Source of the DNA: an uncultured Gemmatimonadota bacterium
GTDB lineage: Bacteria > Gemmatimonadota > Gemmatimonadetes > Gemmatimonadales > Gemmatimonadaceae
NCBI GenBank assembly: GCA_902826615.1
Contig: CADEFN010000001.1
Coordinates: forward strand, 1,240,001-1,304,000
Length of the DNA: 64,000 nt
Reading direction: 5' to 3'
In this document: positions 1 to 64,000 of the stretch, piece after piece
Layout: every line of letters starts with the position of its first letter
Numbering within the stretch: position 1 is the first letter of the stretch
Program-made: the position numbers and the translations under genes
Notes under the pieces: generated by a model
What the model was told of the DNA's origin: nothing
What the model saw: the letters and a program-made list of their open reading frames with translations, nothing else
Databases searched by the model: none

Positions 1-1870
1 GCACCTCGGCGGCATCAATGATGTTGTCTGCCAGGTCGGAGTCATCACCCGCGGCAATCTTGCGCGCCACCTTGCGAGCGGCTCGCCCGATCTCGCGCTC
101 CAGCTGCCGCACACCGCTCTCGCGCGTGTACTGCGACACCACGGACATCACGGCATCGTCGGAGAAGGCGACCTTGCGGTTGCCAAGCCCCGACTCCTCC
201 AGCTGCCGCGGAATCAGGTACTTCTTGGCGATCTCGGCCTTCTCGCGTTCGGTGTAGCCACTGAACTCCACCACTTCCATACGGTCGAGCAGCGGACCCG
301 GGATGTTCTGGATGAAGTTGGCGGTCGCAATGAACAACACTTCACTCAGGTCGAATGGGACGCCGAGGTAGTGATCGGTGAAGGAGTCGTTCTGCGCAGG
401 GTCGAGCACCTCGAGTAATGCCGACGCCGGGTCACCCTGGAACGACTGGCCGAGTTTGTCGACCTCGTCGAGGAGGAACACCGGGTTCTTGGTGCCGGCC
501 TGCTTCATGCCCTGGATCACACGCCCCGGCATGGCGCCCACATACGTGCGGCGATGTCCGCGAATGTCGGCTTCGTCGCGCGCGCCGCCTAACGCCACCC
601 GCACATACTGGCGGCCGAGTGAACGCGCAATCGACTTGGCGATCGATGTCTTGCCCACGCCCGGCGGGCCGGCAAAAAGAAGGATCGGCCCCTTGGCCAT
701 GGCTCGCGCCTTCGCCTCGGTGGCGTTGGTGATCCGCTCATCGCCATCACCCGAGGGGTGCAGCGTGGGGGTGGCATCTTCCCGGGCGCCCTTGAGACGC
801 GATGCAGGAAATTCCCCGGTCTTGGACACCTCCTCCGCCACCTGCTTGGCGCGGAGCTGGCGCACCGCCAGAAACTCCAGCACACGATCCTTCACGTCCT
901 GAAGGCCGTAGTGATCTTCGTCCAGGACCGTGTCGGCATTATTGAGGTCGAGCTGGTCGTCCGATCGCTTGCCCCACGGCAACTCGGCAATCCACTCGAG
1001 ATAGGTGCGGATCACCTGTGCTTCCATGGACTCGCGACCAGAACGCTCGAGACGCCCCAGCTCGCGCTCCACTTCGGCGCGGGCGTCCTTGGGGAGCTCG
1101 AGCTTGTTCAGCTTGTCCCGCAGCTCCTGCACTTCTTTTGACTGGTCGTCGTCGCCCAGCTCCTTCTGGATGGCCTTGAGCTGCTCACGCAAGAACATCT
1201 CGCGCTGGCGCTCGCCCAGTTCCTCCTGGACCTGCGACTTGATGTCTTCCTGCGCTTCGAGCATGCCGATCTGGCGCTGCACATGCACCAGCACGCGCCG
1301 CAGCCGCTCTTCGACACTCAGGGTTTCCAGCAGTCCCTGCTTTTCGGGTACGGTGAGATCGATGTAACCAGCCACGAGGTCGGAGAAACGCCCCGGGTCC
1401 TCGACCGAATCGAGTACCTGATGGACGACTTCTTCGGGAAGGCCGCGCTTCTCGCCCAGTTCCTGCGCACGCTCGCGGGTTTCCTTGTGAAGGGCCTCAA
1501 ATGCGGCGTCCTGATTGTTGAGGGGGCTCATTTCCTCCGTCGGGAGGATGACGGCATTCAGGTAGCCGTCGCCCATGCTGTACTGCAGGGCCGTGGCACG
1601 CTGCTCACCCTGCAGGAGGAGCTGGACACCACCCAGACCGCGCTGGATCTGGCCAATGCGGGCGATCACGCCCATGGAATAGAGGATGTCCGCAGTCGGC
1701 TCGTCCGTGTTGTCCTTCTGAGCCACGGCAAACACCAGCCGGTCTCCCTTCAGCGCGGCTTCGATCGCCCGCAGTGTTCCGGGCCGACCAGCGGCAATGG
1801 GATTGGTGACCCCGGGGAAGATGACGGTGCCCCGGAGGGGGAGGACTGGGAGTGTTTGACGCTGCGACAT
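1..1870 (-). CDS. lon: ATP-dependent protease Lon (C-terminal part beyond window edge)
   Basis: Cytosolic AAA+ protease that degrades misfolded and regulatory proteins. The ATG at 1868-1870 begins MSQRQTLPVLPLRGTVIFPG, a typical Lon N-terminal substrate-binding domain. A coiled-coil region follows, then the ATPase with Walker A GPPGVGKT, Walker B FLLDEVDK and the Lon-typical DIRGHRRTYVGAMPGR. About 623 codons are visible; the proteolytic domain with the Ser-Lys dyad lies off the left edge, so its integrity cannot be judged. The gene is divergent from the kinase at 2163. The 292-bp spacer shows no CIRCE or clear heat-shock promoter that I could recognise. Family assignment is certain. Confidence 0.97.
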   Translation of the reverse strand, partial: MSQRQTLPVLPLRGTVIFPGVTNPIAAGRPGTLRAIEAALKGDRLVFAVAQKDNTDEPTADILYSMGVIARIGQIQRGLGGVQLLLQGEQRATALQYSMGDGYLNAVILPTEEMSPLNNQDAAFEALHKETRERAQELGEKRGLPEEVVHQVLDSVEDPGRFSDLVAGYIDLTVPEKQGLLETLSVEERLRRVLVHVQRQIGMLEAQEDIKSQVQEELGERQREMFLREQLKAIQKELGDDDQSKEVQELRDKLNKLELPKDARAEVERELGRLERSGRESMEAQVIRTYLEWIAELPWGKRSDDQLDLNNADTVLDEDHYGLQDVKDRVLEFLAVRQLRAKQVAEEVSKTGEFPASRLKGAREDATPTLHPSGDGDERITNATEAKARAMAKGPILLFAGPPGVGKTSIAKSIARSLGRQYVRVALGGARDEADIRGHRRTYVGAMPGRVIQGMKQAGTKNPVFLLDEVDKLGQSFQGDPASALLEVLDPAQNDSFTDHYLGVPFDLSEVLFIATANFIQNIPGPLLDRMEVVEFSGYTEREKAEIAKKYLIPRQLEESGLGNRKVAFSDDAVMSVVSQYTRESGVRQLEREIGRAARKVARKIAAGDDSDLADNIIDAAEV

Positions 1871-2162
1871 GATTCTCTACGGCTACGGTGTGGTACAGGC
1901 GTTGAACCAGGATGAACCTCTCCTTCGCACATCCCGCGCTCCTGTTTTACGCCACCATGACCGGTTGTGCAACTTCTGCGTGCCAGACTGACGTAGTAGA
2001 GCCTGCCGAACGCGCAGGTTCATGTGTCTAAGGCATGGTTTCACGGACCTTGCGGGTTGGGATGGACTGGTCCGGCGTAACGCTCGAGCGCCTACCCCGG
2101 CGTTTGGGCCGGTGCTACACTTCGGTTCTCGTATCTCCCTGACGATTAATCACTTGTGACTG

Positions 2163-4106
2163 GTGCCTGACCCCCTATTTCCGGCATCCGACTCGGACCT
2201 TCGTACCCACGTTGCGCGTGTGCTCAACGACAGTTACGAGCTGGACCGTGAGATCGGACGGGGCGGCATGGGCATTGTCTACCTGGCCCGCGACCGGCGT
2301 CTCAAACGCTCGGTCGCCATCAAGCTCCTCCCGCCAGAACTCGCCTTCCGTCCGGAAATCCGGTCGCGCTTCCTCAAGGAAGCCGAAACCGCGGCGCAGC
2401 TGAGCCATCCCAACATCGTTCCGATCTATTCGGTTGATGAGCGGGAAGGGTTGGTGTTCTTCGTCATGGCCTACATCGATGGAGAGAACCTCGCGGTGCG
2501 ACTGCATCGCGAAGGCGCCATGCGGCACGACGAAGTGCGGCGCATCATGGTGGATGTCTCCCGTGCGCTTGCCTACGCCCATGATCGCGGCGTGGTCCAT
2601 CGGGATATCAAACCCGACAACATTCTCCTCGATACTGATGGCCGTGTGATGGTGACGGACTTCGGTATCGCACGCGCCATTACCGAAGGGGCCGACGCTC
2701 GGCTCACCGCAACGGGAATGGCGATCGGTACCCCGGCCTACATGTCACCCGAGCAGTCGATGGGTGAACGCACGGTCGATGGGCGCAGCGATCTCTATTC
2801 GTTAGGCATCGTCGCCTACCAGATGCTCACCGGCGACCTGCCATTCAACGCGTCGTCGACGCCGGCGCTGCTGGTGAAGCACCTCTCCGAGGCACCGCCC
2901 CCGATCGTGGAACGCTGCCCGACGCTTGAGCCCGACCTCGCCACTGCGGTGATGCTCCTGCTCGAGAAGGAGCCCGCCAACCGGTTTGCCAGCGCGTCCG
3001 AACTGGCGAGCTCCCTCGAGTCGCGTCAGCTCCCGGCGGGGCGTAACATGCCGACGGTCAAGCCGGCCGCTCCCCTCCGCGCTCCGCTTGCGGCGCCCGT
3101 ACCCGCTCCGGTTGTCGACGCCTCCTGGGTCACGGAGGTGACGGAAGAGGATGTGCGACGATGGAATGACCCGGCGGTTGTGGCGTTCCGTCGCAAGGCG
3201 GCGCCCTGGGCATTTTTCGGCGTCGCCGCCACCATCCTCACCGTGTTTGGCGCGACCGACGACCTGATGGGCATCTGGTCGCTCTGGAGTGTCTACATCG
3301 CCTGGAAGTACGCCAAGCTCTGGACTGACGGCTACGATTGGCGCGATGTGATGCGTGAACCCAAGGGCCGCATGTTGTTTGATGTGGTCGCGGAATGGGC
3401 CGACTCCATTCGCGCCCTCTGGGACCCGAACAAGCGCGCCGACATGCGTGAGCGTGAACGCATCAAGGTGCAGAATGTGGCCGCTCTGGGACACGCGCCC
3501 CGCGCGATGTTTCCACCCAGTGCCTCTCCGGGCCGCGGACGTCCGCTTTCCGGACTTGGAGCGTACGCCGGCACGGTGCAGGAGGCCGCGCGGCATCGCG
3601 AGGACATCGTGCGAATCCTGCAAACCCTGCCCAAGCGCGACCAGCAGGCGATTGCCGATGTGCCGGCCAGTGCCAAAGCGCTCTACGAAAAAATCGAAGG
3701 GCTCGCTCTCAGCATTTCCGAGATGGAACGCAATCTCCCGGATGGGTCGTCGGCCGGTGTGGACGCCGAGATTGCCCGACTCGAGTCGGAGGCCAATCCG
3801 CTCGACACAAAGGCCAGCGAAGAACGCGTGCGTCGGCTCGCGGCCCTCAAGCGGCAGCGGCGTGCCTTTGCCGATGTGGGCGGCAGGGCCGCCTCACAAC
3901 GCGAAAAGCTCGAGAGTTGCGCCCTCGCCCTCCAGAACATGCGGCTCGATGTCGTGCGGCTGAAAGCAGGGTCGCAGACCCTCGACCACATCACGTCGGT
4001 TGCCGAAAAGGCCGTGGCGCTCGCCCGCGAAGTCGATACCGCCATGTACGTGAAAGACGAGATGTCGAAACTGGCGGGCCGCAGCTCCGGTAGTGCCAGA
4101 CGGTAG
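2163..4106 (+). CDS. PknB-like serine/threonine protein kinase with two membrane segments
   Basis: Hanks-type kinase, 647 aa, GTG start. The kinase domain (about residues 25-290) is complete: Gly-rich loop GRGGMG (32-37), catalytic Lys54 in VAIK, Glu73, HRDIKPDN with Asp148, DFG at 166-168 and SPEQ at 195-198. After a Pro/Ala-rich linker come two hydrophobic segments (about 348-364 and 369-387). These are followed by a charged helical C-terminal region ending near a motif MRLDVVRLKAG. No PASTA or other extracellular sensor is visible; the short loop between the membrane segments implies mostly cytosolic domains. Kinase 4140-6119 follows after 33 bp and is a clear paralogue, so the two are probably co-transcribed. 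Substrate unknown. Confidence 0.92.
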   Translation: MPDPLFPASDSDLRTHVARVLNDSYELDREIGRGGMGIVYLARDRRLKRSVAIKLLPPELAFRPEIRSRFLKEAETAAQLSHPNIVPIYSVDEREGLVFFVMAYIDGENLAVRLHREGAMRHDEVRRIMVDVSRALAYAHDRGVVHRDIKPDNILLDTDGRVMVTDFGIARAITEGADARLTATGMAIGTPAYMSPEQSMGERTVDGRSDLYSLGIVAYQMLTGDLPFNASSTPALLVKHLSEAPPPIVERCPTLEPDLATAVMLLLEKEPANRFASASELASSLESRQLPAGRNMPTVKPAAPLRAPLAAPVPAPVVDASWVTEVTEEDVRRWNDPAVVAFRRKAAPWAFFGVAATILTVFGATDDLMGIWSLWSVYIAWKYAKLWTDGYDWRDVMREPKGRMLFDVVAEWADSIRALWDPNKRADMRERERIKVQNVAALGHAPRAMFPPSASPGRGRPLSGLGAYAGTVQEAARHREDIVRILQTLPKRDQQAIADVPASAKALYEKIEGLALSISEMERNLPDGSSAGVDAEIARLESEANPLDTKASEERVRRLAALKRQRRAFADVGGRAASQREKLESCALALQNMRLDVVRLKAGSQTLDHITSVAEKAVALAREVDTAMYVKDEMSKLAGRSSGSARR

Positions 4107-4139
4107 TAGTCCACCCAGAGGCAACCGAGTCCCGACCCC

Positions 4140-6119
4140 ATGTCTGATGTCCTCCGTGAACGTGTTGCCGTCGCCCTGGGCGATGCATACGAGGTAGGGC
4201 TCGAAGTGGGACGTGGTGGCATGGGTGTGGTCTACCGCGCCACCGACCGCAAACTGCGTCGAGAAGTCGCCATCAAGGTGCTGCCGCCGGAGCTTGCCTA
4301 CCGTGCCGACGTCCGGCAGCGCTTTCTCCGCGAGGCACAGACCGCCGCCCAGCTCAGCCATCCCAACATCGTGCCCATCTACGCGGTCGAGGAGCGCGAT
4401 GGGCTCGTCTGTTTCGTCATGGCGTTGGTGGACGGTGAAAGTCTGGCCACGCGAATCGTTCGCGACCGGCAGATGTCGATCGACGAAACGGTCCGGATTC
4501 TCACCGAGGTGGCCGAGGCGCTGGGTTATGCCCATACCCGCGGAATCGTCCACCGGGACATAAAGCCCGACAACATCCTGATCGACCGGGTTTCGGGTCG
4601 CGCCATGGTGACCGACTTCGGCATCGCGCGTGCCGCCGAAGGCGAGTCGCGCCTGACGCTCACCGGAGTGGCCGTCGGAACGCCGGCCTACATGAGCCCC
4701 GAACAGGCCATGGGTGACGCCGAGATCGATGGGCGATCGGACCAGTACTCGCTGGCAATCGTTGGCTACCAGATGCTCTCGGGTTCGCTCCCGTTTCAGG
4801 CGGCAAACACCCCGGGCATGCTGATGAAGCACATCAGCGAGCAGCCACGCCCGTTGGTGGAATCGCGCCAGGACGCACCGCCATGGCTCGTGCATGTGCT
4901 GAGCACGGCGCTCTCCAAGAAACCCGCGGAACGGTTCACCAGCGCGCTGGCATTCCGTGACGCCCTGGCCACCAAACAGACCTCGTTCCCAGACTTTTCC
5001 CGGCCCACTGCCGGTTCCGCTGCGCCGGATCTCCGTGCCTCATCGGCGTGGAAGCACTCCGTCCCGCGGGACGCGGTCGAAGTGGCTCGGCAGCGCGTGC
5101 AATCGGCGCCGCGTCCCCTTCCCGCGCCGATACCGCCCTCCGCGGGGCGTGATGCCGTGGAGGCCGCGAATGGTGGACGCGCACCGGTTCCGTCGTGGAT
5201 GCCGCCCTCGTGGCGTGATACACGCCGGCAATGGGACGACGAAGGTCGCGTGAGTCGCCGCGGACGTCGCGGTGGCGATGAATCCATTGCGGCGTTCGAC
5301 CAGCTCCCGGTGATTGAGCGCATCCGGCGTTTTCGCCGCAAGGCCACCAACAACATGGTGACCATCGCCATGCTGGCGACGATCAACATGGTGTTTTCGC
5401 CGGGGTTCCTCTGGTTCCTGTTTCCGGCCATCGCGATGGGCTTTGACCTGCTGCGACGGTTTGGGTCGCTGCACGATGACGGCGTGACGTGGAAGGAGAT
5501 CTACGGTCCCGAGGCACGCCGCCAGCTCGCGAACGCGGCACAGGAGCGCCCGATGCTGGCAGCGGCTGGACGAGCGGATGCGGCCTCGTCGCTGGCGCCT
5601 CCTGAGGTGCTCGACGGACCACATGGTGCCGCTATCCGGCGGGCCGCATCGGACCGCGCGGGGATCCGAGAGGCGGTCAACAAACTCGGGAAGGCAGACC
5701 GGGAGATGATTCCCGATGTGCTGCCCACCGTCGACGCCCTCGTGGAGCGCGTGGTGTCCGTGGCGGGGGCCCTGCACCGGATTGATGAAGACGTGCGTCC
5801 CGGCGTGCTCGAGGACCTCGACTCCCGGATCGGCAATGCACGCGCGCAACCCGAGTCACGAGAGCGTGATCAGCGCATCGAACTCCTCGAGCGTCAGCGG
5901 ACCACGCTTGCCGATCTGGCGTCGCGGCGAGAAACCCTCGTGGCCCAACTGGAAAGTGCGTCGCTGATGCTGCAGAGCATGCGCGTCGACCTCATTGCCC
6001 TGCGCTCGGCCGGTGTGCAGTCGGCCATTCAGGACGTGAGCGGGGCCACCCAGGAAGCCCGCGCCCTGTCGCGCGACATCGCCAACGTCCTCGACGCCGC
6101 CCGCCAGGTACGCGGCTGA
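4140..6119 (+). CDS. PknB-like serine/threonine protein kinase, tandem paralogue
   Basis: 659-aa Hanks-type kinase starting at ATG MSDVLRERVA. All catalytic elements are present: GRGGMG (24-29), Lys46 in VAIK, HRDIKPDN with Asp140, DFG at 159-161 and the APE-like MSPEQ. A long Pro/Arg-rich linker (about 280-390) leads to a hydrophobic pair around 402-440. A helical C-terminal module contains MRVDLIALRSAG near the end, matching the C-termini of the kinases at 2163 and 36513. The stop lies one base before the stop of the convergent gene at 6121. Tandem duplication with the upstream kinase is evident from the near-identical kinase domains. Substrates and signal unknown. Confidence 0.92.
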   Translation: MSDVLRERVAVALGDAYEVGLEVGRGGMGVVYRATDRKLRREVAIKVLPPELAYRADVRQRFLREAQTAAQLSHPNIVPIYAVEERDGLVCFVMALVDGESLATRIVRDRQMSIDETVRILTEVAEALGYAHTRGIVHRDIKPDNILIDRVSGRAMVTDFGIARAAEGESRLTLTGVAVGTPAYMSPEQAMGDAEIDGRSDQYSLAIVGYQMLSGSLPFQAANTPGMLMKHISEQPRPLVESRQDAPPWLVHVLSTALSKKPAERFTSALAFRDALATKQTSFPDFSRPTAGSAAPDLRASSAWKHSVPRDAVEVARQRVQSAPRPLPAPIPPSAGRDAVEAANGGRAPVPSWMPPSWRDTRRQWDDEGRVSRRGRRGGDESIAAFDQLPVIERIRRFRRKATNNMVTIAMLATINMVFSPGFLWFLFPAIAMGFDLLRRFGSLHDDGVTWKEIYGPEARRQLANAAQERPMLAAAGRADAASSLAPPEVLDGPHGAAIRRAASDRAGIREAVNKLGKADREMIPDVLPTVDALVERVVSVAGALHRIDEDVRPGVLEDLDSRIGNARAQPESRERDQRIELLERQRTTLADLASRRETLVAQLESASLMLQSMRVDLIALRSAGVQSAIQDVSGATQEARALSRDIANVLDAARQVRG

Positions 6120-6120
6120 C

Positions 6121-6648
6121 CTAACGCGGTGCTTCGCCGGGGACCCAGCGTTCCCCGCCTAACGCGTAGCCGACACCGCCGCCCACCACCACGCCGATCG
6201 CCAAGCCGATCGGGGCTCCCTTGAGGAAGTCCTGGAAGGTCGGGTTCACCTCGGGGGCCTGCCCGAACCCGATCAGTGCCGCGCCGATCGCGCCGCCAAT
6301 CAGCATCCCTTTGATGGTCGCCGATCGCGTGGTGCGGCCCGCGCTCACCTCGATCTGCTCGATGGCCGCAGTCCGGACCCGCACGCGGCGGTATTGCTCC
6401 ACCAGCACCGGACCCATCTCAAAGCCGAGCCGACGCCGGACACCCGTGGTGTCGAGCACCATCTCACCCGCTTCGAGCGAGTCCACACGGCCCACAAACC
6501 GCTCCCGACGGAGCGATGGCGCCGAGATGCGCACCCGCGTGCCAACTCCAACGGATTGCAGCAGCGGCGCTGATACCTGCTGCGCCCCCACGGCCGTGGT
6601 GCAGGGAAGACTCACCGCCACCACCATCAGAACACGATGCAGGTTCAT
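6121..6648 (-). CDS. secreted or envelope glycine-zipper protein, function unknown
   Basis: 175 aa with an N-terminal signal peptide (MNLHRVLMVVAVSLPC...) and a likely cleavage site VGA|Q before Gln23. The middle part is predicted beta-rich. Two Gly/Ala-rich hydrophobic stretches near the C-terminus (MLIGGAIGAALIGFG and IGLAIGVVVGGGVGYALGG) resemble glycine-zipper membrane inserts. It is the last gene of a minus-strand operon: its ATG overlaps the stop of the TPR gene by 4 bp (ATGA). I do not recognise a named family; a periplasmic or outer-membrane-associated protein is the most that can be inferred. Confidence 0.75.
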   Translation of the reverse strand: MNLHRVLMVVAVSLPCTTAVGAQQVSAPLLQSVGVGTRVRISAPSLRRERFVGRVDSLEAGEMVLDTTGVRRRLGFEMGPVLVEQYRRVRVRTAAIEQIEVSAGRTTRSATIKGMLIGGAIGAALIGFGQAPEVNPTFQDFLKGAPIGLAIGVVVGGGVGYALGGERWVPGEAPR

Positions 6649-6968
6649 TCCGACTCCTCCAGGGACGCCAGGCGGTCACCTAGTTCGCTCGCCATACCGG
6701 GGTGACCAAACCGGTGCGATGCCTCTATTCCGAGCTGCAGTGCTTCACGTGCTTCTTCTACCCGGCCAAGCGCCACGAGCGCCTCGGCGTGGCGGCCATA
6801 GCCGTTTCCCTCGTCGTCGTACGAGGCCAGATACGCCCGCAAATGTTCCTCGGCCTCGGCAAAGAGCGAGGCCTTCAATGCTTCGTTGGCCAGGCCAAAA
6901 CGCGCGAGTGCGTTGCCGGGATTCCGCGCCACCATCGCGCGAAAGGTCTCAAGCCGTGTGTCCGTCAC
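6645..6968 (-). CDS. small TPR-repeat protein
   Basis: 107 aa starting at GTG (VTDTRLETFRAMVARNP). The sequence NPGNALARFGLANEALKASLF followed by EAEEHLRAYL and a second A-LGRVEEA unit gives two to three tetratricopeptide-type helical hairpins, a protein-interaction scaffold. A longer open frame extends upstream, but the GTG at 6968 overlaps the hydrolase stop by 4 bp (GTGA) and begins exactly where TPR-like sequence starts, so this start is preferred. It is the middle gene of the three-gene minus-strand operon with 4-bp overlaps on both sides. A cytosolic adaptor is likely; the partner is unknown. Confidence 0.8.
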   Translation of the reverse strand: MTDTRLETFRAMVARNPGNALARFGLANEALKASLFAEAEEHLRAYLASYDDEGNGYGRHAEALVALGRVEEAREALQLGIEASHRFGHPGMASELGDRLASLEESE

Positions 6969-7780
6969 GTAAACAGCAGTCGAGAGAGGAGTGCAGCCAG
7001 ATGCTCGGGGGTTTCCTCCGGAAGGCAGAACCCCGAACCCGGAAGAACTTCCAAAGTAGCATGCGGCAGGGTGCGGACGAGCTGAAGTGCGTCTTCGTGA
7101 CTCGTGATCGCGTCGAGATCCCCCCATATGACAGTCGAGCGGGCCGTTACCCGAGTAAGATCGGGAACGCCCTCGCTTCGATCCCGTCCGAGTGCGAGCG
7201 CCTGGGCGCGAAAGACGCCGTAGCCGCCGTTGGTGTATGGGAGAAGAAACTGCTCAGCGCTGTGAAGACCCCGAGCCTCGTCGAGATAACAGCGCTTGAT
7301 GGACATGGCGACCAGTCGCGCACTCCAGTCGGTGGCAACGCCCGGAAGCGACAGCGTGCGCCATTCCAGGGTGCCTCCGATCGGGGAAGGCCAGTCGGAA
7401 GGGGACCCAGGCGAGATGAGCACCAGTTCGCTGACGGCCGCAGGCGACTGGGCGGCAAGGCAGAGAGCCACCGCTGCGCCATAGCCATGACCAACGACGC
7501 ACGCACGCGAAACACCGAGAGCCTGGAGCAGGTGTCCAATCCGCCGGCCATGTGCGGCTACCGAAAAGTCCGAGTCAGGGGGTGGATCGCTACGGCCGCA
7601 TCCAGCGAGATCCACTACGATCGCGCGTCGGCCCTGCGGCAGCATGGGTGTGAGCGCGCCCCACGTATGGGACGAACCCGGGAACCCGTGAAGGAGCACA
7701 ATCGGGTCTCCCTTCCCACGCGTCCCCGCAGCGTAGCAATACAGCCGCGTTCCTCCGACATCGATGAACTCGCCGCGCAC
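6965..7780 (-). CDS. alpha/beta-hydrolase-fold protein lacking catalytic Ser and His
   Basis: 271 aa with a clear alpha/beta-hydrolase fold: oxyanion-hole HGFPG (31-35), the strand VVDLAGCGRSD, a nucleophile-elbow position at 97-101 and the acid-strand IWGDLDAIT (about 218-225). The elbow reads GHGYG, with Gly99 where Ser or Asp is expected. The C-terminal position where the catalytic His normally sits reads PGSGFCLPEE, with Phe251 in place of His. The Gly codon is GGC, one base from AGC. The protein is therefore probably a non-catalytic fold or uses an unusual mechanism. It is the first gene of the operon with the TPR and glycine-zipper proteins. Confidence 0.85.
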   Translation of the reverse strand: MRGEFIDVGGTRLYCYAAGTRGKGDPIVLLHGFPGSSHTWGALTPMLPQGRRAIVVDLAGCGRSDPPPDSDFSVAAHGRRIGHLLQALGVSRACVVGHGYGAAVALCLAAQSPAAVSELVLISPGSPSDWPSPIGGTLEWRTLSLPGVATDWSARLVAMSIKRCYLDEARGLHSAEQFLLPYTNGGYGVFRAQALALGRDRSEGVPDLTRVTARSTVIWGDLDAITSHEDALQLVRTLPHATLEVLPGSGFCLPEETPEHLAALLSRLLFT

Positions 7781-7931
7781 ATGTCCTCCAAACTGGAACT
7801 GAACCTAGCAACTGCGCAGTACTAGCGGTGCCGCTCAGAATCGATATCGTTACGCCGCCAGAAACCCTCGGCGTAGCGGAAGCATGGTAAAGCTATGCTG
7901 GCAAACAGTTTAACCTGACTTTCCCGGCACG

Positions 7932-9083
7932 ATGCAGCTGCTCGATGATGATGGTGATCTTCCTCCGGCGCCTCCGGCTCCGCCGCCGCCACCACCACCT
8001 CCGCCGCCTCCTCCACAGGTAGACTTCCCTGGCGGCTGGCTGCTGGATAACGCGACATCATCAGTGCAGTACAGGATCATCAAGGAACTCCTCGATGGTT
8101 CTGAGACCCCGCCGAAGGCCAGCGCGCTCGCCTTCTCCAACGCCGAGGCGATTCGTCTGGCGGTTGTGCAAAGTGTCGACGGGATCTGGAACAACGCGAT
8201 GCTTGCCGTGCCTGACAACGGATCGCGCAAACCCGAAAAGAGTGTTGGCACCACCACGGCCGTCCATCGCCTCCTCGAACTCGGCTGGGACAAGGACGCC
8301 CCCCCGTTTCAGGCTGCGAGGCGCCCACTTTTCAGGCTACTGGCAGAGGACACCGATCCCGGTTTCCTGTACGAACTGGCGGCGAACGGGCGCGACAGTG
8401 AGACCGTCGCCTGGTCTCGCGGGCAGCTGCGCGGGGCGGCCGCTGCCGCTCTTGCGCATGCTGGCTACGAGCTCGACCCGCGTCTTCGCGGGGCGGCGCA
8501 GCGCCTGCTCGGGCGTGTCGACGAATACATCGCCTCACCGTTGCTCGACGACCCGTGGGTGAAGTTGGGGGGCACGCACGCACTCGCGCCCGACGCATTC
8601 CCGCCCACGCTCCACATCCTGATGATGCTGGCCTACATGCCGGCGTACCGCATTGAGCACGACGATCTCATTGATCGGCTGGCGCTCTACTTCACCCGCC
8701 CGCTTCCGCGTCATGCCCCGGCGCAAGCGCTCGGCGCGCGAGCCCTCCCAAGTCCGTATGTACTGCTGGGAGATCCGCTCAGCACCCGTACCGTCGCCGA
8801 CGGCGACATGTCCTTCACCCTCTATTGGCTGGAGCTGGTAGCTCGCCTTGGCCTGCTCAAGCGTCACGAGGGATGGGAACGCCTTTTCACACGCTTGCTC
8901 GACGACCGCGACCGCGACCTCGTCTGGCGGCCAGCCAAGACTCAGCTCAGTGAGTCTGGTCGGGATGTCACCTGGCCCTTCCGGGACCTGCAGGGGCGTG
9001 GTGAAGCCGGGCTCGAAGTCGAGGTCACCTTCCGTCTGGCTCTCATTGCTCGTTTACTGGGGTATACCGTCGAGTTCGTCTGA
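7932..9083 (+). CDS. hypothetical helical protein with N-terminal polyproline tract
   Basis: 383 aa from ATG MQLLDDDGDL. Residues about 11-28 are almost entirely Pro, including an unbroken run of a dozen, which would require EF-P for efficient translation. The rest looks mostly helical, with a repeated rhythm of Leu/Ala-rich segments (YRIIKELLDGSETPP, HRLLELGWDKDAPPFQAARR, LRGAAAAALAHAGYELDPR). This resembles the alpha-toroid architecture of prenyltransferase/terpene-cyclase-like or squalene-cyclase-like repeat proteins, but no DDTA or DXDD motif is present. I do not recognise a family. A strong hairpin follows 109 bp downstream. Monocistronic as far as can be seen. Confidence 0.75.
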   Translation: MQLLDDDGDLPPAPPAPPPPPPPPPPPPQVDFPGGWLLDNATSSVQYRIIKELLDGSETPPKASALAFSNAEAIRLAVVQSVDGIWNNAMLAVPDNGSRKPEKSVGTTTAVHRLLELGWDKDAPPFQAARRPLFRLLAEDTDPGFLYELAANGRDSETVAWSRGQLRGAAAAALAHAGYELDPRLRGAAQRLLGRVDEYIASPLLDDPWVKLGGTHALAPDAFPPTLHILMMLAYMPAYRIEHDDLIDRLALYFTRPLPRHAPAQALGARALPSPYVLLGDPLSTRTVADGDMSFTLYWLELVARLGLLKRHEGWERLFTRLLDDRDRDLVWRPAKTQLSESGRDVTWPFRDLQGRGEAGLEVEVTFRLALIARLLGYTVEFV

Positions 9084-9191
9084 GCACGGTCCCACCTGAA
9101 CGGTAGGCGGCGACGTCTCGGTCGCCGACACCGGACCTGGTCGCTGCTCCTAACGTGAAGCTGCCGGTTATTGACTGACCACTCGTCGCGA

Positions 9192-9223
9192 GAAGGGAGA
9201 AGGCGCACTAGTCTTCTCCCTTC
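9192..9223 (+). terminator. perfect 11-bp inverted repeat, probable transcription terminator
   Basis: GAAGGGAGAAG (9192-9202) pairs perfectly with CTTCTCCCTTC (9213-9223) around a 10-nt loop. The downstream tract ACGTTTGCC is only weakly T-rich, so it may terminate inefficiently or act as a leader structure for the hydrolase gene that starts 24 bp later. Confidence 0.55.
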
Positions 9224-9246
9224 ACGTTTGCCTCACGCCAGACGCT

Positions 9247-10161
9247 GTGATCGCATCAGCCTTCCGGGGTCGTCTTCCTGTGGACCAGTGGTATCCCGCG
9301 CGCGAGCCCGGGCTCACGGCGCGTCTGCTGGATCTTCCTGGTGGGGAGGTGGCACGTGTGGTCGAGGGAGGACCGGCCGACGCCGACCCGGTGGTGTTCA
9401 TTCACGGGTGGGGGTGTTCGGCCTACTTCTTCAGGAAACTGCTTCCGGCCGTGCTGGCAACGGGGCGCCGGGTGATGGCAATGGACCTGCGGGGTCACGG
9501 GGCCTCGAGCAAACCGGGTGACCCGGCGTGTTACACCGCGGAGTCGATGCGCGACTTTGCCACTGCCGTGCTGGATGCGACCGCCATCTCCCGGGCGCAC
9601 ATCGTCGCCCATTCGTTAGGCGGTGGGATCACGCTTGATCTGGCCGCAATGCACCCCGGACGGGTGCAGAGCCTGACCCTGCTGGCGCCTGTTGGGCTGG
9701 CCCCGGTTCGCTTTGTAACACTCGCCCGTCTGGGGACCCCGCCGCTGGCGGCACCGCTGGTGCCCTATGCGGTACCACGCTGGAGTATTCCCCTGGTGCT
9801 CCGGGCCGTGTACGGCCAGGAGGGTGAACACGGCACACGCGACGTGGACGAGTACTGGGCCCCCACCGCCGATCCCGCCTTTGCCCTCGCGTTGCGTGCC
9901 CTCCTCCATCACTATCGCTTTGCTCCGCGCACCGACGCCGATCTGGCCCGCATTACGGCGCCGGTGCTGCTGCTCCTTGGTGGCCGCGACCTGCTTGTAC
10001 GGTCACGGGCGTCTCGCAGGCGCATGGACGGGCGCGCCGGTTGGGACACGCGACTGCTGGAGACGGCGGGGCATGTGCTGGCCGAGGAGGTACCGGCGGC
10101 GGTGCTGGAATCACTACTGCCGCATCTCGATGCTGCGAGCCGATCGGCCACTCCTGGTTGA
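9247..10161 (+). CDS. alpha/beta hydrolase with intact triad
   Basis: 304 aa, GTG start. Typical alpha/beta-hydrolase fold: oxyanion HGWG, the strand VMAMDLRGHGASSKP, nucleophile elbow AHSLGG with the catalytic Ser, acid GGRD and His in AGHVLAEE. It therefore retains everything lost by the homologue at 6965. The substrate cannot be predicted; the closest well-known types are esterases, epoxide hydrolases and lactonases of the hydrolase-1 family. No membrane segment or signal peptide. The DEAD-box gene starts 36 bp downstream on the same strand and could be co-transcribed. Confidence 0.88.
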   Translation: MIASAFRGRLPVDQWYPAREPGLTARLLDLPGGEVARVVEGGPADADPVVFIHGWGCSAYFFRKLLPAVLATGRRVMAMDLRGHGASSKPGDPACYTAESMRDFATAVLDATAISRAHIVAHSLGGGITLDLAAMHPGRVQSLTLLAPVGLAPVRFVTLARLGTPPLAAPLVPYAVPRWSIPLVLRAVYGQEGEHGTRDVDEYWAPTADPAFALALRALLHHYRFAPRTDADLARITAPVLLLLGGRDLLVRSRASRRRMDGRAGWDTRLLETAGHVLAEEVPAAVLESLLPHLDAASRSATPG

Positions 10162-10172
10162 GTTTTCACCTC

Positions 10173-10188
10173 GGGAGGGTTACCTCCC
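10173..10188 (+). promoter_or_regulatory. hairpin just upstream of the DEAD-box helicase start
   Basis: GGGAGG (10173-10178) and CCTCCC (10183-10188) form a 6-bp GC stem with a GTTA loop, ending 8 nt before the ATG at 10197. The left arm is the only purine-rich Shine-Dalgarno-like sequence in the leader, so folding would hide it. A regulatory role is inference. Confidence 0.4.
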
Positions 10189-10196
10189 CTCTCTAC

Positions 10197-11453
10197 ATGA
10201 CACCTGCCAAGCGTTCTTCCCGCCGGTCATCCTCCCGGGGGCCAGCGCCCGTTGCTCTGGATACGACTGCTGCACCTGAACCTGCCACCTCGTTGTCCGA
10301 CGAGACGTCGGTCGAAAACACGCCCCTGTTCTCCTCGCTTGGGCTCGACGAGCGCGTGCTAAAGGCGGTCGAGGCGGCGGGGTATGCCCACCCGACCCCG
10401 ATTCAGACGCAGGCGATACCGCTGGCCCTCCGTGGGCGCGATCTGATGGGGCTCGCGCAAACCGGCACAGGAAAGACCGCTGCCTTCACACTCCCGATTG
10501 TGCAGCGGCTTCTGGATGGCCCACGACGCTTGCGAGCGCTGATCCTCACGCCAACACGTGAGCTGTGCCAGCAGGTGGACGCGTCGTTCCGGAAGTATGG
10601 CCTCTTTGCCGGAATCGACGTGGCACCAGTCTACGGCGGTGTAGGCTATGAGCCGCAGGAAAAGGCGCTGTCGTCGGGGGTGGATGTGATTGTGGCGACG
10701 CCGGGGCGTTTGATCGACCACATGGAACGCCGCAACGTGTCACTCGACGAACTCGAGATCCTCGTGCTGGACGAGGCCGACCGGATGCTCGACATGGGGT
10801 TCGCGCCGCAGATCAACCGGATTGTGGCTGGGATTTCACCGTACCGGCAAACGCTGTTGTTCAGCGCCACCATGCCCCCCGAGGTCGAGGCACTCGCGCG
10901 CAAGTATCTCCGGCGCCCGATTGTGGTGCAGGTGGGGCGTCGCAGCCAGGCAGCGCACACCGTGCGTCACGCCGTCTATCCGGTGCCGGGTGCCAGAAAG
11001 ACGCCGCTCCTGGTGGCGCTGCTCAAGGAGCCCGACATGGATTCGGTGTTGGTCTTCACGCGCACAAAACATGGGGCGGACAAGGTGGTGCGCGGGCTCA
11101 ACGATGCCGGCATTGAAGCGTCAGCCATGCATGCCGACAAGACGCAGGCGCAACGCAACGCGGCCCTCGAAGGCTTTCGAACGGGGGCCGTTCGTGTGCT
11201 GGTGGCCACCGACATCGCCCAGCGCGGACTCGACATCTCCGGCATCAGTCATGTGATCAACTACGACGTGCCGGGACAAGCCGAAGATTACATCCATCGC
11301 ATCGGGCGCACGGGCCGGGCGGCGCAGACCGGGGATGCCTTCACTTTCATGGCGCCCGACGAAATTGCGATGGTCCGCACGATCGAGCGCGTCCTGGGGC
11401 AGCCGATTGATCGTGTCTCCATGCCCGGCTTCGACTTCGGCTCGGGCGCGTAA
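10197..11453 (+). CDS. DEAD-box ATP-dependent RNA helicase (RhlE-like)
   Basis: 418 aa, ATG MTPAKRSSRRSSSRG. Full set of DEAD-box motifs: Q motif (FSSLGLDERVLKAVEAAGY and PTPIQ), motif I AQTGTGKT, Ia PTRELCQQ, Ib TPGR, II DEAD (VLDEADRML), III SAT, IV VLVFTRTKHGAD, V ATDIAQRGLDI and VI HRIGRTGRA. The C-terminus stops soon after the second RecA domain, without the basic tail common in RhlE. Role: RNA duplex unwinding in ribosome assembly or RNA decay. An upstream in-frame extension to 10041 overlaps the hydrolase gene and is not supported. A GC hairpin lies in the leader. Confidence 0.95.
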   Translation: MTPAKRSSRRSSSRGPAPVALDTTAAPEPATSLSDETSVENTPLFSSLGLDERVLKAVEAAGYAHPTPIQTQAIPLALRGRDLMGLAQTGTGKTAAFTLPIVQRLLDGPRRLRALILTPTRELCQQVDASFRKYGLFAGIDVAPVYGGVGYEPQEKALSSGVDVIVATPGRLIDHMERRNVSLDELEILVLDEADRMLDMGFAPQINRIVAGISPYRQTLLFSATMPPEVEALARKYLRRPIVVQVGRRSQAAHTVRHAVYPVPGARKTPLLVALLKEPDMDSVLVFTRTKHGADKVVRGLNDAGIEASAMHADKTQAQRNAALEGFRTGAVRVLVATDIAQRGLDISGISHVINYDVPGQAEDYIHRIGRTGRAAQTGDAFTFMAPDEIAMVRTIERVLGQPIDRVSMPGFDFGSGA

Positions 11454-11515
11454 GGCGAGCCGCATCAGCGCTCGCAGATCGCGGCGCCGTTCCGCCAGAT
11501 CATCGGTGACGTCAC

Positions 11516-11974
11516 TCATCGTCGCAGGCGTCCGAGCCGGCTGACAATGACCGTTTCGGCCGCCGATCCACGTTGCACGATGATGCGGGTGTTGGCGGCG
11601 CCGTAACCGAGCCCACTGGCCGACCAGGCGATGGAATCACGCGTCGTTTGCAGCGTGACACCAAAGATTTCGTGCAGGGCATGTGTGGCGAAGGTGTCGG
11701 GCCCAGCCGCGAGGTGCAGGACGGCGCCCGTCGTATCGATATGGAGCGCAATCCGCTGGGTGCGCTGCCGAGCCAGGTGGCGCGCGTCCGCCGCCGCGCG
11801 TACCACAAGCGACGCCGCCCCGTCAGCCGCCCACTGGTCGCGGGCGTGCCAAAGCGGGGGCAGGGCCAGAGCCGAAAGGACGCCAACGATGACGAGAACG
11901 AGCACCAGCTCTGGAAGAACAAAGCCGGCCTTTCTGCGGGCGCATAACGAAGCGGCGAGGGGCCGTTGGGTCAT
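11516..11974 (-). CDS. type IV pilin / GspH-like pseudopilin
   Basis: 152 aa with a prepilin leader and cleavage site RRKAG|FVLPE (Gly17, Phe18, Glu22), followed by a hydrophobic helix VLVLVIVGVLSALALPP, the standard N-methylated pilin stem. The C-terminal part has the short beta-rich domain of minor pseudopilins such as GspH/FimT. It would be processed by a prepilin peptidase at the inner membrane. No other secretion or pilus genes are nearby, so it is an orphan. It is divergent from the lipoprotein gene at 12093. Exact family (GspH versus FimU/FimT) is uncertain. Confidence 0.85.
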   Translation of the reverse strand: MTQRPLAASLCARRKAGFVLPELVLVLVIVGVLSALALPPLWHARDQWAADGAASLVVRAAADARHLARQRTQRIALHIDTTGAVLHLAAGPDTFATHALHEIFGVTLQTTRDSIAWSASGLGYGAANTRIIVQRGSAAETVIVSRLGRLRR

Positions 11975-12092
11975 GCGGCAATCCTACGCAAACGATTGCT
12001 GGCGTCCCGTACCATTTCCTTGCGACTGCAATCATTTTCGCGGCACCGCTCAGCCCTTTCGTCTCGTTCCAGCTCCCGATACCGTTCCCCAT

Positions 12093-12341
12093 ATGTCACG
12101 CCCGTCCCGTATTGCTTCGTCGCTGCTGATCTGCCTTGCTATGGGATGCGGGCTCCCGACGCGGGACGACATCGACATGGCTCAGACTGTGACCGACATG
12201 GCGCAAGCCGTTCAGGAGCTGCAGGGATCGCAGCAGGACCTGCAGGATCGCATCGATTCACTCACCACGGTGGTGTTGCGGCAGGATTCCGTGCTTCGGT
12301 CGATGGCCAACCTGATGGGCGCGCCACTGCCGCCGCGTTGA
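12093..12341 (+). CDS. small coiled-coil lipoprotein
   Basis: 82 aa from ATG MSRPSRIASSLLICLAMGC. The lipobox LAMG|C with Cys19 predicts a diacylglycerol-modified lipoprotein. The mature part is short and heptad-like (VTDMAQAVQELQGSQQDLQD, then RIDSLTTVVLRQDSVLRSM), predicting an extended trimeric or dimeric coiled coil, like the N-terminal helix of CpoB/YbgF or Lpp. A longer in-frame upstream extension is rejected because the signal peptide begins here. The selenoprotein gene starts 20 bp downstream and is probably in the same transcript, ending at the terminator at 12603. Function unknown. Confidence 0.8.
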   Translation: MSRPSRIASSLLICLAMGCGLPTRDDIDMAQTVTDMAQAVQELQGSQQDLQDRIDSLTTVVLRQDSVLRSMANLMGAPLPPR

Positions 12342-12361
12342 CCTCTACATCTTCACCACCC

Positions 12362-12598
12362 ATGCACGTTCGCATCGAATACTGCACCGTGTGAAACTAC
12401 GAACCGCGGGCCGCCAGTCTGGCGGCCGAGGTTCGGGGGGCATTTCCCGAAGCCACGGTTGAACTTGTCCCCTCTGGTGGCGGACGGTTCGAGGTGGCGC
12501 GGGATGGCCTCATGATTTTCCAGAAGTCCCTGCTGGGTCGTCACGCGCGCCCCGGCGAAATCGTGCAGCTGCTGCGAAGCGACCCTTCGGTGTCCTGA
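12362..12598 (+). CDS. selW: SelW/Rdx-family selenoprotein (in-frame UGA = selenocysteine)
   Basis: 78-aa Rdx-family (SelW/SelT/SelH) thioredoxin-like protein. The frame reads MHVRIEYCTV, then TGA at 12392-12394, then NYEPRAASLAAEV and on to a TGA at 12596-12598. Reading the first TGA as selenocysteine gives YCTVU, the CxxU redox motif, in the exact family position after the first beta-strand. The remainder matches Rdx: an Arg-Ala helix, FPEATVELVPSGGGRFEVARDG and IFQKSLLG. A SECIS-like hairpin starts 6 nt after the UGA, and an intrinsic terminator starts 5 nt after the second stop. Sequence conservation past the UGA argues against a pseudogene. SelA, SelB, SelD and tRNA-Sec are not in the window. 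Role: presumably thiol redox. Confidence 0.88.
12400..12435 (+). promoter_or_regulatory. bacterial SECIS element of selW
   Basis: Outer stem CGAACC (12400-12405) pairs with GGTTCG (12430-12435). Inner stem GCCGCC (12410-12415) pairs with GGCGGC (12421-12426). The apical loop is AGTCT (12416-12420). The short internal loop can form further G-C pairs. The loop lies 22-26 nt from the UGA and contains the G-U that bacterial SelB hairpins such as E. coli fdhF (loop GGUC) present. The structure is visible; SelB binding is inferred. Confidence 0.75.
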
Positions 12599-12602
12599 CG
12601 CG

Positions 12603-12628
12603 ACGCTCCCAGCTCGTCGGAGCGTTTT
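12603..12628 (+). terminator. intrinsic terminator after selW
   Basis: ACGCTCC (12603-12609) pairs with GGAGCGT (12619-12625) around a 9-nt loop, followed by TTTTCTCTTT. It sits between the second stop of selW and the ATG of pfkA. Confidence 0.8.
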
Positions 12629-12643
12629 CTCTTTCGTCCTACT

Positions 12644-13723
12644 ATGCGCATAGCTCTCTCCACCGGTGGCGGCGACGCCCCCGGTCTCAACGCGGTGATC
12701 CGGGCCGCCGTCCTCTCTGCGACCAGCCGTGGCTGGGACGTACTCGGCATCTGCCGCGGCTACTATGGCCTGCTGGGTGAGGACGACATCATCCCCCTCA
12801 CACGGAATAGCGTGCGCGGCATTGGGCATTTGGGGGGGACGATCCTCCGCACGACCAACCGCGGGAATCCCTTCCATTTTCCTGTCCTGCAACCCGATGG
12901 GTCGTATCGCGAGATCGATCGTTCGGGTGAACTCATGGAAAATGCCGCGCGGCTGGGCATCGATGCGATTCTCACCATCGGCGGTGACGGATCGCTCAGC
13001 ATCGGGCAGAAGCTGCATGAGCGGGGCATGAAGATCGTCGGGGTGCCCAAAACCATCGACAATGACGTCAGTGGCACCATCACCACGTTCGGGTTCGACA
13101 CGGCGGTGAACACGGCCATCGAGGCACTCGACAAACTGCACACAACCGCCGAAAGTCACGATCGGGTGATCGTGATGGAAGTGATGGGGCGCAACGCTGG
13201 CTTTATTGCGCTGCACAGCGGCGTGGCCGCCAGCGCCGACGTGATCCTGATCCCCGAAATCCCCTTCGATATCGAGAAGGTGTGTGACAAGGTGCGCGAG
13301 CGGGACGGCGCCGGGCGTCACTTCTCCATCGTGGTGGTCGCCGAGGGAGCCTACCCCGTTGGTGGGCAGGAGTCCGTGCTGGGCGACTCACTCCCGGGGC
13401 AGGCCACGCGAGTGGGTGGCATCGCGGGGCGCATTGCCTGGGAAATCCAGGAACGCACCGGCAAGGAGTCACGCTCCCTCGTGCTCGGCCACCTGCAGCG
13501 CGGGGGGTCCCCCACGGGTTACGACCGACTGCTGGCGATGCGTTTTGGAGGGGCGGCCATCGAGGCCATCGAGCAGCAGAAGTGGGGTCACATGGTGGCA
13601 CTGCAGTCGCCTCACATTGTGGCCATTCCCATTGCGGACGTGCTCGCCTCCCAGAAGCGCGTCGAGCTCAATCACGACATCATGCGCACTGCCCGCGCGT
13701 CGGGCATCGCCTTCGGCGACTGA
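12644..13723 (+). CDS. pfkA: 6-phosphofructokinase
   Basis: 359 aa, glycolytic phosphorylation of fructose 6-phosphate in the cytosol. Motifs: STGGGDAPGLN (phosphate loop), TIGGDGSL, PKTIDNDV, then MGRNAGFIAL and GHLQRGGSP. The combination of Gly in GGDG and Lys in PKTIDND is the pattern known from ATP-dependent enzymes of the mixed (group III) PFK clade. PPi enzymes normally have GGDD at the first site. ATP use is therefore the better guess but not certain. Start ATG at 12644 directly after the selW terminator, so it needs its own promoter, which I could not identify. Length is usual for the family. Confidence 0.95.
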   Translation: MRIALSTGGGDAPGLNAVIRAAVLSATSRGWDVLGICRGYYGLLGEDDIIPLTRNSVRGIGHLGGTILRTTNRGNPFHFPVLQPDGSYREIDRSGELMENAARLGIDAILTIGGDGSLSIGQKLHERGMKIVGVPKTIDNDVSGTITTFGFDTAVNTAIEALDKLHTTAESHDRVIVMEVMGRNAGFIALHSGVAASADVILIPEIPFDIEKVCDKVRERDGAGRHFSIVVVAEGAYPVGGQESVLGDSLPGQATRVGGIAGRIAWEIQERTGKESRSLVLGHLQRGGSPTGYDRLLAMRFGGAAIEAIEQQKWGHMVALQSPHIVAIPIADVLASQKRVELNHDIMRTARASGIAFGD

Positions 13724-13952
13724 GGGAACCTCGGCAACCTTGTGAGCCTCGGCGTGTAGGTCACTTCCAACGGTGCGCGGGGTGTCCTCGTTGCACTGTT
13801 GGAGCGTCCGTAGCGCGGGACAGTCGAGGTGTGACGCAGGTAGCCTGATTTCGTCAACCGATTGCGGGGCATATGTTTAGCGCCGAGGTTGCGTTCAGGG
13901 TCAACAGGGCATCAGCCCTGCACTACAACCTGCGAAGGTCTTCGGAGGACTG

Positions 13953-14264
13953 ATGAAGCGTGCAGGTTGGATTGTTGCTGCTGGAGTGATCATGCTGCTG
14001 GCTTCTCCCAGAATCACTTTGGGACAGCCGGTGCGCTCCTTCACGGCACAGAAGCGGGATTCCGACACAACCATTCCGCGTGAACATCGGCCCCCGCCGG
14101 GGATGTGCCGCGTGTGGCTCGATGGTGTACCGGCCGCCCAGCAGCCCGCGCTTACCGATTGCGCGACGGCGGTGAGGACCAAGCCCAAGAATGGCCGCGT
14201 GATTTTCGGCGAAGTGGTGCCAGACTCGAGTGGCCGCAAGCAGGAGAAGCCCAAAAAGCCGTAA
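13953..14264 (+). CDS. small secreted protein with two Cys, function unknown
   Basis: 103 aa, ATG preceded by a good Shine-Dalgarno (GGAGG at 13944-13948). Signal peptide MKRAGWIVAAGVIMLLAS... with a likely site TLG|Q before Gln25. The mature part has a PPPGMCRVWLDGVPAAQQP block followed by a second Cys (TDCATA). These two Cys may form a disulfide. This PPGMCR block recurs in small secreted proteins of several soil bacterial phyla as far as I recall. Highly charged Lys-rich C-terminus. The leader holds a short CAGGGC/GCCCTG hairpin at 13905-13920. No function assigned. Confidence 0.75.
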   Translation: MKRAGWIVAAGVIMLLASPRITLGQPVRSFTAQKRDSDTTIPREHRPPPGMCRVWLDGVPAAQQPALTDCATAVRTKPKNGRVIFGEVVPDSSGRKQEKPKKP

Positions 14265-14325
14265 CACCCTCAATCCGGGGCATGGCGAAGGCCCGGAGAG
14301 GCAACCACGCGTGTTAGCTTGACGC

Positions 14326-17001
14326 GTGCTGAACGAAATTCGCGATCGCGCGCTACCCCCTGACCACGCCGCCTTCGTGGCGGCGGAGCCTCCCACCGGG
14401 CGCGTGATTGTCATCGCCCCCACGCGCGCAGCCTGTGAAACCATCGAGCTCGCGCTCGGACTCCAGGTGGACACGGTGCTCGAGCGCGAACATGGTGAGG
14501 AGATCCGGGCCCTCGCCCGTGGGGGGAAGGGCTTCGGGATAGTTGCCGGAACGGGCACCGGAAAGACCCTCGCCGTGCGGCCGATCGCCCAGGCCATCCT
14601 GCGGACCGACACGCTCAAGGTGGGCGTGGTCAACCGTGAGCGTGAGGCGACGCCCGAGACGCCGACGTGGAACGTGATCATCGTGACCACGGGCATCGCG
14701 CGGCGCTGGTTTCAGGATGGCGACATTCTGCCGCGCGACACCCTGATCATCGATGAAATCCACCAGACCTCGGCCGAGCTGGAGTTGTGTCTGGCGTTAG
14801 GCAAACGGGTGGGATGCCGGTACATCTGGCTTTCGGCCACCGTCGATCCGTCGTTTTATGCGCGGTACCTCAATGCCGCGGCCGTCATCCAGAGTTCGGC
14901 CTTCGATCCGGCGCGGGCGGCGGATGTGCGCGTGGTGCGCAAGGATCCCGCCAATTTTCTCGACGACCGCTTTCTGCAGGGTGTGAGCAAGCAGAAGCGT
15001 GGCGTGGGGATGTTTCTTCCCACCCGTGCCAGCGTGGAACAGGTGTCGAGTGCAGTGGGCGACCGGTTTCAGCGGATCACGTCGGCGTTTTACCATGGGG
15101 GCGAGCCGATCCGGGTAATTCGTCCCTTTCTGGAAGAAGGGGCCCCCAAGCCGTTTTTCCTGGCCATGACCGCGGCGGGGCAGAGCGCACTGAACATCCG
15201 TGGGCTCGATACGGTGGTGATCGACGACACGCGCTTTGCCAACGTGGTGGAACGTGGCAAGAACGTGCTCACGCGGCTGCATCTTGGCACAAACGAGATC
15301 CTGCAGATGGCGGGGCGTGTGCACGGGCGCGTGGAAGGCGGGCGGGTGTTCATTCTCAGTGACCGCGACATCGAGTTTTCGAACCTGCGACCCACGGCGC
15401 CCGAGTTCCAGCTGGCCGGGGACTGTGAGCGGGTGGCGCTCACCTGCGCCGGGCTTGGCGTGCGTGCCGATGAACTCGATCTTCCGGTGGCCCTCGATCA
15501 CGGCGCGTATCGGCGGGCATTGCAGCATCTCGAGGCTCGTGGCGTGGTGGAGCAGGGCCGGCTGTCGCGATATGGCCGCATGGTCGAGGCCCTTCCTGTC
15601 GAGCGACCATGGGCCGAGCTCATCGCGCATGCCGACACCAGGCTGCTTCCCTACCTGGCGGTGATGGCCAGCGTCGAGAGTCTGCACCGCATGACACGTG
15701 ACCAGCGTGACCTGTCGGGACTGATTGTGGCTGGAAGCGATCACCTCACTGCCTACAACGTGTATGCCGACGCCTACACACGGGCAGGGTACCTGGGTGA
15801 GGTGTATGGACTCCCGCGTCAGCTCTTTGATGAAGGGGCCATCGGGTTATGGGCGGAACGGCGTGGTGTGCTGGTGAAGGCTATCGAGGATACCGCGCTG
15901 GCCATGGCGAGTGTCTGTCGCGCGGTAGGCTTTGAGCTGCCGCAGCGGATGCCACTGGTGGATGACGCCATCCGTCGCGCCTTTTGCGACCTGCTCGCGC
16001 GGATCATGCCGTTTGACCTTGTCATCGACGAGGAAACGGCCGACGGGCAGGAAGCCAGGGTGTCACGCAGTAGTGTGTGCGGCTCGTGGGGCGCGGTGGC
16101 CGGTTCGTTGCGCTATTTCGCCGACCGGTTTGGTGTGCCCCGTGCGTCGGTGGAAGGGACGCAGGTACCAAACGATCTCGTGCGCCAGTATGCCGTGCGT
16201 GGCGAGCCCGAAGTGGTGTACGACGGGGATCAGCGCAAGGATGCCTTGCTCCGACGCACACGGGTGACGTACTTCGGCTTCGAGCTGGAACGTGACGAAG
16301 CGTTTCTCGACGACTTCGGCGACGAGGCGGCGTCATGTCAGCGGGCCCTCGCCGAGGCGATGGCGCGTGAGGAAGCTCGGCATCCGGCGGTGCGTGCCAA
16401 TCAGCGTGGCATTCTCGAAGCCCGCGAACTCTACAGACGATCGGGCGGGCGCACCCCGCGCCTGGGCTTCGCCGAGTTGCGTGATGCCTATCGAGCCCTG
16501 CTGGCCGGTGTGGGGTCGATGCGGGAGTATCGGCTGGCCCAGCTGCGGCTCGATTTTTCTGGCCTGGTCGATCCAGCGGAACGCACGCGCTTGTTTGCGC
16601 TCCCCGATCACGTCGAGATTCGAGGGCACCCTGTCGGTATCGACTACGACGTCGAGGATGGTGCCGCCGGCGAGGCGCCGCAGGCGATTGCCCGGCTGGT
16701 GCTGCCGGAAAAGATGGCGCGAACCCTGGTCAGCGAAGAGGTACCGGCCCTCGACCGCGCCGTGCGTTTTGTGGTGCACCGCGGCCAGCGTGGCAGTGTG
16801 CGTGCCGAAACACTCGATGAACTGCAGGAACTGCTGGACCGGCCGTGGACGCCGCACGAGCCCAGCCGTCGTCAGGAGCGCGAAGACGATGCCCGCCGCA
16901 AGCGCCGTGATCGCGACACCCGTTCTCGCGGTGAAGTCGACCGCCATCGCAAATCACGTGATGGTGCGCGAGTGAACCCGCGCCGACGCGGGAAACGTTA
17001 G
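14326..17001 (+). CDS. large DEAH-type superfamily-2 helicase, orphan
   Basis: 891 aa, GTG start. N-terminal helicase core: Walker A AGTGTGKT (residues 75-81), DEIH box in LIIDEIHQTS (about 141-149), WLSATVDP (motif III) and a second RecA domain with ILQMAGRVHGRVEGG (motif VI, Gln/Arg-rich). The DEIH box and SAT place it near the HrpA/NS3 group of SF2 helicases. The region after about residue 360 is helical and not recognisable to me as the HrpA winged-helix/OB part. The last 45 residues are extremely basic (RRKRRDRDTRSR and similar), suggesting nucleic-acid binding. The stop overlaps the stop of the convergent GNAT gene within a CGTTAGGC motif. Substrate (RNA or DNA) unknown. Confidence 0.85.
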   Translation: MLNEIRDRALPPDHAAFVAAEPPTGRVIVIAPTRAACETIELALGLQVDTVLEREHGEEIRALARGGKGFGIVAGTGTGKTLAVRPIAQAILRTDTLKVGVVNREREATPETPTWNVIIVTTGIARRWFQDGDILPRDTLIIDEIHQTSAELELCLALGKRVGCRYIWLSATVDPSFYARYLNAAAVIQSSAFDPARAADVRVVRKDPANFLDDRFLQGVSKQKRGVGMFLPTRASVEQVSSAVGDRFQRITSAFYHGGEPIRVIRPFLEEGAPKPFFLAMTAAGQSALNIRGLDTVVIDDTRFANVVERGKNVLTRLHLGTNEILQMAGRVHGRVEGGRVFILSDRDIEFSNLRPTAPEFQLAGDCERVALTCAGLGVRADELDLPVALDHGAYRRALQHLEARGVVEQGRLSRYGRMVEALPVERPWAELIAHADTRLLPYLAVMASVESLHRMTRDQRDLSGLIVAGSDHLTAYNVYADAYTRAGYLGEVYGLPRQLFDEGAIGLWAERRGVLVKAIEDTALAMASVCRAVGFELPQRMPLVDDAIRRAFCDLLARIMPFDLVIDEETADGQEARVSRSSVCGSWGAVAGSLRYFADRFGVPRASVEGTQVPNDLVRQYAVRGEPEVVYDGDQRKDALLRRTRVTYFGFELERDEAFLDDFGDEAASCQRALAEAMAREEARHPAVRANQRGILEARELYRRSGGRTPRLGFAELRDAYRALLAGVGSMREYRLAQLRLDFSGLVDPAERTRLFALPDHVEIRGHPVGIDYDVEDGAAGEAPQAIARLVLPEKMARTLVSEEVPALDRAVRFVVHRGQRGSVRAETLDELQELLDRPWTPHEPSRRQEREDDARRKRRDRDTRSRGEVDRHRKSRDGARVNPRRRGKR

Positions 17002-17525
17002 GCGCCGTCCGTCCCGGGCAGGGTGACAGTGTACTGATCACGCGCATAGGGTTCGAAGCCGCGGGCGAGATAGTTGGGCAGCGCCGAGGGGGCGTCGAGG
17101 GTGCAGGTGTGCAGCCAGACACGTGTGGCGCCCCAGGCAAAGGCCTCCCGCGCCGCCTGCTCCAGGAGCCAGCGGCCAAGTCCCTTGCCGAAGGCGTGCG
17201 CCATGAGGCCGAAGTAGGCGATTTCCACTGAGCCGTCACGGTGGCGCAGGAGTTCGAAGTAGCCGCCACGCTCGCCCGCCGTTCGTAGCTCGAACACCCG
17301 CACCGAATCGCGACCGAGGTACTCGGCGAAGGTGTCGTCGCTCCAACCCAGCCTGTCGTGCCAGTGGTACGCGGCTCCTACCTGGTGGTAGAGCTCACGG
17401 GCCGTGGCGACGGGGCAGGGTCGGATCTCAACTACCTCGGCTGCTATGGCGGGCACCTCTCCGACCCGAAGGCGCGACAGGTCGGGCAAGTGGAGATACG
17501 TGCGTTCCACGGTCAGTTGAGGCAT
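16998..17525 (-). CDS. GNAT-family N-acetyltransferase
   Basis: 175 aa from ATG MPQLTVERTYLHL. GNAT fold with the acetyl-CoA loop AHAFGKGLGRWLLEQA (Q/R-x-x-G-x-G/A type) followed by TRVWLHTCTLDAPSALPNYL and GFEPY, the usual beta-4 to beta-6 segment. Substrate unknown (protein, small amine or antibiotic). The longer open frame to 17651 enters the AT-rich tetR promoter region and is not supported. It is convergent with the helicase, with stops overlapping by 4 bp. Confidence 0.88.
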   Translation of the reverse strand: MPQLTVERTYLHLPDLSRLRVGEVPAIAAEVVEIRPCPVATARELYHQVGAAYHWHDRLGWSDDTFAEYLGRDSVRVFELRTAGERGGYFELLRHRDGSVEIAYFGLMAHAFGKGLGRWLLEQAAREAFAWGATRVWLHTCTLDAPSALPNYLARGFEPYARDQYTVTLPGTDGA

Positions 17526-17691
17526 GCGCGAAAGGTAAAGCGGGGCAAAGCGTGGGCTCCATTCGATCCGGGGGGCGTATGACCGTGGGGTCCTATCGCG
17601 GCGTGAGAGCGTAAGTCGTTGCTGTGTAACGCATTGCGACAAAGTATCCAAAAAACGATCACCAAATAAGGGGAAAAAGCTGTTGTGCTTC

Positions 17692-17705
17692 GGACCGTGC
17701 GGTCC
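17692..17705. promoter_or_regulatory. palindrome upstream of tetR, candidate operator
   Basis: GGACCG-TG-CGGTCC is a perfect 14-bp inverted repeat ending 12 nt before the GTG of the TetR gene, next to an AT-rich stretch (17645-17690) that could contain the promoter. TetR proteins commonly bind such palindromes in their own promoters. Autoregulation is inference. Confidence 0.5.
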
Positions 17706-17717
17706 TAAGCTTCAGGC

Positions 17718-18314
17718 GTGACCAATACCAAAACGAGAATCATCGATGCCGCTGCGGCGCTGATCGCCGAGCGAGGATTCAAGCGAACCTCGGTCGACGA
17801 CGTCATTGATCGCGCCCAGCTCAGTGGCAAGAGCCACTTCTATCACTACTTCCGGTCGAAGGACGAACTCGGCCTCGAGGTGTTGAGCCGCCAGTTCGAG
17901 CGTTTCGCCGAACGTGGGCTCGCCATCCTTCGTGAGCCCATGATTGAGCCGTTGGAGAGGCTCAACCTGTTCATCGATTCGCTCGTCGCACTGCAAACCG
18001 AGCGCGGTTTCCGCATCGGGTCGCCATTCGGGAACCTGGCCTCGGAAATGGCCGACATGCACGAAGGGTTCCGTGAACGGCTTGCCACGGTGTTTGATCG
18101 TTGGGCTGGTCAGTTGCAGTCGCTGCTTTGGGAAGCGCGGCCTTCGCTCAACGAGGACGTGGACACGGCGCGGCTTTCGCGCTTCATCATCGCCACGCTC
18201 GAAGGCGCCCTGATGATGTCCAAGGTGAATCGTGACGCCGAGATGCTGCGCGCCATCACCAGCGATCTGAAGCGCTTTGTGGGCACCCATGCTCGCGAAG
18301 GGGTGTCCGCATGA
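17718..18314 (+). CDS. TetR-family transcriptional regulator
   Basis: 198 aa, GTG start. N-terminal HTH: TKTRIIDAAAALIAERGFKR, TSVDDVIDRAQLSGKSHFYHYF, RSKDELGLEVL, all canonical TetR positions. The helical C-terminal ligand domain contains GSPFGNLASEMADMHEGFRE, resembling the TetR_C domains of AcrR/YcdC-like regulators. The stop overlaps the ATG of the ECF sigma gene (ATGA), so the two are translationally coupled. A 14-bp palindrome lies just upstream. The inducing ligand cannot be inferred. Confidence 0.92.
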   Translation: MTNTKTRIIDAAAALIAERGFKRTSVDDVIDRAQLSGKSHFYHYFRSKDELGLEVLSRQFERFAERGLAILREPMIEPLERLNLFIDSLVALQTERGFRIGSPFGNLASEMADMHEGFRERLATVFDRWAGQLQSLLWEARPSLNEDVDTARLSRFIIATLEGALMMSKVNRDAEMLRAITSDLKRFVGTHAREGVSA

Positions 18315-18967
18315 CGTCTGTTGCCGAACTGCTCGAGATCGGCACGATTGACGTATCGGCACTTGACCTCGAGGGGACCATGGTCGGGCCGGGCCTGCGG
18401 GATGTAGTGGCGCGGGCGGGGTTTGAGTCGGACGCCCAGCGGCACCTGCCGTCGCTGTACAGCTTTGCGCTCAAACTTGCCCGGTGTCGTGATGACGCCG
18501 AGGACCTGGTGTCGGACACCTACCTGCGTGCCATCGAGCGCTGGGAGCAGTTCCGTCCCGGCACCAACATGCGGGCGTGGTTGTTCACGATTCTTTATCA
18601 CATCTTCGTGAGCCGCAAGCGCCGCATTGACGCGCGCGAAGTGGTCTCGACCGATGACCCGGACATGCCATTCGCCTTTGAGGTTGTGGGCGAGGCAGAT
18701 CCCGAAGGCGCCTACTACGACTCCTATATCGACGAGGAGATCGTCTCAGCCATCGAGGCGCTGCCGGGAGAGTATCGCGCGGCGGTCCTCATGAGTGACG
18801 TACACGGCATGCGCTACGCAGAAATAGCCGAAAAGCTTGGTGTGCCGGAGGGGACGGTGAAATCACGCCTCTTCCGTGGTCGGCGGATGTTGCAGCGCCG
18901 TCTGAAGGGCTACGCCGTGGACATGGGGTACGTCCGCCAGTCGGCGACGGCTGGCGTTCAGGAGTAG
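18311..18967 (+). CDS. ECF-type RNA polymerase sigma factor
   Basis: 218 aa. Sigma region 2: LPSLYSFALKLARCRDDAED, LVSDTYLRAIERW, then NMRAWLFTILYHIFVSRKRR. Region 4: EALPGEYRAAVLMSDVHGM, RYAEIAEKLGVPEGTVKSRL, FRGRRMLQRRL. An N-terminal extension of about 40 residues precedes region 2. No anti-sigma factor follows; the next gene is on the other strand one base after the stop. Overlap with tetR by 4 bp suggests the TetR repressor takes over the control usually given by an anti-sigma factor. Target genes unknown. Confidence 0.92.
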   Translation: MTSVAELLEIGTIDVSALDLEGTMVGPGLRDVVARAGFESDAQRHLPSLYSFALKLARCRDDAEDLVSDTYLRAIERWEQFRPGTNMRAWLFTILYHIFVSRKRRIDAREVVSTDDPDMPFAFEVVGEADPEGAYYDSYIDEEIVSAIEALPGEYRAAVLMSDVHGMRYAEIAEKLGVPEGTVKSRLFRGRRMLQRRLKGYAVDMGYVRQSATAGVQE

Positions 18968-18968
18968 G

Positions 18969-19640
18969 TCAGGCGCTGGCGGCTCGGCCGTCCGTATGCC
19001 GAGCCCGAAACCGCGCCGCCTTGGCGCGGTTGCCGCATGTGGCCATTTCACACCAGCGCCGTCGGCCATTGCGTGTGTGGTCGAGAAACACCCGTGAGCA
19101 TCTGGCATCACCGCAGCGACGCACGCGCACCAGGTCTCCACTGATCAGGGAGTCGGCCGCCGACTCCACCACGGGAATGATCAGGGCGGCAAAGGCATCA
19201 CCTACCGGCACAAAACTCCGTGCAAAGGAGCCGTCGGCGCGTGGTTCGACCCTGCGTGTGCCCGCTGACCGTCCCAATACCCGATTGATCTCGCTCAGCG
19301 CATCCTGGCGGGCCTTCTCGGAGTTCAGTCCCCGTTCTGCCAAGGCGCGCAGGGCCGCACGCGTGCGCCGGGCATCCACCAGCGAGGCGGCGGCACCCGC
19401 GGGCTGTTGCTGGGCCCGTCGCCGCATTCCGCTGCTGCGTTCGTCGTCGAGTATGCCGGCTTCCTCGAGGAAACGCACCAGTGATTCGAAATCGCGGAGC
19501 AGGTCGAAGCGGGCGCCATGGCGCATGTCGTCGGTGTTGACGAAGTCGAGCCACAAGCGTTCGCCCACGTGAGAGAACCGCGCCCCACTGGAGGGCGTAA
19601 GCCGGACTACTTCATCGGAAGACCGTGCGAGCTGACCCAT
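18969..19640 (-). CDS. CGNR zinc-finger / ABATE-domain regulator
   Basis: 223 aa. The N-terminal region (LWLDFVNTDD..., DLLRDFESLVRFLEEAGIL) is typical of the ABATE putative stress-response domain. The C-terminal CGNR zinc finger is complete: RRCGDARCSRVFLDHTRNG followed by RRRWCEMATCGNRAKAARFR, with four Cys ligands. Such proteins are thought to bind DNA. It is convergent with the sigma gene, with stops 1 bp apart. Transcribed alone. The physiological signal is unknown. Confidence 0.9.
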   Translation of the reverse strand: MGQLARSSDEVVRLTPSSGARFSHVGERLWLDFVNTDDMRHGARFDLLRDFESLVRFLEEAGILDDERSSGMRRRAQQQPAGAAASLVDARRTRAALRALAERGLNSEKARQDALSEINRVLGRSAGTRRVEPRADGSFARSFVPVGDAFAALIIPVVESAADSLISGDLVRVRRCGDARCSRVFLDHTRNGRRRWCEMATCGNRAKAARFRARHTDGRAASA

Positions 19641-19727
19641 GACTGCCCTAGCATACCCCCGGGGCGCGTGGGCGCAAGAAGGGGCTGCGAGGTGCTAGAT
19701 TTTCCAGCTCACTCTCATTGAAGACGC

Positions 19728-20267
19728 ATGATCCTGGTGGCGGTCGGTTCGGCGAATCCGGTAAAGGTGGCCAGTGTCACCAATGTCGTTAGGCACCACG
19801 ATGTCGCGGCCGAGGTCCGATCGGTGGCGGTGGCGTCGGGCGTGCCCGACCAGCCCTGGGGTGACGCCGAGACCATTCGCGGCGCACGTCAGCGCGCCGT
19901 GGCGGCTCGTGACGCGATCAATGCCGATCTCGGTATCGGGCTCGAGGGTGGTGTGGTTGATGCCGATGGCGAGTTGCGCACCTGCGCCTGGGCCGCGGTG
20001 GCGACGCGAGATGGCCGTGTCTTTGTCGGCGGGTCGCTCTCGATGGCGCTGCCACCGGCGGTGGCTGCCCATGTGCGTAATGGTGTGGAGCTGGGGCACG
20101 CGATGGATCGTGTCTGTGCGACAACCGGCACCAAACATGGCGCCGGTGCCGTGGGCATTCTCACCCGGGGGCTGGTGGACCGGCAGCAAGCCTACGAAAT
20201 CATCACGGCGTATGCGCTCGCGCCACTGCTGAGTGCGCCGCTGTGGGGCGAGTCGGAGGCCTCGTGA
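19728..20267 (+). CDS. yjjX: inosine/xanthosine triphosphatase YjjX family
   Basis: 179 aa house-cleaning NTPase that hydrolyses ITP/XTP-type non-canonical nucleotides. Recognisable family features: ILVAVGSANPVKVASV, SGVPDQPWGDAETIRGARQR, IGLEGGV, and GTKHGAGAVGILTRGLVDRQ with the final YEIITAYALAP. Full length for the family. The stop overlaps the GTG of the thioesterase gene (GTGA), which in turn overlaps ispH, forming a compact operon. Confidence 0.9.
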   Translation: MILVAVGSANPVKVASVTNVVRHHDVAAEVRSVAVASGVPDQPWGDAETIRGARQRAVAARDAINADLGIGLEGGVVDADGELRTCAWAAVATRDGRVFVGGSLSMALPPAVAAHVRNGVELGHAMDRVCATTGTKHGAGAVGILTRGLVDRQQAYEIITAYALAPLLSAPLWGESEAS

Positions 20268-20725
20268 CGGACCACGCGCCATTCGTTATCCGCGAGTATG
20301 TCCGCTGGAGTGACGTGGACTATGCCGGCATCATCCGCTATGACGCCTACACGCGGTTCATGGAACTGGCCGAAGCCGAGTTGCTGCGGAGTGTTGGGGT
20401 GTCGCACCGGGACTTCATGCAGCGCTGGGATTTCTCCATTCCGCGGCGCGCCATGCATGTCGACTTCGAGTCGCCACCGACGCTGGACGAACGGCTGACG
20501 GTCCTGGCCTATGTGTCGCGCGTCGGCGCCACGTCTCTGACGCTGAACTTTGATTTCTTTGGTGATGGGGATCGGCTGCGGGCGGCCGGGTACCTGGTGC
20601 TGGTTTGTGTGCCCGCCGGGGCGTCGAAGGCACGGGCCTGGGCCCCCGACTTCATTGCATTGCTGGAGCGTTACCGAATGACCACCGACGAAGCGCGTGC
20701 CATGCGCCCCCGTGTGACCGGATGA
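20264..20725 (+). CDS. 4HBT (hot-dog) acyl-CoA thioesterase
   Basis: 153 aa from a GTG overlapping the previous stop. Hot-dog fold with the 4HBT/YbgC-type active-site segment VRWSDVDYAGIIRYDAYTRFME, where Asp in SDVDYAG is the usual catalytic residue, followed by an RRAMHVDFESPP strand. Likely hydrolyses an acyl-CoA thioester in the cytosol; acyl specificity unknown. Middle gene of yjjX/thioesterase/ispH with 4-bp overlaps at both ends. Confidence 0.88.
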   Translation: MTDHAPFVIREYVRWSDVDYAGIIRYDAYTRFMELAEAELLRSVGVSHRDFMQRWDFSIPRRAMHVDFESPPTLDERLTVLAYVSRVGATSLTLNFDFFGDGDRLRAAGYLVLVCVPAGASKARAWAPDFIALLERYRMTTDEARAMRPRVTG

Positions 20726-21963
20726 CCGGCACCCCGGATACCTACTTCAGGAAAGGCTTCGGTCTGGGCGCTGATGTGCAGCGCGATCTGGATGCCGCCT
20801 ACACCGACGCCATTGTCGATCGCATGCGTGCGGGCGACAACCGCATCACCGTGGGCGAGGTGACGGTGCGGCTCGCCAAGGAGTTCGGCTTCTGCTATGG
20901 CGTCGAGCGCGCCGTGGACTACGCCTACCAGGCGCGGCGCAAGTTTCCCGATCGCCACCTCTGGCTGCTCGGTGAGATCATCCACAACCCGCATGTGAAT
21001 ACCACCCTGCGCGAGATGGGGATCTCCATCATGGAGCCGGTCGAAAACGCCCGTGACGGGGAGCCACGTTTTGACTATGCCACCGTGCGGCCCGAAGATG
21101 TCGTGATCCTTCCCGCGTTTGGTGTGACCATGGCCGACTTCCAGGCGCTGCGGGCGCATGGGTGTGTGGTGGTGGATACCACCTGTGGGTCGGTCCTCAA
21201 CGTGTGGAAGCGGGTGGAGGTGTATGCGCGTGAAGGGTTCACCGCGCTCATCCATGGCAAGTACTATCACGAGGAGACTCGCGCCACGGCGTCGCAGGTG
21301 CTCAAGTACGCCGGGGGGCACTACCTGGTGGTGCGCGACCTCAGCGAGGCGGAGGCGGTTATCGCGTATCTCGAGGCACTGGCCGCTGGCACGGCCGGCG
21401 GCGAACAACGCGCGGCCTTTCTTTCCGCCTTTGGGCACGCCGCGTCACCGGGTTTTGATCCCGACGTGCACCTTGCCCGGATTGGTGTGGCCAATCAGAC
21501 CACGATGCTGGCGAGTGAATCGCTCGAGATCGGGGAGCGTGTGGGTGCCGCCATGCAGCGGCTCCATGGCAGCGCTCACCGGCAGGCACACTTCCGCACC
21601 TTCGACACCATCTGTTCGGCCACGCAGGACCGTCAGGATGCGGTGATCGAGCTGCTGCGCGACAAGCTGGACGCCATGATTGTGGTGGGGGGCTTCAACT
21701 CGAGCAACACCATTTCGCTGGCCGCCTTGTGTGCCGCGAGTGTGCCAACGTTTCATGTGGAAGACGCGGAGGCCATCGACCCGGCGTCGGGGTCGCTGCA
21801 CTACCGCATCGCCGGTGTCAAACACCACGAAGCCGACGTGGCCGGGTGGATGCCGGCTGCGGGTCCCGCGGTCATCGGCATCACGGCTGGTGCAAGCACG
21901 CCCAACAACAAGATCGGCGAGGCTGTTGTGCGTATTTTCGCCACGCGCGGCCTGCGCGTGTAA
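20722..21963 (+). CDS. ispH: 4-hydroxy-3-methylbut-2-enyl diphosphate reductase (long form)
   Basis: 413 aa, last step of the MEP isoprenoid pathway, a [4Fe-4S] reductase. The three cluster cysteines are visible: Cys58 in FGFCYGVERAV, Cys155 in DTTCGSV and Cys298 in DTICSATQDRQ. Other landmarks are GEIIHNPHVN, HGKYYHEET and VVGGFNSSNT. The length of about 400 residues with N-terminal and internal extensions resembles the cyanobacterial/plant type rather than the 310-aa E. coli type. The start ATG overlaps the thioesterase stop (ATGA); a longer upstream in-frame extension is rejected for that reason. Confidence 0.95.
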   Translation: MTGTPDTYFRKGFGLGADVQRDLDAAYTDAIVDRMRAGDNRITVGEVTVRLAKEFGFCYGVERAVDYAYQARRKFPDRHLWLLGEIIHNPHVNTTLREMGISIMEPVENARDGEPRFDYATVRPEDVVILPAFGVTMADFQALRAHGCVVVDTTCGSVLNVWKRVEVYAREGFTALIHGKYYHEETRATASQVLKYAGGHYLVVRDLSEAEAVIAYLEALAAGTAGGEQRAAFLSAFGHAASPGFDPDVHLARIGVANQTTMLASESLEIGERVGAAMQRLHGSAHRQAHFRTFDTICSATQDRQDAVIELLRDKLDAMIVVGGFNSSNTISLAALCAASVPTFHVEDAEAIDPASGSLHYRIAGVKHHEADVAGWMPAAGPAVIGITAGASTPNNKIGEAVVRIFATRGLRV

Positions 21964-21976
21964 CTGACCCGGCGTC

Positions 21977-22981
21977 ATGCGCTTTCCCTTTCTCACCAGG
22001 CGAGCTCCCGAACTCCCCGCCCCCCGCGACTTCGGCTACATCGAGTTGCGTGGCGCGGCCACCCGGGTCCTGGTGATTCCATCGTTAGGGGGCAAGATCG
22101 CCGAGTTGTGGCTTGCGGGGCGTCAGTGGTTGTGGCAGAACCCGCTCATCCCCATGGGGCCACCCAGCGAGGGCGGCTCGTACGTGGAAACGGCAGACAC
22201 CGGCGGCATGGACGAGTGTTTCCCCACGGTGGGGGCGTGCCGCGTACCGGGGTGGGTGAAGGGTGCCGGCGGCGTGGAGCTCCCTGATCATGGCGAGCTC
22301 TGGTCGCAGGAGCCCGCTGTCGACGTGCGCACCAGCGCCGACGGACAAATGGTAGTGTGCCGGTGGCAGGGCGTGCGTCTGCCTTACGTCTTCGAGCGCA
22401 CGGTGCGTGTCGATCGTGACGGGGTGGTCCACTGCGAATACACCTGCCGCAACGAGGGCAGTGAACGACTTCCCTTTGTGTGGGCGGCGTATCCGCAGTT
22501 TCCTCTCACCGAGCAGACGCGGGTCGAGATGACGGCGGGGACACGGCTGCGTGTGTTCGCGCGGCACGGTATCGAGCTGGGAGAGCCGCGGTCGGAACAT
22601 CAGTGGCCCTTTGTACGCGGTGGGGCGCGGGCAGTGGACTTTTCCCAGCCGCACGAGGTGGGCCGCAAGTACGCCTGCAAACTCTTTCTCGACATGGCGG
22701 ACGGGGAGGCCAACCTGCGTGAGGGCTCGCACGTGCTGCAGTTTCGCTGGAATCCGCGCGACATCTCGCACTTCGGGGTCTGGTTCAACAAACGTGGGTG
22801 GACCCCGTTCCGCGATGAGGCGCCCTATCTGAACTGCGCCCTTGGCCCCTCCATCGGAGCGCCCGATACGATCACTGAAGCGTTAGGCGACTGGAAGGCG
22901 GGACCGTGGCTCGATGCCGGGGCCACGCGGCAGTGGGGGTTCACGATGCGTGGAATCGAGGCGCCGCTGCCGTCCGAGTAA
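21977..22981 (+). CDS. aldose-1-epimerase-like (galactose mutarotase-fold) protein
   Basis: 334 aa. Beta-sandwich mutarotase-like features: IPSLGGKIAELWLAGRQWLW, then DTGGMDECFPTV, LPDHGELWSQEP (the conserved His/Glu region), VFERTVRVDRDGVVHCEYTC and WFNKRGW. It starts 13 bp after ispH and is probably in the same operon. The HGELW segment matches the substrate region of sugar mutarotases; the actual sugar is unknown. No signal peptide, so cytosolic. Confidence 0.8.
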   Translation: MRFPFLTRRAPELPAPRDFGYIELRGAATRVLVIPSLGGKIAELWLAGRQWLWQNPLIPMGPPSEGGSYVETADTGGMDECFPTVGACRVPGWVKGAGGVELPDHGELWSQEPAVDVRTSADGQMVVCRWQGVRLPYVFERTVRVDRDGVVHCEYTCRNEGSERLPFVWAAYPQFPLTEQTRVEMTAGTRLRVFARHGIELGEPRSEHQWPFVRGGARAVDFSQPHEVGRKYACKLFLDMADGEANLREGSHVLQFRWNPRDISHFGVWFNKRGWTPFRDEAPYLNCALGPSIGAPDTITEALGDWKAGPWLDAGATRQWGFTMRGIEAPLPSE

Positions 22982-23047
22982 GGTCGGGCGAGTTGTGCGT
23001 GGCGGTACCGGCGGGATATTTGGGGGGCACCGTCACACGAGGTTCGC

Positions 23048-24643
23048 ATGCGGGTGTCCCTCCGGCACGTCCTGACTGTCGTCACACTCCTCTCCAGCGC
23101 TCCTGCAGGGGCACAACGGCCTGCGTGGGACCTGCTCATCCGTGGCGGCACCATCGTCGACGGCACTGGTGCTCCCGGATTTCGGGGGGACATCGCCATT
23201 CGGGGCGACCGCATCGTGCGCGTCTCACGAATCTCGTTGCGCACCTCCGATGCGGCTCGAGTCATCGACGCAAGCGGGAAGGTGGTTTCGCCCGGCTTCA
23301 TCGACCTGCACGCCCACCTGGAGCCCCTGCTGGGTTTGTCGGCGGCTGAGTCACATGTGCGGCAGGGAGTAACCCTTGCCCTTGGCGGTCCCGACGGTGG
23401 GTCGCCGCTGCCGCTCGCGCCCTACATGGATAGTGTCGCGAAGGGTGGTGTGGGGATGAACGTCGCCTACCTCGTGGGTCACAACGCCATTCGCCAGTCG
23501 GTCATGGGTGCTGCGGCGCGTGCGCCGAGTGTCGCCGAACTCGCTCGCATGCGTGCGTTGGTGCAGCAGGGCATGCGTGATGGCGCCTTCGGGATGAGCA
23601 CCGGGCTCCGGTACATCCCCGGCTTCTATTCCAAGACCGATGAAGTCGTTGACCTTGCGGGTGTCGCGGCCCGTGCAGGGGGGATCTACACCTCACACCT
23701 GCGCGAAGAGGGGCGCGGGCTCATGGAAGGTGTGGCCGAGGCGATTGAAATCGGGCGTCGCGCGCGCATTCCGGTGGTGCTGACGCACCACAAGGCGGTG
23801 GGTCGGCAGATGTGGGGGGCAAGCACACGAACGTTAGGTCTTGTTGACGCCGCGCGGAAACGCGGGATCGATGTGCAGATCGATCAGTACCCGTATACGG
23901 CCAGTTCCACGAGCCTGTCGGTGCTCATTCCCCCCTGGGCCCTGGCCGACGGCGACACGGCCTTTGCGCGACGGGTCGCGGACCCTGCCCTTCGTGACTC
24001 GATCGAACGTGGCATCGTGGACTTTCTTCTCAACGACCGTGGGGGAGGCGATCTCAGACGTGTCCAGTTCGGGCGCGTGGCCTGGATGCCCGAGCTGGAG
24101 GGGAAAACCCTCCACGACTGGACGGTTCAGCGAGGAATCGAGCCCATCCCCGAGAAGGCGGCGGCGCTGGTGATCGAGGGGCAGCTCAAGGGGGGCGCAT
24201 CGATGATTTACCACATCATCGATGAAGCGGATGTGCGCCGCATCATGCAGCATCCACAGACGATGATTGCGTCAGACGGCCGCCTCACGCGACCGGGTGA
24301 CGGCAAACCGCACCCTCGAGCCTACGGCACCTTTCCGCGGGTGCTCGGCGTTTACGTACGAGAGCTCAAGTTGCTGACCCTCGAACAGGGGGTGCGGAAG
24401 ATGACAGGAATGCCAGCAAAACGGCTTGGTCTCACGCAGCGAGGGGTGCTTCGGGTGGGGGCCTTTGCGGACATCGTGGTGTTCGACCCCGCCACCATCG
24501 CCGACCGCTCCACCTTCGAGAATCCGCATCAATACCCGGCTGGAATCGAGCAGGTGTTTGTGAACGGAGTGGCGATGGTCCAGGACGGGAGCTTTACCGA
24601 CAAACGTCCCGGTCGTGTGCTCAAGCGGGGCCCAGAGCGATAG
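23048..24643 (+). CDS. secreted amidohydrolase, N-acyl-D-amino-acid deacylase type
   Basis: 531 aa with a Sec signal peptide (LTVVTLLSSAPAGA|Q, Gln23). Amidohydrolase superfamily, D-aminoacylase branch: LIRGGTIVDGTGAPGFRGDI, VSPGFIDLHAHLEP (metal ligands His-x-His), TGLRYIPGFYSKTDEV, SHLREEG with the metal-site His, LTHHKAVG, DQYPYTAS and IASDGRLTRPGDGKPHPRAYG near the C-terminus with the catalytic Asp. Probably periplasmic, hydrolysing N-acylated D-amino acids or dipeptides. Monocistronic; the Mo-hydroxylase genes start about 150 bp later. Confidence 0.88.
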   Translation: MRVSLRHVLTVVTLLSSAPAGAQRPAWDLLIRGGTIVDGTGAPGFRGDIAIRGDRIVRVSRISLRTSDAARVIDASGKVVSPGFIDLHAHLEPLLGLSAAESHVRQGVTLALGGPDGGSPLPLAPYMDSVAKGGVGMNVAYLVGHNAIRQSVMGAAARAPSVAELARMRALVQQGMRDGAFGMSTGLRYIPGFYSKTDEVVDLAGVAARAGGIYTSHLREEGRGLMEGVAEAIEIGRRARIPVVLTHHKAVGRQMWGASTRTLGLVDAARKRGIDVQIDQYPYTASSTSLSVLIPPWALADGDTAFARRVADPALRDSIERGIVDFLLNDRGGGDLRRVQFGRVAWMPELEGKTLHDWTVQRGIEPIPEKAAALVIEGQLKGGASMIYHIIDEADVRRIMQHPQTMIASDGRLTRPGDGKPHPRAYGTFPRVLGVYVRELKLLTLEQGVRKMTGMPAKRLGLTQRGVLRVGAFADIVVFDPATIADRSTFENPHQYPAGIEQVFVNGVAMVQDGSFTDKRPGRVLKRGPER

Positions 24644-24708
24644 GCCTGCGGATCCGACCGAGGAGTGCCTCGCGGGAACGACGGCGGCGTTTGGCGGAAG
24701 CCTCGAGC

Positions 24709-24737
24709 TTGACGTGTTCTAACCCGGGCTGCAAGCT
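24709..24737 (+). promoter_or_regulatory. possible promoter of the Mo-hydroxylase operon
   Basis: TTGACG at 24709-24714 is a good -35 match. At 17 bp distance the -10 position reads CAAGCT, a poor match. It is the only plausible element in the 147-bp gap before the 2Fe-2S subunit gene. Confidence 0.25.
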
Positions 24738-24790
24738 AGCCGCCCGCGCGCGTGTGGCGCGTTCACGCTCATCAAGGGAGTTTCGTGGTC

Positions 24791-25258
24791 ATGGCCCAGG
24801 TACAGCTCACGGTGAACGGTCGCGCGATTTCGCGCGACGTTGAGCCGCGAACGCTGCTCGTGCATCTGCTGCGCGACGCGCTCGGCCTCACCGGCACACA
24901 TGTCGGATGCGATACCAGTCAATGCGGTGCGTGCACCGTGCACATGGACGGGCGCGGTGTGAAGTCGTGCACGGTGCTGGCCATGCAGGCCGACGGGAGC
25001 ACTGTCACGACCATCGAAGGGTTGTCCACCGATGGGAGCCACGCACTGCAGAGGGCCTTCAAGGAAGAACATGGCCTGCAGTGCGGCTTTTGTACGCCGG
25101 GGATGATCATGAGCGCGGCCGACCTGCTGGCGCGCAATGCCAATCCCACTGAACACGAGATCCGGGAGGCCCTCGAGGGCAACCTGTGCCGTTGCACGGG
25201 CTACCACAACATCGTGAAGGCCGTGCAGACCGCGGCGCGCACGATGCAGAACGCCTGA
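24791..25258 (+). CDS. Mo-hydroxylase small subunit, 2Fe-2S (CoxS/XdhA-type)
   Basis: 155 aa. Two [2Fe-2S] sites: plant-type N-terminal [21 protein letters not shown] and the C-terminal helical site CGFCTPGM ... NLCRCTGY. This is the electron-transfer subunit of xanthine oxidase/CO-dehydrogenase family enzymes. AAGGGAG at 24774-24780 lies 10 nt upstream of the chosen ATG; a GTG at 24785 is an alternative start. It is followed by the Mo and FAD subunit genes at 16 bp and 3 bp spacing, a complete S-L-M operon ending in the terminator at 28501. Confidence 0.93.
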
Positions 25259-25274
25259 GCGAGGAGACACTCCC

Positions 25275-27638
25275 ATGGCCACCGCAGCGCCCATGATTGG
25301 CGCCAGCATCAAACGCAAGGAAGATGGCCGGTTCATCACCGGCCGAGGGAAGTACACCGACGACATCAATCTCGCCGGGCAGGTACACGCCGCCTTTGTG
25401 CGCAGTCCCTATGGAAGTGCGAAGGTGAATGGAATCGACGCCAGCGCGGCGCTGGCGATGCCGGGTGTGCACGCGGTCTACACAGGTGCAGATCTCAAGG
25501 CGGCAGGTGTCAACCCGATTCCGCCGGGCTGGCTGCATGCCGGCATCCAGATCGGCGACCGCTACCCGATGGCCGTCGGCACGGCGCGCTTTGTCGGTGA
25601 GCCGGTGGCGGTGGTCGTGGCGGATTCGGCGGCACTGGCACGCGATGCCGCCGACGCCATCGTGGTGGACTACGACGAACTTCCGGCCGTGACCGATGGC
25701 CCGACCGCCCTGAGCGCCGGTGCCCCGCAGGTCCATGCCAACGCCACGGGCAACGTTGCCTTCAACTGGCAGCTTGGCGATGCTGATGGCACCGATGCGG
25801 CCATCAAGGGCGCCAAAACGGTGGTGCGCCAGCACCTGATCAACCAGCGGCTGATTCCCAACGCCATCGAACCACGGGCGTGCGTCGCCCATCACGACAG
25901 CGCCAACGACGAACTGACGCTCTACGTCACCTCGCAGAATCCCCACGTGCATCGCCTGATCATGGGCGCGTTTGTGCTCGGGATTCCCGAGCAGCGGTTC
26001 CGGGTGGTGGCCCCTGATGTCGGTGGAGGCTTTGGCTCCAAGATCTTCATCTATCCCGAAGAAGTTGTGGCGTGCTGGGTGTCCAAGGCCATCGGCAAGC
26101 CGGTGAAGTGGACCGCTACCCGCAGCGAGTCCTTCCTCTCCGACTCGCACGGGCGTGTGCACGACACGGATGTAGAGATGGCCTTTGACGGTAACGGGAG
26201 GATTGTCGGTCTGCGGGTGAACACGGTGGCCAACGTGGGCGCCTACTTCACCTTGTTTGCTCCGGCGGTACCCACGTATTTGTACGGCACGCTGCTTTCG
26301 GGGCAGTACGACATTCCGGTGATTCACGTGAAGGTGACGGCGGTGTACACCAACACGGTGCCCGTTGACGCCTATCGCGGCGCTGGTCGCCCCGAGGCCA
26401 CCTACGCACTCGAGCGCACACTCGACGTGGCCGCGGGACAACTTGGGGTGGATCCCGCCGAGTTGCGGCGGCGCAATTTTATCGCGCCGACAAAGTTTCC
26501 GTACCAGACGGCGGTGGCCCTGCAGTACGATTCCGGCAACTACGAGCCGGCGCTCGATCGCGCACTCACGATGGTCAACTACGCACAGCTGCGAAAGGAC
26601 CAGGCGGCGGCGCGCGCGCAGGGACGCTACATCGGGATCGGGTTGTCCGCGTACATCGAAGCGTGCGGCCTGGCGCCCTCCCATGTGGTGGGATCGTTAG
26701 GTGCACAGGCCGGTCTCTACGAGTCGGGCACCATTCGGGTGCATCCCACGGGAAAGGTCACCGTCCTGACCGGATCACATTCGCATGGCCAGGGTCACGA
26801 GACCACGTTTTCCCAGATTGTTGCGCACGAACTTGGCTGCTCCGTTGACGACGTCGACGTCGTGCATGGTGATACGTCGAAGATTCCTTTCGGAATGGGT
26901 ACCTATGGGTCGCGGTCGGGAGCGGTCGGCGGCTCGGCGCTCTTCCTCTCGCTGCAGAAAGTGAAGGAGAAGGGGCGCCTGATTGCCGCACATCAGCTGG
27001 AGGCCGCTGCCGCCGATGTGGACTTTGCCGACGGCAAGTACTTCGTGAAAGGCTCTCCATCCCGCTCCAAGTCGTTTGGCGATGTGGCGCTTGCCGCGTA
27101 TCTGGCACACAACATTCCATCGGACATGGAGCCGGGGCTCGACAGCACAACCTTCTTCAATCCCGGCAACTTTGTCTATCCTTTTGGCACGCACGTCGCC
27201 GTGGTCGAGGTCGATGCCGACACGGGCCATGTCACGGTGCAGCGCTACGTCGCGGTGGATGATTTCGGCAATGTGATCAACCCGATGATCGTGGATGGCC
27301 AGCTGCATGGTGGCATTGCGCAGGGTGTGGCGCAGGCACTGTGGGAGGGCGGGGTGTACGACTCCAACGGTCAGCTGCTCACCGGTTCAATGATGAACTA
27401 CGCGCTGCCCAAGGCCGAGTTCCTCCCGATGTTCGAAACCGATCGCACCGTGACGCCATCGCCGGTGAACCCGTTAGGCGTGAAGGGAGCGGGTGAGGCG
27501 GGCACCATTGCCTCGACGGCGGCAGCCGCCAACGCGGTGATCGATGCCCTGTCGCCATTCGGCATTACCCACCTCGACATGCCACTCACGCCGGCCACCA
27601 TCTGGGGCGCCATTCAGCAAGCCAAGGGAGGGAAGTGA
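25275..27638 (+). CDS. Mo-hydroxylase large subunit (CoxL form II type)
   Basis: 787 aa molybdopterin-cytosine-dinucleotide subunit. Landmarks: GRGKYTDDI, GGGFGSK (250-256), catalytic Glu741 in VKGAGEAGTIA, and the active-site loop AYRGAGR (366-372). CO dehydrogenase form I carries AYRCSFR with the Cu-binding Cys. AYRGAGR is the form II signature, whose physiological substrate is mostly unknown (aldehydes, purines or others). So this should not be annotated as a genuine CODH. Normal length. Start ATG after a GAGGAGAC Shine-Dalgarno. The enzyme needs the maturation proteins seen at 42-47 kb. Confidence 0.93.
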   Translation: MATAAPMIGASIKRKEDGRFITGRGKYTDDINLAGQVHAAFVRSPYGSAKVNGIDASAALAMPGVHAVYTGADLKAAGVNPIPPGWLHAGIQIGDRYPMAVGTARFVGEPVAVVVADSAALARDAADAIVVDYDELPAVTDGPTALSAGAPQVHANATGNVAFNWQLGDADGTDAAIKGAKTVVRQHLINQRLIPNAIEPRACVAHHDSANDELTLYVTSQNPHVHRLIMGAFVLGIPEQRFRVVAPDVGGGFGSKIFIYPEEVVACWVSKAIGKPVKWTATRSESFLSDSHGRVHDTDVEMAFDGNGRIVGLRVNTVANVGAYFTLFAPAVPTYLYGTLLSGQYDIPVIHVKVTAVYTNTVPVDAYRGAGRPEATYALERTLDVAAGQLGVDPAELRRRNFIAPTKFPYQTAVALQYDSGNYEPALDRALTMVNYAQLRKDQAAARAQGRYIGIGLSAYIEACGLAPSHVVGSLGAQAGLYESGTIRVHPTGKVTVLTGSHSHGQGHETTFSQIVAHELGCSVDDVDVVHGDTSKIPFGMGTYGSRSGAVGGSALFLSLQKVKEKGRLIAAHQLEAAAADVDFADGKYFVKGSPSRSKSFGDVALAAYLAHNIPSDMEPGLDSTTFFNPGNFVYPFGTHVAVVEVDADTGHVTVQRYVAVDDFGNVINPMIVDGQLHGGIAQGVAQALWEGGVYDSNGQLLTGSMMNYALPKAEFLPMFETDRTVTPSPVNPLGVKGAGEAGTIASTAAAANAVIDALSPFGITHLDMPLTPATIWGAIQQAKGGK

Positions 27639-27641
27639 CCG

Positions 27642-28478
27642 ATGTATCCGGCCCAATTCCAGTATCATCGCGCCACATCGGTGCAGCATGCACTCGACCT
27701 GATGGCGCAACATGGCGACGACGCCAAAGTCCTGGCCGGGGGGCACTCGTTGCTCCCGGTGATGAAACTCCGGTTTGCCACACCCGCCCATCTCATTGAT
27801 ATCGGGCGTGTCAGTGGTTTGTCGGGGATCAGTGAATCCGGTGGTACCATTGTCATCGGTGCGACCACACGCCACGCCGACGTCGCGAGCTCTGCCCTCA
27901 TCAAGGCCAAAGCGCCGCTGCTGGCGGAGGTGGCAGGACACATCGGTGACCCCCTCATTCGCAACATGGGCACCATCGGCGGCTCGGTGGCTCACGCCGA
28001 CCCGTCAGCCGATCTGCCTGCGGCGATGATGGCGTTAGGTGCCACGATGGAGCTGACCGGAAAGGGTGGCAGTCGGCAGGTGAGCGCCGACCAGTTCTTC
28101 GTCGATGTCTTCCAAACGGCGCTCGGCAGCACCGAGTTGCTGACCGCCATCAGGATTCCGGCGAGCAGCGGGGCCTGTGCGTACGAGAAGAACCCCGATC
28201 CCGCATCAGGTTATGCGATTGTGGGGATTGCGGTCCAGTTGACCACGAGTGGTGGCAAGGTGTCGTCGGCACGTGTGGCCATGACGGGGCTGGGGCCCAA
28301 GCCGATGCGTCTCGCCGCAGTCGAGGCTGCGCTGGCCGCTGGGGCTGATGCCGCGTCGGCGGCGGCAAAGGCCGCTGACGGGATCGCCTTTATTGATGAC
28401 GCACGCGGGAATGCCAGCTACAAGGCCAACCTGGCACGCGTCTACACCAAACGTGCGATTGCACGGGCCATGAAGTAG
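27642..28478 (+). CDS. Mo-hydroxylase medium subunit, FAD-binding (CoxM-type)
   Basis: 278 aa FAD subunit of the same enzyme. FAD-binding motifs AGGHSLLPVMKLRFA and TIGGSVAHADPSADLPA are both intact, followed by the CODH_FAD C-terminal domain (ALGSTELLTAIRIP, YAIVGIAVQL, AVEAALAAGADA). It passes electrons from the Fe-S centres to an acceptor. It starts 3 bp after the large-subunit stop and is the last gene before the strong terminator. The S-L-M order differs from the M-S-L order of classic cox operons. Confidence 0.93.
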   Translation: MYPAQFQYHRATSVQHALDLMAQHGDDAKVLAGGHSLLPVMKLRFATPAHLIDIGRVSGLSGISESGGTIVIGATTRHADVASSALIKAKAPLLAEVAGHIGDPLIRNMGTIGGSVAHADPSADLPAAMMALGATMELTGKGGSRQVSADQFFVDVFQTALGSTELLTAIRIPASSGACAYEKNPDPASGYAIVGIAVQLTTSGGKVSSARVAMTGLGPKPMRLAAVEAALAAGADAASAAAKAADGIAFIDDARGNASYKANLARVYTKRAIARAMK

Positions 28479-28500
28479 CTGGGTGATTCGAAGACCTTGA

Positions 28501-28539
28501 GGGCGCGAGCGCAGCAATCGCTCGCGCCCTTTCTTTTTT
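28501..28539 (+). terminator. strong intrinsic terminator of the Mo-hydroxylase operon
   Basis: GGGCGCGAGCG (28501-28511) pairs perfectly with CGCTCGCGCCC (28519-28529) across a 7-nt loop, followed by TTTCTTTTTT. The reverse strand lacks a T tract, so it is directional. Confidence 0.95.
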
Positions 28540-30091
28540 CAGGGTACCACGGACGGTGTGGCAAAGAAGCTCTCCTTTCGCCAGGCCGGCCGTGTAGCAC
28601 GGTTGGCCACTCGCAGCGCGAGATCGGCGTAGAGAGTATTGAAGGCCGTCGCCGATTCGAGGTTCACCGGCTGTGTGAGGTCGTCACTCACCTTGTGGTA
28701 GTGATCGCGCACCCATGCTGCCCATGTGGCGGCGTCGGGTGTGCCGGGTTCGTACCCCACCTTGAATGCCAGCGCCGGAATGCCGCTGCGAATAAAGCTG
28801 TACTGGTCGCTGCGCACGAAGCGGTTCTCCTGCGGTTCCGGATCAGGAAAGACTTTGACCCCACGAGCGCTGGCCACGGCATTGAGGTCATCGGCGAGAT
28901 CCGACTCATCGTAGCCGTAGGCAAACACGCCACGGAGCGGGATGAGGGGCAGAAACATGTCGGTATTGAGATTGGCGACGACCGTGCCACGTGAGAGCGA
29001 TGGATGTGCGGCGAAGTACCGTGAGCCGAGGAGTCCTTTCTCTTCAGCGGTGACGGCCACAAAGGCAAGGGAGCGTTTGTTGCCGCCGCGTTGCGCGGCG
29101 AGACGCGCCGTTTCGATGAGCGTGGCGACGCCAGAGGCATTGTCCATCGCGCCATTGAAGATGCTGTCCACGCCTGGAGCGGCGCCCGCACCGTTCCGAC
29201 GTGATCGGAGTGGGCGGTGTACACCACCACCTCGTCGCGCAGGGCAGGGTCCGTTCCACGCAGGACTCCGACCACGTTCGGCGACGTGAGGTCACGTCGT
29301 GTGGTGGGGAGAGTGGCCTTGAGGGCGACGCGGAGTGGGGCCGCGCGGAGCCGCGCGCCACGTCGTGATTGGGCCACCAGGGAGTCCCACACCAGTCCAC
29401 TTCCTGCAAAGAGACGCGAGGCCAGGGCCGGGTTGATGGTGGCAGCGATACGCTGTCCGCGTGTGTCGTCGAGGGAGGTGTCGGCCAACGAGATGGTGAT
29501 ACCGCTGGCCGGTGCATTGTCGGCCCAGCTCGTGCTGATGGCGATGATTCCCACCGCGCCCGCGCGCTGCATGGCTGTCCAGCGGGAGCGCGTGCCATGC
29601 GCCTGCATCACGGCCGACAGACCGCTTGGCACGCCATTGAGGTGCAGGACGATCTTGCCGCGGAGATCGAGGCCGGCGAGTTCGTCGACCCCGGCCTGCG
29701 GGAGAGAGAGGCCGTATCCGGCAAAAACGATTGGGGCTTCGACATCGCCCGTGGCCAGTCGTGGTGTGACACGCAGGTCGCGCCCGAAGGTGAGGGGTGC
29801 CCACGTCTCCCCTTCGCGCAGTGAAAGCGACACACGATCGACAACAAGACGCAGCTCCGCGAACCCGACACGCTGGAACCATCCATCGGTTCCGCCAGGC
29901 TGCAGTCCCGCCATACGGAACTGCTCGGCGATGTATCGCGAGGCACTTTCATGACCAGGTGTGCCTGTGTCACGCCCTTTGAGCGAATCGTGGGCGAGCA
30001 CTTGTACATGCCGCCACCAGGCGTCGGCAGAGCTCTGCGCGGTTGTGAGCGCCGGTGAGAGGAGTGCGATGGCGAGAAGGGGCAGCCGCAT
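28539..30091 (-). pseudogene. M28-family metallopeptidase with a frameshift
   Basis: Secreted Zn aminopeptidase (peptidase family M28). ATG at 30091 begins a signal peptide MRLPLLAIALLSPALTTA|Q. The first frame carries a PA-type inserted domain and the first metal ligands in VYTAHSDHVGT. Near 29190-29200 the reading frame shifts: the continuation GVDSIFNGAMDNASGVATLI with EEKGLLGSRYF (Glu ligands) is in another frame, down to the stop at 28539. One missing base in GGAACGGTGCGG (for example a lost C) would explain it. Both halves are well conserved, so this is either a recent mutation or a sequencing error. As it stands the first frame reads through to unrelated sequence. Confidence 0.8.
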
Positions 30092-30395
30092 GGTGAGTGG
30101 GGGCGAGGTGATTGGAGGGAGTGTAACGCCCCGACGACTTCCTGGCGAAGAGTGCGCCAAGGATCGTTCTGATGTAGGTCATGGCCCCCTGTCTGGAGGG
30201 GAGACGTCGGCGAAGGAGGGGCCCGGCGTCGGAACAAGGATCGCGCAAACAAGTTGCCTTGACTCGGCCCGCCCGCCGAGCGTAGCGTGCAGTGGAAACG
30301 ATGGGTCGCGCAATGGAATGATGATGCTCTTCCATCCCGCCACGTCTATCCTCGGTCATGCATGCGCCGCGACCCGCGCCGAGGAGAGTCCAAGG
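30092..30395. other. 304-bp intergenic region between divergent genes
   Basis: Separates the M28 gene (minus) from the Uma2 gene (plus). I see TTGACT at 30259-30264 as a possible -35 for the plus strand, with only GTAGCG at the -10 distance. No repeat, operator or small ORF that I can support. Confidence 0.4.
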
Positions 30396-30941
30396 ATGTA
30401 CATGGCGATCGAGACCAGACGCTGGACACTCGAAGAGATGCACGCGCTCCCGGAGGACGGGAACAAGTACGAACTCGTGCATGGGGAGCTGCTCGTGACC
30501 CCCGGGCCAACGTATGGGCACGAGTGGATTTCGGTACGCCTGCGTGAGCTACTCTCCGGCTACGTGACGACGCAGCGTCTCGGAGCCGTGTTCACACCGC
30601 GTGCTGTCCTCCGCATCGGGCGCGAAGTGGAGCTGGAGCCCGATCTCCAAGTGCGGCAGCCGCATCCTGATCCTGTGGGCGACTGGGAGACGGCGCCAAC
30701 CCCGATTCTGGTCGTCGAGGTTCTTTCGCCCAGTTCCCGCCGCTACGACCTCGGCGTCAAGAGGCGGGTCTATATCGAAGAAGCTGCAGTTGACGAGTAT
30801 TGGGTGGTGGATGGTAAAGCGCGCACGGTGACGCGGTGCCGGCCGGGTGTGAACGATGAGGTGGTGCGTGATGCGTTCACATGGCATCCGAAAGCGGCCT
30901 CGGAACCGCTAACAATTCGCCTCGACGTGATTCTTCCCTGA
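30396..30941 (+). CDS. Uma2-family (DUF820) putative endonuclease
   Basis: 181 aa from ATG MYMAIETRRWTLEE, with GAGGAG at 30381-30386 as Shine-Dalgarno. The Uma2 restriction-endonuclease-like core is present: KYELVHGELLVTPGP, EPDLQV (Asp), ILVVEVLSPSSRRYD (Glu and Asp) and KRRVYIEEAAVDEYWVVDG. The PD-(D/E)xK-type residues look intact. These proteins are abundant in cyanobacteria and soil bacteria and often linked to mobile DNA, but their biological role is not established. Single gene. Confidence 0.88.
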   Translation: MYMAIETRRWTLEEMHALPEDGNKYELVHGELLVTPGPTYGHEWISVRLRELLSGYVTTQRLGAVFTPRAVLRIGREVELEPDLQVRQPHPDPVGDWETAPTPILVVEVLSPSSRRYDLGVKRRVYIEEAAVDEYWVVDGKARTVTRCRPGVNDEVVRDAFTWHPKAASEPLTIRLDVILP

Positions 30942-30963
30942 CTCGGGGCTATCGCACTACGCA

Positions 30964-31701
30964 GTGCACCGTCTGGTGCGGCGCCACGCGTTGCAACAGC
31001 GACATGCGCTCGAAAGCAGGGAGGTGTTGTACGGCCTGTCAGCTGTCAGGTTGAGGTGGCAGTTTGGAGTCACGCAATCGACGCCTCCATTTCGCCTACA
31101 CGTGAAATCGCCCGTTCTCAATCAACGCCCGGTCGCAGCCACCAGAGACGCTGGCGCCATCAAGGGCGACGCCGGGGAGGACAGTGGGATCGAAGCAACC
31201 GAGGGATCGGAACACCCAGGCAAGTCGCGACGCCAAGCGGCCAGTGGCGTTCCGTTGGAGGACCCGGCCCTTCTTCGCCGTCTCCTGCGAGCGAAGGACC
31301 GGATGGACGCTGCATCGCACGAACAATGGCCCGTCAGGCGCCTTGCCGAGGTTAGCGGCGTCTCCGAGGCTCACTTTGCCCGCTCGTTCAAGCAGGCCTT
31401 CGGCATTCCACCGCACCGGTACCTGCTGACACGACGCATCGAACAGGCCGCCACGCTGCTCCGCGATACGGAGCTCGGCATCACGGAGATTGTCTACGCG
31501 ACCGGCTGGGAGAGTCTGGGGACCTTCGGCCGCATCTTCCGCGACATCATGGGCATGAGCCCTACCGCCATCCGTCTTCAGGCACGCGCCACCAGCGCTG
31601 CGCTCGACCGTGTGCCCGCGTGTGTGGTGAAGGCGGCAGAGCGCCCCGATCTCACAACCGCAGTTTTGGAGAAGCGTCGCCGCGCGGCCAACGGTAAATA
31701 G
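30964..31701 (+). CDS. AraC-family transcriptional regulator
   Basis: The AraC DNA-binding domain is clear in the second half: PVRRLAEVSGVSEAHFARSF, KQAFGIPPHRYLLTRRIEQA, ATLLRDTELGITEIVYATGW, RIFRDIMGMSPTAIR, with both HTH units. The first ~95 residues of the open frame do not look like a sensor domain. The real start may be the ATG at 31303, which has AAGGA 5 nt upstream and would give a 133-aa single-domain AraC protein. The VOC gene follows after 20 bp and a small membrane protein overlaps it, so the regulator probably belongs to, or controls, that operon. Confidence 0.85.
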   Translation: MHRLVRRHALQQRHALESREVLYGLSAVRLRWQFGVTQSTPPFRLHVKSPVLNQRPVAATRDAGAIKGDAGEDSGIEATEGSEHPGKSRRQAASGVPLEDPALLRRLLRAKDRMDAASHEQWPVRRLAEVSGVSEAHFARSFKQAFGIPPHRYLLTRRIEQAATLLRDTELGITEIVYATGWESLGTFGRIFRDIMGMSPTAIRLQARATSAALDRVPACVVKAAERPDLTTAVLEKRRRAANGK

Positions 31702-31721
31702 CGGCCAACCCCGAAGGAGAT

Positions 31722-32141
31722 ATGATGAACCAGGGAATTGGCGTAGTTGGTCTGTATGTAGACAACCAGGACGAGGCGCTCGCGTTCTACGTGGACAAGC
31801 TCGGATTTCGCGTGCACACAGATGTACGTAACGGCCCGTATCGCTGGCTTACCGTCCAGCACCCGGAACAACCTTCGTTCCAGCTGGGACTGTTCATGCC
31901 TGGCCCACCGGTCCACGATGAAGCCACGGCGCAAACGCTCCGGGCGATGGTCGCCAAAGGCGCCATGCCACCGCTGGTCCTCACAGTGACCGATTGTCGC
32001 GCGCGCTACGCCGAGTTGGTGGCGCGTGGTGTCGAGTTCATTCAGGAGCCAGTGGATCGTTATGGGAGTGTAGACGCAGGCTTCCGGGATCCGGCCGGCA
32101 ACAGCTGGAAGATCATCCAGCCACCGCGGAGCGCGACATGA
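31722..32141 (+). CDS. VOC-family (glyoxalase-like) protein
   Basis: 139 aa, start ATG at 31722 with a strong Shine-Dalgarno (AAGGAGA); a second ATG follows immediately. Vicinal-oxygen-chelate fold: VVGLYVDNQDEALAFYVDKL, GFRVHTDVRNGPYRWLTVQH (His metal ligand), VTDCRARYAELVARGVEFIQ, VDAGFRDPAGNSWKIIQP. Could be a glyoxalase, a dioxygenase-like or a resistance protein; substrate unknown. Its stop overlaps the ATG of the next gene (ATGA). Confidence 0.87.
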   Translation: MMNQGIGVVGLYVDNQDEALAFYVDKLGFRVHTDVRNGPYRWLTVQHPEQPSFQLGLFMPGPPVHDEATAQTLRAMVAKGAMPPLVLTVTDCRARYAELVARGVEFIQEPVDRYGSVDAGFRDPAGNSWKIIQPPRSAT

Positions 32142-32350
32142 ACACCAGTGCCGGGATTCGTCGGTTTCACCGCGGGATATCCATAGTCTTTACGCTGACG
32201 GTCGTGGCGAACTTCGTCACGATGGCGCGGCGCGGCGGCTCGCCCCCGTCGTGGATCACATATGCCCCGCTGCCTCCCCTGGGGCTCCTGCTCTTCACGG
32301 GGTTGTACCTCTTCGCGTTGCCGCATATCAGTCGCGTGCGCAAACGCTGA
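32138..32350 (+). CDS. small two-TM membrane protein
   Basis: 70 aa, ATG overlapping the VOC stop. Two hydrophobic segments (IVFTLTVVANFVTMA and LPPLGLLLFTGLYLFALP) joined by an Arg/Gly/Ser-Pro loop, ending in a basic tail RVRKR. No family recognised. Translational coupling to the VOC protein suggests shared function. Confidence 0.7.
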   Translation: MNTSAGIRRFHRGISIVFTLTVVANFVTMARRGGSPPSWITYAPLPPLGLLLFTGLYLFALPHISRVRKR

Positions 32351-32408
32351 AGTGGTAAGCACCCTGCTGGATGGTCGGCAGCGGCGTTGGCGCCTCAATG
32401 CCGGACGT

Positions 32409-32858
32409 TCAGCCCTCTTCAGGCCGCCGCAGAGTCGCGGATAGCAGCCACGCCCGTTTCTCAAACCCGTGCTGCCGGCAGAGGTCCGGCATGGGCCCCG
32501 CCAGCTCCGGAATGTCGTAGTGGTCAAGACCGATGAGACTCGTGTCGACGGTATTTCCGTCGCCGTCACGAAGCAGAAGCTGCGCATCAATGGGAAGACC
32601 CGCTGCCTCCTTGTCGCTGAGCGCACGGAGGTTGACGGGTCCGGGGATGGGTGGACCCTCAAAGCGAGAGATAAACACTGGTGTCCCTGGGAGCTGCTCG
32701 ACGCGATGTTGCATGAGCTTGCCGATATCCTGAAAGGCGGAGGTCGGCCGAAAGAGGCCAAACACTTCGCCTTTCCGGCTACCCGGGAGGTGCGCGACTA
32801 CCTCGCCGAGGTTGAGCCCGCCGCGCCACAGCGTAAGTGGCTCCACGTAGTCCGTCAT
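32409..32858 (-). CDS. hypothetical protein
   Basis: 149 aa from ATG MTDYVEPLTLWRGGLNLGE. No signal peptide, membrane segment or motif that I recognise. Alternating polar and hydrophobic residues with several Pro-Gly turns (FEGPPIPGPVNLRALSD, LIGLDHYDIPELAGP) suggest a small soluble mixed alpha/beta domain. Codon use resembles neighbouring genes, with G/C at third positions. Divergent from the serine hydrolase at 32994. It could instead be a random frame, but none of the other frames here looks better. Confidence 0.55.
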   Translation of the reverse strand: MTDYVEPLTLWRGGLNLGEVVAHLPGSRKGEVFGLFRPTSAFQDIGKLMQHRVEQLPGTPVFISRFEGPPIPGPVNLRALSDKEAAGLPIDAQLLLRDGDGNTVDTSLIGLDHYDIPELAGPMPDLCRQHGFEKRAWLLSATLRRPEEG

Positions 32859-32993
32859 CGGGCGGCGCTCCGCTTGAGGTCAGTCCCGTGTCCCACAGCA
32901 CGATATTCCGTCTTGATGTCGATGGCAAGTTTGAAAGGAACTCGCGCCTCCCGGAATCTTCCCTGAACGCGCCACGGAGACCAGAATCTCCGC

Positions 32994-34658
32994 ATGCGAT
33001 CACTACCCCTTACTCTCGCCTCGCTCCTCCTCGTTTCGGCGCCCCTCGAGGCCCAGACAGGCGCCGAGCGCACCGTCGACTCCATCTTCGCTTCCTACAA
33101 CGAAGGCGCCAGACCCGGGCTCGCGGTGGCCGTCGTGCGAGACGGCCGCACGATTTTTTCGAGGGGATACGGCATGGCGAACCTCGAACACCAGGTGCGC
33201 ATCACACCGTCGACCGTCTTCGACGTCGCGTCGGTGTCCAAACAATTCGCGGGACTCGCGATCGCTGTGCTCGTCGAACAGGGCAAGGTCCAGCTCAGCG
33301 ACGACGTCAGGAAGTACATCCCGGAAATGGGAGACGTCGGCCATGTGATCACCATTGGTCACCTGGTGCACCACACCAGCGGGCTGCGCGACTGGCCGGG
33401 CTCGCTCTCGCTGGCTGGGTGGCGATACGACGACGTGATCTCCTTCGATCAGATCCTGCGCTTTGCCTACGCGCAGCGGTCGCTCAACTTCAAACCCGGC
33501 GACGAGTACACCTACTCCAACACAGGGTACAACCTGCTCGCTCGTGTGGTGGAAAAGGTCACGGGGCGCTCCTTCAGACAGTGGACACAGGAGAACATCT
33601 TCGGACAGTTAGGGATGACACGCTCGCATTTTCACGACGACTTTACCGAGGTCGTGACCGGCCGCGCCACGGGGTATGCCCGCGCCGCCGACGGATGGCG
33701 TGCATCAACCGACAACCTCACCGCGCTGGGCTCGAGCTCCCTCTTCTCGACCGTCGAGGATATGGCGAAGTGGGTGATCAACTTCGACGAAGCCAAAGCC
33801 GGTGGACGAACGGCCCTCGCGCTCGCGCGTACGCAGGTGCCGCTGAACAACGGCAGCAACAATACCTACGCGTTCGGGCTGGTGTCGTCGGCTTACCGCG
33901 GTCAACCCGTGTTCCAGCATTCCGGGTCGTGGGCGCAGTTCGCCACGTACGTGGTGCACTTTCCGCAGTTCAAGGGGGGCGTCGTCGTGTTTGCCAACGC
34001 CGGCACCATCAACGCCACCCGAGCCGCATACGATGTAGCCGACGCCTTCTTTGGCTCGGAGCTGGGGCCCGTTGCCCCGGTCGCGGACGCAAACGCCGAT
34101 GCGCCGGCGGTCTCGGTGTCGCCCGATGTTCTGGATCGTTATGTCGGGCTGTACCGCCTGGGGGAAGGCTGGTTCGTGCGCATCAGCCGGCAGGGAAGTG
34201 GTCTGACATCTCAAGCGACTCGCGAATCGCCGGCGCCCATGAGCCCGCGGTCGGACTCGTCGTTCTGGGTGAGCGCCTACCGGGACATGATGACGTTCAC
34301 CACACCGCGGCAGGGACCGTCCGTGCTCATGTATCGCGGCCAGCGTCGTCCTCGGCTGGACGAAGGGGCGGCGAGCACCTCACGCACGCTCTCTGACTTT
34401 GTCGGTGAGTACTCGAGTGAAGAGCTCGGGACGACGTATCGCGTGGTGGTGGGCGACAGCGGGCTCGTCATGCACCACTACCGGCACGGGCCCATCCCGC
34501 TGACGCGGCTCTGGAAGGACGAATTCACCGGCGTCGGCGCCGCTCGCTTTATGCGCTCAGTGGAGTTTGTGCGTGATGCTGCCGGAAAGGTGACCGGCCT
34601 CTCCGTCTTTATTGACGAACGGAGCCGGAATATCCGGTTCGCGCGAAAACGGAGCTGA
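32994..34658 (+). CDS. secreted serine hydrolase, beta-lactamase / PBP class C family
   Basis: 554 aa with signal peptide (LASLLLVSAPLEA|Q, Gln21). Class C beta-lactamase-like fold: SxxK motif in ASVSKQFAGL, YxN in YTYSNTGYNLL, and HSG in FQHSGSWAQF in place of KTG. The catalytic domain is followed by a C-terminal lipocalin-like beta domain (about 380-554; RTLSDFVGEYSSEELGTTY). Such enzymes are usually D-aminopeptidases, esterases or PBP-type peptidases rather than true antibiotic-degrading enzymes. Periplasmic. Convergent with the DUF885 gene, sharing a perfect inverted repeat between the two stops. Confidence 0.9.
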   Translation: MRSLPLTLASLLLVSAPLEAQTGAERTVDSIFASYNEGARPGLAVAVVRDGRTIFSRGYGMANLEHQVRITPSTVFDVASVSKQFAGLAIAVLVEQGKVQLSDDVRKYIPEMGDVGHVITIGHLVHHTSGLRDWPGSLSLAGWRYDDVISFDQILRFAYAQRSLNFKPGDEYTYSNTGYNLLARVVEKVTGRSFRQWTQENIFGQLGMTRSHFHDDFTEVVTGRATGYARAADGWRASTDNLTALGSSSLFSTVEDMAKWVINFDEAKAGGRTALALARTQVPLNNGSNNTYAFGLVSSAYRGQPVFQHSGSWAQFATYVVHFPQFKGGVVVFANAGTINATRAAYDVADAFFGSELGPVAPVADANADAPAVSVSPDVLDRYVGLYRLGEGWFVRISRQGSGLTSQATRESPAPMSPRSDSSFWVSAYRDMMTFTTPRQGPSVLMYRGQRRPRLDEGAASTSRTLSDFVGEYSSEELGTTYRVVVGDSGLVMHHYRHGPIPLTRLWKDEFTGVGAARFMRSVEFVRDAAGKVTGLSVFIDERSRNIRFARKRS

Positions 34659-34668
34659 TCCGTACGTC

Positions 34669-34689
34669 ATGAGCGCCAGTGGCGCTCAT
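34669..34689. terminator. inverted repeat between convergent genes
   Basis: ATGAGCGCC and GGCGCTCAT (9 bp, perfect) flank a 3-nt loop between the stops of the serine hydrolase and the DUF885 gene. There is no T tract, so termination is possible but not proven; it could serve both strands. Confidence 0.45.
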
Positions 34690-36410
34690 GGCACCAGGAC
34701 GGGGTTCTTTCCGCCATCGGCGATAAACTGCTGCATCCGCGCTTCGAGCACCGGCAACGGAACCGACCCGAGTGCCAGGATGGCGTCGTGAAATGCCCGC
34801 TGGTCGAACGCCGCACCTAACGCGGTCTCGGCCTCACGGCGATGACGTCTGATCTGCATCTCGCCGAGTTTGTAGGCCAGGGCCTGTCCGGGCCACGAGA
34901 TGTAGCGGTCGATTTCGGTGGTGATTTCGTGCTCCGACAGTGCGGCGTTGTCCCGCAGATAGGCAATGGCTTGCGCACGAGTCCACCCGTACTTGTGGAT
35001 CCCGGTATCAATCACCAGGCGGCATGCCCGCCACATTTCATATGTGAGTCGCCCGAAGTCCTCGTAGGGCGTCTCGTAGATTCCCATCAGGGTGCCTAAC
35101 CACTCGGTGTACAGCCCCCACCCCTCGCCATACCCGGAGAACGAGGTCCCACTGCGGAAGGCAGGACGCGGTGGTCCCTCCAGCGCCAGCGCAGCCTGGA
35201 AGGAATGCCCCGGCGTACATTCGTGAAGGGTGAGCGCCGCGATGGTGTACATCGTTCGCGCCTTGAGGTTGTACGTATTCATCATGCAGGCATCAAGTCC
35301 GCCGCGGCCTCCCGTGTAGATGGGCGCAATGGCGTCCGGCACGGGAATGATCCCGTGTCGATGCCGAGGGAGGTAGCCGATGAATTCCTTCAGCTTGTAG
35401 TCGGCCTTCTTGGAGATGTACGCTGAGTACCCAAGCAGTTCACGGGGAGTCTTGGCGTAGAATTGCGGATCGGTACGCAGGAAGCGAAAAAAGGCCGGCA
35501 TGCTGCCCTTGAAGCCGGACTTCGTCTTCACCACTTCCATCTCGGCGCGAATACGCGCCACCTCGCTTTTCCCCTGCTCGTGAATCTGAGCAGCCGAGAG
35601 TTGGAGGGTGGTGAACTTCTCGATTTGCGCCTGGTAAAACGCCTCGCCATCGGGGAGGCTGGTGGCCGCAAGCACCGTGCGGGCCCGCGGGAGATATTCG
35701 TCGCGCATGAAGCGCAGCAGCGAGGTGTACGCTGGTGCGATGGTCTCCCGGATGATCAGCCGGGCTTCGGCGCGCAGGGCATCGCGCTCGGCGACCGGCA
35801 CCGAGGCCGGCATCTGGGCAAACGGCAGGTAGAGTGGATTGGTGCTGTCCGCCCGGGTGTAAGGGACGATGGTCGCATCACGTCCGACAACCCCGACCCT
35901 CGGCACGGTGTACCCGCGTGCGAGTCCGGCCCGCATGTTGGCCACCTGCTCGTCGAAGTAGCGCGGAATGTCTTTCAGACGGACAAGGAATCGCCGCACA
36001 TCTTCGGCGCGGGTGAAACCCTGCCGCGGTGTGAACTCCGCCCAGAAGAATGTGTCGCTGTTGAACGGGGCCTCGTACGTCTTGAAGCGGACGTCGTTGG
36101 CCAAGGCGGTCAGCGAGGTACGGAACACCTCGTAGTTCACCCGTTCCTCAGGCGACAAGTCGCCTAACGGGATCGAGTCGAGTGACGCCAGCATCTGGGT
36201 CCAATACCCGAGACGCGCGGCCTGCGACGCGGCGTCCACCCGCGGGAATGTGTCAGCATTGCGGGCGTTTTCCCGCCCGCGCCACTCCCACTCGGCGGAG
36301 TACAGTGCGCGGAGTCGTGTGTCGGCGGCCGACTGGGCGTCGAGCTTCCGGGCCAGTACCACCACCTCTAGAGCGAGCAGGGCGCGGGCCACTCGGATCG
36401 TCTTGACCAT
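34686..36410 (-). CDS. secreted DUF885 family peptidase-like protein
   Basis: 574 aa with N-terminal signal (LLALEVVVLARKLDA|Q, Gln26). DUF885 proteins are predicted Zn metallopeptidases. The motif LHECTPGHSFQ (HExxPGH) and the downstream Glu-rich FSGYGEGWGLYTEWLG are both present, as is the C-terminal RAYLxD-like region QAIAYLRDNAALSEHEITTE. Full length for the family. Probably periplasmic; substrate unknown. Single gene, convergent with 32994. Confidence 0.88.
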   Translation of the reverse strand: MVKTIRVARALLALEVVVLARKLDAQSAADTRLRALYSAEWEWRGRENARNADTFPRVDAASQAARLGYWTQMLASLDSIPLGDLSPEERVNYEVFRTSLTALANDVRFKTYEAPFNSDTFFWAEFTPRQGFTRAEDVRRFLVRLKDIPRYFDEQVANMRAGLARGYTVPRVGVVGRDATIVPYTRADSTNPLYLPFAQMPASVPVAERDALRAEARLIIRETIAPAYTSLLRFMRDEYLPRARTVLAATSLPDGEAFYQAQIEKFTTLQLSAAQIHEQGKSEVARIRAEMEVVKTKSGFKGSMPAFFRFLRTDPQFYAKTPRELLGYSAYISKKADYKLKEFIGYLPRHRHGIIPVPDAIAPIYTGGRGGLDACMMNTYNLKARTMYTIAALTLHECTPGHSFQAALALEGPPRPAFRSGTSFSGYGEGWGLYTEWLGTLMGIYETPYEDFGRLTYEMWRACRLVIDTGIHKYGWTRAQAIAYLRDNAALSEHEITTEIDRYISWPGQALAYKLGEMQIRRHRREAETALGAAFDQRAFHDAILALGSVPLPVLEARMQQFIADGGKNPVLVP

Positions 36411-36512
36411 CTCTCCCTCGACTGCGTTCGGGTGTCGGCACCGGCCACGTTAGCTGCGGCGCCGCTGCGAGGAAGCTGCGGACCTGCGCGTTGTCGTGCC
36501 AGCGTCCTGCCG

Positions 36513-38396
36513 TCAGGAGTGGCCGTCGTCGCGCTCTGGCTGGAGGTGCAGGAATACCTCTCGCTGCGCCTCGGCCAGGCGGTGCAGCTCACCGCCAAGT
36601 CGGCGCGCATCGTCCATCAAGGTCGTGAGTGGGGCGAGGTCGCCCGCGCCAGCGTGCACCCGAAGCAGGTCGAGCCGGATTCCTTCGAGAGAGGCCACGC
36701 TATCGGACAAATGCCGACGGGCGGCCGTTCGCCGCCCGGCAAGCACCTCAGCATCGTCGCCAGACGGCGCCATGGTTGTCAGCAACTCCAGCTCCGCACG
36801 CGCTGCAGCGGCCCGCGCCTCCAGCGATTGCACGATGGCCGGCAGGTCATACAACTGATCGCGATAGGCAGCGGGGAGGGCGGCAAACAACTCGCCGGCG
36901 GCGACACCTAACGATACCTCGGTCGGACGGAAGGCGCCTTCATCCACGGCTCGTGAATGCTCTGGTGCACCAAGTCGTTTGGCACACCACTGCCCCAGCC
37001 GACTGTTCCAGAGTCGGTCGCGCATGCCGGCCTGCCACCAGCGTCGCACTCGTCGCGGGATGAAGCGTACGCCCAGCGCATTGCTGGCCGCGCCAACGGC
37101 CATGGTCGACAGGATCGGGGCGAAGATGAGGATGGCTTGACCACGGTTCTCGTGGATCACACCCAGTAGCAGCAGACTGAACGTGACCGCGAGCCACGAG
37201 GCGGCGGCGATGGTCAAGCCTCGCAGTACGCGGTGAGTCAAAGGCTCCGGGTCGCGCTGCTCACTGGCCTCGACCGCGTCCCGTTCCCGGCGTTCCACGT
37301 CGAGCGCCGCACGCAGATCGGCCAGGGAAAAGCCTGCCTTGAAGAGTTTGTGCCCCTGGTTGAGGTGGAAGCCGGCCATGGGGTACACCGGCAGCGACGC
37401 GATAGCACCGAGGACCGCGATGTCGGCAAATCCCGCTGGGCGCTGCCCTGCAAGCCAGACCACCAGATTGACAACGGTCAGGGTGCCGAACACACCCATC
37501 CACCCCATGTACGGAACAAGCAGGGGATTGCCGGTAGCCAGCCAGGCCCGCAGGGGTGGCGGCAAGGCGGGTTTGGGGTCGGCGGGTGCCAGCGCCGCCG
37601 CCAGGGTTTCCCCGTCGGCATAACGAAGCGCGGGATCAGGGTTGAGGCACCGATCAATCACCGACGCCAGCGCCGGGGGAAGACCTGGCGCAGCGTCACG
37701 CACACTGGTTCGGCGCAGCGAGGGCCGGGAGTCCGCGAGATGTGATGGCGCGGCAGGGAGTCGTCCGCTGACGGCGAGGTGCCCCAACACACCTAACGAG
37801 TACAGGTCGCTGCGTCCGTCGAGGCGGGTGCCCGCAGCCTGCTCCGGGCTCATGAAGTGCGCGGTCCCCATCACCGGGTCGTCATCGGCAGCCGTCGCAC
37901 TGTCTGCTGCGATGCCAAAGTCGCTCACCAGCGCACGCCCGGTCGCGGCCTCGAGGAGGACATTGTCGGGCTTCACGTCGCGGTGCACAACACCCCGCCC
38001 GTGCGCATACGCCAGTGCCCACGCCACCTCTCTCAGAATCCGGGCGGCATCTGGCGCTGCCAATGGTCCGCGCGTTCGGAGCCGCTCTCCGAGTGTCTCC
38101 CCCTTCACGTAACTCATGACGAAGAACACAAATCCCCCTACCTCACCCACCCGATGAATGGGGACGATATGCGGGTGCGACAGCCCGGCGGCCAGGCGCG
38201 CCTCGCGCAGAAAGCGCTCGCGCGCGGATGCGTCCTCCGCCATCGACGCCGGAAGCACCTTGATTGCGACGTCACGATCCAGCGCGACCTCGCGGGCGAG
38301 GTACACCACACCCATGCCACCGCGCCCCAGCTCGCGTTGCAGCGAGTACTCACCGGCAAGAGCGCTTTGGAGTTGATGGAACTCGGCGGCCGTCAT
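36513..38396 (-). CDS. PknB-like serine/threonine protein kinase, multi-TM
   Basis: 627 aa Hanks-type kinase: GRGGMG (24-29), Lys46 in VAIK, HRDVKPDN with Asp140, DFG (159-161) and FMSPEQ. The C-terminal half has about four hydrophobic segments (MGVFGTLTVVNLVVWLAG, IAVLGAIASLPVYPMAGF, AAASWLAVTFSLLLLGVI, ILIFAPILSTMAVGAAS). It then has the same helical module as the kinases at 2163 and 4140 (LPAAYRDQLYDLPAIVQSLE, IRLDLLRVHAGAG). Its ATG shares one base with the stop of the membrane protein upstream (TGATG), so the two are co-translated. Substrate unknown. Confidence 0.92.
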   Translation of the reverse strand: MTAAEFHQLQSALAGEYSLQRELGRGGMGVVYLAREVALDRDVAIKVLPASMAEDASARERFLREARLAAGLSHPHIVPIHRVGEVGGFVFFVMSYVKGETLGERLRTRGPLAAPDAARILREVAWALAYAHGRGVVHRDVKPDNVLLEAATGRALVSDFGIAADSATAADDDPVMGTAHFMSPEQAAGTRLDGRSDLYSLGVLGHLAVSGRLPAAPSHLADSRPSLRRTSVRDAAPGLPPALASVIDRCLNPDPALRYADGETLAAALAPADPKPALPPPLRAWLATGNPLLVPYMGWMGVFGTLTVVNLVVWLAGQRPAGFADIAVLGAIASLPVYPMAGFHLNQGHKLFKAGFSLADLRAALDVERRERDAVEASEQRDPEPLTHRVLRGLTIAAASWLAVTFSLLLLGVIHENRGQAILIFAPILSTMAVGAASNALGVRFIPRRVRRWWQAGMRDRLWNSRLGQWCAKRLGAPEHSRAVDEGAFRPTEVSLGVAAGELFAALPAAYRDQLYDLPAIVQSLEARAAAARAELELLTTMAPSGDDAEVLAGRRTAARRHLSDSVASLEGIRLDLLRVHAGAGDLAPLTTLMDDARRLGGELHRLAEAQREVFLHLQPERDDGHS

Positions 38397-38989
38397 CAGG
38401 GTTTGGTGCGGGAGCGTTGCGCGTGCTCGCGTACAGGTCGCGCAGGCTGGGGTGATTGGTACGCTCCCTCGTTCAACTCCCCGGGGCGTTCCGTGGGCTC
38501 CAGCTCCAGAGTGGCAGGGTCGGCGTCCCGCTCACTCTTGTCCTCTGCGCGCCTTGCAAGAAGTAGCGAGCCCACAGCGGAGGCCGCGCTGAGTGCAACG
38601 AAGACCGGCGCGATGGCGCCCCATACGGTCATCGGGCTGTGCGGTGATCCCTCCGTACTGGCGACGCCGACGGCGACAAGCCCAAAGGGAAAGAGGGTCA
38701 GCAGTGCTCCTCCCGCCGCACCCCAAAGGGCGAAGCGTGCTGCCGACAGCTCTCGAAAACGGCGTCGGCGCCCCGCTACCCCGAGCACGGCCGAGAAGAA
38801 GAGCCCCCCGAAGAATCCAGGGAGACCAAGGGCGGGTAGCGGCGCGTCGAAGACTCTGAGAAGCAGGCCGAAGGGATGCCAGGGGAGCAGGGTCGAGGCG
38901 CCAATGAGAACGCCCCCCACACCCCAGGCCAGCGCCCAGGTGATCCCCGTGCCCACCGCGCCACGCAGGCGCCTCAACCACTGGTTCAT
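38396..38989 (-). CDS. polytopic membrane protein, kinase partner gene
   Basis: 197 aa from ATG MNQWLRRLRGAVG; an upstream ATG at 39037 would add 16 residues. About four to five hydrophobic helices (ITWALAWGVGGVLIGAS, LGLPGFFGGLFFSAVLGVAG, FALWGAAGGALLTLFPFG, VWGAIAPVFVALSAASAVGS). They are followed by a charged C-terminal tail likely in the cytosol. No family recognised. Overlap with the kinase start suggests the two proteins act together, for example as membrane sensor and kinase; this is inference. Confidence 0.75.
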   Translation of the reverse strand: MNQWLRRLRGAVGTGITWALAWGVGGVLIGASTLLPWHPFGLLLRVFDAPLPALGLPGFFGGLFFSAVLGVAGRRRRFRELSAARFALWGAAGGALLTLFPFGLVAVGVASTEGSPHSPMTVWGAIAPVFVALSAASAVGSLLLARRAEDKSERDADPATLELEPTERPGELNEGAYQSPQPARPVREHAQRSRTKP

Positions 38990-39118
38990 CAGTTTCTCGG
39001 TGTGCGACGCGGAGAAGGTCCGGAGAATGCTTTGCAAGGCAAAGTACTCTGGTGCCGTGAGTGAGCCAAGGGGGCACCTTACATTTGCAGCCCGTCACTG
39101 AACGCCGACCCGGCCACC

Positions 39119-39781
39119 ATGATCCAGCCCGCGCTCACCCCCACCGAAATCCGCGTCCTTGGATCGCTGGCCGAAAAGGCGGTGACCACGCCCGACAACT
39201 ATCCGCTGTCGGCCAGCGCGCTGCAGGCCGCGTGCAATCAGAGCACCAATCGCGAACCGGTGATGCAGCTGGACGAGAATGCGGTGATGGACGCCGTCGT
39301 CGCTCTTCGTCGTCGCAATCTGGTGCGCGCCATCCAGCCGATTGGCTCACGCGTGACCAAGTACCAGCACCTGCTCGCCGAGTCGCTCACACTCACGGAA
39401 CAGGAACTGGCGGTGTTTGGTGTGCTCATGTTGCGGGGCGAGCAGACGGTGGGCGAACTGCACACCCGCACGGCGCGTTTGGCGGACTTTGCCGATGCGG
39501 CAGCGGTGGAGCAGACACTCGAAGCTCTCATGGCACGTGAGCCCGAACCCTATGTCGCCCGGCAGCCACGACGCCCGGGACAGAAGGAGGTGCGGTATGC
39601 GCAGCTCCTTGGCGGGCCGGTGGAGCCTGGTGTTGACGTCGAAGTGCCGTTAGGCAGTCCCCGGATGCCGGTGCGCGAGGAGGGGACGCGCGTGGCCGCT
39701 CTCGAATCGGAGGTGGCGGAACTGAAGCGAGAACTCGCGACGCTCCGCATGGAGTTTGAAGAGTGGAAGGCGCGCAGCTGA
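39119..39781 (+). CDS. yceH: YceH-family (DUF480) protein
   Basis: 220 aa. Family landmarks: LTPTEIRVLGSLAEKAVTTP, DNYPLSASALQAACNQSTNR, EPVMQLDENAVMDAVVALRR, VTKYQHLLAE, LMLRGEQTVGELHTRTARLA, and a C-terminal coiled coil (VAALESEVAELKRELATLRM). It contains two winged-helix-like units; biochemical function is not established. Single gene, convergent with coxG. Confidence 0.92.
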   Translation: MIQPALTPTEIRVLGSLAEKAVTTPDNYPLSASALQAACNQSTNREPVMQLDENAVMDAVVALRRRNLVRAIQPIGSRVTKYQHLLAESLTLTEQELAVFGVLMLRGEQTVGELHTRTARLADFADAAAVEQTLEALMAREPEPYVARQPRRPGQKEVRYAQLLGGPVEPGVDVEVPLGSPRMPVREEGTRVAALESEVAELKRELATLRMEFEEWKARS

Positions 39782-39852
39782 GCGAGTGAGGCTCGGAGAG
39801 GTCGCCTTTCGACGAGAAAGAAGGCCGCGAACGACTTAGACAGTCCCGGAGA

Positions 39853-40452
39853 TCACGCGGCTGACGACTTCCCCCCGAACAACCGGCGCGCCCAGTCGAG
39901 TAAGGCACGCCAGATGAGGGGCAGCGCGCGCAGTTCCTTCTCAGGCGGCGGAGCCGGCGGCTGAACCACTTCTGCGCCGAAGCTGTGGGGGGCTGGCACG
40001 ACTTCGAGTTTGCCCTTTGCCGACTCGACAAACTGCGAAAAGAGCTGCTTGGAAACCGACTCGATGAGTCCCCGGCCGAACTGCATCACGCGTCCCGCGA
40101 TGTCGACGGTGGCATCCACCGTCACCTCGGTCATGCCGTTGCCCACACCGGTCGCCTGCGCCACCATCAGCATTTTTGCCGAGCCGCTCCCGCCGCTTTC
40201 CTTGCCTTGTCCGGTGATGCGCACGCGCCGAGCGCTGGCGTCGATCTCCGTGAGCGTAGCCCGACCGGCGTAGGCGGTGGCGATGGGACCCACTTTCACT
40301 CGCACCCGGCCCGCGTAGGTTCGCTCATCGATGGTCTCGGTGAGCTCGGCGCCGGGCAGGCACGTCACTACATCGGCGGGATTGCTGAGAAAGGCAAAGA
40401 CGCGATCAGGGGTCGCATTGACGCTGAATACTTCCTTGATGAGCAGGGACAT
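39853..40452 (-). CDS. coxG: CoxG-like SRPBCC protein
   Basis: 199 aa. CoxG/SRPBCC fold: SVNATPDRVFAFLSNPADVV, CLPGAELTETIDERTYAGRV, RVKVGPIATAYAGRATLTEI, AGRVMQFGRGLIESVSKQLF. In Oligotropha CoxG anchors CO dehydrogenase to the membrane; a Pro-rich linker and a hydrophobic/basic C-terminal helix (LIWRALLDWARRLFGGK) fit that role. It lies 11 kb from the Mo-hydroxylase structural genes and 1.6 kb from the maturation operon on the opposite strand, with a porin gene in between. Confidence 0.9.
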   Translation of the reverse strand: MSLLIKEVFSVNATPDRVFAFLSNPADVVTCLPGAELTETIDERTYAGRVRVKVGPIATAYAGRATLTEIDASARRVRITGQGKESGGSGSAKMLMVAQATGVGNGMTEVTVDATVDIAGRVMQFGRGLIESVSKQLFSQFVESAKGKLEVVPAPHSFGAEVVQPPAPPPEKELRALPLIWRALLDWARRLFGGKSSAA

Positions 40453-40560
40453 ACAGGGACGTTACAGGTCCGGGGTCCCAAGGGGCAGGGTCTCGTCTCC
40501 CTGAGGTTCCTGCGCTGGCGGGAATGACACATGCGAACGCCGCCAAAGGGCCTGCCTGGT

Positions 40561-40582
40561 CTCTCCCGCGAAGGCGGGAGAG
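40561..40582. repeat. palindromic repeat CTCTCCCGC-GAAG-GCGGGAGAG
   Basis: Nine-base arms with a 4-nt loop, between the porin stop and coxG. Its core CTCCCGCGAAGGCGGGAG differs at only two positions from the element at 48622-48639, suggesting a dispersed REP-like family. It could also act as a terminator hairpin for the porin gene. Confidence 0.6.
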
Positions 40583-40591
40583 ACGCTCGAT

Positions 40592-41812
40592 TCAGTAGTT
40601 GAACTGTGCCTGCAGCCGCAGCAATCCACCCTTCTGACGGAAGCCCGCGGGGAGCTGTCCGTCGACCATGAGACGGTCGGAACGCGTGTAGTGCGCGGTG
40701 AGCTCGAAGCTGGGTGTAGGCAGCCACTCGATGCCCGACTCGTACTCGTGCACCTCGTAGTGGCGGGCATCCTGTTCGACCTTCTTGCCGCCGGAGAAGA
40801 AATGCGCCCGGACAAAGGGCTGGATGACCTGACCGTGCGTCTGAAAGCGGTAATTCGTCTGCAAAAAACCACCTTCCAGCCGCCCAGATTCAACGCTTCG
40901 TGTTGCGGCCTGGTATTCGGGACCCGTGCCCCAATTCCACTCTCCCTCAAAGCCGAAGGGCTGGGCATACCACATGAAGGACACCGCCATGCGCTCGTCC
41001 TTGTACTCGGGGAGTGCGCGGACGCCTGTGGTTCGGGTCGGAAGCACGAAGCGCCCGGTGTAACCCTGAATGCCCGCCTCGATGAACTGCCCGTTCTTGA
41101 GACGGAAGGGGTAGGTGAGGCGCGCCACGGTATGCAGTGAATTGTTGGCTTCGGGGCGATTGGCCGTTTGACCGTTCATGGCTCCGAAACCGAAAACGCC
41201 GTAGTCCCCCGTGCCCTTGAGGCCACTATCGGTGAGGATCCTGAACCGGCGTCGCGCAGTGCTGTTGGCCCAGTAGTAGAAGAGCCCGAAGTCGCGCTCG
41301 TTCGGCACGGCACTATTGAGCCCGTCGTTACGGTCGAGCGGAATGCGGTTGGAACTGGACTGCAGGTTCTCGAAGCCGAAGGGCACCTTGCTCTGACCGA
41401 AGCGCAGCTGGTGCTCTTTCTTCGCGTCGAGCCACAGGTCGAAATAGGCGTCGCGCAACTGGAGGTAGTGCTGTGTGCCGGCGGCGTCGGAGGCGTAGTC
41501 GGGCTGGACGTAGATCGAGACCCGATTGTTGATGTCGCCAGACAGGATCAGCCGACCTCGACGAAGGAAGAGTCCCCCGTTGTTGCCGATCGAGCGGTCG
41601 CACTGCGGACAGACCAGTTGCCGATTGTTCTCGAAGAGGCGGTTGTATCGCACCTGGGCGTATCCGCGAAGTGAGATGCGGTCGTACCACTTCGCGGGTG
41701 GTGCCGGTGCCGGCGCGGGTCGCTTGGTGCTATCAGTCTGGGCCCGCAGCACAGAGGGCGTCACGGCCAGGAACGCGGCGGCCATGAGGCCAGCGAGGCG
41801 AGAGGTTGTCAC
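40592..41812 (-). CDS. phosphate-selective porin O/P-like outer-membrane protein
   Basis: 406 aa with signal peptide (AAAFLAVTPSVLRA|Q, Gln25). OprO/OprP-type porin: SLRGYAQVRYNRLFENNRQL, LFLRRGRLILSGDINNRVSI, YVQPDYASDA, LRFGQSKVPFGFENLQSSSN, with many alternating beta-strands to a terminal aromatic residue (AQFNY). An unusual CPQCDRS near residue 68 gives a CxxC pair close to the first strand. A short ACCCGC-TTC-GCGGGT hairpin lies in the leader and repeated CTGTTACAAA elements farther upstream. The substrate need not be phosphate. Confidence 0.88.
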   Translation of the reverse strand: MTTSRLAGLMAAAFLAVTPSVLRAQTDSTKRPAPAPAPPAKWYDRISLRGYAQVRYNRLFENNRQLVCPQCDRSIGNNGGLFLRRGRLILSGDINNRVSIYVQPDYASDAAGTQHYLQLRDAYFDLWLDAKKEHQLRFGQSKVPFGFENLQSSSNRIPLDRNDGLNSAVPNERDFGLFYYWANSTARRRFRILTDSGLKGTGDYGVFGFGAMNGQTANRPEANNSLHTVARLTYPFRLKNGQFIEAGIQGYTGRFVLPTRTTGVRALPEYKDERMAVSFMWYAQPFGFEGEWNWGTGPEYQAATRSVESGRLEGGFLQTNYRFQTHGQVIQPFVRAHFFSGGKKVEQDARHYEVHEYESGIEWLPTPSFELTAHYTRSDRLMVDGQLPAGFRQKGGLLRLQAQFNY

Positions 41813-41859
41813 GAGTTCGGTGGGTGACCCGCTTCGCGGGTGTTTTGGACTTCGAGTCG

Positions 41860-41906
41860 CTGTTACAAACGCGCGGGAAATCTGTTACAAATCGTTTCGT
41901 GACAAA
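41860..41906. promoter_or_regulatory. direct repeats in the divergent porin / moxR spacer
   Basis: CTGTTACAAA occurs at 41860-41869 and 41882-41891, exactly 22 bp (two helical turns) apart. A related CGTGACAAA is at 41898-41906. Their placement 48-94 bp upstream of the porin start suggests binding sites for a dimeric regulator. The regulator is unknown. Confidence 0.45.
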
Positions 41907-42066
41907 GACCTATAGGCTTTCGTGACGGGTTCGTTACGGACTAGAAGGCAGATGGCCGACGGCGGCAGACTCACGCCACAGGCGACAGTCGAAGCTGAGA
42001 GGCCGACGAAGAACCGGCAGGGCGCCCATATTTGGCGAGAAGGGAAAACCAACTACCCACGACGTC

Positions 42067-42957
42067 GTGAATCAGGGCATTCGGGACATCCAGTCGGTGA
42101 TGGAGAAGTCGTCGTACATCACCGATCGCGAGGTGGCGACGGCCGTCTACCTGGCCACCGCCCTCCAGAAGCCGCTTCTCGTCGAAGGGCACCCCGGGGT
42201 CGGCAAGACCGAAATCGCCAAGGTGCTGGCCTCGGCGCTGTCCACCGATCTCATTCGCCTGCAGTGCTATGAGGGGCTCGACGCGGCGGCGGCGCTTTAC
42301 GAGTGGAACTACCCCCGCCAGCTGCTGCATCTCAAACTCGAGGAGGGGAGTGCTGCCTCCCTGGCCGAACGCGAGGGCTCGCTCTTCAGCGAAGCCTTTC
42401 TTCTCAAGCGGCCACTCCTCGCCGCCATCACACACCCTGGAAAGGCGCCGGTCCTCCTTATAGATGAGGTCGATCGCGCCGACGAGGAGTTCGAGGCCTT
42501 CCTGCTCGAGATTCTCTCGGACTTCCAGGTGACCATCCCCGAACTTGGCACCATCAAGGCGACCCATCGCCCCATCGTGGTGCTCACCTCGAATCGCTCA
42601 CGCGAACTCTCCGAAGCGCTTCGGCGGCGCTGTCTCTACCTCTGGATCGGGTACCCCTCACTCGACAAGGAACTGCAGATTGTGCGCGCCAAGGTGCCGG
42701 CTCTCTCCCAACGCCTGGCCGGCGAGTTGACGGCATTCCTGCATTCGCTGCGACGAACACGCCTGGAAAAAGTCCCCGGCGTGTCCGAAGCCCTCGACTG
42801 GGGATTGGCGCTGGTCGCCCTGCACGCCACCCACCTCGACGACGAGCTGGTGCGCAGCACCATGGGGTGCTTCCTCAAGGACGAACGTGACCTGCAGCGT
42901 CTCGAGACCGAACTTGCTGCCGGTCGTTTGCCTGCCATGCTGAGCGTGGGAGGGTGA
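42067..42957 (+). CDS. coxD: MoxR-type AAA ATPase, Mo-hydroxylase maturation (CoxD-like)
   Basis: 296 aa, GTG start (ATG at codon 12, MEKSSYITD, is an alternative). MoxR/CoxD ATPase: Walker A GHPGVGKTE, Walker B LLIDEVDRADEEFE, sensor-1 VVLTSNRSRELSEALRRRCL. In Oligotropha, CoxD works with CoxE to install the sulfur/copper at the CODH active site; in form II systems it presumably activates the Mo site. First gene of a seven-gene operon; the GTG of coxE overlaps its stop (GTGA). Confidence 0.9.
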   Translation: MNQGIRDIQSVMEKSSYITDREVATAVYLATALQKPLLVEGHPGVGKTEIAKVLASALSTDLIRLQCYEGLDAAAALYEWNYPRQLLHLKLEEGSAASLAEREGSLFSEAFLLKRPLLAAITHPGKAPVLLIDEVDRADEEFEAFLLEILSDFQVTIPELGTIKATHRPIVVLTSNRSRELSEALRRRCLYLWIGYPSLDKELQIVRAKVPALSQRLAGELTAFLHSLRRTRLEKVPGVSEALDWGLALVALHATHLDDELVRSTMGCFLKDERDLQRLETELAAGRLPAMLSVGG

Positions 42958-44096
42958 CCGGCGTCGTGGTGGTGGCGCCGGACCTGGTGGCCGCCATCGT
43001 GCGGCTGGTGCGCGCCCTGCGCGACCGCGGCGTTCGCGTGACACCGCGGGATTCCATTGGAGCGGCCGAAGCGTTAGGCACGGTGGATCTGTTCGACCGC
43101 GAAGACGTACGCCTGGCGCTGCGGCTGGTGCTGCTCTCGCGCCCCGAAGACGCCGCATTGTTTGACGAGGTGTTTGCCACGGCCTGGGAACTGCCCGGTG
43201 ATGCTGGCGCCACCTTTCCGGGGCCCGCACTCCCCACGCTGGCCTCCCAGGCCAATTCGCGGCCGCCCTCCATCACACTCAAGTCGTGGATGAAGCCCGA
43301 GGCCGTGTCCGACGATGCCGGCGCTCCCGCCCTGGTCAAGGCGCCGTCAGACCAGGAAACGCTGGCCACACGGGACTTCTCCCACTGGAATGCTTCTGAC
43401 GAAGCGGCATTCGCGGCCATCGCGGCACGTATTGCGCGACGTCTGCAACTGCGAAAAAGCCGGCGCTGGCGCCCCGGACGCGGGACCGCGGTCGACCTCC
43501 GTTCCACCCTGCGCACAGCCGTGCGCACGCATGGTGAGCCGCTGTTGCTGCGCCGTCGCGAACGGCGGATCAGGAAAACACGACTCCTCGTCCTGTGCGA
43601 TGTGTCGGGAAGCATGGAGCCCTATGCCACCTTCCTGCTGCAGCTGACGCACGCACTCCAAAACAGCTTTGCTTCGGTTGAGAGCTTTGTCTTTGCGACG
43701 CGCCTCTCACGGGTGACCGAACGGTTGCGGCGCGCCGACTACCGAATCGCCATGCGTCACCTGGGGCGTGAGGTGAGAGATTGGTCGGGTGGGACACGCA
43801 TCGGCGCGTCGGTGGCAACGCTGGTGCGGGAGTACCGCCGCCTCATCGACCGGCGCACGGTAGTGGTCCTCCTCAGTGATGGCTGGGATGTGGGTGACCC
43901 CGAAGTACTCGGCGACGCACTCCGCGATCTTCGACGGGTGGCGCGTCGCCTGATTTGGGTGAACCCCCTGATGGGTGCCGCGGAGTTCACGCCATCAACA
44001 CGCGGGATGCAAGCGGCGCTGCCGCATGTGGATCTCCTCGTGCCCGGTCACAACCTGGAGGCACTGGAATCCCTGGTGCTGCAACTCGCGGTCTAG
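42954..44096 (+). CDS. coxE: VWA-domain protein CoxE
   Basis: 380 aa, GTG start overlapping coxD. CoxE family: N-terminal helical region (LVRALRDRGVRVTPRDSIGA) and a C-terminal von Willebrand A domain with MIDAS LVLCDVSGSMEPYATF, then SFVFATRLSRVTERL and VVLLSDGWDVGDPEVLGDAL. It is the partner of MoxR ATPases in cofactor maturation, acting in the cytosol. Followed after 55 bp by xdhC. Intact and of normal length. Confidence 0.92.
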   Translation: MTGVVVVAPDLVAAIVRLVRALRDRGVRVTPRDSIGAAEALGTVDLFDREDVRLALRLVLLSRPEDAALFDEVFATAWELPGDAGATFPGPALPTLASQANSRPPSITLKSWMKPEAVSDDAGAPALVKAPSDQETLATRDFSHWNASDEAAFAAIAARIARRLQLRKSRRWRPGRGTAVDLRSTLRTAVRTHGEPLLLRRRERRIRKTRLLVLCDVSGSMEPYATFLLQLTHALQNSFASVESFVFATRLSRVTERLRRADYRIAMRHLGREVRDWSGGTRIGASVATLVREYRRLIDRRTVVVLLSDGWDVGDPEVLGDALRDLRRVARRLIWVNPLMGAAEFTPSTRGMQAALPHVDLLVPGHNLEALESLVLQLAV

Positions 44097-44151
44097 GCAT
44101 GGACGACAGCCCTTCCGATTGCGAGAATTAGGTACCGTCACGAACCCACTG

Positions 44152-45252
44152 ATGCCAAATCCCGAGACTCCACCCCCAGCGCCGGTGCTGCCAGGCCGTC
44201 GTGCTGCCGTTGCGACGCTGGTGGCGACCAAGGGGTCGTCGCCACGCGAAGCGGGGGCGAAGATGTGGGTGGACGATGCCGGCGGCATTGTTGGTGCCGT
44301 GACCATCGGCGGATGTGTCGATGCGCGGGTCATCGAGGTGTCGCGTGAAGTGCTGGCCGAGCGTGTGCCGCGTGTGATCGACATGGACCTCGGCGAGGAA
44401 GATGCCGCGGCCCTTGGGATGACGTGTGCCGGGTCGGTGGAGGTCCTCGTGGAACCCTACGATCCCGAGTCACCTAATGATCCGGTGCGACGCACCCTCG
44501 CCATGGCGGCGTCGGAAGTGGCGGCTGGGCGGCAGGTGATGATTGTGGCGCCGCTCGGCGGCGCCACGGGGCGTCTCATAGTGCGCGAGTCAACGCAGCG
44601 CGCAGGCACGCTGGGCACCCCCGAACTTGATATGGCGGCGTCGGCTGAGGCCATCGAGCGACTCCAAAGCGGAATTTCAGGGGTGGCCGATGTGGTCACC
44701 CCGGCGGGCACGGTGCGGTGTTACTTCGAGCGACACGCTCCTCCACCCACGCTCACCGTCTTTGGCGCGACACATGTCGCGCAGCCCCTCGCGGAGATGG
44801 CACGCCTGCTCGGTCTGCGTGTGGTGGTGGTCGATGGCCGTGATGCCTTTGCCACACCGGCGCGCTTCCCGGGCGTGGACGAACTGCTCGTGGGGATGCC
44901 GTCGGAGATTGCCGCAAAGCTGGTGCTCGGTCCCACCTCGATGGTGGTGCTGCTCTCACACGACTACAAGTACGATCTCCCGGTGTTGCGCACCGTACTG
45001 GAGAGCCGGGCGGCCTACATCGGATGTTTGGGGAGTGCACGCCGCGGCAAGGCGATGCTGGAGTTTCTGGCGGAGCAGGGCGTGAAGCCCGAACATCTGG
45101 CGCGGGTGCGGATTCCCGTGGGACTCGATATCGGGGCAAAGTCGCCTGCCGAGATTGCGCTCAGTGTGCTGGGTGAGGCACTTGCGGTGACCCGCGGTGC
45201 ATCCGGCGGTTCGATGCGCGACCGTCCACCCCGACCTCCCGCAACGGCGTGA
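44152..45252 (+). CDS. xdhC: XdhC/CoxF-family Mo-cofactor insertion protein
   Basis: 366 aa from ATG MPNPETPPPAPVLPG. XdhC family: AVATLVATKGSSPREAGAKM, IVGAVTIGGCVDARVIEVSR (with the conserved Cys), then a Rossmann C-terminal domain LTVFGATHVAQPLAEMARLL, VVVVDGRDAFATPARFPG, YIGCLGSARRGKAMLEFLAE, RIPVGLDIGAKSPAEIALSV. XdhC binds Mo-cofactor, supports its sulfuration and inserts it into xanthine dehydrogenase-type enzymes. The in-frame extension to 43975 lies inside coxE and is rejected. The stop overlaps the next GTG (GTGA). Confidence 0.93.
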   Translation: MPNPETPPPAPVLPGRRAAVATLVATKGSSPREAGAKMWVDDAGGIVGAVTIGGCVDARVIEVSREVLAERVPRVIDMDLGEEDAAALGMTCAGSVEVLVEPYDPESPNDPVRRTLAMAASEVAAGRQVMIVAPLGGATGRLIVRESTQRAGTLGTPELDMAASAEAIERLQSGISGVADVVTPAGTVRCYFERHAPPPTLTVFGATHVAQPLAEMARLLGLRVVVVDGRDAFATPARFPGVDELLVGMPSEIAAKLVLGPTSMVVLLSHDYKYDLPVLRTVLESRAAYIGCLGSARRGKAMLEFLAEQGVKPEHLARVRIPVGLDIGAKSPAEIALSVLGEALAVTRGASGGSMRDRPPRPPATA

Positions 45253-46280
45253 AAGGGATCCGCCTTGCGCGAACCGCCCTCGCGCAAGCAGCGCTCGATG
45301 GCTGTGTGCTCACGACCGACCTGCGCGGTGAGGATGGGCACATTGTGCTGGCCAAGGGCGCACGGCTGCATAACGAGCACCGTTCGGCACTCGGTGCGGC
45401 ACCATGGGATGCGCTGCATCTCGTGGTACTCGAACCCGGCGACTGTCATGAAGCCGACGCCGGGCGACGGCTGGCGCGCGCGGTTTCCGGCCATGGCGTC
45501 GCACCGGGTGAGGAGGCCGGAGGGCAGTGGCCCATCCGCGCCACCGGTCGCGGCATTCTGTCGGTAGGTGCCGCGGTGCTGGCCCGCGTGAATGCACACC
45601 CCGATCTGGGCGTGTACACCCTCTTCGATGGGCAGGTGGTGGACGCCGAAGAGACCGTGGCACGCGCCAAGATCATTCCCTTTGCCGTGCCTGAGGCGAT
45701 TGTGGCGGCGGGAGAAGCCGCCGCCGCTGGCAACCCGCCCGTGTCGGTGCGTCCCTTCCGATCGTGCCGCGTGAGTGCCGTGGTGCAGGAGTCGCTGGGT
45801 GACCGGGCGATGCAACGATTCCGCGCCGCATTCGGGGAAAAGGTACGATGGTTTGGCGGGGAGTTGTCGGAGCCGCATTTCACGACCGCCGATGGGCTGG
45901 CGAGCGCGATGGTCGCCGAACTCGCGTTACATCCCGACCTGCTGGTGGTGGCCGGCTCACGTGCGATGGATCCCCTCGACCCGATGTTCGAGGCGCTCGA
46001 CACCATCGGGGCCACGATGGTGCGACGCGGGATGCCGGCGCACCCCGGAAGCCTTTGCTGGGTGGCAACCCGCGCGGGTGTGCCTATTGTGGGTATGCCC
46101 AGCTGCGGCGTATTCTCGCAGGCGACCGTCTTCGACTTGCTGCTCACCTGGGTGTTTGCGGACGTGCCACTGACACCTGAGGCGCTGGCAGGACTGGGAC
46201 ATGGTGGCTTTCTCACCAAGGACATGGCGTTCCGGTTTCCGCCGTATCGCCGCGCACGAGATCGAGGGGAGGTGGAGTAG
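45249..46280 (+). CDS. molybdopterin-binding (MoeA/MoCF-like) protein
   Basis: 343 aa, GTG overlapping xdhC. The C-terminal two thirds resemble a MoCF_biosynth/MoeA domain: SAVVQESLGDRAMQRFRAAF, HPDLLVVAGSRAMDPLDP, MVRRGMPAHPGSLCWVATRA, GVPIVGMPSCGVFSQATV. The N-terminal part (ALDGCVLTTDLRGEDGHIVL) is shorter than in MoeA. It probably acts on Mo-cofactor or its dinucleotide form for the form-II hydroxylase. Position between xdhC and the scaffold gene fits. Exact reaction unknown. Confidence 0.8.
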   Translation: MKGIRLARTALAQAALDGCVLTTDLRGEDGHIVLAKGARLHNEHRSALGAAPWDALHLVVLEPGDCHEADAGRRLARAVSGHGVAPGEEAGGQWPIRATGRGILSVGAAVLARVNAHPDLGVYTLFDGQVVDAEETVARAKIIPFAVPEAIVAAGEAAAAGNPPVSVRPFRSCRVSAVVQESLGDRAMQRFRAAFGEKVRWFGGELSEPHFTTADGLASAMVAELALHPDLLVVAGSRAMDPLDPMFEALDTIGATMVRRGMPAHPGSLCWVATRAGVPIVGMPSCGVFSQATVFDLLLTWVFADVPLTPEALAGLGHGGFLTKDMAFRFPPYRRARDRGEVE

Positions 46281-46283
46281 GTC

Positions 46284-46667
46284 GTGGCTCACCCGTATGG
46301 CGAGAAGATCCTCGAACATTTCCGTCGTCCCAGGAACCAGGGGGCGTTGGAGGGTGCGGACATCTCGCAGGAAGGGAGCAACCCGCTGTGTGGTGATCGC
46401 GTGCGCATCGAGCTCAAACTCGACGGGGACATGATTGCAGGGGCGGCTTTCACGGCGAACGCCTGCGCGGTCTGTGTGGCGGCGGCGTCAGTGCTGACTG
46501 ACATTGTGAAAGGTGCGCCACTGGACGACGTGGATACCCTCACCACCGAGGAACTGTTGCGACTGCTCGATGCCAGCCTGCCCCGGTCACGTGTGGCCTG
46601 TGCGACCCTTCCGCTGACGGTGATGCACGCCGGCGTGATGTTGTACCGCGCGCGGAAGTCCGCATGA
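46284..46667 (+). CDS. NifU/IscU-like Fe-S scaffold protein
   Basis: 127 aa, GTG start 3 bp after the previous stop. U-type scaffold: HPYGEKILEHFRRPRNQGAL, NPLCGDRV (Cys), ANACAVCVAAASVLTDIV (Cys) and SRVACATLPLTVMHAGVM (Cys), matching the three cluster ligands of IscU/SufU. No cysteine desulfurase gene is adjacent. In this operon it may deliver [2Fe-2S] clusters to the small subunit of the Mo-hydroxylase; this is inference. The stop overlaps the next ATG (ATGA). Confidence 0.88.
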   Translation: MAHPYGEKILEHFRRPRNQGALEGADISQEGSNPLCGDRVRIELKLDGDMIAGAAFTANACAVCVAAASVLTDIVKGAPLDDVDTLTTEELLRLLDASLPRSRVACATLPLTVMHAGVMLYRARKSA

Positions 46668-47242
46668 TCGCCGGACTGGTACTGGCGGCCGGGCGCAGTG
46701 TGCGGTTTGGCGCGCCCAAGGTGGTTGCACCCTTGCGCAATATTCCACTCGTCAGGCACGTGGTCGATCGCCTGCAGGTCGCGGGTGTCCATGCCATCAT
46801 CGTCGCTTCCGGCGAGGCCGATGCGGCGGTTCGTGAGGCACTGGCGGGCACTGACGCGCTGATTGTGCGGGTGGCCGACCCCGGGGAAGGGATGAGTGTC
46901 TCGCTGCGCACCTTGCTCGAACATCTCCCGGAGGACTGCACGGGGTTTCTGGTGGCCCTTGGTGATCAGCCCCTCATCGATCCGGCGGTGGTGCGCCGGC
47001 TGCGCGAAACCTGGGAGTCGAGCAACGCGGCGGCAGTGGTGCCGGTGTACGCCGACGGTGTGCGTGGCAACCCGGTGTTCTTTGACGCCACCATGCGGCG
47101 TCGTCTCAGGGAAGTGACGGGGGACCAGGGCGCGCGTGAGCTGCTCCGGTCGATGGGCGACAAGGTGGCCGAGCTGCGGGTCGATGCCCCCGCACCGATT
47201 GATGTCGATACGACCTCCGACCTGACCACCCTCGGCGAATAG
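46664..47242 (+). CDS. MocA/MobA-like molybdopterin nucleotidyltransferase
   Basis: 192 aa. NTP-transferase signature GLVLAAGRSVRFGAPKVVAP (LAAGxSxRFGxxK), IVRVADPGEGMSVSLRTLLE and VALGDQPLIDPAVVRRLRE, the MocA pattern. MocA transfers CMP to molybdopterin to make the MCD cofactor used by xanthine-oxidase-family enzymes, exactly what the 24.8-28.5 kb enzyme needs. The final segment (PAPIDVDTTSDLTTL) is also typical. ATGA overlap with the scaffold gene; last of the maturation set. Confidence 0.9.
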   Translation: MIAGLVLAAGRSVRFGAPKVVAPLRNIPLVRHVVDRLQVAGVHAIIVASGEADAAVREALAGTDALIVRVADPGEGMSVSLRTLLEHLPEDCTGFLVALGDQPLIDPAVVRRLRETWESSNAAAVVPVYADGVRGNPVFFDATMRRRLREVTGDQGARELLRSMGDKVAELRVDAPAPIDVDTTSDLTTLGE

Positions 47243-47300
47243 CCCTCGCGAGAGCGCGGTCCGTGGGGCTAGGTTCTGGCCGCCCCTTCTTCCCCTCCGC

Positions 47301-48596
47301 ATGGCACTCAAGCGCACGTTAGGCACGACCGATCTCACCCTGCTGGTGATCGGCAATGTGATTGGCTCCGGCATTTTTCTCGTGCCGAGCGAAGTGCTCC
47401 GCATGAGCGGAGGCAATGTGACCACCGCATCCCTCGTCTGGCTGGTGGGTGGGGTGCTCTCACTGCTGGGGGCGCTGTCGTATGGCGAACTCGGCTCGAT
47501 GGAAAACAGCTCGGGTGGCTTGTACGGCTACATCCGCGACGGCTTCGGTCGATTCCCGGCCTTTCTGTACGGATGGACGCTGTTCTTCGTGATCGGGAGC
47601 GGGACCATAGCGACGCTGGCCGTGGCCGCAGCCAACTACATGGGGCAGTTCGCCGAGCTGACACCGATCATGAAGAAGGTGATCGCGGTCTCGCTCCTGG
47701 TCATCATGGCGACGATCAATGTGCGCGGGACACGCGGGAGTGCCTCGGTACAGAATGTCGCCACGGCTATCAAGGTGGGGGCGATTCTGCTGATGGCCGT
47801 TCTGCTCTTTGCCCTCGGCAACGGGAGCGCCGCGCCGGTCACACCGGCGACAACAACGTCGCTCTCAGGCGTCGGCCTGGCGATGATCTCGGTCTTGTGG
47901 GCTTACGAGGGATGGCAGTACGTCACGTTCGCCGACGGGGAAACGGTCAACCCGCAGCGATCGCTGCCGCGAGCCATAGCCCTGGGCACCTCCATCCTGG
48001 TAGCGATCTACCTTGTTGCCAACCTCGCCTATCTCTACGCCCTTGGTCCCGACCGGATGGCCGGATCGGAGCGTGTGGCGGGCGAAGCGATGGCTGCCGT
48101 TCTCGGTGATCGCGCCGGTCAGGCGATTGCGCTGGCGATCATCATCTCGATGTACAGCGCGGCGCACGCGACGGTGATTACGGCGCCGCGCGTGTTCTAC
48201 AGCATGGCGCAGGACGGGATCTTCTTCAAGCAGCTGGCGGAGGTGCATCCACGATTCGGTACGCCGGCCATCGCGATCATCGCCACCTGTACCTGGGCGG
48301 CGGTGCTGGCGATGACGGGGACCTTCAATCAACTCCTCACGTATGTCGTATTCGTGGGGTGGATTTTTTATGCGTTGGGAGCGGCCGCGGTAATTGCACT
48401 ACGCATCAAGCGTCCCAACGCGGCGCGTCCGTTCAAAGTGCCCGGCTATCCAGTCACGCCCGCGCTGTTTGTGTTGGCTGCGGCGGCCATCGTGCTCAAC
48501 ACAATGATCGACAAACCGGGTCAGTCAGCGATCGGGCTTGGCATGGTGCTGCTTGGGGCGCCGGCCTACTACCTCTGGCGTCGTCGGACGTCGTAG
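47301..48596 (+). CDS. APC-family amino-acid permease
   Basis: 431 aa inner-membrane transporter with about 12 TM helices. APC landmarks: TLLVIGNVIGSGIFLVPSEV (GSGIF), GGVLSLLGALSYGELGSMEN, SSGGLYGYIRDGFGRFPAFL, ISVLWAYEGWQYVTFADGE, NPQRSLPRAIALGTSILVAI. It resembles LAT-type/YbeC-like permeases. It starts 58 bp after mocA and could belong to the same transcript, hinting that the Mo-hydroxylase substrate is imported here; that is speculative. Confidence 0.92.
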   Translation: MALKRTLGTTDLTLLVIGNVIGSGIFLVPSEVLRMSGGNVTTASLVWLVGGVLSLLGALSYGELGSMENSSGGLYGYIRDGFGRFPAFLYGWTLFFVIGSGTIATLAVAAANYMGQFAELTPIMKKVIAVSLLVIMATINVRGTRGSASVQNVATAIKVGAILLMAVLLFALGNGSAAPVTPATTTSLSGVGLAMISVLWAYEGWQYVTFADGETVNPQRSLPRAIALGTSILVAIYLVANLAYLYALGPDRMAGSERVAGEAMAAVLGDRAGQAIALAIIISMYSAAHATVITAPRVFYSMAQDGIFFKQLAEVHPRFGTPAIAIIATCTWAAVLAMTGTFNQLLTYVVFVGWIFYALGAAAVIALRIKRPNAARPFKVPGYPVTPALFVLAAAAIVLNTMIDKPGQSAIGLGMVLLGAPAYYLWRRRTS

Positions 48597-48620
48597 TCGT
48601 CCCACCACTCGCACGTCGTC

Positions 48621-48640
48621 GCTCCCGCGTAAGCGGGAGC
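48621..48640. repeat. palindromic repeat GCTCCCGC-GTAA-GCGGGAGC
   Basis: Eight-base perfect arms with a GTAA loop, 25 bp after the permease stop. Its core is nearly identical to the element at 40561. Possible REP-like sequence or terminator hairpin without T tract. Confidence 0.6.
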
Positions 48641-48800
48641 ATGCACGCCAGACGGCACAATCCCTCTTGCGTACGCGTGAGTTCCTCCGCGTCAGAGGGT
48701 GTTTGCGTACGCGCACTCAGTTCGGTCCGACACTAGCGCGCTTGCGTGCATCGTGAGAAAATGGATACAAATACGTGTACCACTCAAACGGAGGCTGGAC

Positions 48801-51800
48801 GTGAGACAGCGAAGTTGGCGACACACTCCATGGGTCATGGTTCTTGCCACTCTGGTGATGGCATCGCAACTGGCCGCGCAGGGCGGGGTTGTGGGCGGCA
48901 CGGTGGTAGACGCGCGTTCCCTTCGCGGGCTCGATGGAGCACAGGTACAGGTGCAGGGAACAACCCTCGGTGCCATGACCGACGCCGGTGGGGCATTTCG
49001 GCTCACGGGAGTACAGGGCACTACGGTGACCTTGCAGGTGCGACGCCTCGGGTTCAAGCCGTCCACGGTGACGGCACGGGTGGGACAAACCGATCTGCGT
49101 GTGGTGATGGCAGAGCAGGTGGCCTCACTCAGTGAAGTCGTGATCACCGGAACGGCAGAGCCTGTTGAAAAGCGCGCGATCGGAAACGCCGTGACCAAGG
49201 TCGATGCCGCCACCCTGCAGCAAGTGGCACCGGCGCCGGACCTGACAACACTGCTCAACGGTAAGGCCGCCGGGGTGGTGATGACTGGAGGTTCCGGTGC
49301 GGTGGGCTCGGGGCCACGTATCCGGATCCGCGGCGCCGCGTCGCTCTCGCTCAATGACCAGCCGCTCATCTATGTCGATGGCGTGCGTATCGCCAACGAC
49401 GTCTCAACCGGTCCGCGCTCCCAGTTCTTTTCGTCGGGTGTGATCTCGCGGCTCAACGACATCGACCCCGAGAACATCGAAAGCATCGAGGTCATCAAGG
49501 GACCGGCGGCCGCCACGTTGTACGGCACGGAAGCCAACAACGGCGTCATCCAGATCATCACCAAACGCGGAAAGGCTGGCCGCTCCGTGTTTTCGCTCAA
49601 TGTTCGTCAGGGTGGCAGCTGGTTCCAGAACGCCGAGGAGCGTATCGGACAGACCTACCGGCGGCTTGCGGATGGCACCATCTCGGCCTGGAACCCGGTT
49701 GCGATCAATCGTGAGGCGGGGCTCGACCTCTTCAAGACCGGTCTCTCGCAATCGTACACCACGGGATTGAACGGCGGGACCGACGCGGTGCGCTACAACT
49801 TCACCGGGTCGTACGACAACGACAAAGGCATCGAGCCGACCAACTCCCTGTGGCGCTGGTCGGGCGCAGGAAACGTCTCGATTTCTCCCTACAAGAGCCT
49901 CGACATTCAGGCGGTCTTCAACACCAATCAGTCGGTGGTGAATGTTCCGCTGGAAGCGGGTGGTGGCGCCTGGTTCTCGCTCTACTTCGGCCAGACCCCC
50001 GTCACGGACGCCGAGAAGCTGCGGCGCGGGTATTTCTCCGCGCCACCCGAGGCGTTCTGGGGCGCATTCAAGCAGTGGCAGGCGGTCAAGCGCACCACGG
50101 GCAGTCTGCAGATGAACCATCGCCTTGGCACGTGGCTGACGCAGCGGCTTGTGGTGGGCAACGACCTCACGGGTGAAGACAACGTCAACCAGACGGAGCG
50201 GATGGCTCCGTTCTATCGCCAGTTCTTCACGAACCCGGTAGATCAGAACGGGAACAAGGCCACTCGGCGTCGTGAGCTGAGTGTGACGTCGGTCGACTAC
50301 GCCGCTTCACTCAAGCGCTCGCTGTTTGGCATGCAGACCTCCACGAGTGTTGGCGCGCAGTACTTCCGTCGTCAGACGTATGCGGTGGCGGCCCGTGGTG
50401 AGAGCTTCCCGTCTGCTGGTCTGACCCTCGTCGACGCCGCGGCTACAACGTTCGGCGGCGAAGACTTCTTCGAGAACTCCACGGTCGGGTTCTACGGCCA
50501 GGAGCAGATCAACTTCAACGACCGCATGTATCTGACGGCGGCGTTGCGTGTCGACAACAACTCCGCCTTCGGCGAAGACTTCAGCTGGGTGACCTATCCC
50601 AAGGTCTCGGGCACGTGGGTGATCAATGAGGAGCCCTGGTTCAAGCTCGGGTGGATCAATTCGCTCAAACTGCGCGCAGCCTACGGCCAAACTGGACAGC
50701 AGCCCGATGTGAACACGGCGTTGCGTACCTACTCCGCCACCACGGGTGGTGACGGCAATCCGGCGGTGTCGCCGTTGTCGCTTGGCAATCCCAGCCTCAA
50801 GCCCGAGCGCGCGGGTGAGATCGAAGTGGGCTTCGACGGCAGCTTCCTCAGCGACCGTGTGAGTGCCGAGGTGACCTGGTATCGTCGCGACACCAAGGAC
50901 GGGATCCTCTTCCAGGACGTTCCGCCTTCCAGCGGTTTTGCGGGTCAGCGAGTGGTGAACATCGGTGGAATCCGCAGCCAGGGGTTCGAGCTGCAGACCC
51001 GCTGGACGCCGGTTGCCATGAACAACCTGAATCTCGACCTCGGGCTCAACATCTCCAACAACAGCAACCAGATCACGAGCCTTGGCAATACGGCAGCCCT
51101 GGCGAAGGATCCGCTGGGCGTACCGTTCATCCAGATCGGCGGCAATCGCAACACGATCGGGAAGGCTGTCATGAGCTGGTACGACTACAAGGTGCGCAGC
51201 GCGACCTACAATCCCGCAACACGTCGCGCCGAGAACATGAAGTGTGATGATGGGTTGGGCAAAGGCACGGTGGTCGATTGCCTCACGGCCTCAGGGCAGC
51301 CTAACGCACCGCGGGTGTTCGTCGGTCGTGCTGATCCGTCGTTCGAAGGTTCGTTCAACACGACGGTGACCGCGTTCCAAAGGTGGCGCCTCTATGGCCT
51401 GGTGGACTTCAAGGGCGGGCATCGCGTGCTCAACAACAACGATCGTGCTCGCTGCCAGGTGTTCAACCAGTGTCTCGCCAACCTCGAGCCGGACAAGTAC
51501 GACCCGGTTTTTGTCGCGCAGGCGCAATCCAACGGAATTCTCCGCGAGTTCACGTATCAGAAGGCCAAGTTCGCGCGGCTGCGTGAGGTGTCGGCGAGCT
51601 ACACGCTGGGCAACGACCTGGCCCGTGTCGTCGGCGCACGAGCCGGTACACTGACCTTGTCGGGCCGCAATCTTGCCCTCTGGACGCCTTACGGCGGCAC
51701 CGACCCCGAGAACTTCTTTACGCTGCAGCAGTTCGTGCGCCTCGAGCAGGCACAGGTGCCGCCACTGGCGCAGATGCTGTTCTCACTCTCCCTCACCTAC

Positions 51801-51803
51801 TAA
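48801..51803 (+). CDS. SusC/RagA-like TonB-dependent receptor
   Basis: 1000 aa from GTG with a clear Shine-Dalgarno (GGAGG at 48790-48794); an in-frame extension to 48699 is not needed. Signal peptide to LAA|Q (Gln27). An N-terminal carboxypeptidase-regulatory-like domain (GGTVVDARSLRGLDGAQVQV) is followed by the plug (TTLLNGKAAGVVMTGGSGAV, SLSLNDQPLIYVDGVRI, ESIEVIKGPAAATLYGTEAN, NNGVIQIITKRGKAG) and a large beta-barrel. It imports a ligand across the outer membrane with TonB energy. SusD and the fused hydrolase follow 25 bp and 3 bp apart. Confidence 0.93.
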   Translation: MRQRSWRHTPWVMVLATLVMASQLAAQGGVVGGTVVDARSLRGLDGAQVQVQGTTLGAMTDAGGAFRLTGVQGTTVTLQVRRLGFKPSTVTARVGQTDLRVVMAEQVASLSEVVITGTAEPVEKRAIGNAVTKVDAATLQQVAPAPDLTTLLNGKAAGVVMTGGSGAVGSGPRIRIRGAASLSLNDQPLIYVDGVRIANDVSTGPRSQFFSSGVISRLNDIDPENIESIEVIKGPAAATLYGTEANNGVIQIITKRGKAGRSVFSLNVRQGGSWFQNAEERIGQTYRRLADGTISAWNPVAINREAGLDLFKTGLSQSYTTGLNGGTDAVRYNFTGSYDNDKGIEPTNSLWRWSGAGNVSISPYKSLDIQAVFNTNQSVVNVPLEAGGGAWFSLYFGQTPVTDAEKLRRGYFSAPPEAFWGAFKQWQAVKRTTGSLQMNHRLGTWLTQRLVVGNDLTGEDNVNQTERMAPFYRQFFTNPVDQNGNKATRRRELSVTSVDYAASLKRSLFGMQTSTSVGAQYFRRQTYAVAARGESFPSAGLTLVDAAATTFGGEDFFENSTVGFYGQEQINFNDRMYLTAALRVDNNSAFGEDFSWVTYPKVSGTWVINEEPWFKLGWINSLKLRAAYGQTGQQPDVNTALRTYSATTGGDGNPAVSPLSLGNPSLKPERAGEIEVGFDGSFLSDRVSAEVTWYRRDTKDGILFQDVPPSSGFAGQRVVNIGGIRSQGFELQTRWTPVAMNNLNLDLGLNISNNSNQITSLGNTAALAKDPLGVPFIQIGGNRNTIGKAVMSWYDYKVRSATYNPATRRAENMKCDDGLGKGTVVDCLTASGQPNAPRVFVGRADPSFEGSFNTTVTAFQRWRLYGLVDFKGGHRVLNNNDRARCQVFNQCLANLEPDKYDPVFVAQAQSNGILREFTYQKAKFARLREVSASYTLGNDLARVVGARAGTLTLSGRNLALWTPYGGTDPENFFTLQQFVRLEQAQVPPLAQMLFSLSLTY

Positions 51804-51828
51804 CCGGCCACAGCCAGGAGCAACTGCC

Positions 51829-53097
51829 ATGACGTACTGCTCTCTTGCCCGAACGCGCCGGCTCGCCACTGGCGCTGCGTTGCTGCTCACGAGTGGAGCC
51901 CTCGCCGCGTGCGACTCACTGCTTTCGGCGGACGCACCCAGTCGTATTCTCGCGGAGACACTCCTCGAGCCTTCCAACGCGACCGTACTCGTCTCCGGCG
52001 CGGTGGCCGACTTCGAATGCGCCTTTGGCAACTACGTACTCTCGACCGGCACGATCGCCGACGAGTTCAGTGACGCGCAGGCCAACGCCGCCACGTGGGA
52101 CATCGACCGGCGTTCCAGTAATCCAACATCTGCGCTGTATGCCACCGGTGGCTGCGGCGGGTTTGGTGTGTACACTCCGGTGTCAGTGGCTCGCTTTCAG
52201 GGTGACCAGGCGCTCAAGCTGCTGACCCAGTGGACCGACGCGCAGGTCCCCGGGCGCAACGGACTGATCGCGCGCGCGGCGGCATACGCCGGTTATTCAC
52301 ACATTCTGCTCGGTGAAGGGTTCTGCTCGGCGGCCGTCGATCTGGGGCCGGAGCTCACGCCGGCGCAGGTGTTCGCGCTGGCTGAGGCTCGTTTCACGAC
52401 GGCCATCAACACGGCTGGAGTCCCCGACAGCATTCGATACATGGCGCTCATTGGCCGTGCCCGTGCTCGAATCAATCAGGGGAAACGACCCGAAGCGGCG
52501 GCCGATGCGGCGCTCGTTCCGAACGGTTTTGTCCTGAACGCCCGGACCACTGCGGCGGCCGGTCGGGCTGAGAACCGGCTTTTCCGGGTTAACAACACCA
52601 GTGGTACGGTGACCGTGGACTCGCAGTTCCGGAACCTCACCATCGGTGGTGTGCCTGATCCTCGCGTACCCGTGGTGGACGCGGGCCGGGGTGGTTCGTT
52701 ACCGGCAGTCCGCCTTTGGTCGCAGGGCAAGTACACCTCACTTACGGCGCCCATCCCGATTGCCACATGGCGTGAGGCACTGCTGATTCGCGCCGAAGTG
52801 GCCGGTGGACAGACTGCGGTGCAGCTCATCAACCAGCTGCGCTCGCGTTTCCCGGCCCTCCCGGCGTTTGCGTCGACCGACGAAGCGACGATCCAGGCAC
52901 AGGTTCAGGAAGAACGGCGTCGCGAGTTGTTCCTCGAAGGACATCGCTTGTACGACACCATTCGCTTCAATGTCCCACTCCGTCCCCCCGCAGGGGCGGC
53001 GTTCCCGAATGGCGGTGGCACCTATGGCACCAACAAGTGCCTCCCGCTGCCGGACATCGAACGGCTCAACAACCCCAACATTGCACGCACTGGTTAG
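51829..53097 (+). CDS. SusD/RagB-like surface lipoprotein
   Basis: 422 aa from ATG MTYCSLARTRRLATG with AGGAG upstream. Lipobox LLTSGALAA|C predicts a lipoprotein. SusD-type helical/TPR features: ARAAAYAGYSHILLGEGFCS, ALAEARFTTAINTAGVPDSI, YMALIGRARARINQGKRPEA, and the C-terminal QEERRRELFLEGHRLYDTIR that is a hallmark of the family. It caps the SusC receptor and binds ligand at the cell surface. Between the receptor and the beta-lactamase/VanX fusion gene. Confidence 0.9.
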   Translation: MTYCSLARTRRLATGAALLLTSGALAACDSLLSADAPSRILAETLLEPSNATVLVSGAVADFECAFGNYVLSTGTIADEFSDAQANAATWDIDRRSSNPTSALYATGGCGGFGVYTPVSVARFQGDQALKLLTQWTDAQVPGRNGLIARAAAYAGYSHILLGEGFCSAAVDLGPELTPAQVFALAEARFTTAINTAGVPDSIRYMALIGRARARINQGKRPEAAADAALVPNGFVLNARTTAAAGRAENRLFRVNNTSGTVTVDSQFRNLTIGGVPDPRVPVVDAGRGGSLPAVRLWSQGKYTSLTAPIPIATWREALLIRAEVAGGQTAVQLINQLRSRFPALPAFASTDEATIQAQVQEERRRELFLEGHRLYDTIRFNVPLRPPAGAAFPNGGGTYGTNKCLPLPDIERLNNPNIARTG

Positions 53098-53100
53098 GCA

Positions 53101-55455
53101 ATGAGACAGGCACGGCAGATCCGGTGGGCGATGAGCGGCGTATTGCTGTTTGTCGCCACCGGAGGGCAGGCGCAGGATGTGATCGGACCCGAAGGGCGTT
53201 ACGCCGAGGTGGCGTCACGCCTTTCGGCGTTTATCGAGCATGAGTTGCGCGACAAGGGCATTCGTGCCTTGTCCATCGCGCTGGTCGATGATCAGTCTGT
53301 GGTCTGGTCGCAGGGGTTCGGCATGGCCGACTCGGCGGCCGGACGGCGTGGGACCGCGCAGACGGTGTACCGAGTGGGTTCGGTATCGAAGCTGTTCACG
53401 GATATCGCCGTTATGCAGCTGGTGGAACAGGGGAAGGTTGACCTCGACGCACCGGCCAGTCGTTACGTGCCCGAACTCGGGGCCACGGGGGAACGCGTGA
53501 CCCTCCGCCAGCTCATGTCGCACTATGCGGGCATCGTGCGCGAGCCACCGGTTGGACACTACTTCGACGACACCAGTCCGACGCTGGCCGCGACCGTTGC
53601 CAGCATCGCACAATCGAAGGCGGTATTTGCCCCCGGGACTCGTCAGAAGTACTCGAACGCAGGCATTGCGGCTGTTGGGTTGGCGCTGCAACACCTGGCC
53701 GGCATTCCGTTTACAGAGGCACTGCAGAAGAGGGTGCTCGACTCACTCGGGATGGCACACACGTCGTTCGAGCCACGCGCCGACCTGGTGCGCGACATGG
53801 CCAGGGCAACCATGTGGACGCGGCACAACCGGTCATTCGAGGCGCCCAACTTCCAGTTAGGCATGGCGCCGGCCGGGAGCATGTACACCACGATGCCCGA
53901 CCTCGGCCGCTTCATGAGTGCGTTGTTTGCGCGTGGGCGTGGCACGCGCGGTCGCGTACTGACCGGCGCCACACTCGAGTCGATGTGGGTGCCGCAATTC
54001 GCGAGGCCCGGGGCACGGACAGGAGGTGGACTCGGATTTTTCGTCGGCGCACTCGATGGCGCCAGGCTGATCAGCCACGGGGGGGCCATTTACGGCTTTG
54101 CCACCGAGCTGGCGGCCCTGCCTGACGAGAAGCTCGGCGTGGTGGTGAGCGCCTCCAAAGATGGAATGAATGCCGTCACCACCCGTGTGGCGCAGGAAGC
54201 GCTCCGCTTGCTGCGTGCTGCACGCGCCGGGAAGACACTGCCCGCGATCGCGACCACGACACGGGCCTCACGAGCGCTGGCGACGCGCTTCGCCGGCACC
54301 TGGGGTACGCCGCGCGCGCCGGTGGAGATCGTGGTGCGTGACTCGACCCCGGTGCTGTCGATGGCGACCAACGACTTCGAGATGTCGCTGCGGCACTGGA
54401 AGGGAGACACACTCATTGCCGATGACGGGTTGTCGTTTGGCACCAAGGTGTGGCGCCGCGGGGCGCAGCTGATGATTGATGGCCGACCGCATGCCCGGCG
54501 GCGCGTGTTGCCGGGATTGCCGCAGAATCCTCCTGAACACTGGAAGGGTTTGATCGGCGAATACGGCTGGGACCACAATACGCTCTACATCTATGAGAAA
54601 GGCGGGCGGTTGTACGCCCTCATCGAGTGGTTCTTCGAATACCCGCTGACGCATGTGTCGCCTGACGTCTACGCTTTCCCGCAAACGGGACTGTATGCCG
54701 GCGAGAAGCTGATGTTCTTGCGCGACATGAATGCGCGCTCGCAGCAGGTGGAGGCGGCGGGTGTGGTGTTCAAGCGGCGTTCGTGGGTGGGCGAAGACGG
54801 TGGAGTCTTCCGGATCACACCACTGAAAACGGTGGAGCAGCTGACCCGTGATGCACGCGCGGCGCGTCCGCCTGAGGAGCAGGGTGATTTCCGGCCTTCG
54901 GACCTGGCGGAGCTGGTGACGCTCGACTCCACGATCAAGCTTGATGTGCGATATGCCACCGACCGCAACTTTCTGAGTGTGCCGGTCTACACCCAGGCGC
55001 GTGCCTTCCTCCAGCGTCCTGCTGCCGAGGCTTTGGTCCGCGCGCATCGCCGGCTGGCGAGGCAGGGGTACGGGCTGCTGATCCACGACGGATACCGGCC
55101 CTGGTATGTGACCAGGATGTTCTGGGACGGCACGCCGGAGGACAAACACCAGTTCGTGGCCGACCCATCGCGTGGCTCGCGGCACAACCGCGGCGCAGCG
55201 GTTGATCTGACGATGTACAACTTGCGGACGGGTGAGCCGGTGATCACGACGGGGGGATACGACGAGATGTCGGACCGTTCGTATCCCGAGTATCCGGGTG
55301 GGACGTCGCGTCAGCGCGCGTTACGCGAAATCCTCCGTGTGGCCATGGAGGCCGAGGGGTTCACCGTGTACGAGGCCGAGTGGTGGCACTTTGACTACAA
55401 GGACTGGCGGAGTTACCGGATAGGCAACCAGCGGTTTGAGGAACTTGGCCGGTAG
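53101..55455 (+). CDS. fusion of class C serine hydrolase and VanX-type D-Ala-D-Ala dipeptidase
   Basis: 784 aa, signal peptide to GQA|Q (Gln25). N-terminal beta-lactamase-like domain: SxxK at 94-97 (GSVSKLF), YSN in QKYSNAGIAA, HGG in LISHGGAIYGF. A beta-domain of about 380-590 follows. The C-terminal M15/VanX domain has LDVRYATDRNFLSVPVY, HDGYRPWYVTRMFW, the Zn motif SRHNRGAAVDLT (His695, Asp702) and EWWH (Glu760, His763). Both active sites look intact. The start lies 3 bp after susD, so it is the third gene of the uptake operon. It suggests hydrolysis of D-Ala-containing peptides, perhaps from peptidoglycan. Confidence 0.9.
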   Translation: MRQARQIRWAMSGVLLFVATGGQAQDVIGPEGRYAEVASRLSAFIEHELRDKGIRALSIALVDDQSVVWSQGFGMADSAAGRRGTAQTVYRVGSVSKLFTDIAVMQLVEQGKVDLDAPASRYVPELGATGERVTLRQLMSHYAGIVREPPVGHYFDDTSPTLAATVASIAQSKAVFAPGTRQKYSNAGIAAVGLALQHLAGIPFTEALQKRVLDSLGMAHTSFEPRADLVRDMARATMWTRHNRSFEAPNFQLGMAPAGSMYTTMPDLGRFMSALFARGRGTRGRVLTGATLESMWVPQFARPGARTGGGLGFFVGALDGARLISHGGAIYGFATELAALPDEKLGVVVSASKDGMNAVTTRVAQEALRLLRAARAGKTLPAIATTTRASRALATRFAGTWGTPRAPVEIVVRDSTPVLSMATNDFEMSLRHWKGDTLIADDGLSFGTKVWRRGAQLMIDGRPHARRRVLPGLPQNPPEHWKGLIGEYGWDHNTLYIYEKGGRLYALIEWFFEYPLTHVSPDVYAFPQTGLYAGEKLMFLRDMNARSQQVEAAGVVFKRRSWVGEDGGVFRITPLKTVEQLTRDARAARPPEEQGDFRPSDLAELVTLDSTIKLDVRYATDRNFLSVPVYTQARAFLQRPAAEALVRAHRRLARQGYGLLIHDGYRPWYVTRMFWDGTPEDKHQFVADPSRGSRHNRGAAVDLTMYNLRTGEPVITTGGYDEMSDRSYPEYPGGTSRQRALREILRVAMEAEGFTVYEAEWWHFDYKDWRSYRIGNQRFEELGR

Positions 55456-55488
55456 CCTGTGTTCCTCGCCCGAGTTGTCAGCTCGTCT

Positions 55489-57687
55489 TCAACCGGAGCC
55501 GAGTTCGATGACAACTCGCTGGAGCCGACCGCTAAAGGGGAACTCTCCTCGTCCGGTGTACGATGGAGAGACGGGATTCAGCGCGTCGCGCCCGACTGAA
55601 AGCCCCTCATAGGACAACACGTTTGGCAGGGTGCGCATCTGCACCTCTCCGACCGGACGACCGTCGATGAACAATCGACCGACACCCGTTAGGCGGCCGG
55701 TTCGGGTGAACCGATACTCAAGCGTCCGCGTCCCCACCGGAATTGCCGCGGCTGAGACTAGTCGGAATCGCTCGCCCACTCGATTGTATTCGTGCACGAG
55801 CTTCCCATCCCTCACGAACAACGTCCAGCCCCCGGTCATGTCGCCATGCGCCGCGAGCACGCCTTCGGCACCCGCACGCGGAATCTCGACCTCAGCGCGG
55901 ATGACGTACGACCGATCCTTGGTGTCAGGGGCCGCATTGGTGTTCACGACCGGCGTTCCGGGATACAAGACCCATCTCAGGCGTTCGTTAGGCGCGCCCA
56001 GCTTGGCGACGTGCCGCAATTCGACGGTGCGGTCGTCGAGCGGATGAACGCCCCGAGCGCGTGCCTCGCGCTCCCAGAGCGCGACCAGTTCGCGCAACTT
56101 CTCCGGACGTTGCGCCGCGAGGTTGCGTGACTCACTGAAATCCTCGGCGACGTGGTACAGCTCCCAGCGATCCTGCTCGAAGGGCGTCCCCTTCTCATGA
56201 TACGTCACCGCTTTCCACCCTTCGTGGTACAGGCCGCGGTGGCCATACATCTCGAAGTACTGTGTCGTGCGTGTGCTCGCGGACCCTGGCGCCGAAAAGC
56301 TGTACCGCATGCTCGTGCCATCAATCGGTAGCTGAGACACACCACGCAGAACGGTGGGCGCCTGAAGCCCAGCCACATCGAGCACCGTGGGGACGACGTC
56401 GATGAGGTGGTGGAACTGGCTGCGAATACCGCCGCGCTCCGCGATCCCCGCAGGCCAGCGTACGATCAGCGGATCGCGGACCCCACCGAAGTGAACGTTC
56501 TGCTTGTAGCGCGGGAACGGCGTATTGCTGGCCTGCGACCAGCCGAGTGGATAGTTGGAGTGTGCGTGACCTCCGAGGTCGCCAAACTGTGCGAGGTTCG
56601 CGGCCAGAGTGGGACGTTCACCGTTCGCGCCGGCAATGATGTTGGTGGAACCGAGCAATCCCCCTTCTTGCGACGCACCATTGTCCGACATGACGAAGAC
56701 CAGCGACTCATCAAGCACACCAAGGTCGCGTAACGCATCGAAGAGGCGTCCCAGATGTGCATCAGCGTGCGTCATGAAGCCCGCATAGACCTCCTGAAAG
56801 CGCTCGTACAGTGCTCGTTCTTGCGGCGAGAGCGTCTCCCATCGCGGAATGGCGGGATTGGCTGCTGCGAGTTGAGTCCCCGGCGGGACAATCCCCAACT
56901 GTCGCATCTTCTCCAGACGCCTGACGCGTGCCGAGTCCCATCCGTCCTTGAACTGTCCGGCGTACGCCTTGATGAACTCTGGTGGCGCCTGGTGTGGCGC
57001 ATGCGGTGCCGCGAGTGACAGATACAGGAAGAAAGGACGATCAGGGCGCGACGACTGCTGTTGCTGCACGAAGCCGATCGCTTTGTCTACCAGGTCTTCG
57101 GTCAGGTGATAGCCGGGACGCCGCGGCGGATCGATCAGTGAGTTGTCCATCGCCAATTCAGGCTTCCACTGGTCAGTGCCACCATCGAGAAAGCCATAGA
57201 ATCGTTCGAACCCTTTTCCGAGCGGCCAGTTGTCGAACGGCCCACCAGGGGTCGTCTCGTGGAGTGGTGCCAGGTGCCACTTCCCCACGGCCAATGTGCT
57301 GTAGCCGTTCTCCTTCAGCATTTCGGCGAGCGTCGCGGCGTGTGGGGTAATGCGTCCCAGATTGTTCGCCTCCATCGTGGCGAAGTTCGCGATGGTGCGC
57401 ATCCCCACTGTGTGGTGGTTGCGCCCCGTGAGCAGTGCCGCCCGGCTTGGTGAGCAGAGTCCCGTGGTGTGGAACTGCGTGTACCGTAGACCTTCAGCGG
57501 CCAAGCCGTCGAGCCGCGGGGTGCGGATGTCGCCGCCAAAGGACCCTATGTCGGCGAAGCCGGCATCGTCGAGCACGACAACCACCACGTGCGGGCGTCG
57601 CGCGGCCGCGGGCTGAGCAGAGAGCGGCTCGGCAGCAGAGGCGGCGAGCAGGAAGATCGCGAGAGCACCACACTTCACAAGGGACAC
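55489..57687 (-). CDS. secreted arylsulfatase
   Basis: 732 aa, GTG start with AAAGGAG upstream. Signal peptide to LSA|Q (Gln25). Type I sulfatase: VVLDDAGFADIGSFGG (Ca ligands), FGly motif LCSPSRAALLTGR with Cys78, LAVGKWHLAP, and VFVMSDNGASQEGG (metal ligands). The C-terminal beta domain (about 560-732, GGWTLFVRDGKLVHEYN, ALEYRFTRTGRL-like) is typical of long arylsulfatases. It needs a formylglycine-generating enzyme, not in this window. Periplasmic hydrolysis of organic sulfate esters. Divergent from the 5'-nucleotidase gene. Confidence 0.93.
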   Translation of the reverse strand: MSLVKCGALAIFLLAASAAEPLSAQPAAARRPHVVVVVLDDAGFADIGSFGGDIRTPRLDGLAAEGLRYTQFHTTGLCSPSRAALLTGRNHHTVGMRTIANFATMEANNLGRITPHAATLAEMLKENGYSTLAVGKWHLAPLHETTPGGPFDNWPLGKGFERFYGFLDGGTDQWKPELAMDNSLIDPPRRPGYHLTEDLVDKAIGFVQQQQSSRPDRPFFLYLSLAAPHAPHQAPPEFIKAYAGQFKDGWDSARVRRLEKMRQLGIVPPGTQLAAANPAIPRWETLSPQERALYERFQEVYAGFMTHADAHLGRLFDALRDLGVLDESLVFVMSDNGASQEGGLLGSTNIIAGANGERPTLAANLAQFGDLGGHAHSNYPLGWSQASNTPFPRYKQNVHFGGVRDPLIVRWPAGIAERGGIRSQFHHLIDVVPTVLDVAGLQAPTVLRGVSQLPIDGTSMRYSFSAPGSASTRTTQYFEMYGHRGLYHEGWKAVTYHEKGTPFEQDRWELYHVAEDFSESRNLAAQRPEKLRELVALWEREARARGVHPLDDRTVELRHVAKLGAPNERLRWVLYPGTPVVNTNAAPDTKDRSYVIRAEVEIPRAGAEGVLAAHGDMTGGWTLFVRDGKLVHEYNRVGERFRLVSAAAIPVGTRTLEYRFTRTGRLTGVGRLFIDGRPVGEVQMRTLPNVLSYEGLSVGRDALNPVSPSYTGRGEFPFSGRLQRVVIELGSG

Positions 57688-57725
57688 GGGAGCGGCTCCT
57701 TTCGGGACGCGTTATGTTAGCCCGC

Positions 57726-59348
57726 ATGTCGACTCGCGACCACGCACCGCTTTCGCGCCGCGCGTTTACCGGTTTGCTGGGAGCCGCCCCATTCGCGCTT
57801 CAAGGGATGCTCGGCGCCACACAGACTGCGCCACGCACCGATCATGAGGGGGAGGGGAAACAGCGGCTTGGGCGGAGAGCGCGGCAGGTCACGTTGCTCT
57901 ACACCAATGACTTCCACAGCGCTTTCGAACCGGTGCCCGCCTTCTGGCGGCCAGGAGCGCCGCGGCTCGGCGGGGCCGCACACCTGGCCTCGCTGATCGA
58001 ACAGGAACGCGCCGCAGCGGCGACATCGTTCCTCCTCGACTCGGGGGACATGTTTACCGGCACGCTCTCTCGGCTCACCGAAGGAGAAGCGCTGCTGGAT
58101 TTCATGATGTTGCTGCGATATGACGCGATGGGAGCCGGGAATCACGAGTTCGACTATGGGTGGCAGGCGTTCGAGCGCGGCATCAATCGTGTCTCTTTTC
58201 CTGTTCTGTGCTGCAACGTCCGGCATCGTGGATCAGGCGTTCGGTTCGCTCGTCCCCATACCATCCTCGAGCGCGACGGCGTCCGCATTGGCGTAATTGG
58301 TGTCATGGGTCGTCTGGCCTCCTCGCGCACCATCATGCCATCGAAGGTTGCGGAACTGGAGTTCACCGACCCGATGGAAGAGACGCGGGCCAGCGTGCGC
58401 GCGCTCCGGCGCACGGTCGATGTGATGGTGGTGCTGGGGCACCAGGGTTTGCCGGGACCGATGCAATCTGACGCCGAGGCCGATCCGTCGGTGCAGCGCT
58501 CGATGGTGGAGGACCTCGAATTCTGTGGCGCGGTGCCCGGGATCGACGTGTACATCGCCGCGCACTCGCATCACGGTCTCGAGGCCCCTCTGATCCACCC
58601 GGATACGAAGACGGTGATCACGCAGACCTATGGCTATGGTACGCGCCTGGGGCGGGTACGTCTGGCGCTCGATGAGGGGCGCGTGGTCGGCCATGATGTG
58701 AGCTTGCTTCCGGTGCTCAGCGATTCCATTCCGGCGAACTCGGCGGTGGCCGCGCGCCTGGCAAAATACCGTGCGGAGGTCGCGTCGGAGGTCGGCCCAG
58801 TGATTGGTCGCGCGGTCGCGCGCTTTACACGGAGGTATCACCACGAGTCCACGCTGGGCTCCCTCTGCTCCGATGTCATGCGATCGCACGCGGGGAGCGA
58901 CGTGGGACTGAACAACGCGGGCGGACTGCGGGCCGACCTTCCGGAGGGAGGAATTGACAGAGGGCATGTCCTTGATGCCTTTCCGTTTCTCAACGACTCG
59001 GTGACACTGGACCTCTCCGGGGGCGCCCTTTGGGACACGATCGAACAGGGTTGCTCGCTCGAAGCGGGAATGATTCAGGTGAGCGGCGTCGACGTGCGCT
59101 ACGACCCGCGCCGGCCAGTTGGGGCGCGCGTGTTATCGGTGCGCGTGGGAGACGCGCCACTGGACAGGGAACGGCGCTACAGTGTGACGACCAACAGCTT
59201 TCTCGCCGAGGGGGGGGACGGTTATCGCGCGTTGCGCGACGGGCGGGTGGTGCGGCGCGACCCCGTGCTGAGCGATCTCATTCTCGACCACTTCCGTCGC
59301 GCGGGTGTGGTGCAGCTTCCCCGAATGGGACGGATTACCGCCGTCTGA
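57726..59348 (+). CDS. Tat-exported 5'-nucleotidase / metallophosphatase (UshA-like)
   Basis: 540 aa from ATG MSTRDHAPLSRRAFTGLLGA; an ATG 12 bp upstream is an alternative. LSRRAFTGLLGAAPF is a twin-arginine signal. The calcineurin-like N-terminal domain has YTNDFHSAF, LDSGDMFTGT, GAGNHEFDYG, LGHQGLPG and AAHSHHGLEAP (all metal ligands). The 5'-nucleotidase C-terminal domain has LGSLCSDVMRSHAG, LNNAGGLRADLP and VTTNSFLAEGGDGYR. Hydrolyses nucleotides or related phosphate esters outside the cytosol. Convergent with the DUF5916 gene. Confidence 0.93.
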   Translation: MSTRDHAPLSRRAFTGLLGAAPFALQGMLGATQTAPRTDHEGEGKQRLGRRARQVTLLYTNDFHSAFEPVPAFWRPGAPRLGGAAHLASLIEQERAAAATSFLLDSGDMFTGTLSRLTEGEALLDFMMLLRYDAMGAGNHEFDYGWQAFERGINRVSFPVLCCNVRHRGSGVRFARPHTILERDGVRIGVIGVMGRLASSRTIMPSKVAELEFTDPMEETRASVRALRRTVDVMVVLGHQGLPGPMQSDAEADPSVQRSMVEDLEFCGAVPGIDVYIAAHSHHGLEAPLIHPDTKTVITQTYGYGTRLGRVRLALDEGRVVGHDVSLLPVLSDSIPANSAVAARLAKYRAEVASEVGPVIGRAVARFTRRYHHESTLGSLCSDVMRSHAGSDVGLNNAGGLRADLPEGGIDRGHVLDAFPFLNDSVTLDLSGGALWDTIEQGCSLEAGMIQVSGVDVRYDPRRPVGARVLSVRVGDAPLDRERRYSVTTNSFLAEGGDGYRALRDGRVVRRDPVLSDLILDHFRRAGVVQLPRMGRITAV

Positions 59349-59430
59349 GCGCGACGACCGCTTCGTCTTGCGCCTGGTTCTCTGCCTCGGGGAGTACCGG
59401 TGGTGCTGGCGGTCCCCCCGCCCACGTAGT

Positions 59431-61695
59431 CTAGAACGCCATCATCTGGGTGAACTTCACAATGATGGAACGGCCGGCGATGGGCGCGTCGGGCGTGAGG
59501 AACCGCTGATCGTTGTAGACGATGAACAGGTCACTCAGCGGGTGATGGATCAGATTGAAGCGCACGTTGGCGTTGAGCTGTTTTGACGACGGGTCGTACT
59601 GCGACAGCGCATCGACGAACATGTTGGGCGAGAAGGAATAGTTCGCCTTGGTGGTCCAGAACGACGTGACGAAGGAGCCGTTCGTGAGCGCGAGATCGGC
59701 CGATGTGCGCTGCACACCACTGCTGAGACGCACGCGGTAGTTGGGGCGCCAGGTGACGGTGGCATTGACGGTGCGCTGTGTGCCGTTGTACAGCTCCCCC
59801 CAGATCCACCTGGAGCTCAGGGAGAGTGCGCGGCTCTGATCAGTGTTGGCCAGCACGGCCCATTCGTTCCAGCCGTACGGCCCTGCGGGGAGCGCATCAG
59901 CTTTCGGGCTCAGGCGGAGGGGACGCTCGAGAAGGTTGAACGATGGATTGTATGACAACTCCACGACCGACCCATTTTCGAAGAAGATGCTGTTCCCGGA
60001 GTGCAGTCGCTTCTGCACCATGTGGTTCCCCTGATTGGTGAACATGTCCCACACGATGTGTGGATGCAGTTCGCGAATACCACGGCGGCGAAGTGCTTCG
60101 GGTCGGGGCCGGATGCCGGTGTCGAGGAACCACTTCTTGATGCCAACACGGCGATAGAAGCCGAGGTCGTTGTTGAAGTTCTCACCCAGCGACATCACCC
60201 CGCCTTTGCCGTGGAAGAAGTTCCCTTCCCAGTTGAGTGACGTGCGTGCCGAGTACTGCCCCTCGGATCGCCCCGGGGTGCGGGTGCCGATGAAGTAGGA
60301 GTTCCAGTCGAGGCGGCCTACAAAGCGGATGTTGGCGTCGAAGCCGGCAACGCGGTTGTAGTTGTTGCCATCGTCGGTGGACTGGCGCTGCATGAACAGC
60401 AGGCCAAGGTCGGAGCCGCGGGCCACATTCCGGCGGAGTCGCACGACGGTGTAGTTGTTTCCGTCAGTGATGTCATCACCACGCACCTGCATGTTGATGA
60501 GGCCGATGCCGAAACCGCCAGCCATGCCGGTGAGGCGCGCTCCGGCGTCGATGGGAACGGGACGGCGGTCGCCACGGATCCCGATCCGGCGCGAGAAGAA
60601 GAGAAGGTTGTCGTCGTCAGGCGTGGCGGGCACGAAGACGCGATTCAGCCGCGCGGCGTCACCCACGTAAAACATCCCCGAGTTCTCCAGAAAGGCTTCG
60701 CGCTTCTCGGGGAAGAACTGGGCAAACTGCGTGAGGTTCACCTGCTGCTCGTCGGCCTCGACCTGGGCAAAGTCGGGACGCACGGTGGCGTCGAGGGTGA
60801 GTCCGCGTGTGACCGCCACCTTCATGTCGAGTCCCGCATCGAACTTCTGGTCAAACCTCGTGACGTCGATGTCGCGGACGGTGTTGCCGAGCACGTATGG
60901 CTTGATGCGGATGTCGCGTCCGGCCGCTCCGACCTGCAGACCCGCCAACTCTCCAGCGAGGGAAAGCCGCATCAGATTGAACGAGCGCGGCACGGGGGAC
61001 CAGAAGGTGACTTCGTTGCGGCGACGAATCCGGCGAGAAAAGTTGATGCCCCACGGCCGGTCCGCCCCGGGGACAAACCGCAGTGTGCGAAACGGAATGC
61101 GCATCTCGGCGGTCCATCCGTCCGCGCGGCGTTGTGTGCGCACGTCCCAGATGGCGTCCCAGCTCGAATTGATCTCGCGCCCCTCGTTGGCAATCTGCCG
61201 ATCCACACGTCCGGCCGCCGGATTGGTGATGAAGACGTAGCCGTTGCGTCGATCACGGAAGGTGTCGAGAATCACCTCGAAGTCGTCCTGATCGTCCTCG
61301 CGAAAGTCCTTGCGGATGTCGTTGACAATCTCGTGCGCAGCATCGCTGTCGTGCATGAAGGCGCCGACGTAGAGATTGTCGTTGTCGAAGGCGATATACA
61401 CCTCGGTTTGTTCGGTGGCGGGCTGGCCCTCACGCGGTTCGCTCTGCACAAAACCGGTAGCAGGCGTCGCACGCTTCCAGACGGGTTCGTCGAGTGCGCC
61501 GTCCAGTTTGATGGGTCCGTCAGTGGGGAGCGCGACGAGTTCGAGGCGCCCGTCGGCGGTCCGTCGTGTGTTGGCCTGAAGGGAGGTGGTCTGTTCCGGC
61601 TTCTCGGTCCCATTTCGCGCCTGCGCCTGGACGGGCGCGGCAAGCAGGAGCAGCGAGGGGATGAGGAACGTGAGTGCCGGACGGCGAAAGGACAT
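59431..61695 (-). CDS. DUF5916 outer-membrane beta-barrel protein with CBM9-like domain
   Basis: 754 aa, signal peptide to VQA|Q (Gln25). The N-terminal CBM9-like beta-sandwich (IKLDGALDEPVWKRATPATG, TEVYIAFDNDNLYVGAFMHD, DFEVILDTFRDRRNGYVFI) is followed by the DUF5916 barrel (FQFFPEKREAFLENSG-like segment FFPEKREAFLENSGMFYVG, FFSRRIGIRGDRRPVPIDAG). The C-terminal strand is QMMAF with a terminal Phe, as in outer-membrane barrels. The function is not established for the family. Divergent from the DNA polymerase gene with about 140 bp between. Confidence 0.9.
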   Translation of the reverse strand: MSFRRPALTFLIPSLLLLAAPVQAQARNGTEKPEQTTSLQANTRRTADGRLELVALPTDGPIKLDGALDEPVWKRATPATGFVQSEPREGQPATEQTEVYIAFDNDNLYVGAFMHDSDAAHEIVNDIRKDFREDDQDDFEVILDTFRDRRNGYVFITNPAAGRVDRQIANEGREINSSWDAIWDVRTQRRADGWTAEMRIPFRTLRFVPGADRPWGINFSRRIRRRNEVTFWSPVPRSFNLMRLSLAGELAGLQVGAAGRDIRIKPYVLGNTVRDIDVTRFDQKFDAGLDMKVAVTRGLTLDATVRPDFAQVEADEQQVNLTQFAQFFPEKREAFLENSGMFYVGDAARLNRVFVPATPDDDNLLFFSRRIGIRGDRRPVPIDAGARLTGMAGGFGIGLINMQVRGDDITDGNNYTVVRLRRNVARGSDLGLLFMQRQSTDDGNNYNRVAGFDANIRFVGRLDWNSYFIGTRTPGRSEGQYSARTSLNWEGNFFHGKGGVMSLGENFNNDLGFYRRVGIKKWFLDTGIRPRPEALRRRGIRELHPHIVWDMFTNQGNHMVQKRLHSGNSIFFENGSVVELSYNPSFNLLERPLRLSPKADALPAGPYGWNEWAVLANTDQSRALSLSSRWIWGELYNGTQRTVNATVTWRPNYRVRLSSGVQRTSADLALTNGSFVTSFWTTKANYSFSPNMFVDALSQYDPSSKQLNANVRFNLIHHPLSDLFIVYNDQRFLTPDAPIAGRSIIVKFTQMMAF

Positions 61696-61837
61696 GCGGG
61701 GCGCCTGATGGGGGGGACGTCAGGTGTATAAGTTGCGAAAGAAAAACGCCCAGTACAGAGGAACCGTTGGTCAGAGCTCACTCGAAATTGCCCCGTCCGC
61801 GACCGGCAAATGGTCCCTCCACCTTCCGTCACCTCGC

Positions 61838-64000
61838 GTGAGGGCCAGTCAGGAGCACGAGTGGCTCTGGGGTTGGGACGAAACACCCGGGATCGTGTCT
61901 GTCTGGGCCGAGGACGATGGCCGCGCGACCATATGGCGGCGGCACCTCAAGACCGGCGAGCTGATCCGCGACGAGGAGCGGTTTCAGCCCTGGCTCTTGC
62001 TGAGTTCTCTCGAAGATCTCCCGGAAACGGGTCCGGCGGCACGTCTCGACGTCAGGGAGCTCGAAGGACCTGGTGCGCTGCGATATCTGGTGAGTGGGGA
62101 CAACGCCAAACGATTGCGTGATGCGGTGCTGCTGGGTGCTTCACGACGTCTGGGAAAGCGTTTCTCGAGCCTGCGCGACATTGGCGACGACCGGGTGTTT
62201 GCCCTGCCGCCTGACGAGCAATACCTGGTTACGACGGGGCGCAACTACTTTCGCGACCTGTCCTTCAGTCAGCTGCACCGGTTGCAGTTCGATCTCGAGA
62301 CGACGGGACTCGACCCCACACGTGATCGCATGTTCATGGTGGCGGTCCGCGACCCGCGTGGACAGGCGACCGTACTCGAAGCGAGTGGGGAAAACGACGC
62401 CTCCGAAGCGGAGCTGATCCGGCAGCTGGTGCGTGTTGTCCAGGAGGCCGACCCCGATGTGATCGAAAATCACAACCTCCACGGCTTTGACCTTCCCTTT
62501 CTCGAACGCCGCGCACGCACGTTAGGCGTTCCGCTCCCCCTGGGCCGCGACGGGGCACGGTTGCGCGACCGCGCCGCGCGGCGGGGCGCACCGATGGATG
62601 GAGATCCGCGGCGCAGGCGGCGATTTGTCGCGCCGGGCCGCGAGCTGATCGACACGATGGACGCGGTGATGCGCTACGACTTCTCCACCCGTGAGCTGCC
62701 GGGACACGGACTCAAGGTGGTCGCGAAGCACTTCGGGCTGGCGTCGGAAACTCGCGAGTATATCCGTGGCGACCGTGTCGCCGAGACGTGGCGCGCCGAA
62801 CCGGAACGGGTGCGTCGTTATGCAACGCAGGATGTGGAGGAGGTGGCCGGCATTGCGCACCTCCTCGGCGGTGCAGCCTTTGCCCTGGCGCGCATGGTGC
62901 CTCGACGGTACGAACGGCTCGCCGACGCCGGGGCGGCCACCGGGGTGATTGATCCACTCCTCGTCCGGGCGTATCTGCGCGCCGGGCAGGCGCTGCCGGC
63001 GCATAGTGTGAGTGACGGCACCACACACACCGGCGCCGCCCTCCATCTCTTTGCCGCTGGCGTCGCACACCGGGTGGTCAAAGCCGACGTGGCGAGTCTC
63101 TATCCCTCGCTCATGCGCTGCTATCGTATCGGGCCGGGGCGCGACCACCTGGGCGCCATGCTGGCGCTCGTCGATCGTCTGGTCGAGCAGCGCTTGCGGT
63201 CCAAGGCGCTGGGCCGTGCGGCACCACGCGACTCCGCCGAACGTCACACGCACGAAGCGGCATCAGCCGCCATGAAGCTCGTGATCAACTCGGCCTACGG
63301 ATATCTTGCAGCTGGCGGGGATCTGACCCGCTTTGCCGATGTACACGCCGCCAATGAGGTGACCCGTCGTGGGCGTGAGCTGCTCGATTTTCTCTGCCGC
63401 GAGCTCGCGGCACGCGGTGTCACCCTGCTGGAGGCCGACACCGATGGTGTCTACTTCGCTGTGCCCGGCACCTGGAATGAGGACGACGAAAGGCGCGTAG
63501 TGCAGGAGGTGGCGGCGCAACTGCCCGAGCTGGTACAGCTCGAGTTCGAGGGTCGCTACGCCGCCATGTTGTCGCACGAACCCAAGAACTACGCGTTGCT
63601 CACGTACGACGGTCGACTCACACTCCGGGGCGTCGCGTTCCGGTCGAGCCGCGCCGAGCCGTATGGCGAAGCGTTTCTGCGCAAGGCGGTGGGGTGTCTG
63701 CTACGGAACGATGTGGGTGGTGTGCGTGCCGCATATCTCGCGATGGTCGAGGCGTTGCGTGCTCGCGAATTGCCAACACGGGATGTCTCATCGCGCGTGC
63801 GGCTGACCAAAACGCCGGAGCAGTACGAGGTGACACGGCAGATCAGGCGCGAACTCTCGTACGAGGCCATGCTTGCTGCAGGGCGCACGATCTGGCGCGC
63901 AGGGGAGCGCGTGCGAGTCTATCGCAACCGTCGTGGTGAGGGTCGGCTGGCGCCCTCGGAGGACGACGCCGATCCGCGGGACTACGAGGTGGAACACTAT
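61838..64000 (+). CDS. family-B DNA polymerase with 3'-5' exonuclease (runs off window)
   Basis: At least 721 codons, open at the right edge. Exonuclease motifs: ExoI FDLETTGLDP, ExoII VIENHNLHGFDLPFL and ExoIII YATQDVEEV. Polymerase motifs: A KADVASLYPSLMR, B KLVINSAYGYLA and C LLEADTDGVYF. All catalytic Asp residues are present. The GTG at 61838 (VRASQEHEWLWGWDETPGIV) is preferred because related enzymes begin near the WGWD segment. In-frame GTG 61724 and TTG 61733 are alternatives. It could serve repair or translesion synthesis as E. coli Pol II does, but the sequence looks different enough that I assign no symbol. Confidence 0.92.
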   Translation, partial: MRASQEHEWLWGWDETPGIVSVWAEDDGRATIWRRHLKTGELIRDEERFQPWLLLSSLEDLPETGPAARLDVRELEGPGALRYLVSGDNAKRLRDAVLLGASRRLGKRFSSLRDIGDDRVFALPPDEQYLVTTGRNYFRDLSFSQLHRLQFDLETTGLDPTRDRMFMVAVRDPRGQATVLEASGENDASEAELIRQLVRVVQEADPDVIENHNLHGFDLPFLERRARTLGVPLPLGRDGARLRDRAARRGAPMDGDPRRRRRFVAPGRELIDTMDAVMRYDFSTRELPGHGLKVVAKHFGLASETREYIRGDRVAETWRAEPERVRRYATQDVEEVAGIAHLLGGAAFALARMVPRRYERLADAGAATGVIDPLLVRAYLRAGQALPAHSVSDGTTHTGAALHLFAAGVAHRVVKADVASLYPSLMRCYRIGPGRDHLGAMLALVDRLVEQRLRSKALGRAAPRDSAERHTHEAASAAMKLVINSAYGYLAAGGDLTRFADVHAANEVTRRGRELLDFLCRELAARGVTLLEADTDGVYFAVPGTWNEDDERRVVQEVAAQLPELVQLEFEGRYAAMLSHEPKNYALLTYDGRLTLRGVAFRSSRAEPYGEAFLRKAVGCLLRNDVGGVRAAYLAMVEALRARELPTRDVSSRVRLTKTPEQYEVTRQIRRELSYEAMLAAGRTIWRAGERVRVYRNRRGEGRLAPSEDDADPRDYEVEHY

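Follow-up and report, generated by a model that had tools for sequence, protein, structure and literature searches.

Gene, reading frame and in-frame UGA

In the genome of an uncultured member of the Gemmatimonadota (a 5.9 Mb assembly estimated to be 99% complete), a short reading frame meets a TGA at its eleventh codon and then runs on, open, to a second TGA, raising the question of whether the first triplet ends translation or is read as selenocysteine (Sec). The locus was examined in a window of 64,000 nucleotides, the whole stretch of DNA that was analysed, and coordinates refer to the window unless a contig is named. The gene and codon in question are:

12362-12598, + strand: selW-like (Rdx family) gene of 78 aa, a predicted selenoprotein with the in-frame TGA as Sec11 (profiles, homologues and AlphaFold model)
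12392-12394, + strand: UGA, predicted selenocysteine codon at the second redox residue of a CxxU motif (TGA in 68 of 69 orthologues)

Re-reading of the window DNA showed the sequence and coordinates given for this frame in an earlier note to be correct, with ATG at 12362-12364, TGA at 12392-12394, a further 67 codons and the stop TGA at 12596-12598. The product reads MHVRIEYCTV-U-NYEPRAASLAAEVRGAFPEATVELVPSGGGRFEVARDGLMIFQKSLLGRHARPGEIVQLLRSDPSVS, and the UGA occupies the second redox position of the CxxU motif proposed in that note (C8-T-V-U11, with Cys at residue 8 and U at residue 11). Judged from sequence, the apparent stop at codon 11 is almost certainly read as selenocysteine, which would give a SelW-type redox protein. 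The explanation as a whole, an Rdx-family SelW-like selenoprotein whose UGA codon 11 would be decoded as Sec via SelB and a SECIS hairpin, leaves us very little doubt; it is built on homology, a conserved UGA, RNA structure and machinery, from which the incorporation of selenium is predicted. Since the genome encodes every component needed for selenocysteine decoding, the gene is real, but of a known kind that ordinary gene finding can shorten or skip.

Protein family and predicted fold

With U entered as Cys, the product exceeded the cut-offs of three family models, namely Pfam PF10262 (Rdx; E=2.4e-17, 63.3 bits versus 22.6), TIGR02174 (48.9 bits versus 34.2) and NCBIfam NF041051 (93.7 bits versus a curated cut-off of 88, spanning 69 of 70 positions), which bears out the family membership suggested earlier. 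NF041051 describes SelT/SelW/SelH family (seleno)proteins and is named after Campylobacter, whereas the host of the present gene belongs to the Gemmatimonadota. A phmmer search of the PDB likewise matched bacterial SelW-related proteins (2fa8, E=4e-9).

An AlphaFold model built from 25 homologues had a mean pLDDT of 92.8, and its best Foldseek matches were SelW-related proteins of Agrobacterium, Pseudomonas, Vibrio and Streptomyces (top structures 2fa8, 2obk and 2p0g; TM 0.82-0.86), followed by MIEN1 and mouse SelW (2npb) and then by thioredoxins. These three solved SelW-related proteins share the fold of the model at 31-37% identity, and presumably hold Cys at the position of Sec11. In the model, C8-x-x-U11 follows the first strand (residues 2-8) of a thioredoxin-like fold. 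Going by its family, the product is most likely a small cytoplasmic thiol/selenol oxidoreductase.

Selenocysteine machinery in the same genome

Absence of the decoding machinery can be set aside as an objection because tRNA-Sec, selA, selB and selD, the four genes to which the earlier note had pointed, were all found in the same genome (G000), each above its curated cut-off. The tRNA-Sec scored 66.3 bits (Rfam cut-off 47) and was assigned the anticodon tca (UCA) by ARAGORN, while selA (E=5e-157), selD (E=2e-113) and selB (E=3e-102) were recognised by their profiles, selB including the C-terminal SelB-wing_3 winged-helix domain, the SECIS-binding part of known SelB. SelA would make Sec-tRNA-Sec using selenophosphate supplied by SelD. 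By analogy with the Escherichia coli system, SelB-GTP carrying Sec-tRNA-Sec would bind the loop of the SECIS hairpin placed 6 nt past the UGA and bring Sec to the ribosome, and the UGA at codon 79, to which no such hairpin is assigned, would end the protein. The product modelled above would then present a C-x-x-U redox pair on its thioredoxin-like fold.

The selD gene also holds an in-frame TGA (RLTQFARCAG-U-AAK; L018 1501-2421, corresponding to C3:14927-15847 of the same genome, minus strand) and directly adjoins the tRNA-Sec gene on contig C3. Aligned to solved bacterial SelD, this TGA coincides with the catalytic Cys17 of E. coli SelD, within the RLTQYSHGAGCGCK motif, and by that alignment selD is a predicted second selenoprotein gene of the genome. 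For formate dehydrogenase-N (TIGR01553), which is often a selenoprotein in bacteria, neither a match above cut-off nor an in-frame TGA was found.

SECIS hairpin

Just past the UGA lies the following element, which was assessed by covariation, RNAalifold, loop codons and the published criteria for bacterial SECIS (bSECIS) elements:

12400-12435, + strand: bacterial SECIS hairpin within the coding sequence

Its first base is the sixth nucleotide past the UGA. A lower stem (CGAACC 12400-12405 with GGTTCG 12430-12435) and an upper stem (GGCCGCC 12409-12415 with GGCGGCC 12421-12427) enclose the apical loop AGTCT (AGUCU, 12416-12420), and the conserved core spans 12409-12427. RNAfold gave -25.7 kcal/mol for 12400-12435, and the 57-nt fold energy was within the lowest 0.7% of the window. 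The published bSECIS model has a G at one of the two leading bases of the loop, a usual loop N1-G-[G/U]-N-N2 with N1 and N2 paired, a UGA-to-loop distance of 16-37 nt, an upper stem of 4-16 bp and an energy of at most -7.5 kcal/mol (PMC13188914). The present hairpin, which the earlier note had proposed to check as a bacterial SECIS, agrees with this model in every respect, with the loop A-G-U-C-U, a spacing of 21-22 nt, a 7-8 bp stem and a stable fold, but possesses in addition a lower stem that its relatives do not share.

A fold of this kind could be the mere by-product of a GC-rich coding sequence, in which case the UGA would be a true stop releasing a peptide of 10 residues. High-GC stretches often fold, and approximately 5% of the TGA triplets found anywhere in the window precede a comparable 8-bp hairpin, so that the hairpin by itself is weak evidence. 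The relatives provide evidence against this explanation. Over 68 sequences, the upper stem (alignment columns 18-25 with 29-36) was paired in 96.1% of cells, the pair at its foot alternating between GC, AU and CG in step, with both sides changed in 23 sequences, and two-sided changes occurred at three further upper-stem pairs. The covariation score of the whole structure exceeded those of all 500 shuffles and of all slid controls, and RNAalifold recovered the same upper stem unprompted.

Codon choice in the loop points the same way. Where the loop encodes Ser, the codon was AGT in 39 of 39 sequences versus 4% of the Ser codons elsewhere in the same genes, and where it encodes Gly, GGT was used in 21 of 22 versus 13% elsewhere; the nominal binomial P for these codons overstates their independence because the sequences are phylogenetically related. 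This pattern points to selection on RNA and is hard to obtain by protein selection. When compared with synonymous re-codings, the stability of the hairpin was in modest excess (P 0.016 for the present gene), the mean stability z across 69 sequences being -0.98 versus -0.37 for a control stretch. With compensatory changes, strict loop bases, forced rare codons and a protein conserved past the UGA all standing against it, we give a chance fold ahead of a true stop hardly any credence. Homology, covariation and codon choice together put the SECIS hairpin far beyond chance.

The two-part architecture described in the earlier note is present here with both stems, but among relatives only the upper part is conserved. 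The lower stem was paired in 59.5% of cells and, set against the 96.1% of the upper stem, was rejected as a conserved part of the SECIS. A scan of the selW-like locus against Rfam returned nothing meaningful.

Conservation and co-occurrence across the phylum

Homologues of the selW-like gene were identified in 192 of 395 genomes of the phylum Gemmatimonadota, nearly every one among the matches listed having exactly one internal TGA; the closest named relative found was locus L052 from a Gemmatimonadaceae MAG, the sole hit of a contig scan for related loci. At the DNA level we inspected 69 orthologues from several families, of which 68 have TGA as the Sec codon, the exception (in genome G129) having TGC, and in the orthologues read the frame past the UGA is open and its residues are conserved.

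TGC and TGA differ by a single base and one relative does have the TGC form, hence a pseudogene or a sequencing error, in which a Cys codon had turned to TGA and the gene was dead or misread, has to be considered. The near-uniform TGA across families and the intact, conserved downstream frame speak against this, as do the Sec machinery of the genome and its second TGA-containing gene, selD. For practical purposes a sequencing error can be dismissed, since nearly all genomes with a homologue have the TGA in common, and taken together we regard a dead or misread gene as exceedingly improbable.

Presence of the gene was associated with the decoding tRNA. A clear tRNA-Sec (defined as E < 1e-9, genome tallies transcribed by hand) was found in 172 of the 192 genomes with a homologue versus 107 of the 203 that have none (Fisher P about 1.5e-16). 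Sixteen of the 20 homologue-bearing genomes lacking a clear tRNA-Sec have a full-length selA and two have a partial selA; the homologues of the remaining two (G129 and G052) are stop-free. These data bear on a further possibility, that the UGA is translated but not as Sec, through near-cognate readthrough or reassignment of UGA to Trp. A hairpin could in principle stimulate readthrough. However, tRNA-Sec, SelA, SelB and SelD are all present, the UGA sits at a catalytic Cys/Sec position, UGA also terminates the same ORF, and the gene tracks tRNA-Sec and selA through the phylum, and we consider decoding as anything other than Sec very improbable. The proposal in the earlier note that this organism decodes UGA as Sec is supported by the Rdx family membership of the product, the full machinery in the genome and the agreement of the hairpin with the bSECIS model.

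The single Cys form (L053 and L102; G129:C1:2897497-2897703) belongs to a genome comprising one contig with 100% completeness, in which there was no selA match and no tRNA-Sec above cut-off. The TGC in this genome fits a lineage that has lost the Sec trait because neither selA nor tRNA-Sec was detected there, and G129 likely represents a natural Sec-to-Cys reversal following that loss. Its SECIS loop bases are also altered, being GCGTT rather than AGTCT or GGTCT. One genus of the family (g4, including G019, G039, G074 and others, with several single-contig genomes) is seemingly without selW, selA and a clear tRNA-Sec, and the trait has probably disappeared from this genus, in contrast to the greater part of the phylum, which retains it.

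Three genomes (G157, G159 and G183) have a strong selA (E below 1e-160) and no tRNA-Sec above the Rfam cut-off, the best candidate being one of 41 bits in G157 (the filter scored 150 candidates per genome). Either their tRNA-Sec is divergent or it was missed by this first-look filter. The selW of G157 contains the TGA and is accompanied by the hairpin (L105; G157:C1:2878199-2878414). More distant Rdx homologues in some genomes (L111, L114 and L117), about 34-36% identical and with no in-frame stop, are apparently Cys-type paralogues.

Relation to known bacterial selenoproteins

Selenoproteins of the SelW type have been on record in bacteria since 2005, and the present gene therefore adds to a known kind. 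In the Sargasso Sea set of that year, SelW-like CxxU selenoproteins outnumbered every other family (PMC1088965), and in Epsilonproteobacteria some SelW genes were wholly overlooked by genome annotation (PMC4607533). The present gene shares with both sets the Rdx/SelW family, the CxxU motif and a SECIS just past the UGA. It differs in coming from another phylum, and in belonging to an orthologue group in which Sec is usual, with only one Cys copy among the 69 read.

The earlier note had also suggested that Sec decoding is unreported for bacteria of this type. In the literature searched, no explicit report of Sec in Gemmatimonadota was found (including PMC5029168, a large survey of 2016, PMC4807772, PMC3281104, PMC8318568, PMC8938466, PMC9312934, PMC13188914 and PMC12013277), and roughly half of the MAGs of a deep-sea study were reported to have selA/B/D, the phylum being unnamed in that passage (PMC8938466). 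To that extent the suggestion stands, but it is tempered by the public genomes of the phylum, and because the trait is plainly visible in these we regard Sec decoding in the Gemmatimonadota as under-described rather than surprising. The part with some news value is its breadth: of the 395 genomes of the phylum, 290 carry selA (213 of 286 among those of good quality). By these genomes, selenocysteine use is widespread in a large and mostly uncultured phylum, whose predicted selenoproteins include SelW and SelD, and in many of its genomes ordinary annotation can truncate the selW-like gene at the UGA or miss it. The findings are of use for selenium ecology and for genome annotation, the biochemical principle being already known.

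Terminator, promoter and neighbouring genes

The selW-like gene is flanked by the following features:

11516-11974, - strand: FimT/pseudopilin-like upstream gene (no Pfam match)
12093-12341, + strand: small lipoprotein-like gene immediately upstream, a conserved neighbour (tblastn matches at 10 of 30 relatives' selW loci; no Pfam match)
12603-12635, + strand: possible intrinsic terminator past the second TGA, the true stop (RNAfold stem; not called by the consensus scanner)
12644-13723, + strand: pfkA, 6-phosphofructokinase, conserved downstream neighbour (Pfam PF00365, E=7.7e-100)

An intrinsic terminator past the second stop had been proposed. Its stem (ACGCTCC 12603-12609 with GGAGCGT 12619-12625, with a mixed T tract) forms in RNAfold, whereas the consensus scanner, which has a loop limit of 8 nt, did not call it, the loop being 9 nt; a terminator downstream of 12598 is plausible. 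A consensus scan of the selW-like locus returned no promoter.

The pfkA gene adjoins selW at 22 of 30 relatives' loci, a neighbourhood that we offer as a lead only to the physiological role of the protein. Sec-containing SelW might be the ancestral default in the Gemmatimonadota, held in a conserved block before pfkA, where the pairing might reflect redox control of glycolysis, and the selA-bearing lineages G157 (with its UGA-containing selW), G159 and G183, which have no canonical tRNA-Sec match, could mean a divergent tRNA-Sec; this combined proposal is speculative and we think it unlikely. The FimT-like gene lies beside selW in many relatives, in which the order is DEAD helicase, FimT-like gene (opposite strand), lipoprotein, selW and pfkA.

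Follow-up and report, generated by a model that had tools for sequence, protein, structure and literature searches.

Most ECF sigma factors are held under the control of an anti-sigma factor. The window analyzed here, a 64,000-nucleotide stretch of the genome of an uncultured Gemmatimonadaceae bacterium, harbors an ECF sigma gene that directly follows a tetR gene. A sequence-only reading of this DNA had suggested that the TetR repressor might set the level of the sigma factor directly. The locus raises the question of whether this sigma factor is governed by its abundance, through a repressor encoded in the same operon, or by an anti-sigma factor in the more common manner.

The gene pair and its surroundings

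The open reading frames of tetR and the sigma gene share 4 bp (ATGA) in the window, exactly as the sequence-only reading had described it (Table 1). That reading had also denied the presence of an anti-sigma gene beside the pair, and indeed the adjoining genes encode, according to their Pfam matches, a GNAT acetyltransferase and a CGNR zinc-finger protein. The GNAT gene adjoins tetR in some relatives only. Further genes were considered as members of the operon and rejected. The coiled-coil-like ORF found between the sigma gene and the CGNR gene at 25 loci (e.g. positions 7415–8083 of locus L121) lies on the opposite strand, and a short-chain-dehydrogenase-like ORF is confined to one tetR-less genome, with no counterpart at other loci.

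Table 1. Features of the tetR–sigma locus, in window positions
Feature	Position	Strand	Remarks
GNAT acetyltransferase, divergent neighbour	16998..17525	-	ORF 16998-17651; conserved part starts near ATG at 17525
Second putative operator Op2, TATGACCGTGGGGTCCTA	17578..17595	.	PWM score 16.1; 112 bp 5′ of Op1
Third palindromic element, consensus TAAN4TTGN5CAAN4TTA	17612..17636	.	10/12 positions match, counted by hand
Putative -35 box TTGTGC	17683..17688	+	TTG at fixed offset from operator in 68/72 loci
Predicted TetR operator Op1, GGACCG-TG-CGGTCC	17692..17705	.	Conserved; fills 17-bp promoter spacer
Putative -10 box TAAGCT	17706..17711	+	Fits TANNNT, found at the same position in 65/72 loci
tetR, TetR-family repressor with TetR_C_13 (LmrA/YxaF/AcuR-NemR-like) sensor	17718-18314	+	GTG start; Pfam/NCBIfam
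ECF sigma gene, SigR/SigH-like, regions 2 and 4 only, 3′ partner of tetR	18311-18967	+	ATG start
ABATE/CGNR zinc-finger regulator, convergent neighbour	18969..19640	-	Pfam

The TetR protein

The tetR gene encodes a protein of 198 amino acids that matches TetR_N (PF00440, 53.5 bits, cut-off 24) and TetR_C_13 (PF16925, 67.5 bits, cut-off 27). Its nearest NCBIfam model is AcuR (NF051457), with a score of 103.4 bits that lies below the cut-off of 247. When the AlphaFold model of the protein (pLDDT 87, pTM 0.79) was compared to the PDB, the best fold matches were TetR proteins, e.g. 3qbm, 3bru and NemR (4yze). Judged from this TetR fold alone, the activity of the protein may be controlled by a ligand.

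According to the accessible part of PMC13178969, AltR and NemR repress their own synthesis via an inverted repeat located in the promoter of their gene. The window's TetR resembles NemR, AltR and AcuR in its TetR_C_13 type of sensor domain and in this layout, predicted here, of self-repression, with NemR being among its closest folds. As far as that part of the source describes them, the targets of these regulators are reductase or tolerance genes and a key cysteine serves for sensing, whereas the window's TetR is free of cysteine and is encoded before a sigma gene; the AltR box given there also differs from the palindrome in the window. Since the window's TetR contains no cysteine, and hence no redox-active one in its sensor domain, a thiol switch of the NemR/AltR kind is ruled out for this protein. 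In the SPFG region, a cysteine is present in few of 27 orthologs.

The sigma factor and the search for an anti-sigma factor

The 3′ partner of tetR matches Sigma70_r2 (PF04542, 54.9 bits) and Sigma70_r4_2 (PF08281, 73.4 bits), both above their cut-offs, as well as TIGR02937 (93.6 bits, cut-off 42.9), and contains no other sigma domains, which identifies it as an ECF sigma factor. Among the NCBIfam models it comes nearest to SigH_actino (TIGR02947; 129.2 bits, below the cut-off of 251.55), and its best natural match in the PDB is SigH of M. tuberculosis. The TetR-linked sigma factors, together with tetR-less and extra copies, form a single clade with a support of 100/100. The closest sigma factors of the sister family are 43–51% identical to that of the window, and where the next gene was read, its product is a short ZAS protein that carries the motif HX3CX2C, as in SigR/RsrA. 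The window's own genome contains such a SigR/RsrA pair (positions 1186458–1187262 of contig C1, 53 kb before the window start), whose sigma factor is 40% identical to the window's; a gene that appears metal-ATPase-like from its translation lies 3′ of that pair. By these closest relatives, the sister-family proteins and the paralogue, the window's sigma factor is likened to the SigR/RsrA (ECF12-like) system, from which it differs in that no ZAS anti-sigma factor is linked to it and TetR holds that place in the operon.

A profile for RsrA-like anti-sigma factors gave no match with E ≤ 10 in 76 TetR loci, many of which are cut by contig ends, or between positions 10000 and 30000 of the window; the same profile recovered three control loci. 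Accordingly, no ZAS anti-sigma factor with HX3CX2C was found linked to the sigma gene, with anti-sigma types unlike RsrA being excluded by the Pfam matches of the neighbouring genes only. The statement of the sequence-only reading that the sigma factor comes without an anti-sigma factor thus stands locally and for RsrA-like proteins, but it does not extend to the whole genome, since the SigR/RsrA pair encoded elsewhere might act in trans.

Such regulation in trans would mean that tetR and the sigma gene do share an operon, but that the activity of the sigma factor is gated by an anti-sigma factor, most likely the RsrA of the SigR paralogue, with TetR adding a second, transcriptional layer. The SigR/SigH-like character of the sigma factor, the RsrA-like proteins encoded after its nearest sister-family relatives where the next gene was read, and the presence of a SigR/RsrA pair in the window's own genome are all in line with this explanation. 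At merely 40% identity, however, the sigma factor is distant from its SigR paralogue, and the lack of a linked RsrA-like gene throughout the 76 loci would be unusual for an anti-sigma-controlled ECF sigma factor. We thus regard gating by RsrA in trans as unlikely and favor a SigR-like sigma factor that appears to have no linked anti-sigma factor, in which TetR would occupy the regulatory seat and which is probably controlled by its abundance, not by an anti-sigma factor. As to the direction of change, an ancestral anti-sigma factor may have been replaced by TetR; the loci of the sister family and of the window's family are not syntenic in the stretches compared.

Conservation of the gene pair

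In a sample of 99 genomes, 59 of which belong to the window's family (Gemmatimonadaceae, whose members live in soil and fresh water), TetR orthologs were identified in 28 genomes, all from this family, with identities of about 52% and above, after which the next matches fall to at most 34%. A sigma ortholog is located directly 3′ of tetR and on the same strand in every one of these 28 genomes. Among the 59 family genomes, tetR is present in 28 and the sigma gene (at least 61% identity) in 30, while tetR without the sigma gene occurs in none; both genes are absent from 29, i.e. about half. A wider scan with a TetR alignment against one genome per species (84,980 species) returned 80 loci, with the reservation that it leaned on two conserved peptides and weaker relatives elsewhere may escape it. 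Seventy-six of these loci come from Gemmatimonadota records, one of which carries a different label in its title, and encode a TetR of at least 52% identity; the sigma gene follows 3′ in 76 of 76 cases. Three distant TetRs without a sigma gene and one cut fragment make up the remaining four. The TetRs of named relatives are 79–89% identical to that of the window. A search for the pair in other genomes, which the sequence-only reading had put forward as a check, hence speaks clearly for it.

The translational coupling assumed by the same reading fared differently. The 4-bp overlap is real in the window, but a start codon at the overlap position is present at only 12 of the 28 loci; at most others, translation of the sigma gene could plausibly begin only 3′ of the tetR stop, with gaps of up to about 130 nt. 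Coupling is therefore not a general property of the pair and was ruled out as a conserved feature, and coupling via the overlap is conceivable at no more than these 12 loci.

Two of the sigma-bearing family genomes (G016 and G043) carry the sigma gene at the same locus and between the same neighbours, with tetR absent and no palindrome in the sigma promoter. As their sigma factors, which occupy a long branch (0.44), nest within the TetR-linked clade with supports of 97/86 and 95/98, tetR must have been lost there, together with the operator. These two genomes, as well as the 29 family genomes without both genes, would fit a scenario in which TetR is a passenger, i.e. an autoregulated repressor whose gene precedes by chance a sigma gene that is either silent or needed constitutively. 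This is difficult to reconcile with the presence of the sigma gene 3′ of tetR at all loci of both samples across a divergence that takes tetR identity down to 51%, and with the lack of a separate operator ahead of the sigma gene, as a search between tetR and the sigma gene at the 28 loci with the operator PWM described below revealed no site. We consider a passenger role of TetR very improbable and retain a functional link between both genes as the preferred reading.

After the loss of tetR, the sigma genes of G016 and G043 (loci L092 and L093) possess a sigma70-like promoter and a Shine-Dalgarno-like sequence of their own. Besides a normal tetR–sigma pair, a further genome (G037) carries an extra, tetR-less sigma copy (locus L094, contig C43) that forms a long branch and shares 64% identity with the sigma factor of the window.

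The operator and the promoter of tetR

The palindrome GGACCG-TG-CGGTCC, which had been noticed just upstream of tetR, is found at that place, and a search for it elsewhere in the 5.9-Mb genome showed that the exact 14-mer has a single occurrence. A PWM was built from the sites 5′ of tetR in the 28 loci, and with it a palindrome of this type (Op1) was detected at the same promoter position at 27 of these 28 loci and at 72 of 74 named loci. The latter are loci with intact upstream DNA, several of which overlap with the 28. Since the PWM was trained on the sites of the 28 loci, the evidence lies in the position of the site, not in its score. The conservation of the palindrome upstream of tetR orthologues, on which the sequence-only reading had made its idea depend, is thus apparent. 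Among the 28 loci, L023 (genome G030) has no operator 5′ of tetR and Op1 of L020 is degenerate; Op1 is missing from the expected place at two of the 74 named loci. G030 does have an operator-like palindrome on a different contig, close to an ORF that resembles a protein kinase.

A TTG is positioned 7 bases ahead of the 18-base site at 68 of 72 loci, and TANNNT follows immediately 3′ of the palindrome at 65 of 72. This geometry is suggestive of a sigma70-type promoter with a 17-bp spacer that is occupied by the operator, so that the operator overlaps the tetR promoter as in autorepressed TetR operons. Because the palindrome is situated within the promoter spacer, a repressor sitting there would stand in the way of RNA polymerase. 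The start codon of tetR lies 5–10 nt past the -10 box at 72 of 72 loci (6 nt in the window), and a Shine-Dalgarno-like 4-mer precedes it at one of 72, for which reason we predict a leaderless tetR mRNA.

We further considered a wide TetR regulon and rejected it. Of the 58 genomes searched for the strict operator pattern GGACYNNNNRGTCCTA, 15 bear tetR, and 11 of these carry the pattern in the promoter of tetR. Away from tetR, 5 sites were counted in these 15 genomes versus 13 in the 43 genomes without tetR; extra sites are therefore no more common where tetR is present, which gives no indication that TetR acts on further genes.

A second operator and a third palindrome

With respect to the region upstream of tetR, the sequence-only reading was right about the one palindrome that it named, but it overlooked a second putative operator (Op2) and a third palindrome (Table 1). 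Sites of the Op2 type were absent from the training set of the PWM. A second site above threshold was found 5′ of Op1 at 18 of the 28 loci, nine of them with a spacing of 122–125 bp; that of L024, at -184, is weak. Among the 72 named loci with Op1, 50 possess a second site and 22 have none above threshold. The spacing is 122–127 bp at 39 of the 50, namely at 25 of 30 loci with an adjacent GNAT gene and at 14 of 20 without, and the other spacings are 57, 79, 92, 100, 101, 102, 119, 120, 137 and 184 bp. Sites scoring >6 at positions -128 to -120 occur at 53% of 62 similarity-filtered loci versus 1.2% of equal windows elsewhere.

The second operator might serve another promoter, in that TetR would also repress the divergent GNAT gene or an upstream transcript. 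Of the 40 loci at which a divergent GNAT gene lies nearby, 30 indeed possess a second site, sometimes as close as 14–60 bp to the GNAT start. Against this stands that the spacing to Op1 is conserved, whereas the GNAT start may lie anywhere between 14 and >180 bp away, and that the second-site loci without an adjacent GNAT gene largely keep the 122–127 bp as well. Op2 was thus rejected as a plain GNAT operator, and we hold any such service to another promoter to be improbable.

A tentative refinement of the dose-switch model is that TetR, bound at two operators ~125 bp or ~12 helical turns apart, loops the DNA or binds cooperatively, with the palindrome in the middle as a helper or antagonist site. 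The preferred spacing irrespective of the GNAT gene, the marked enrichment at -128 to -120 and a middle palindrome whose offset is fixed (38 of 62 loci) would agree with this role of Op2, while the single-site loci, the 112-bp spacing in the window and the variants of 57–184 bp, which are not all whole helical turns, would not. TetR-family proteins are usually dimers, and bridging two operators would therefore require tetramers. A precedent is found in the gal operon, where GalR forms a loop with HU between two operators ~114 bp apart that enclose a site for a third protein. The ~125-bp two-operator layout with a middle site resembles it, but GalR belongs to the LacI family and looping at the tetR–sigma locus is suggested by spacing only.

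The third palindrome lies between both operators and begins 52–53 bases before Op1 at most loci; at least 9 of its 12 positions match at -51 to -54 at 38 of 62 loci (summed by hand), whereas in the window it sits further 5′. The exact consensus occurs at 62 places in 58 genomes versus 4 for a reversed control, and the element is widespread in Gemmatimonadota. Several of its sites lie ~50–110 bp 5′ of gyrA-, gyrB-, parA/parB-, flagellar- and sigma-like genes (20 stretches, gene names from translations). The genes near ten of the sites and in 20 further stretches pointed to no binder. A global regulator that has yet to be described may bind this palindrome.

A model for the regulation of the sigma factor

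The proposal that the repressor sets the sigma level directly is supported by the invariable gene pairing (28 of 28 genomes, 76 of 76 loci) and by the palindrome in the promoter spacer, and we consider it probable that tetR and the sigma gene constitute an autoregulated operon acting as a dedicated sigma-dose switch. In this model, both genes would be transcribed as one operon, with the TetR operator forming the 17-bp spacer of their sigma70-type promoter. A ligand-free TetR dimer on Op1 would block RNA polymerase and both proteins would be scarce. Binding of a small molecule to the TetR_C_13 sensor domain would release TetR, the operon would be transcribed, and the free sigma factor would then switch on its regulon. 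Once the ligand is gone, newly made TetR would close the operon again. DNA binding, repression, release by a ligand and sigma activity are expectations derived from the protein families and the promoter layout.

Control of an ECF sigma level by a ligand-responsive repressor has a parallel in the iron ECF sigma factors PvdS and OrbS, which are repressed by Fur. There, the repressor is the global Fur, whereas the window's TetR would be dedicated to its sigma factor and co-transcribed with it. A closer likeness exists to the ECF203 sigma factors of Streptomyces, which in the accessible part of PMC8999054 are described as "possibly regulated by TetR repressors" that are kept in their neighbourhood. 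As depicted there, both cases combine an ECF sigma factor without a linked anti-sigma factor, a conserved adjoining TetR gene, which the tetR–sigma loci exhibit without exception, and proposed control at the transcriptional level; they differ in phylum, and the likeness is one of gene neighbourhood. For ECF203, the same part of PMC8999054 describes neither operators nor a promoter geometry. Beyond this proposal, the literature searched, both on TetR with ECF sigma factors and on Gemmatimonas with sigma factors and TetR, contains no described TetR–ECF operon with its operators. While a repressor-controlled ECF sigma factor had thus already been proposed, what is added here is the promoter architecture at the operator level, which is unexpectedly precise.

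A more far-reaching scenario would be that a SigR-type sigma factor swapped its anti-sigma factor for TetR at the root of a Gemmatimonadaceae clade, passing from sequestration to dosage, that TetR loops two operators ~12 helical turns apart around the palindrome of a global Gemmatimonadota regulator, and that the tetR–sigma mRNA is leaderless. Taken as a whole, we regard this combination as doubtful. As the operator, the promoter geometry and the gene pairing are conserved across the family, the design is directly testable. If it holds true, it would represent a compact one-input sigma switch that would be useful for circuit design, and a natural case of a sigma factor whose control has shifted from its activity to its dosage.
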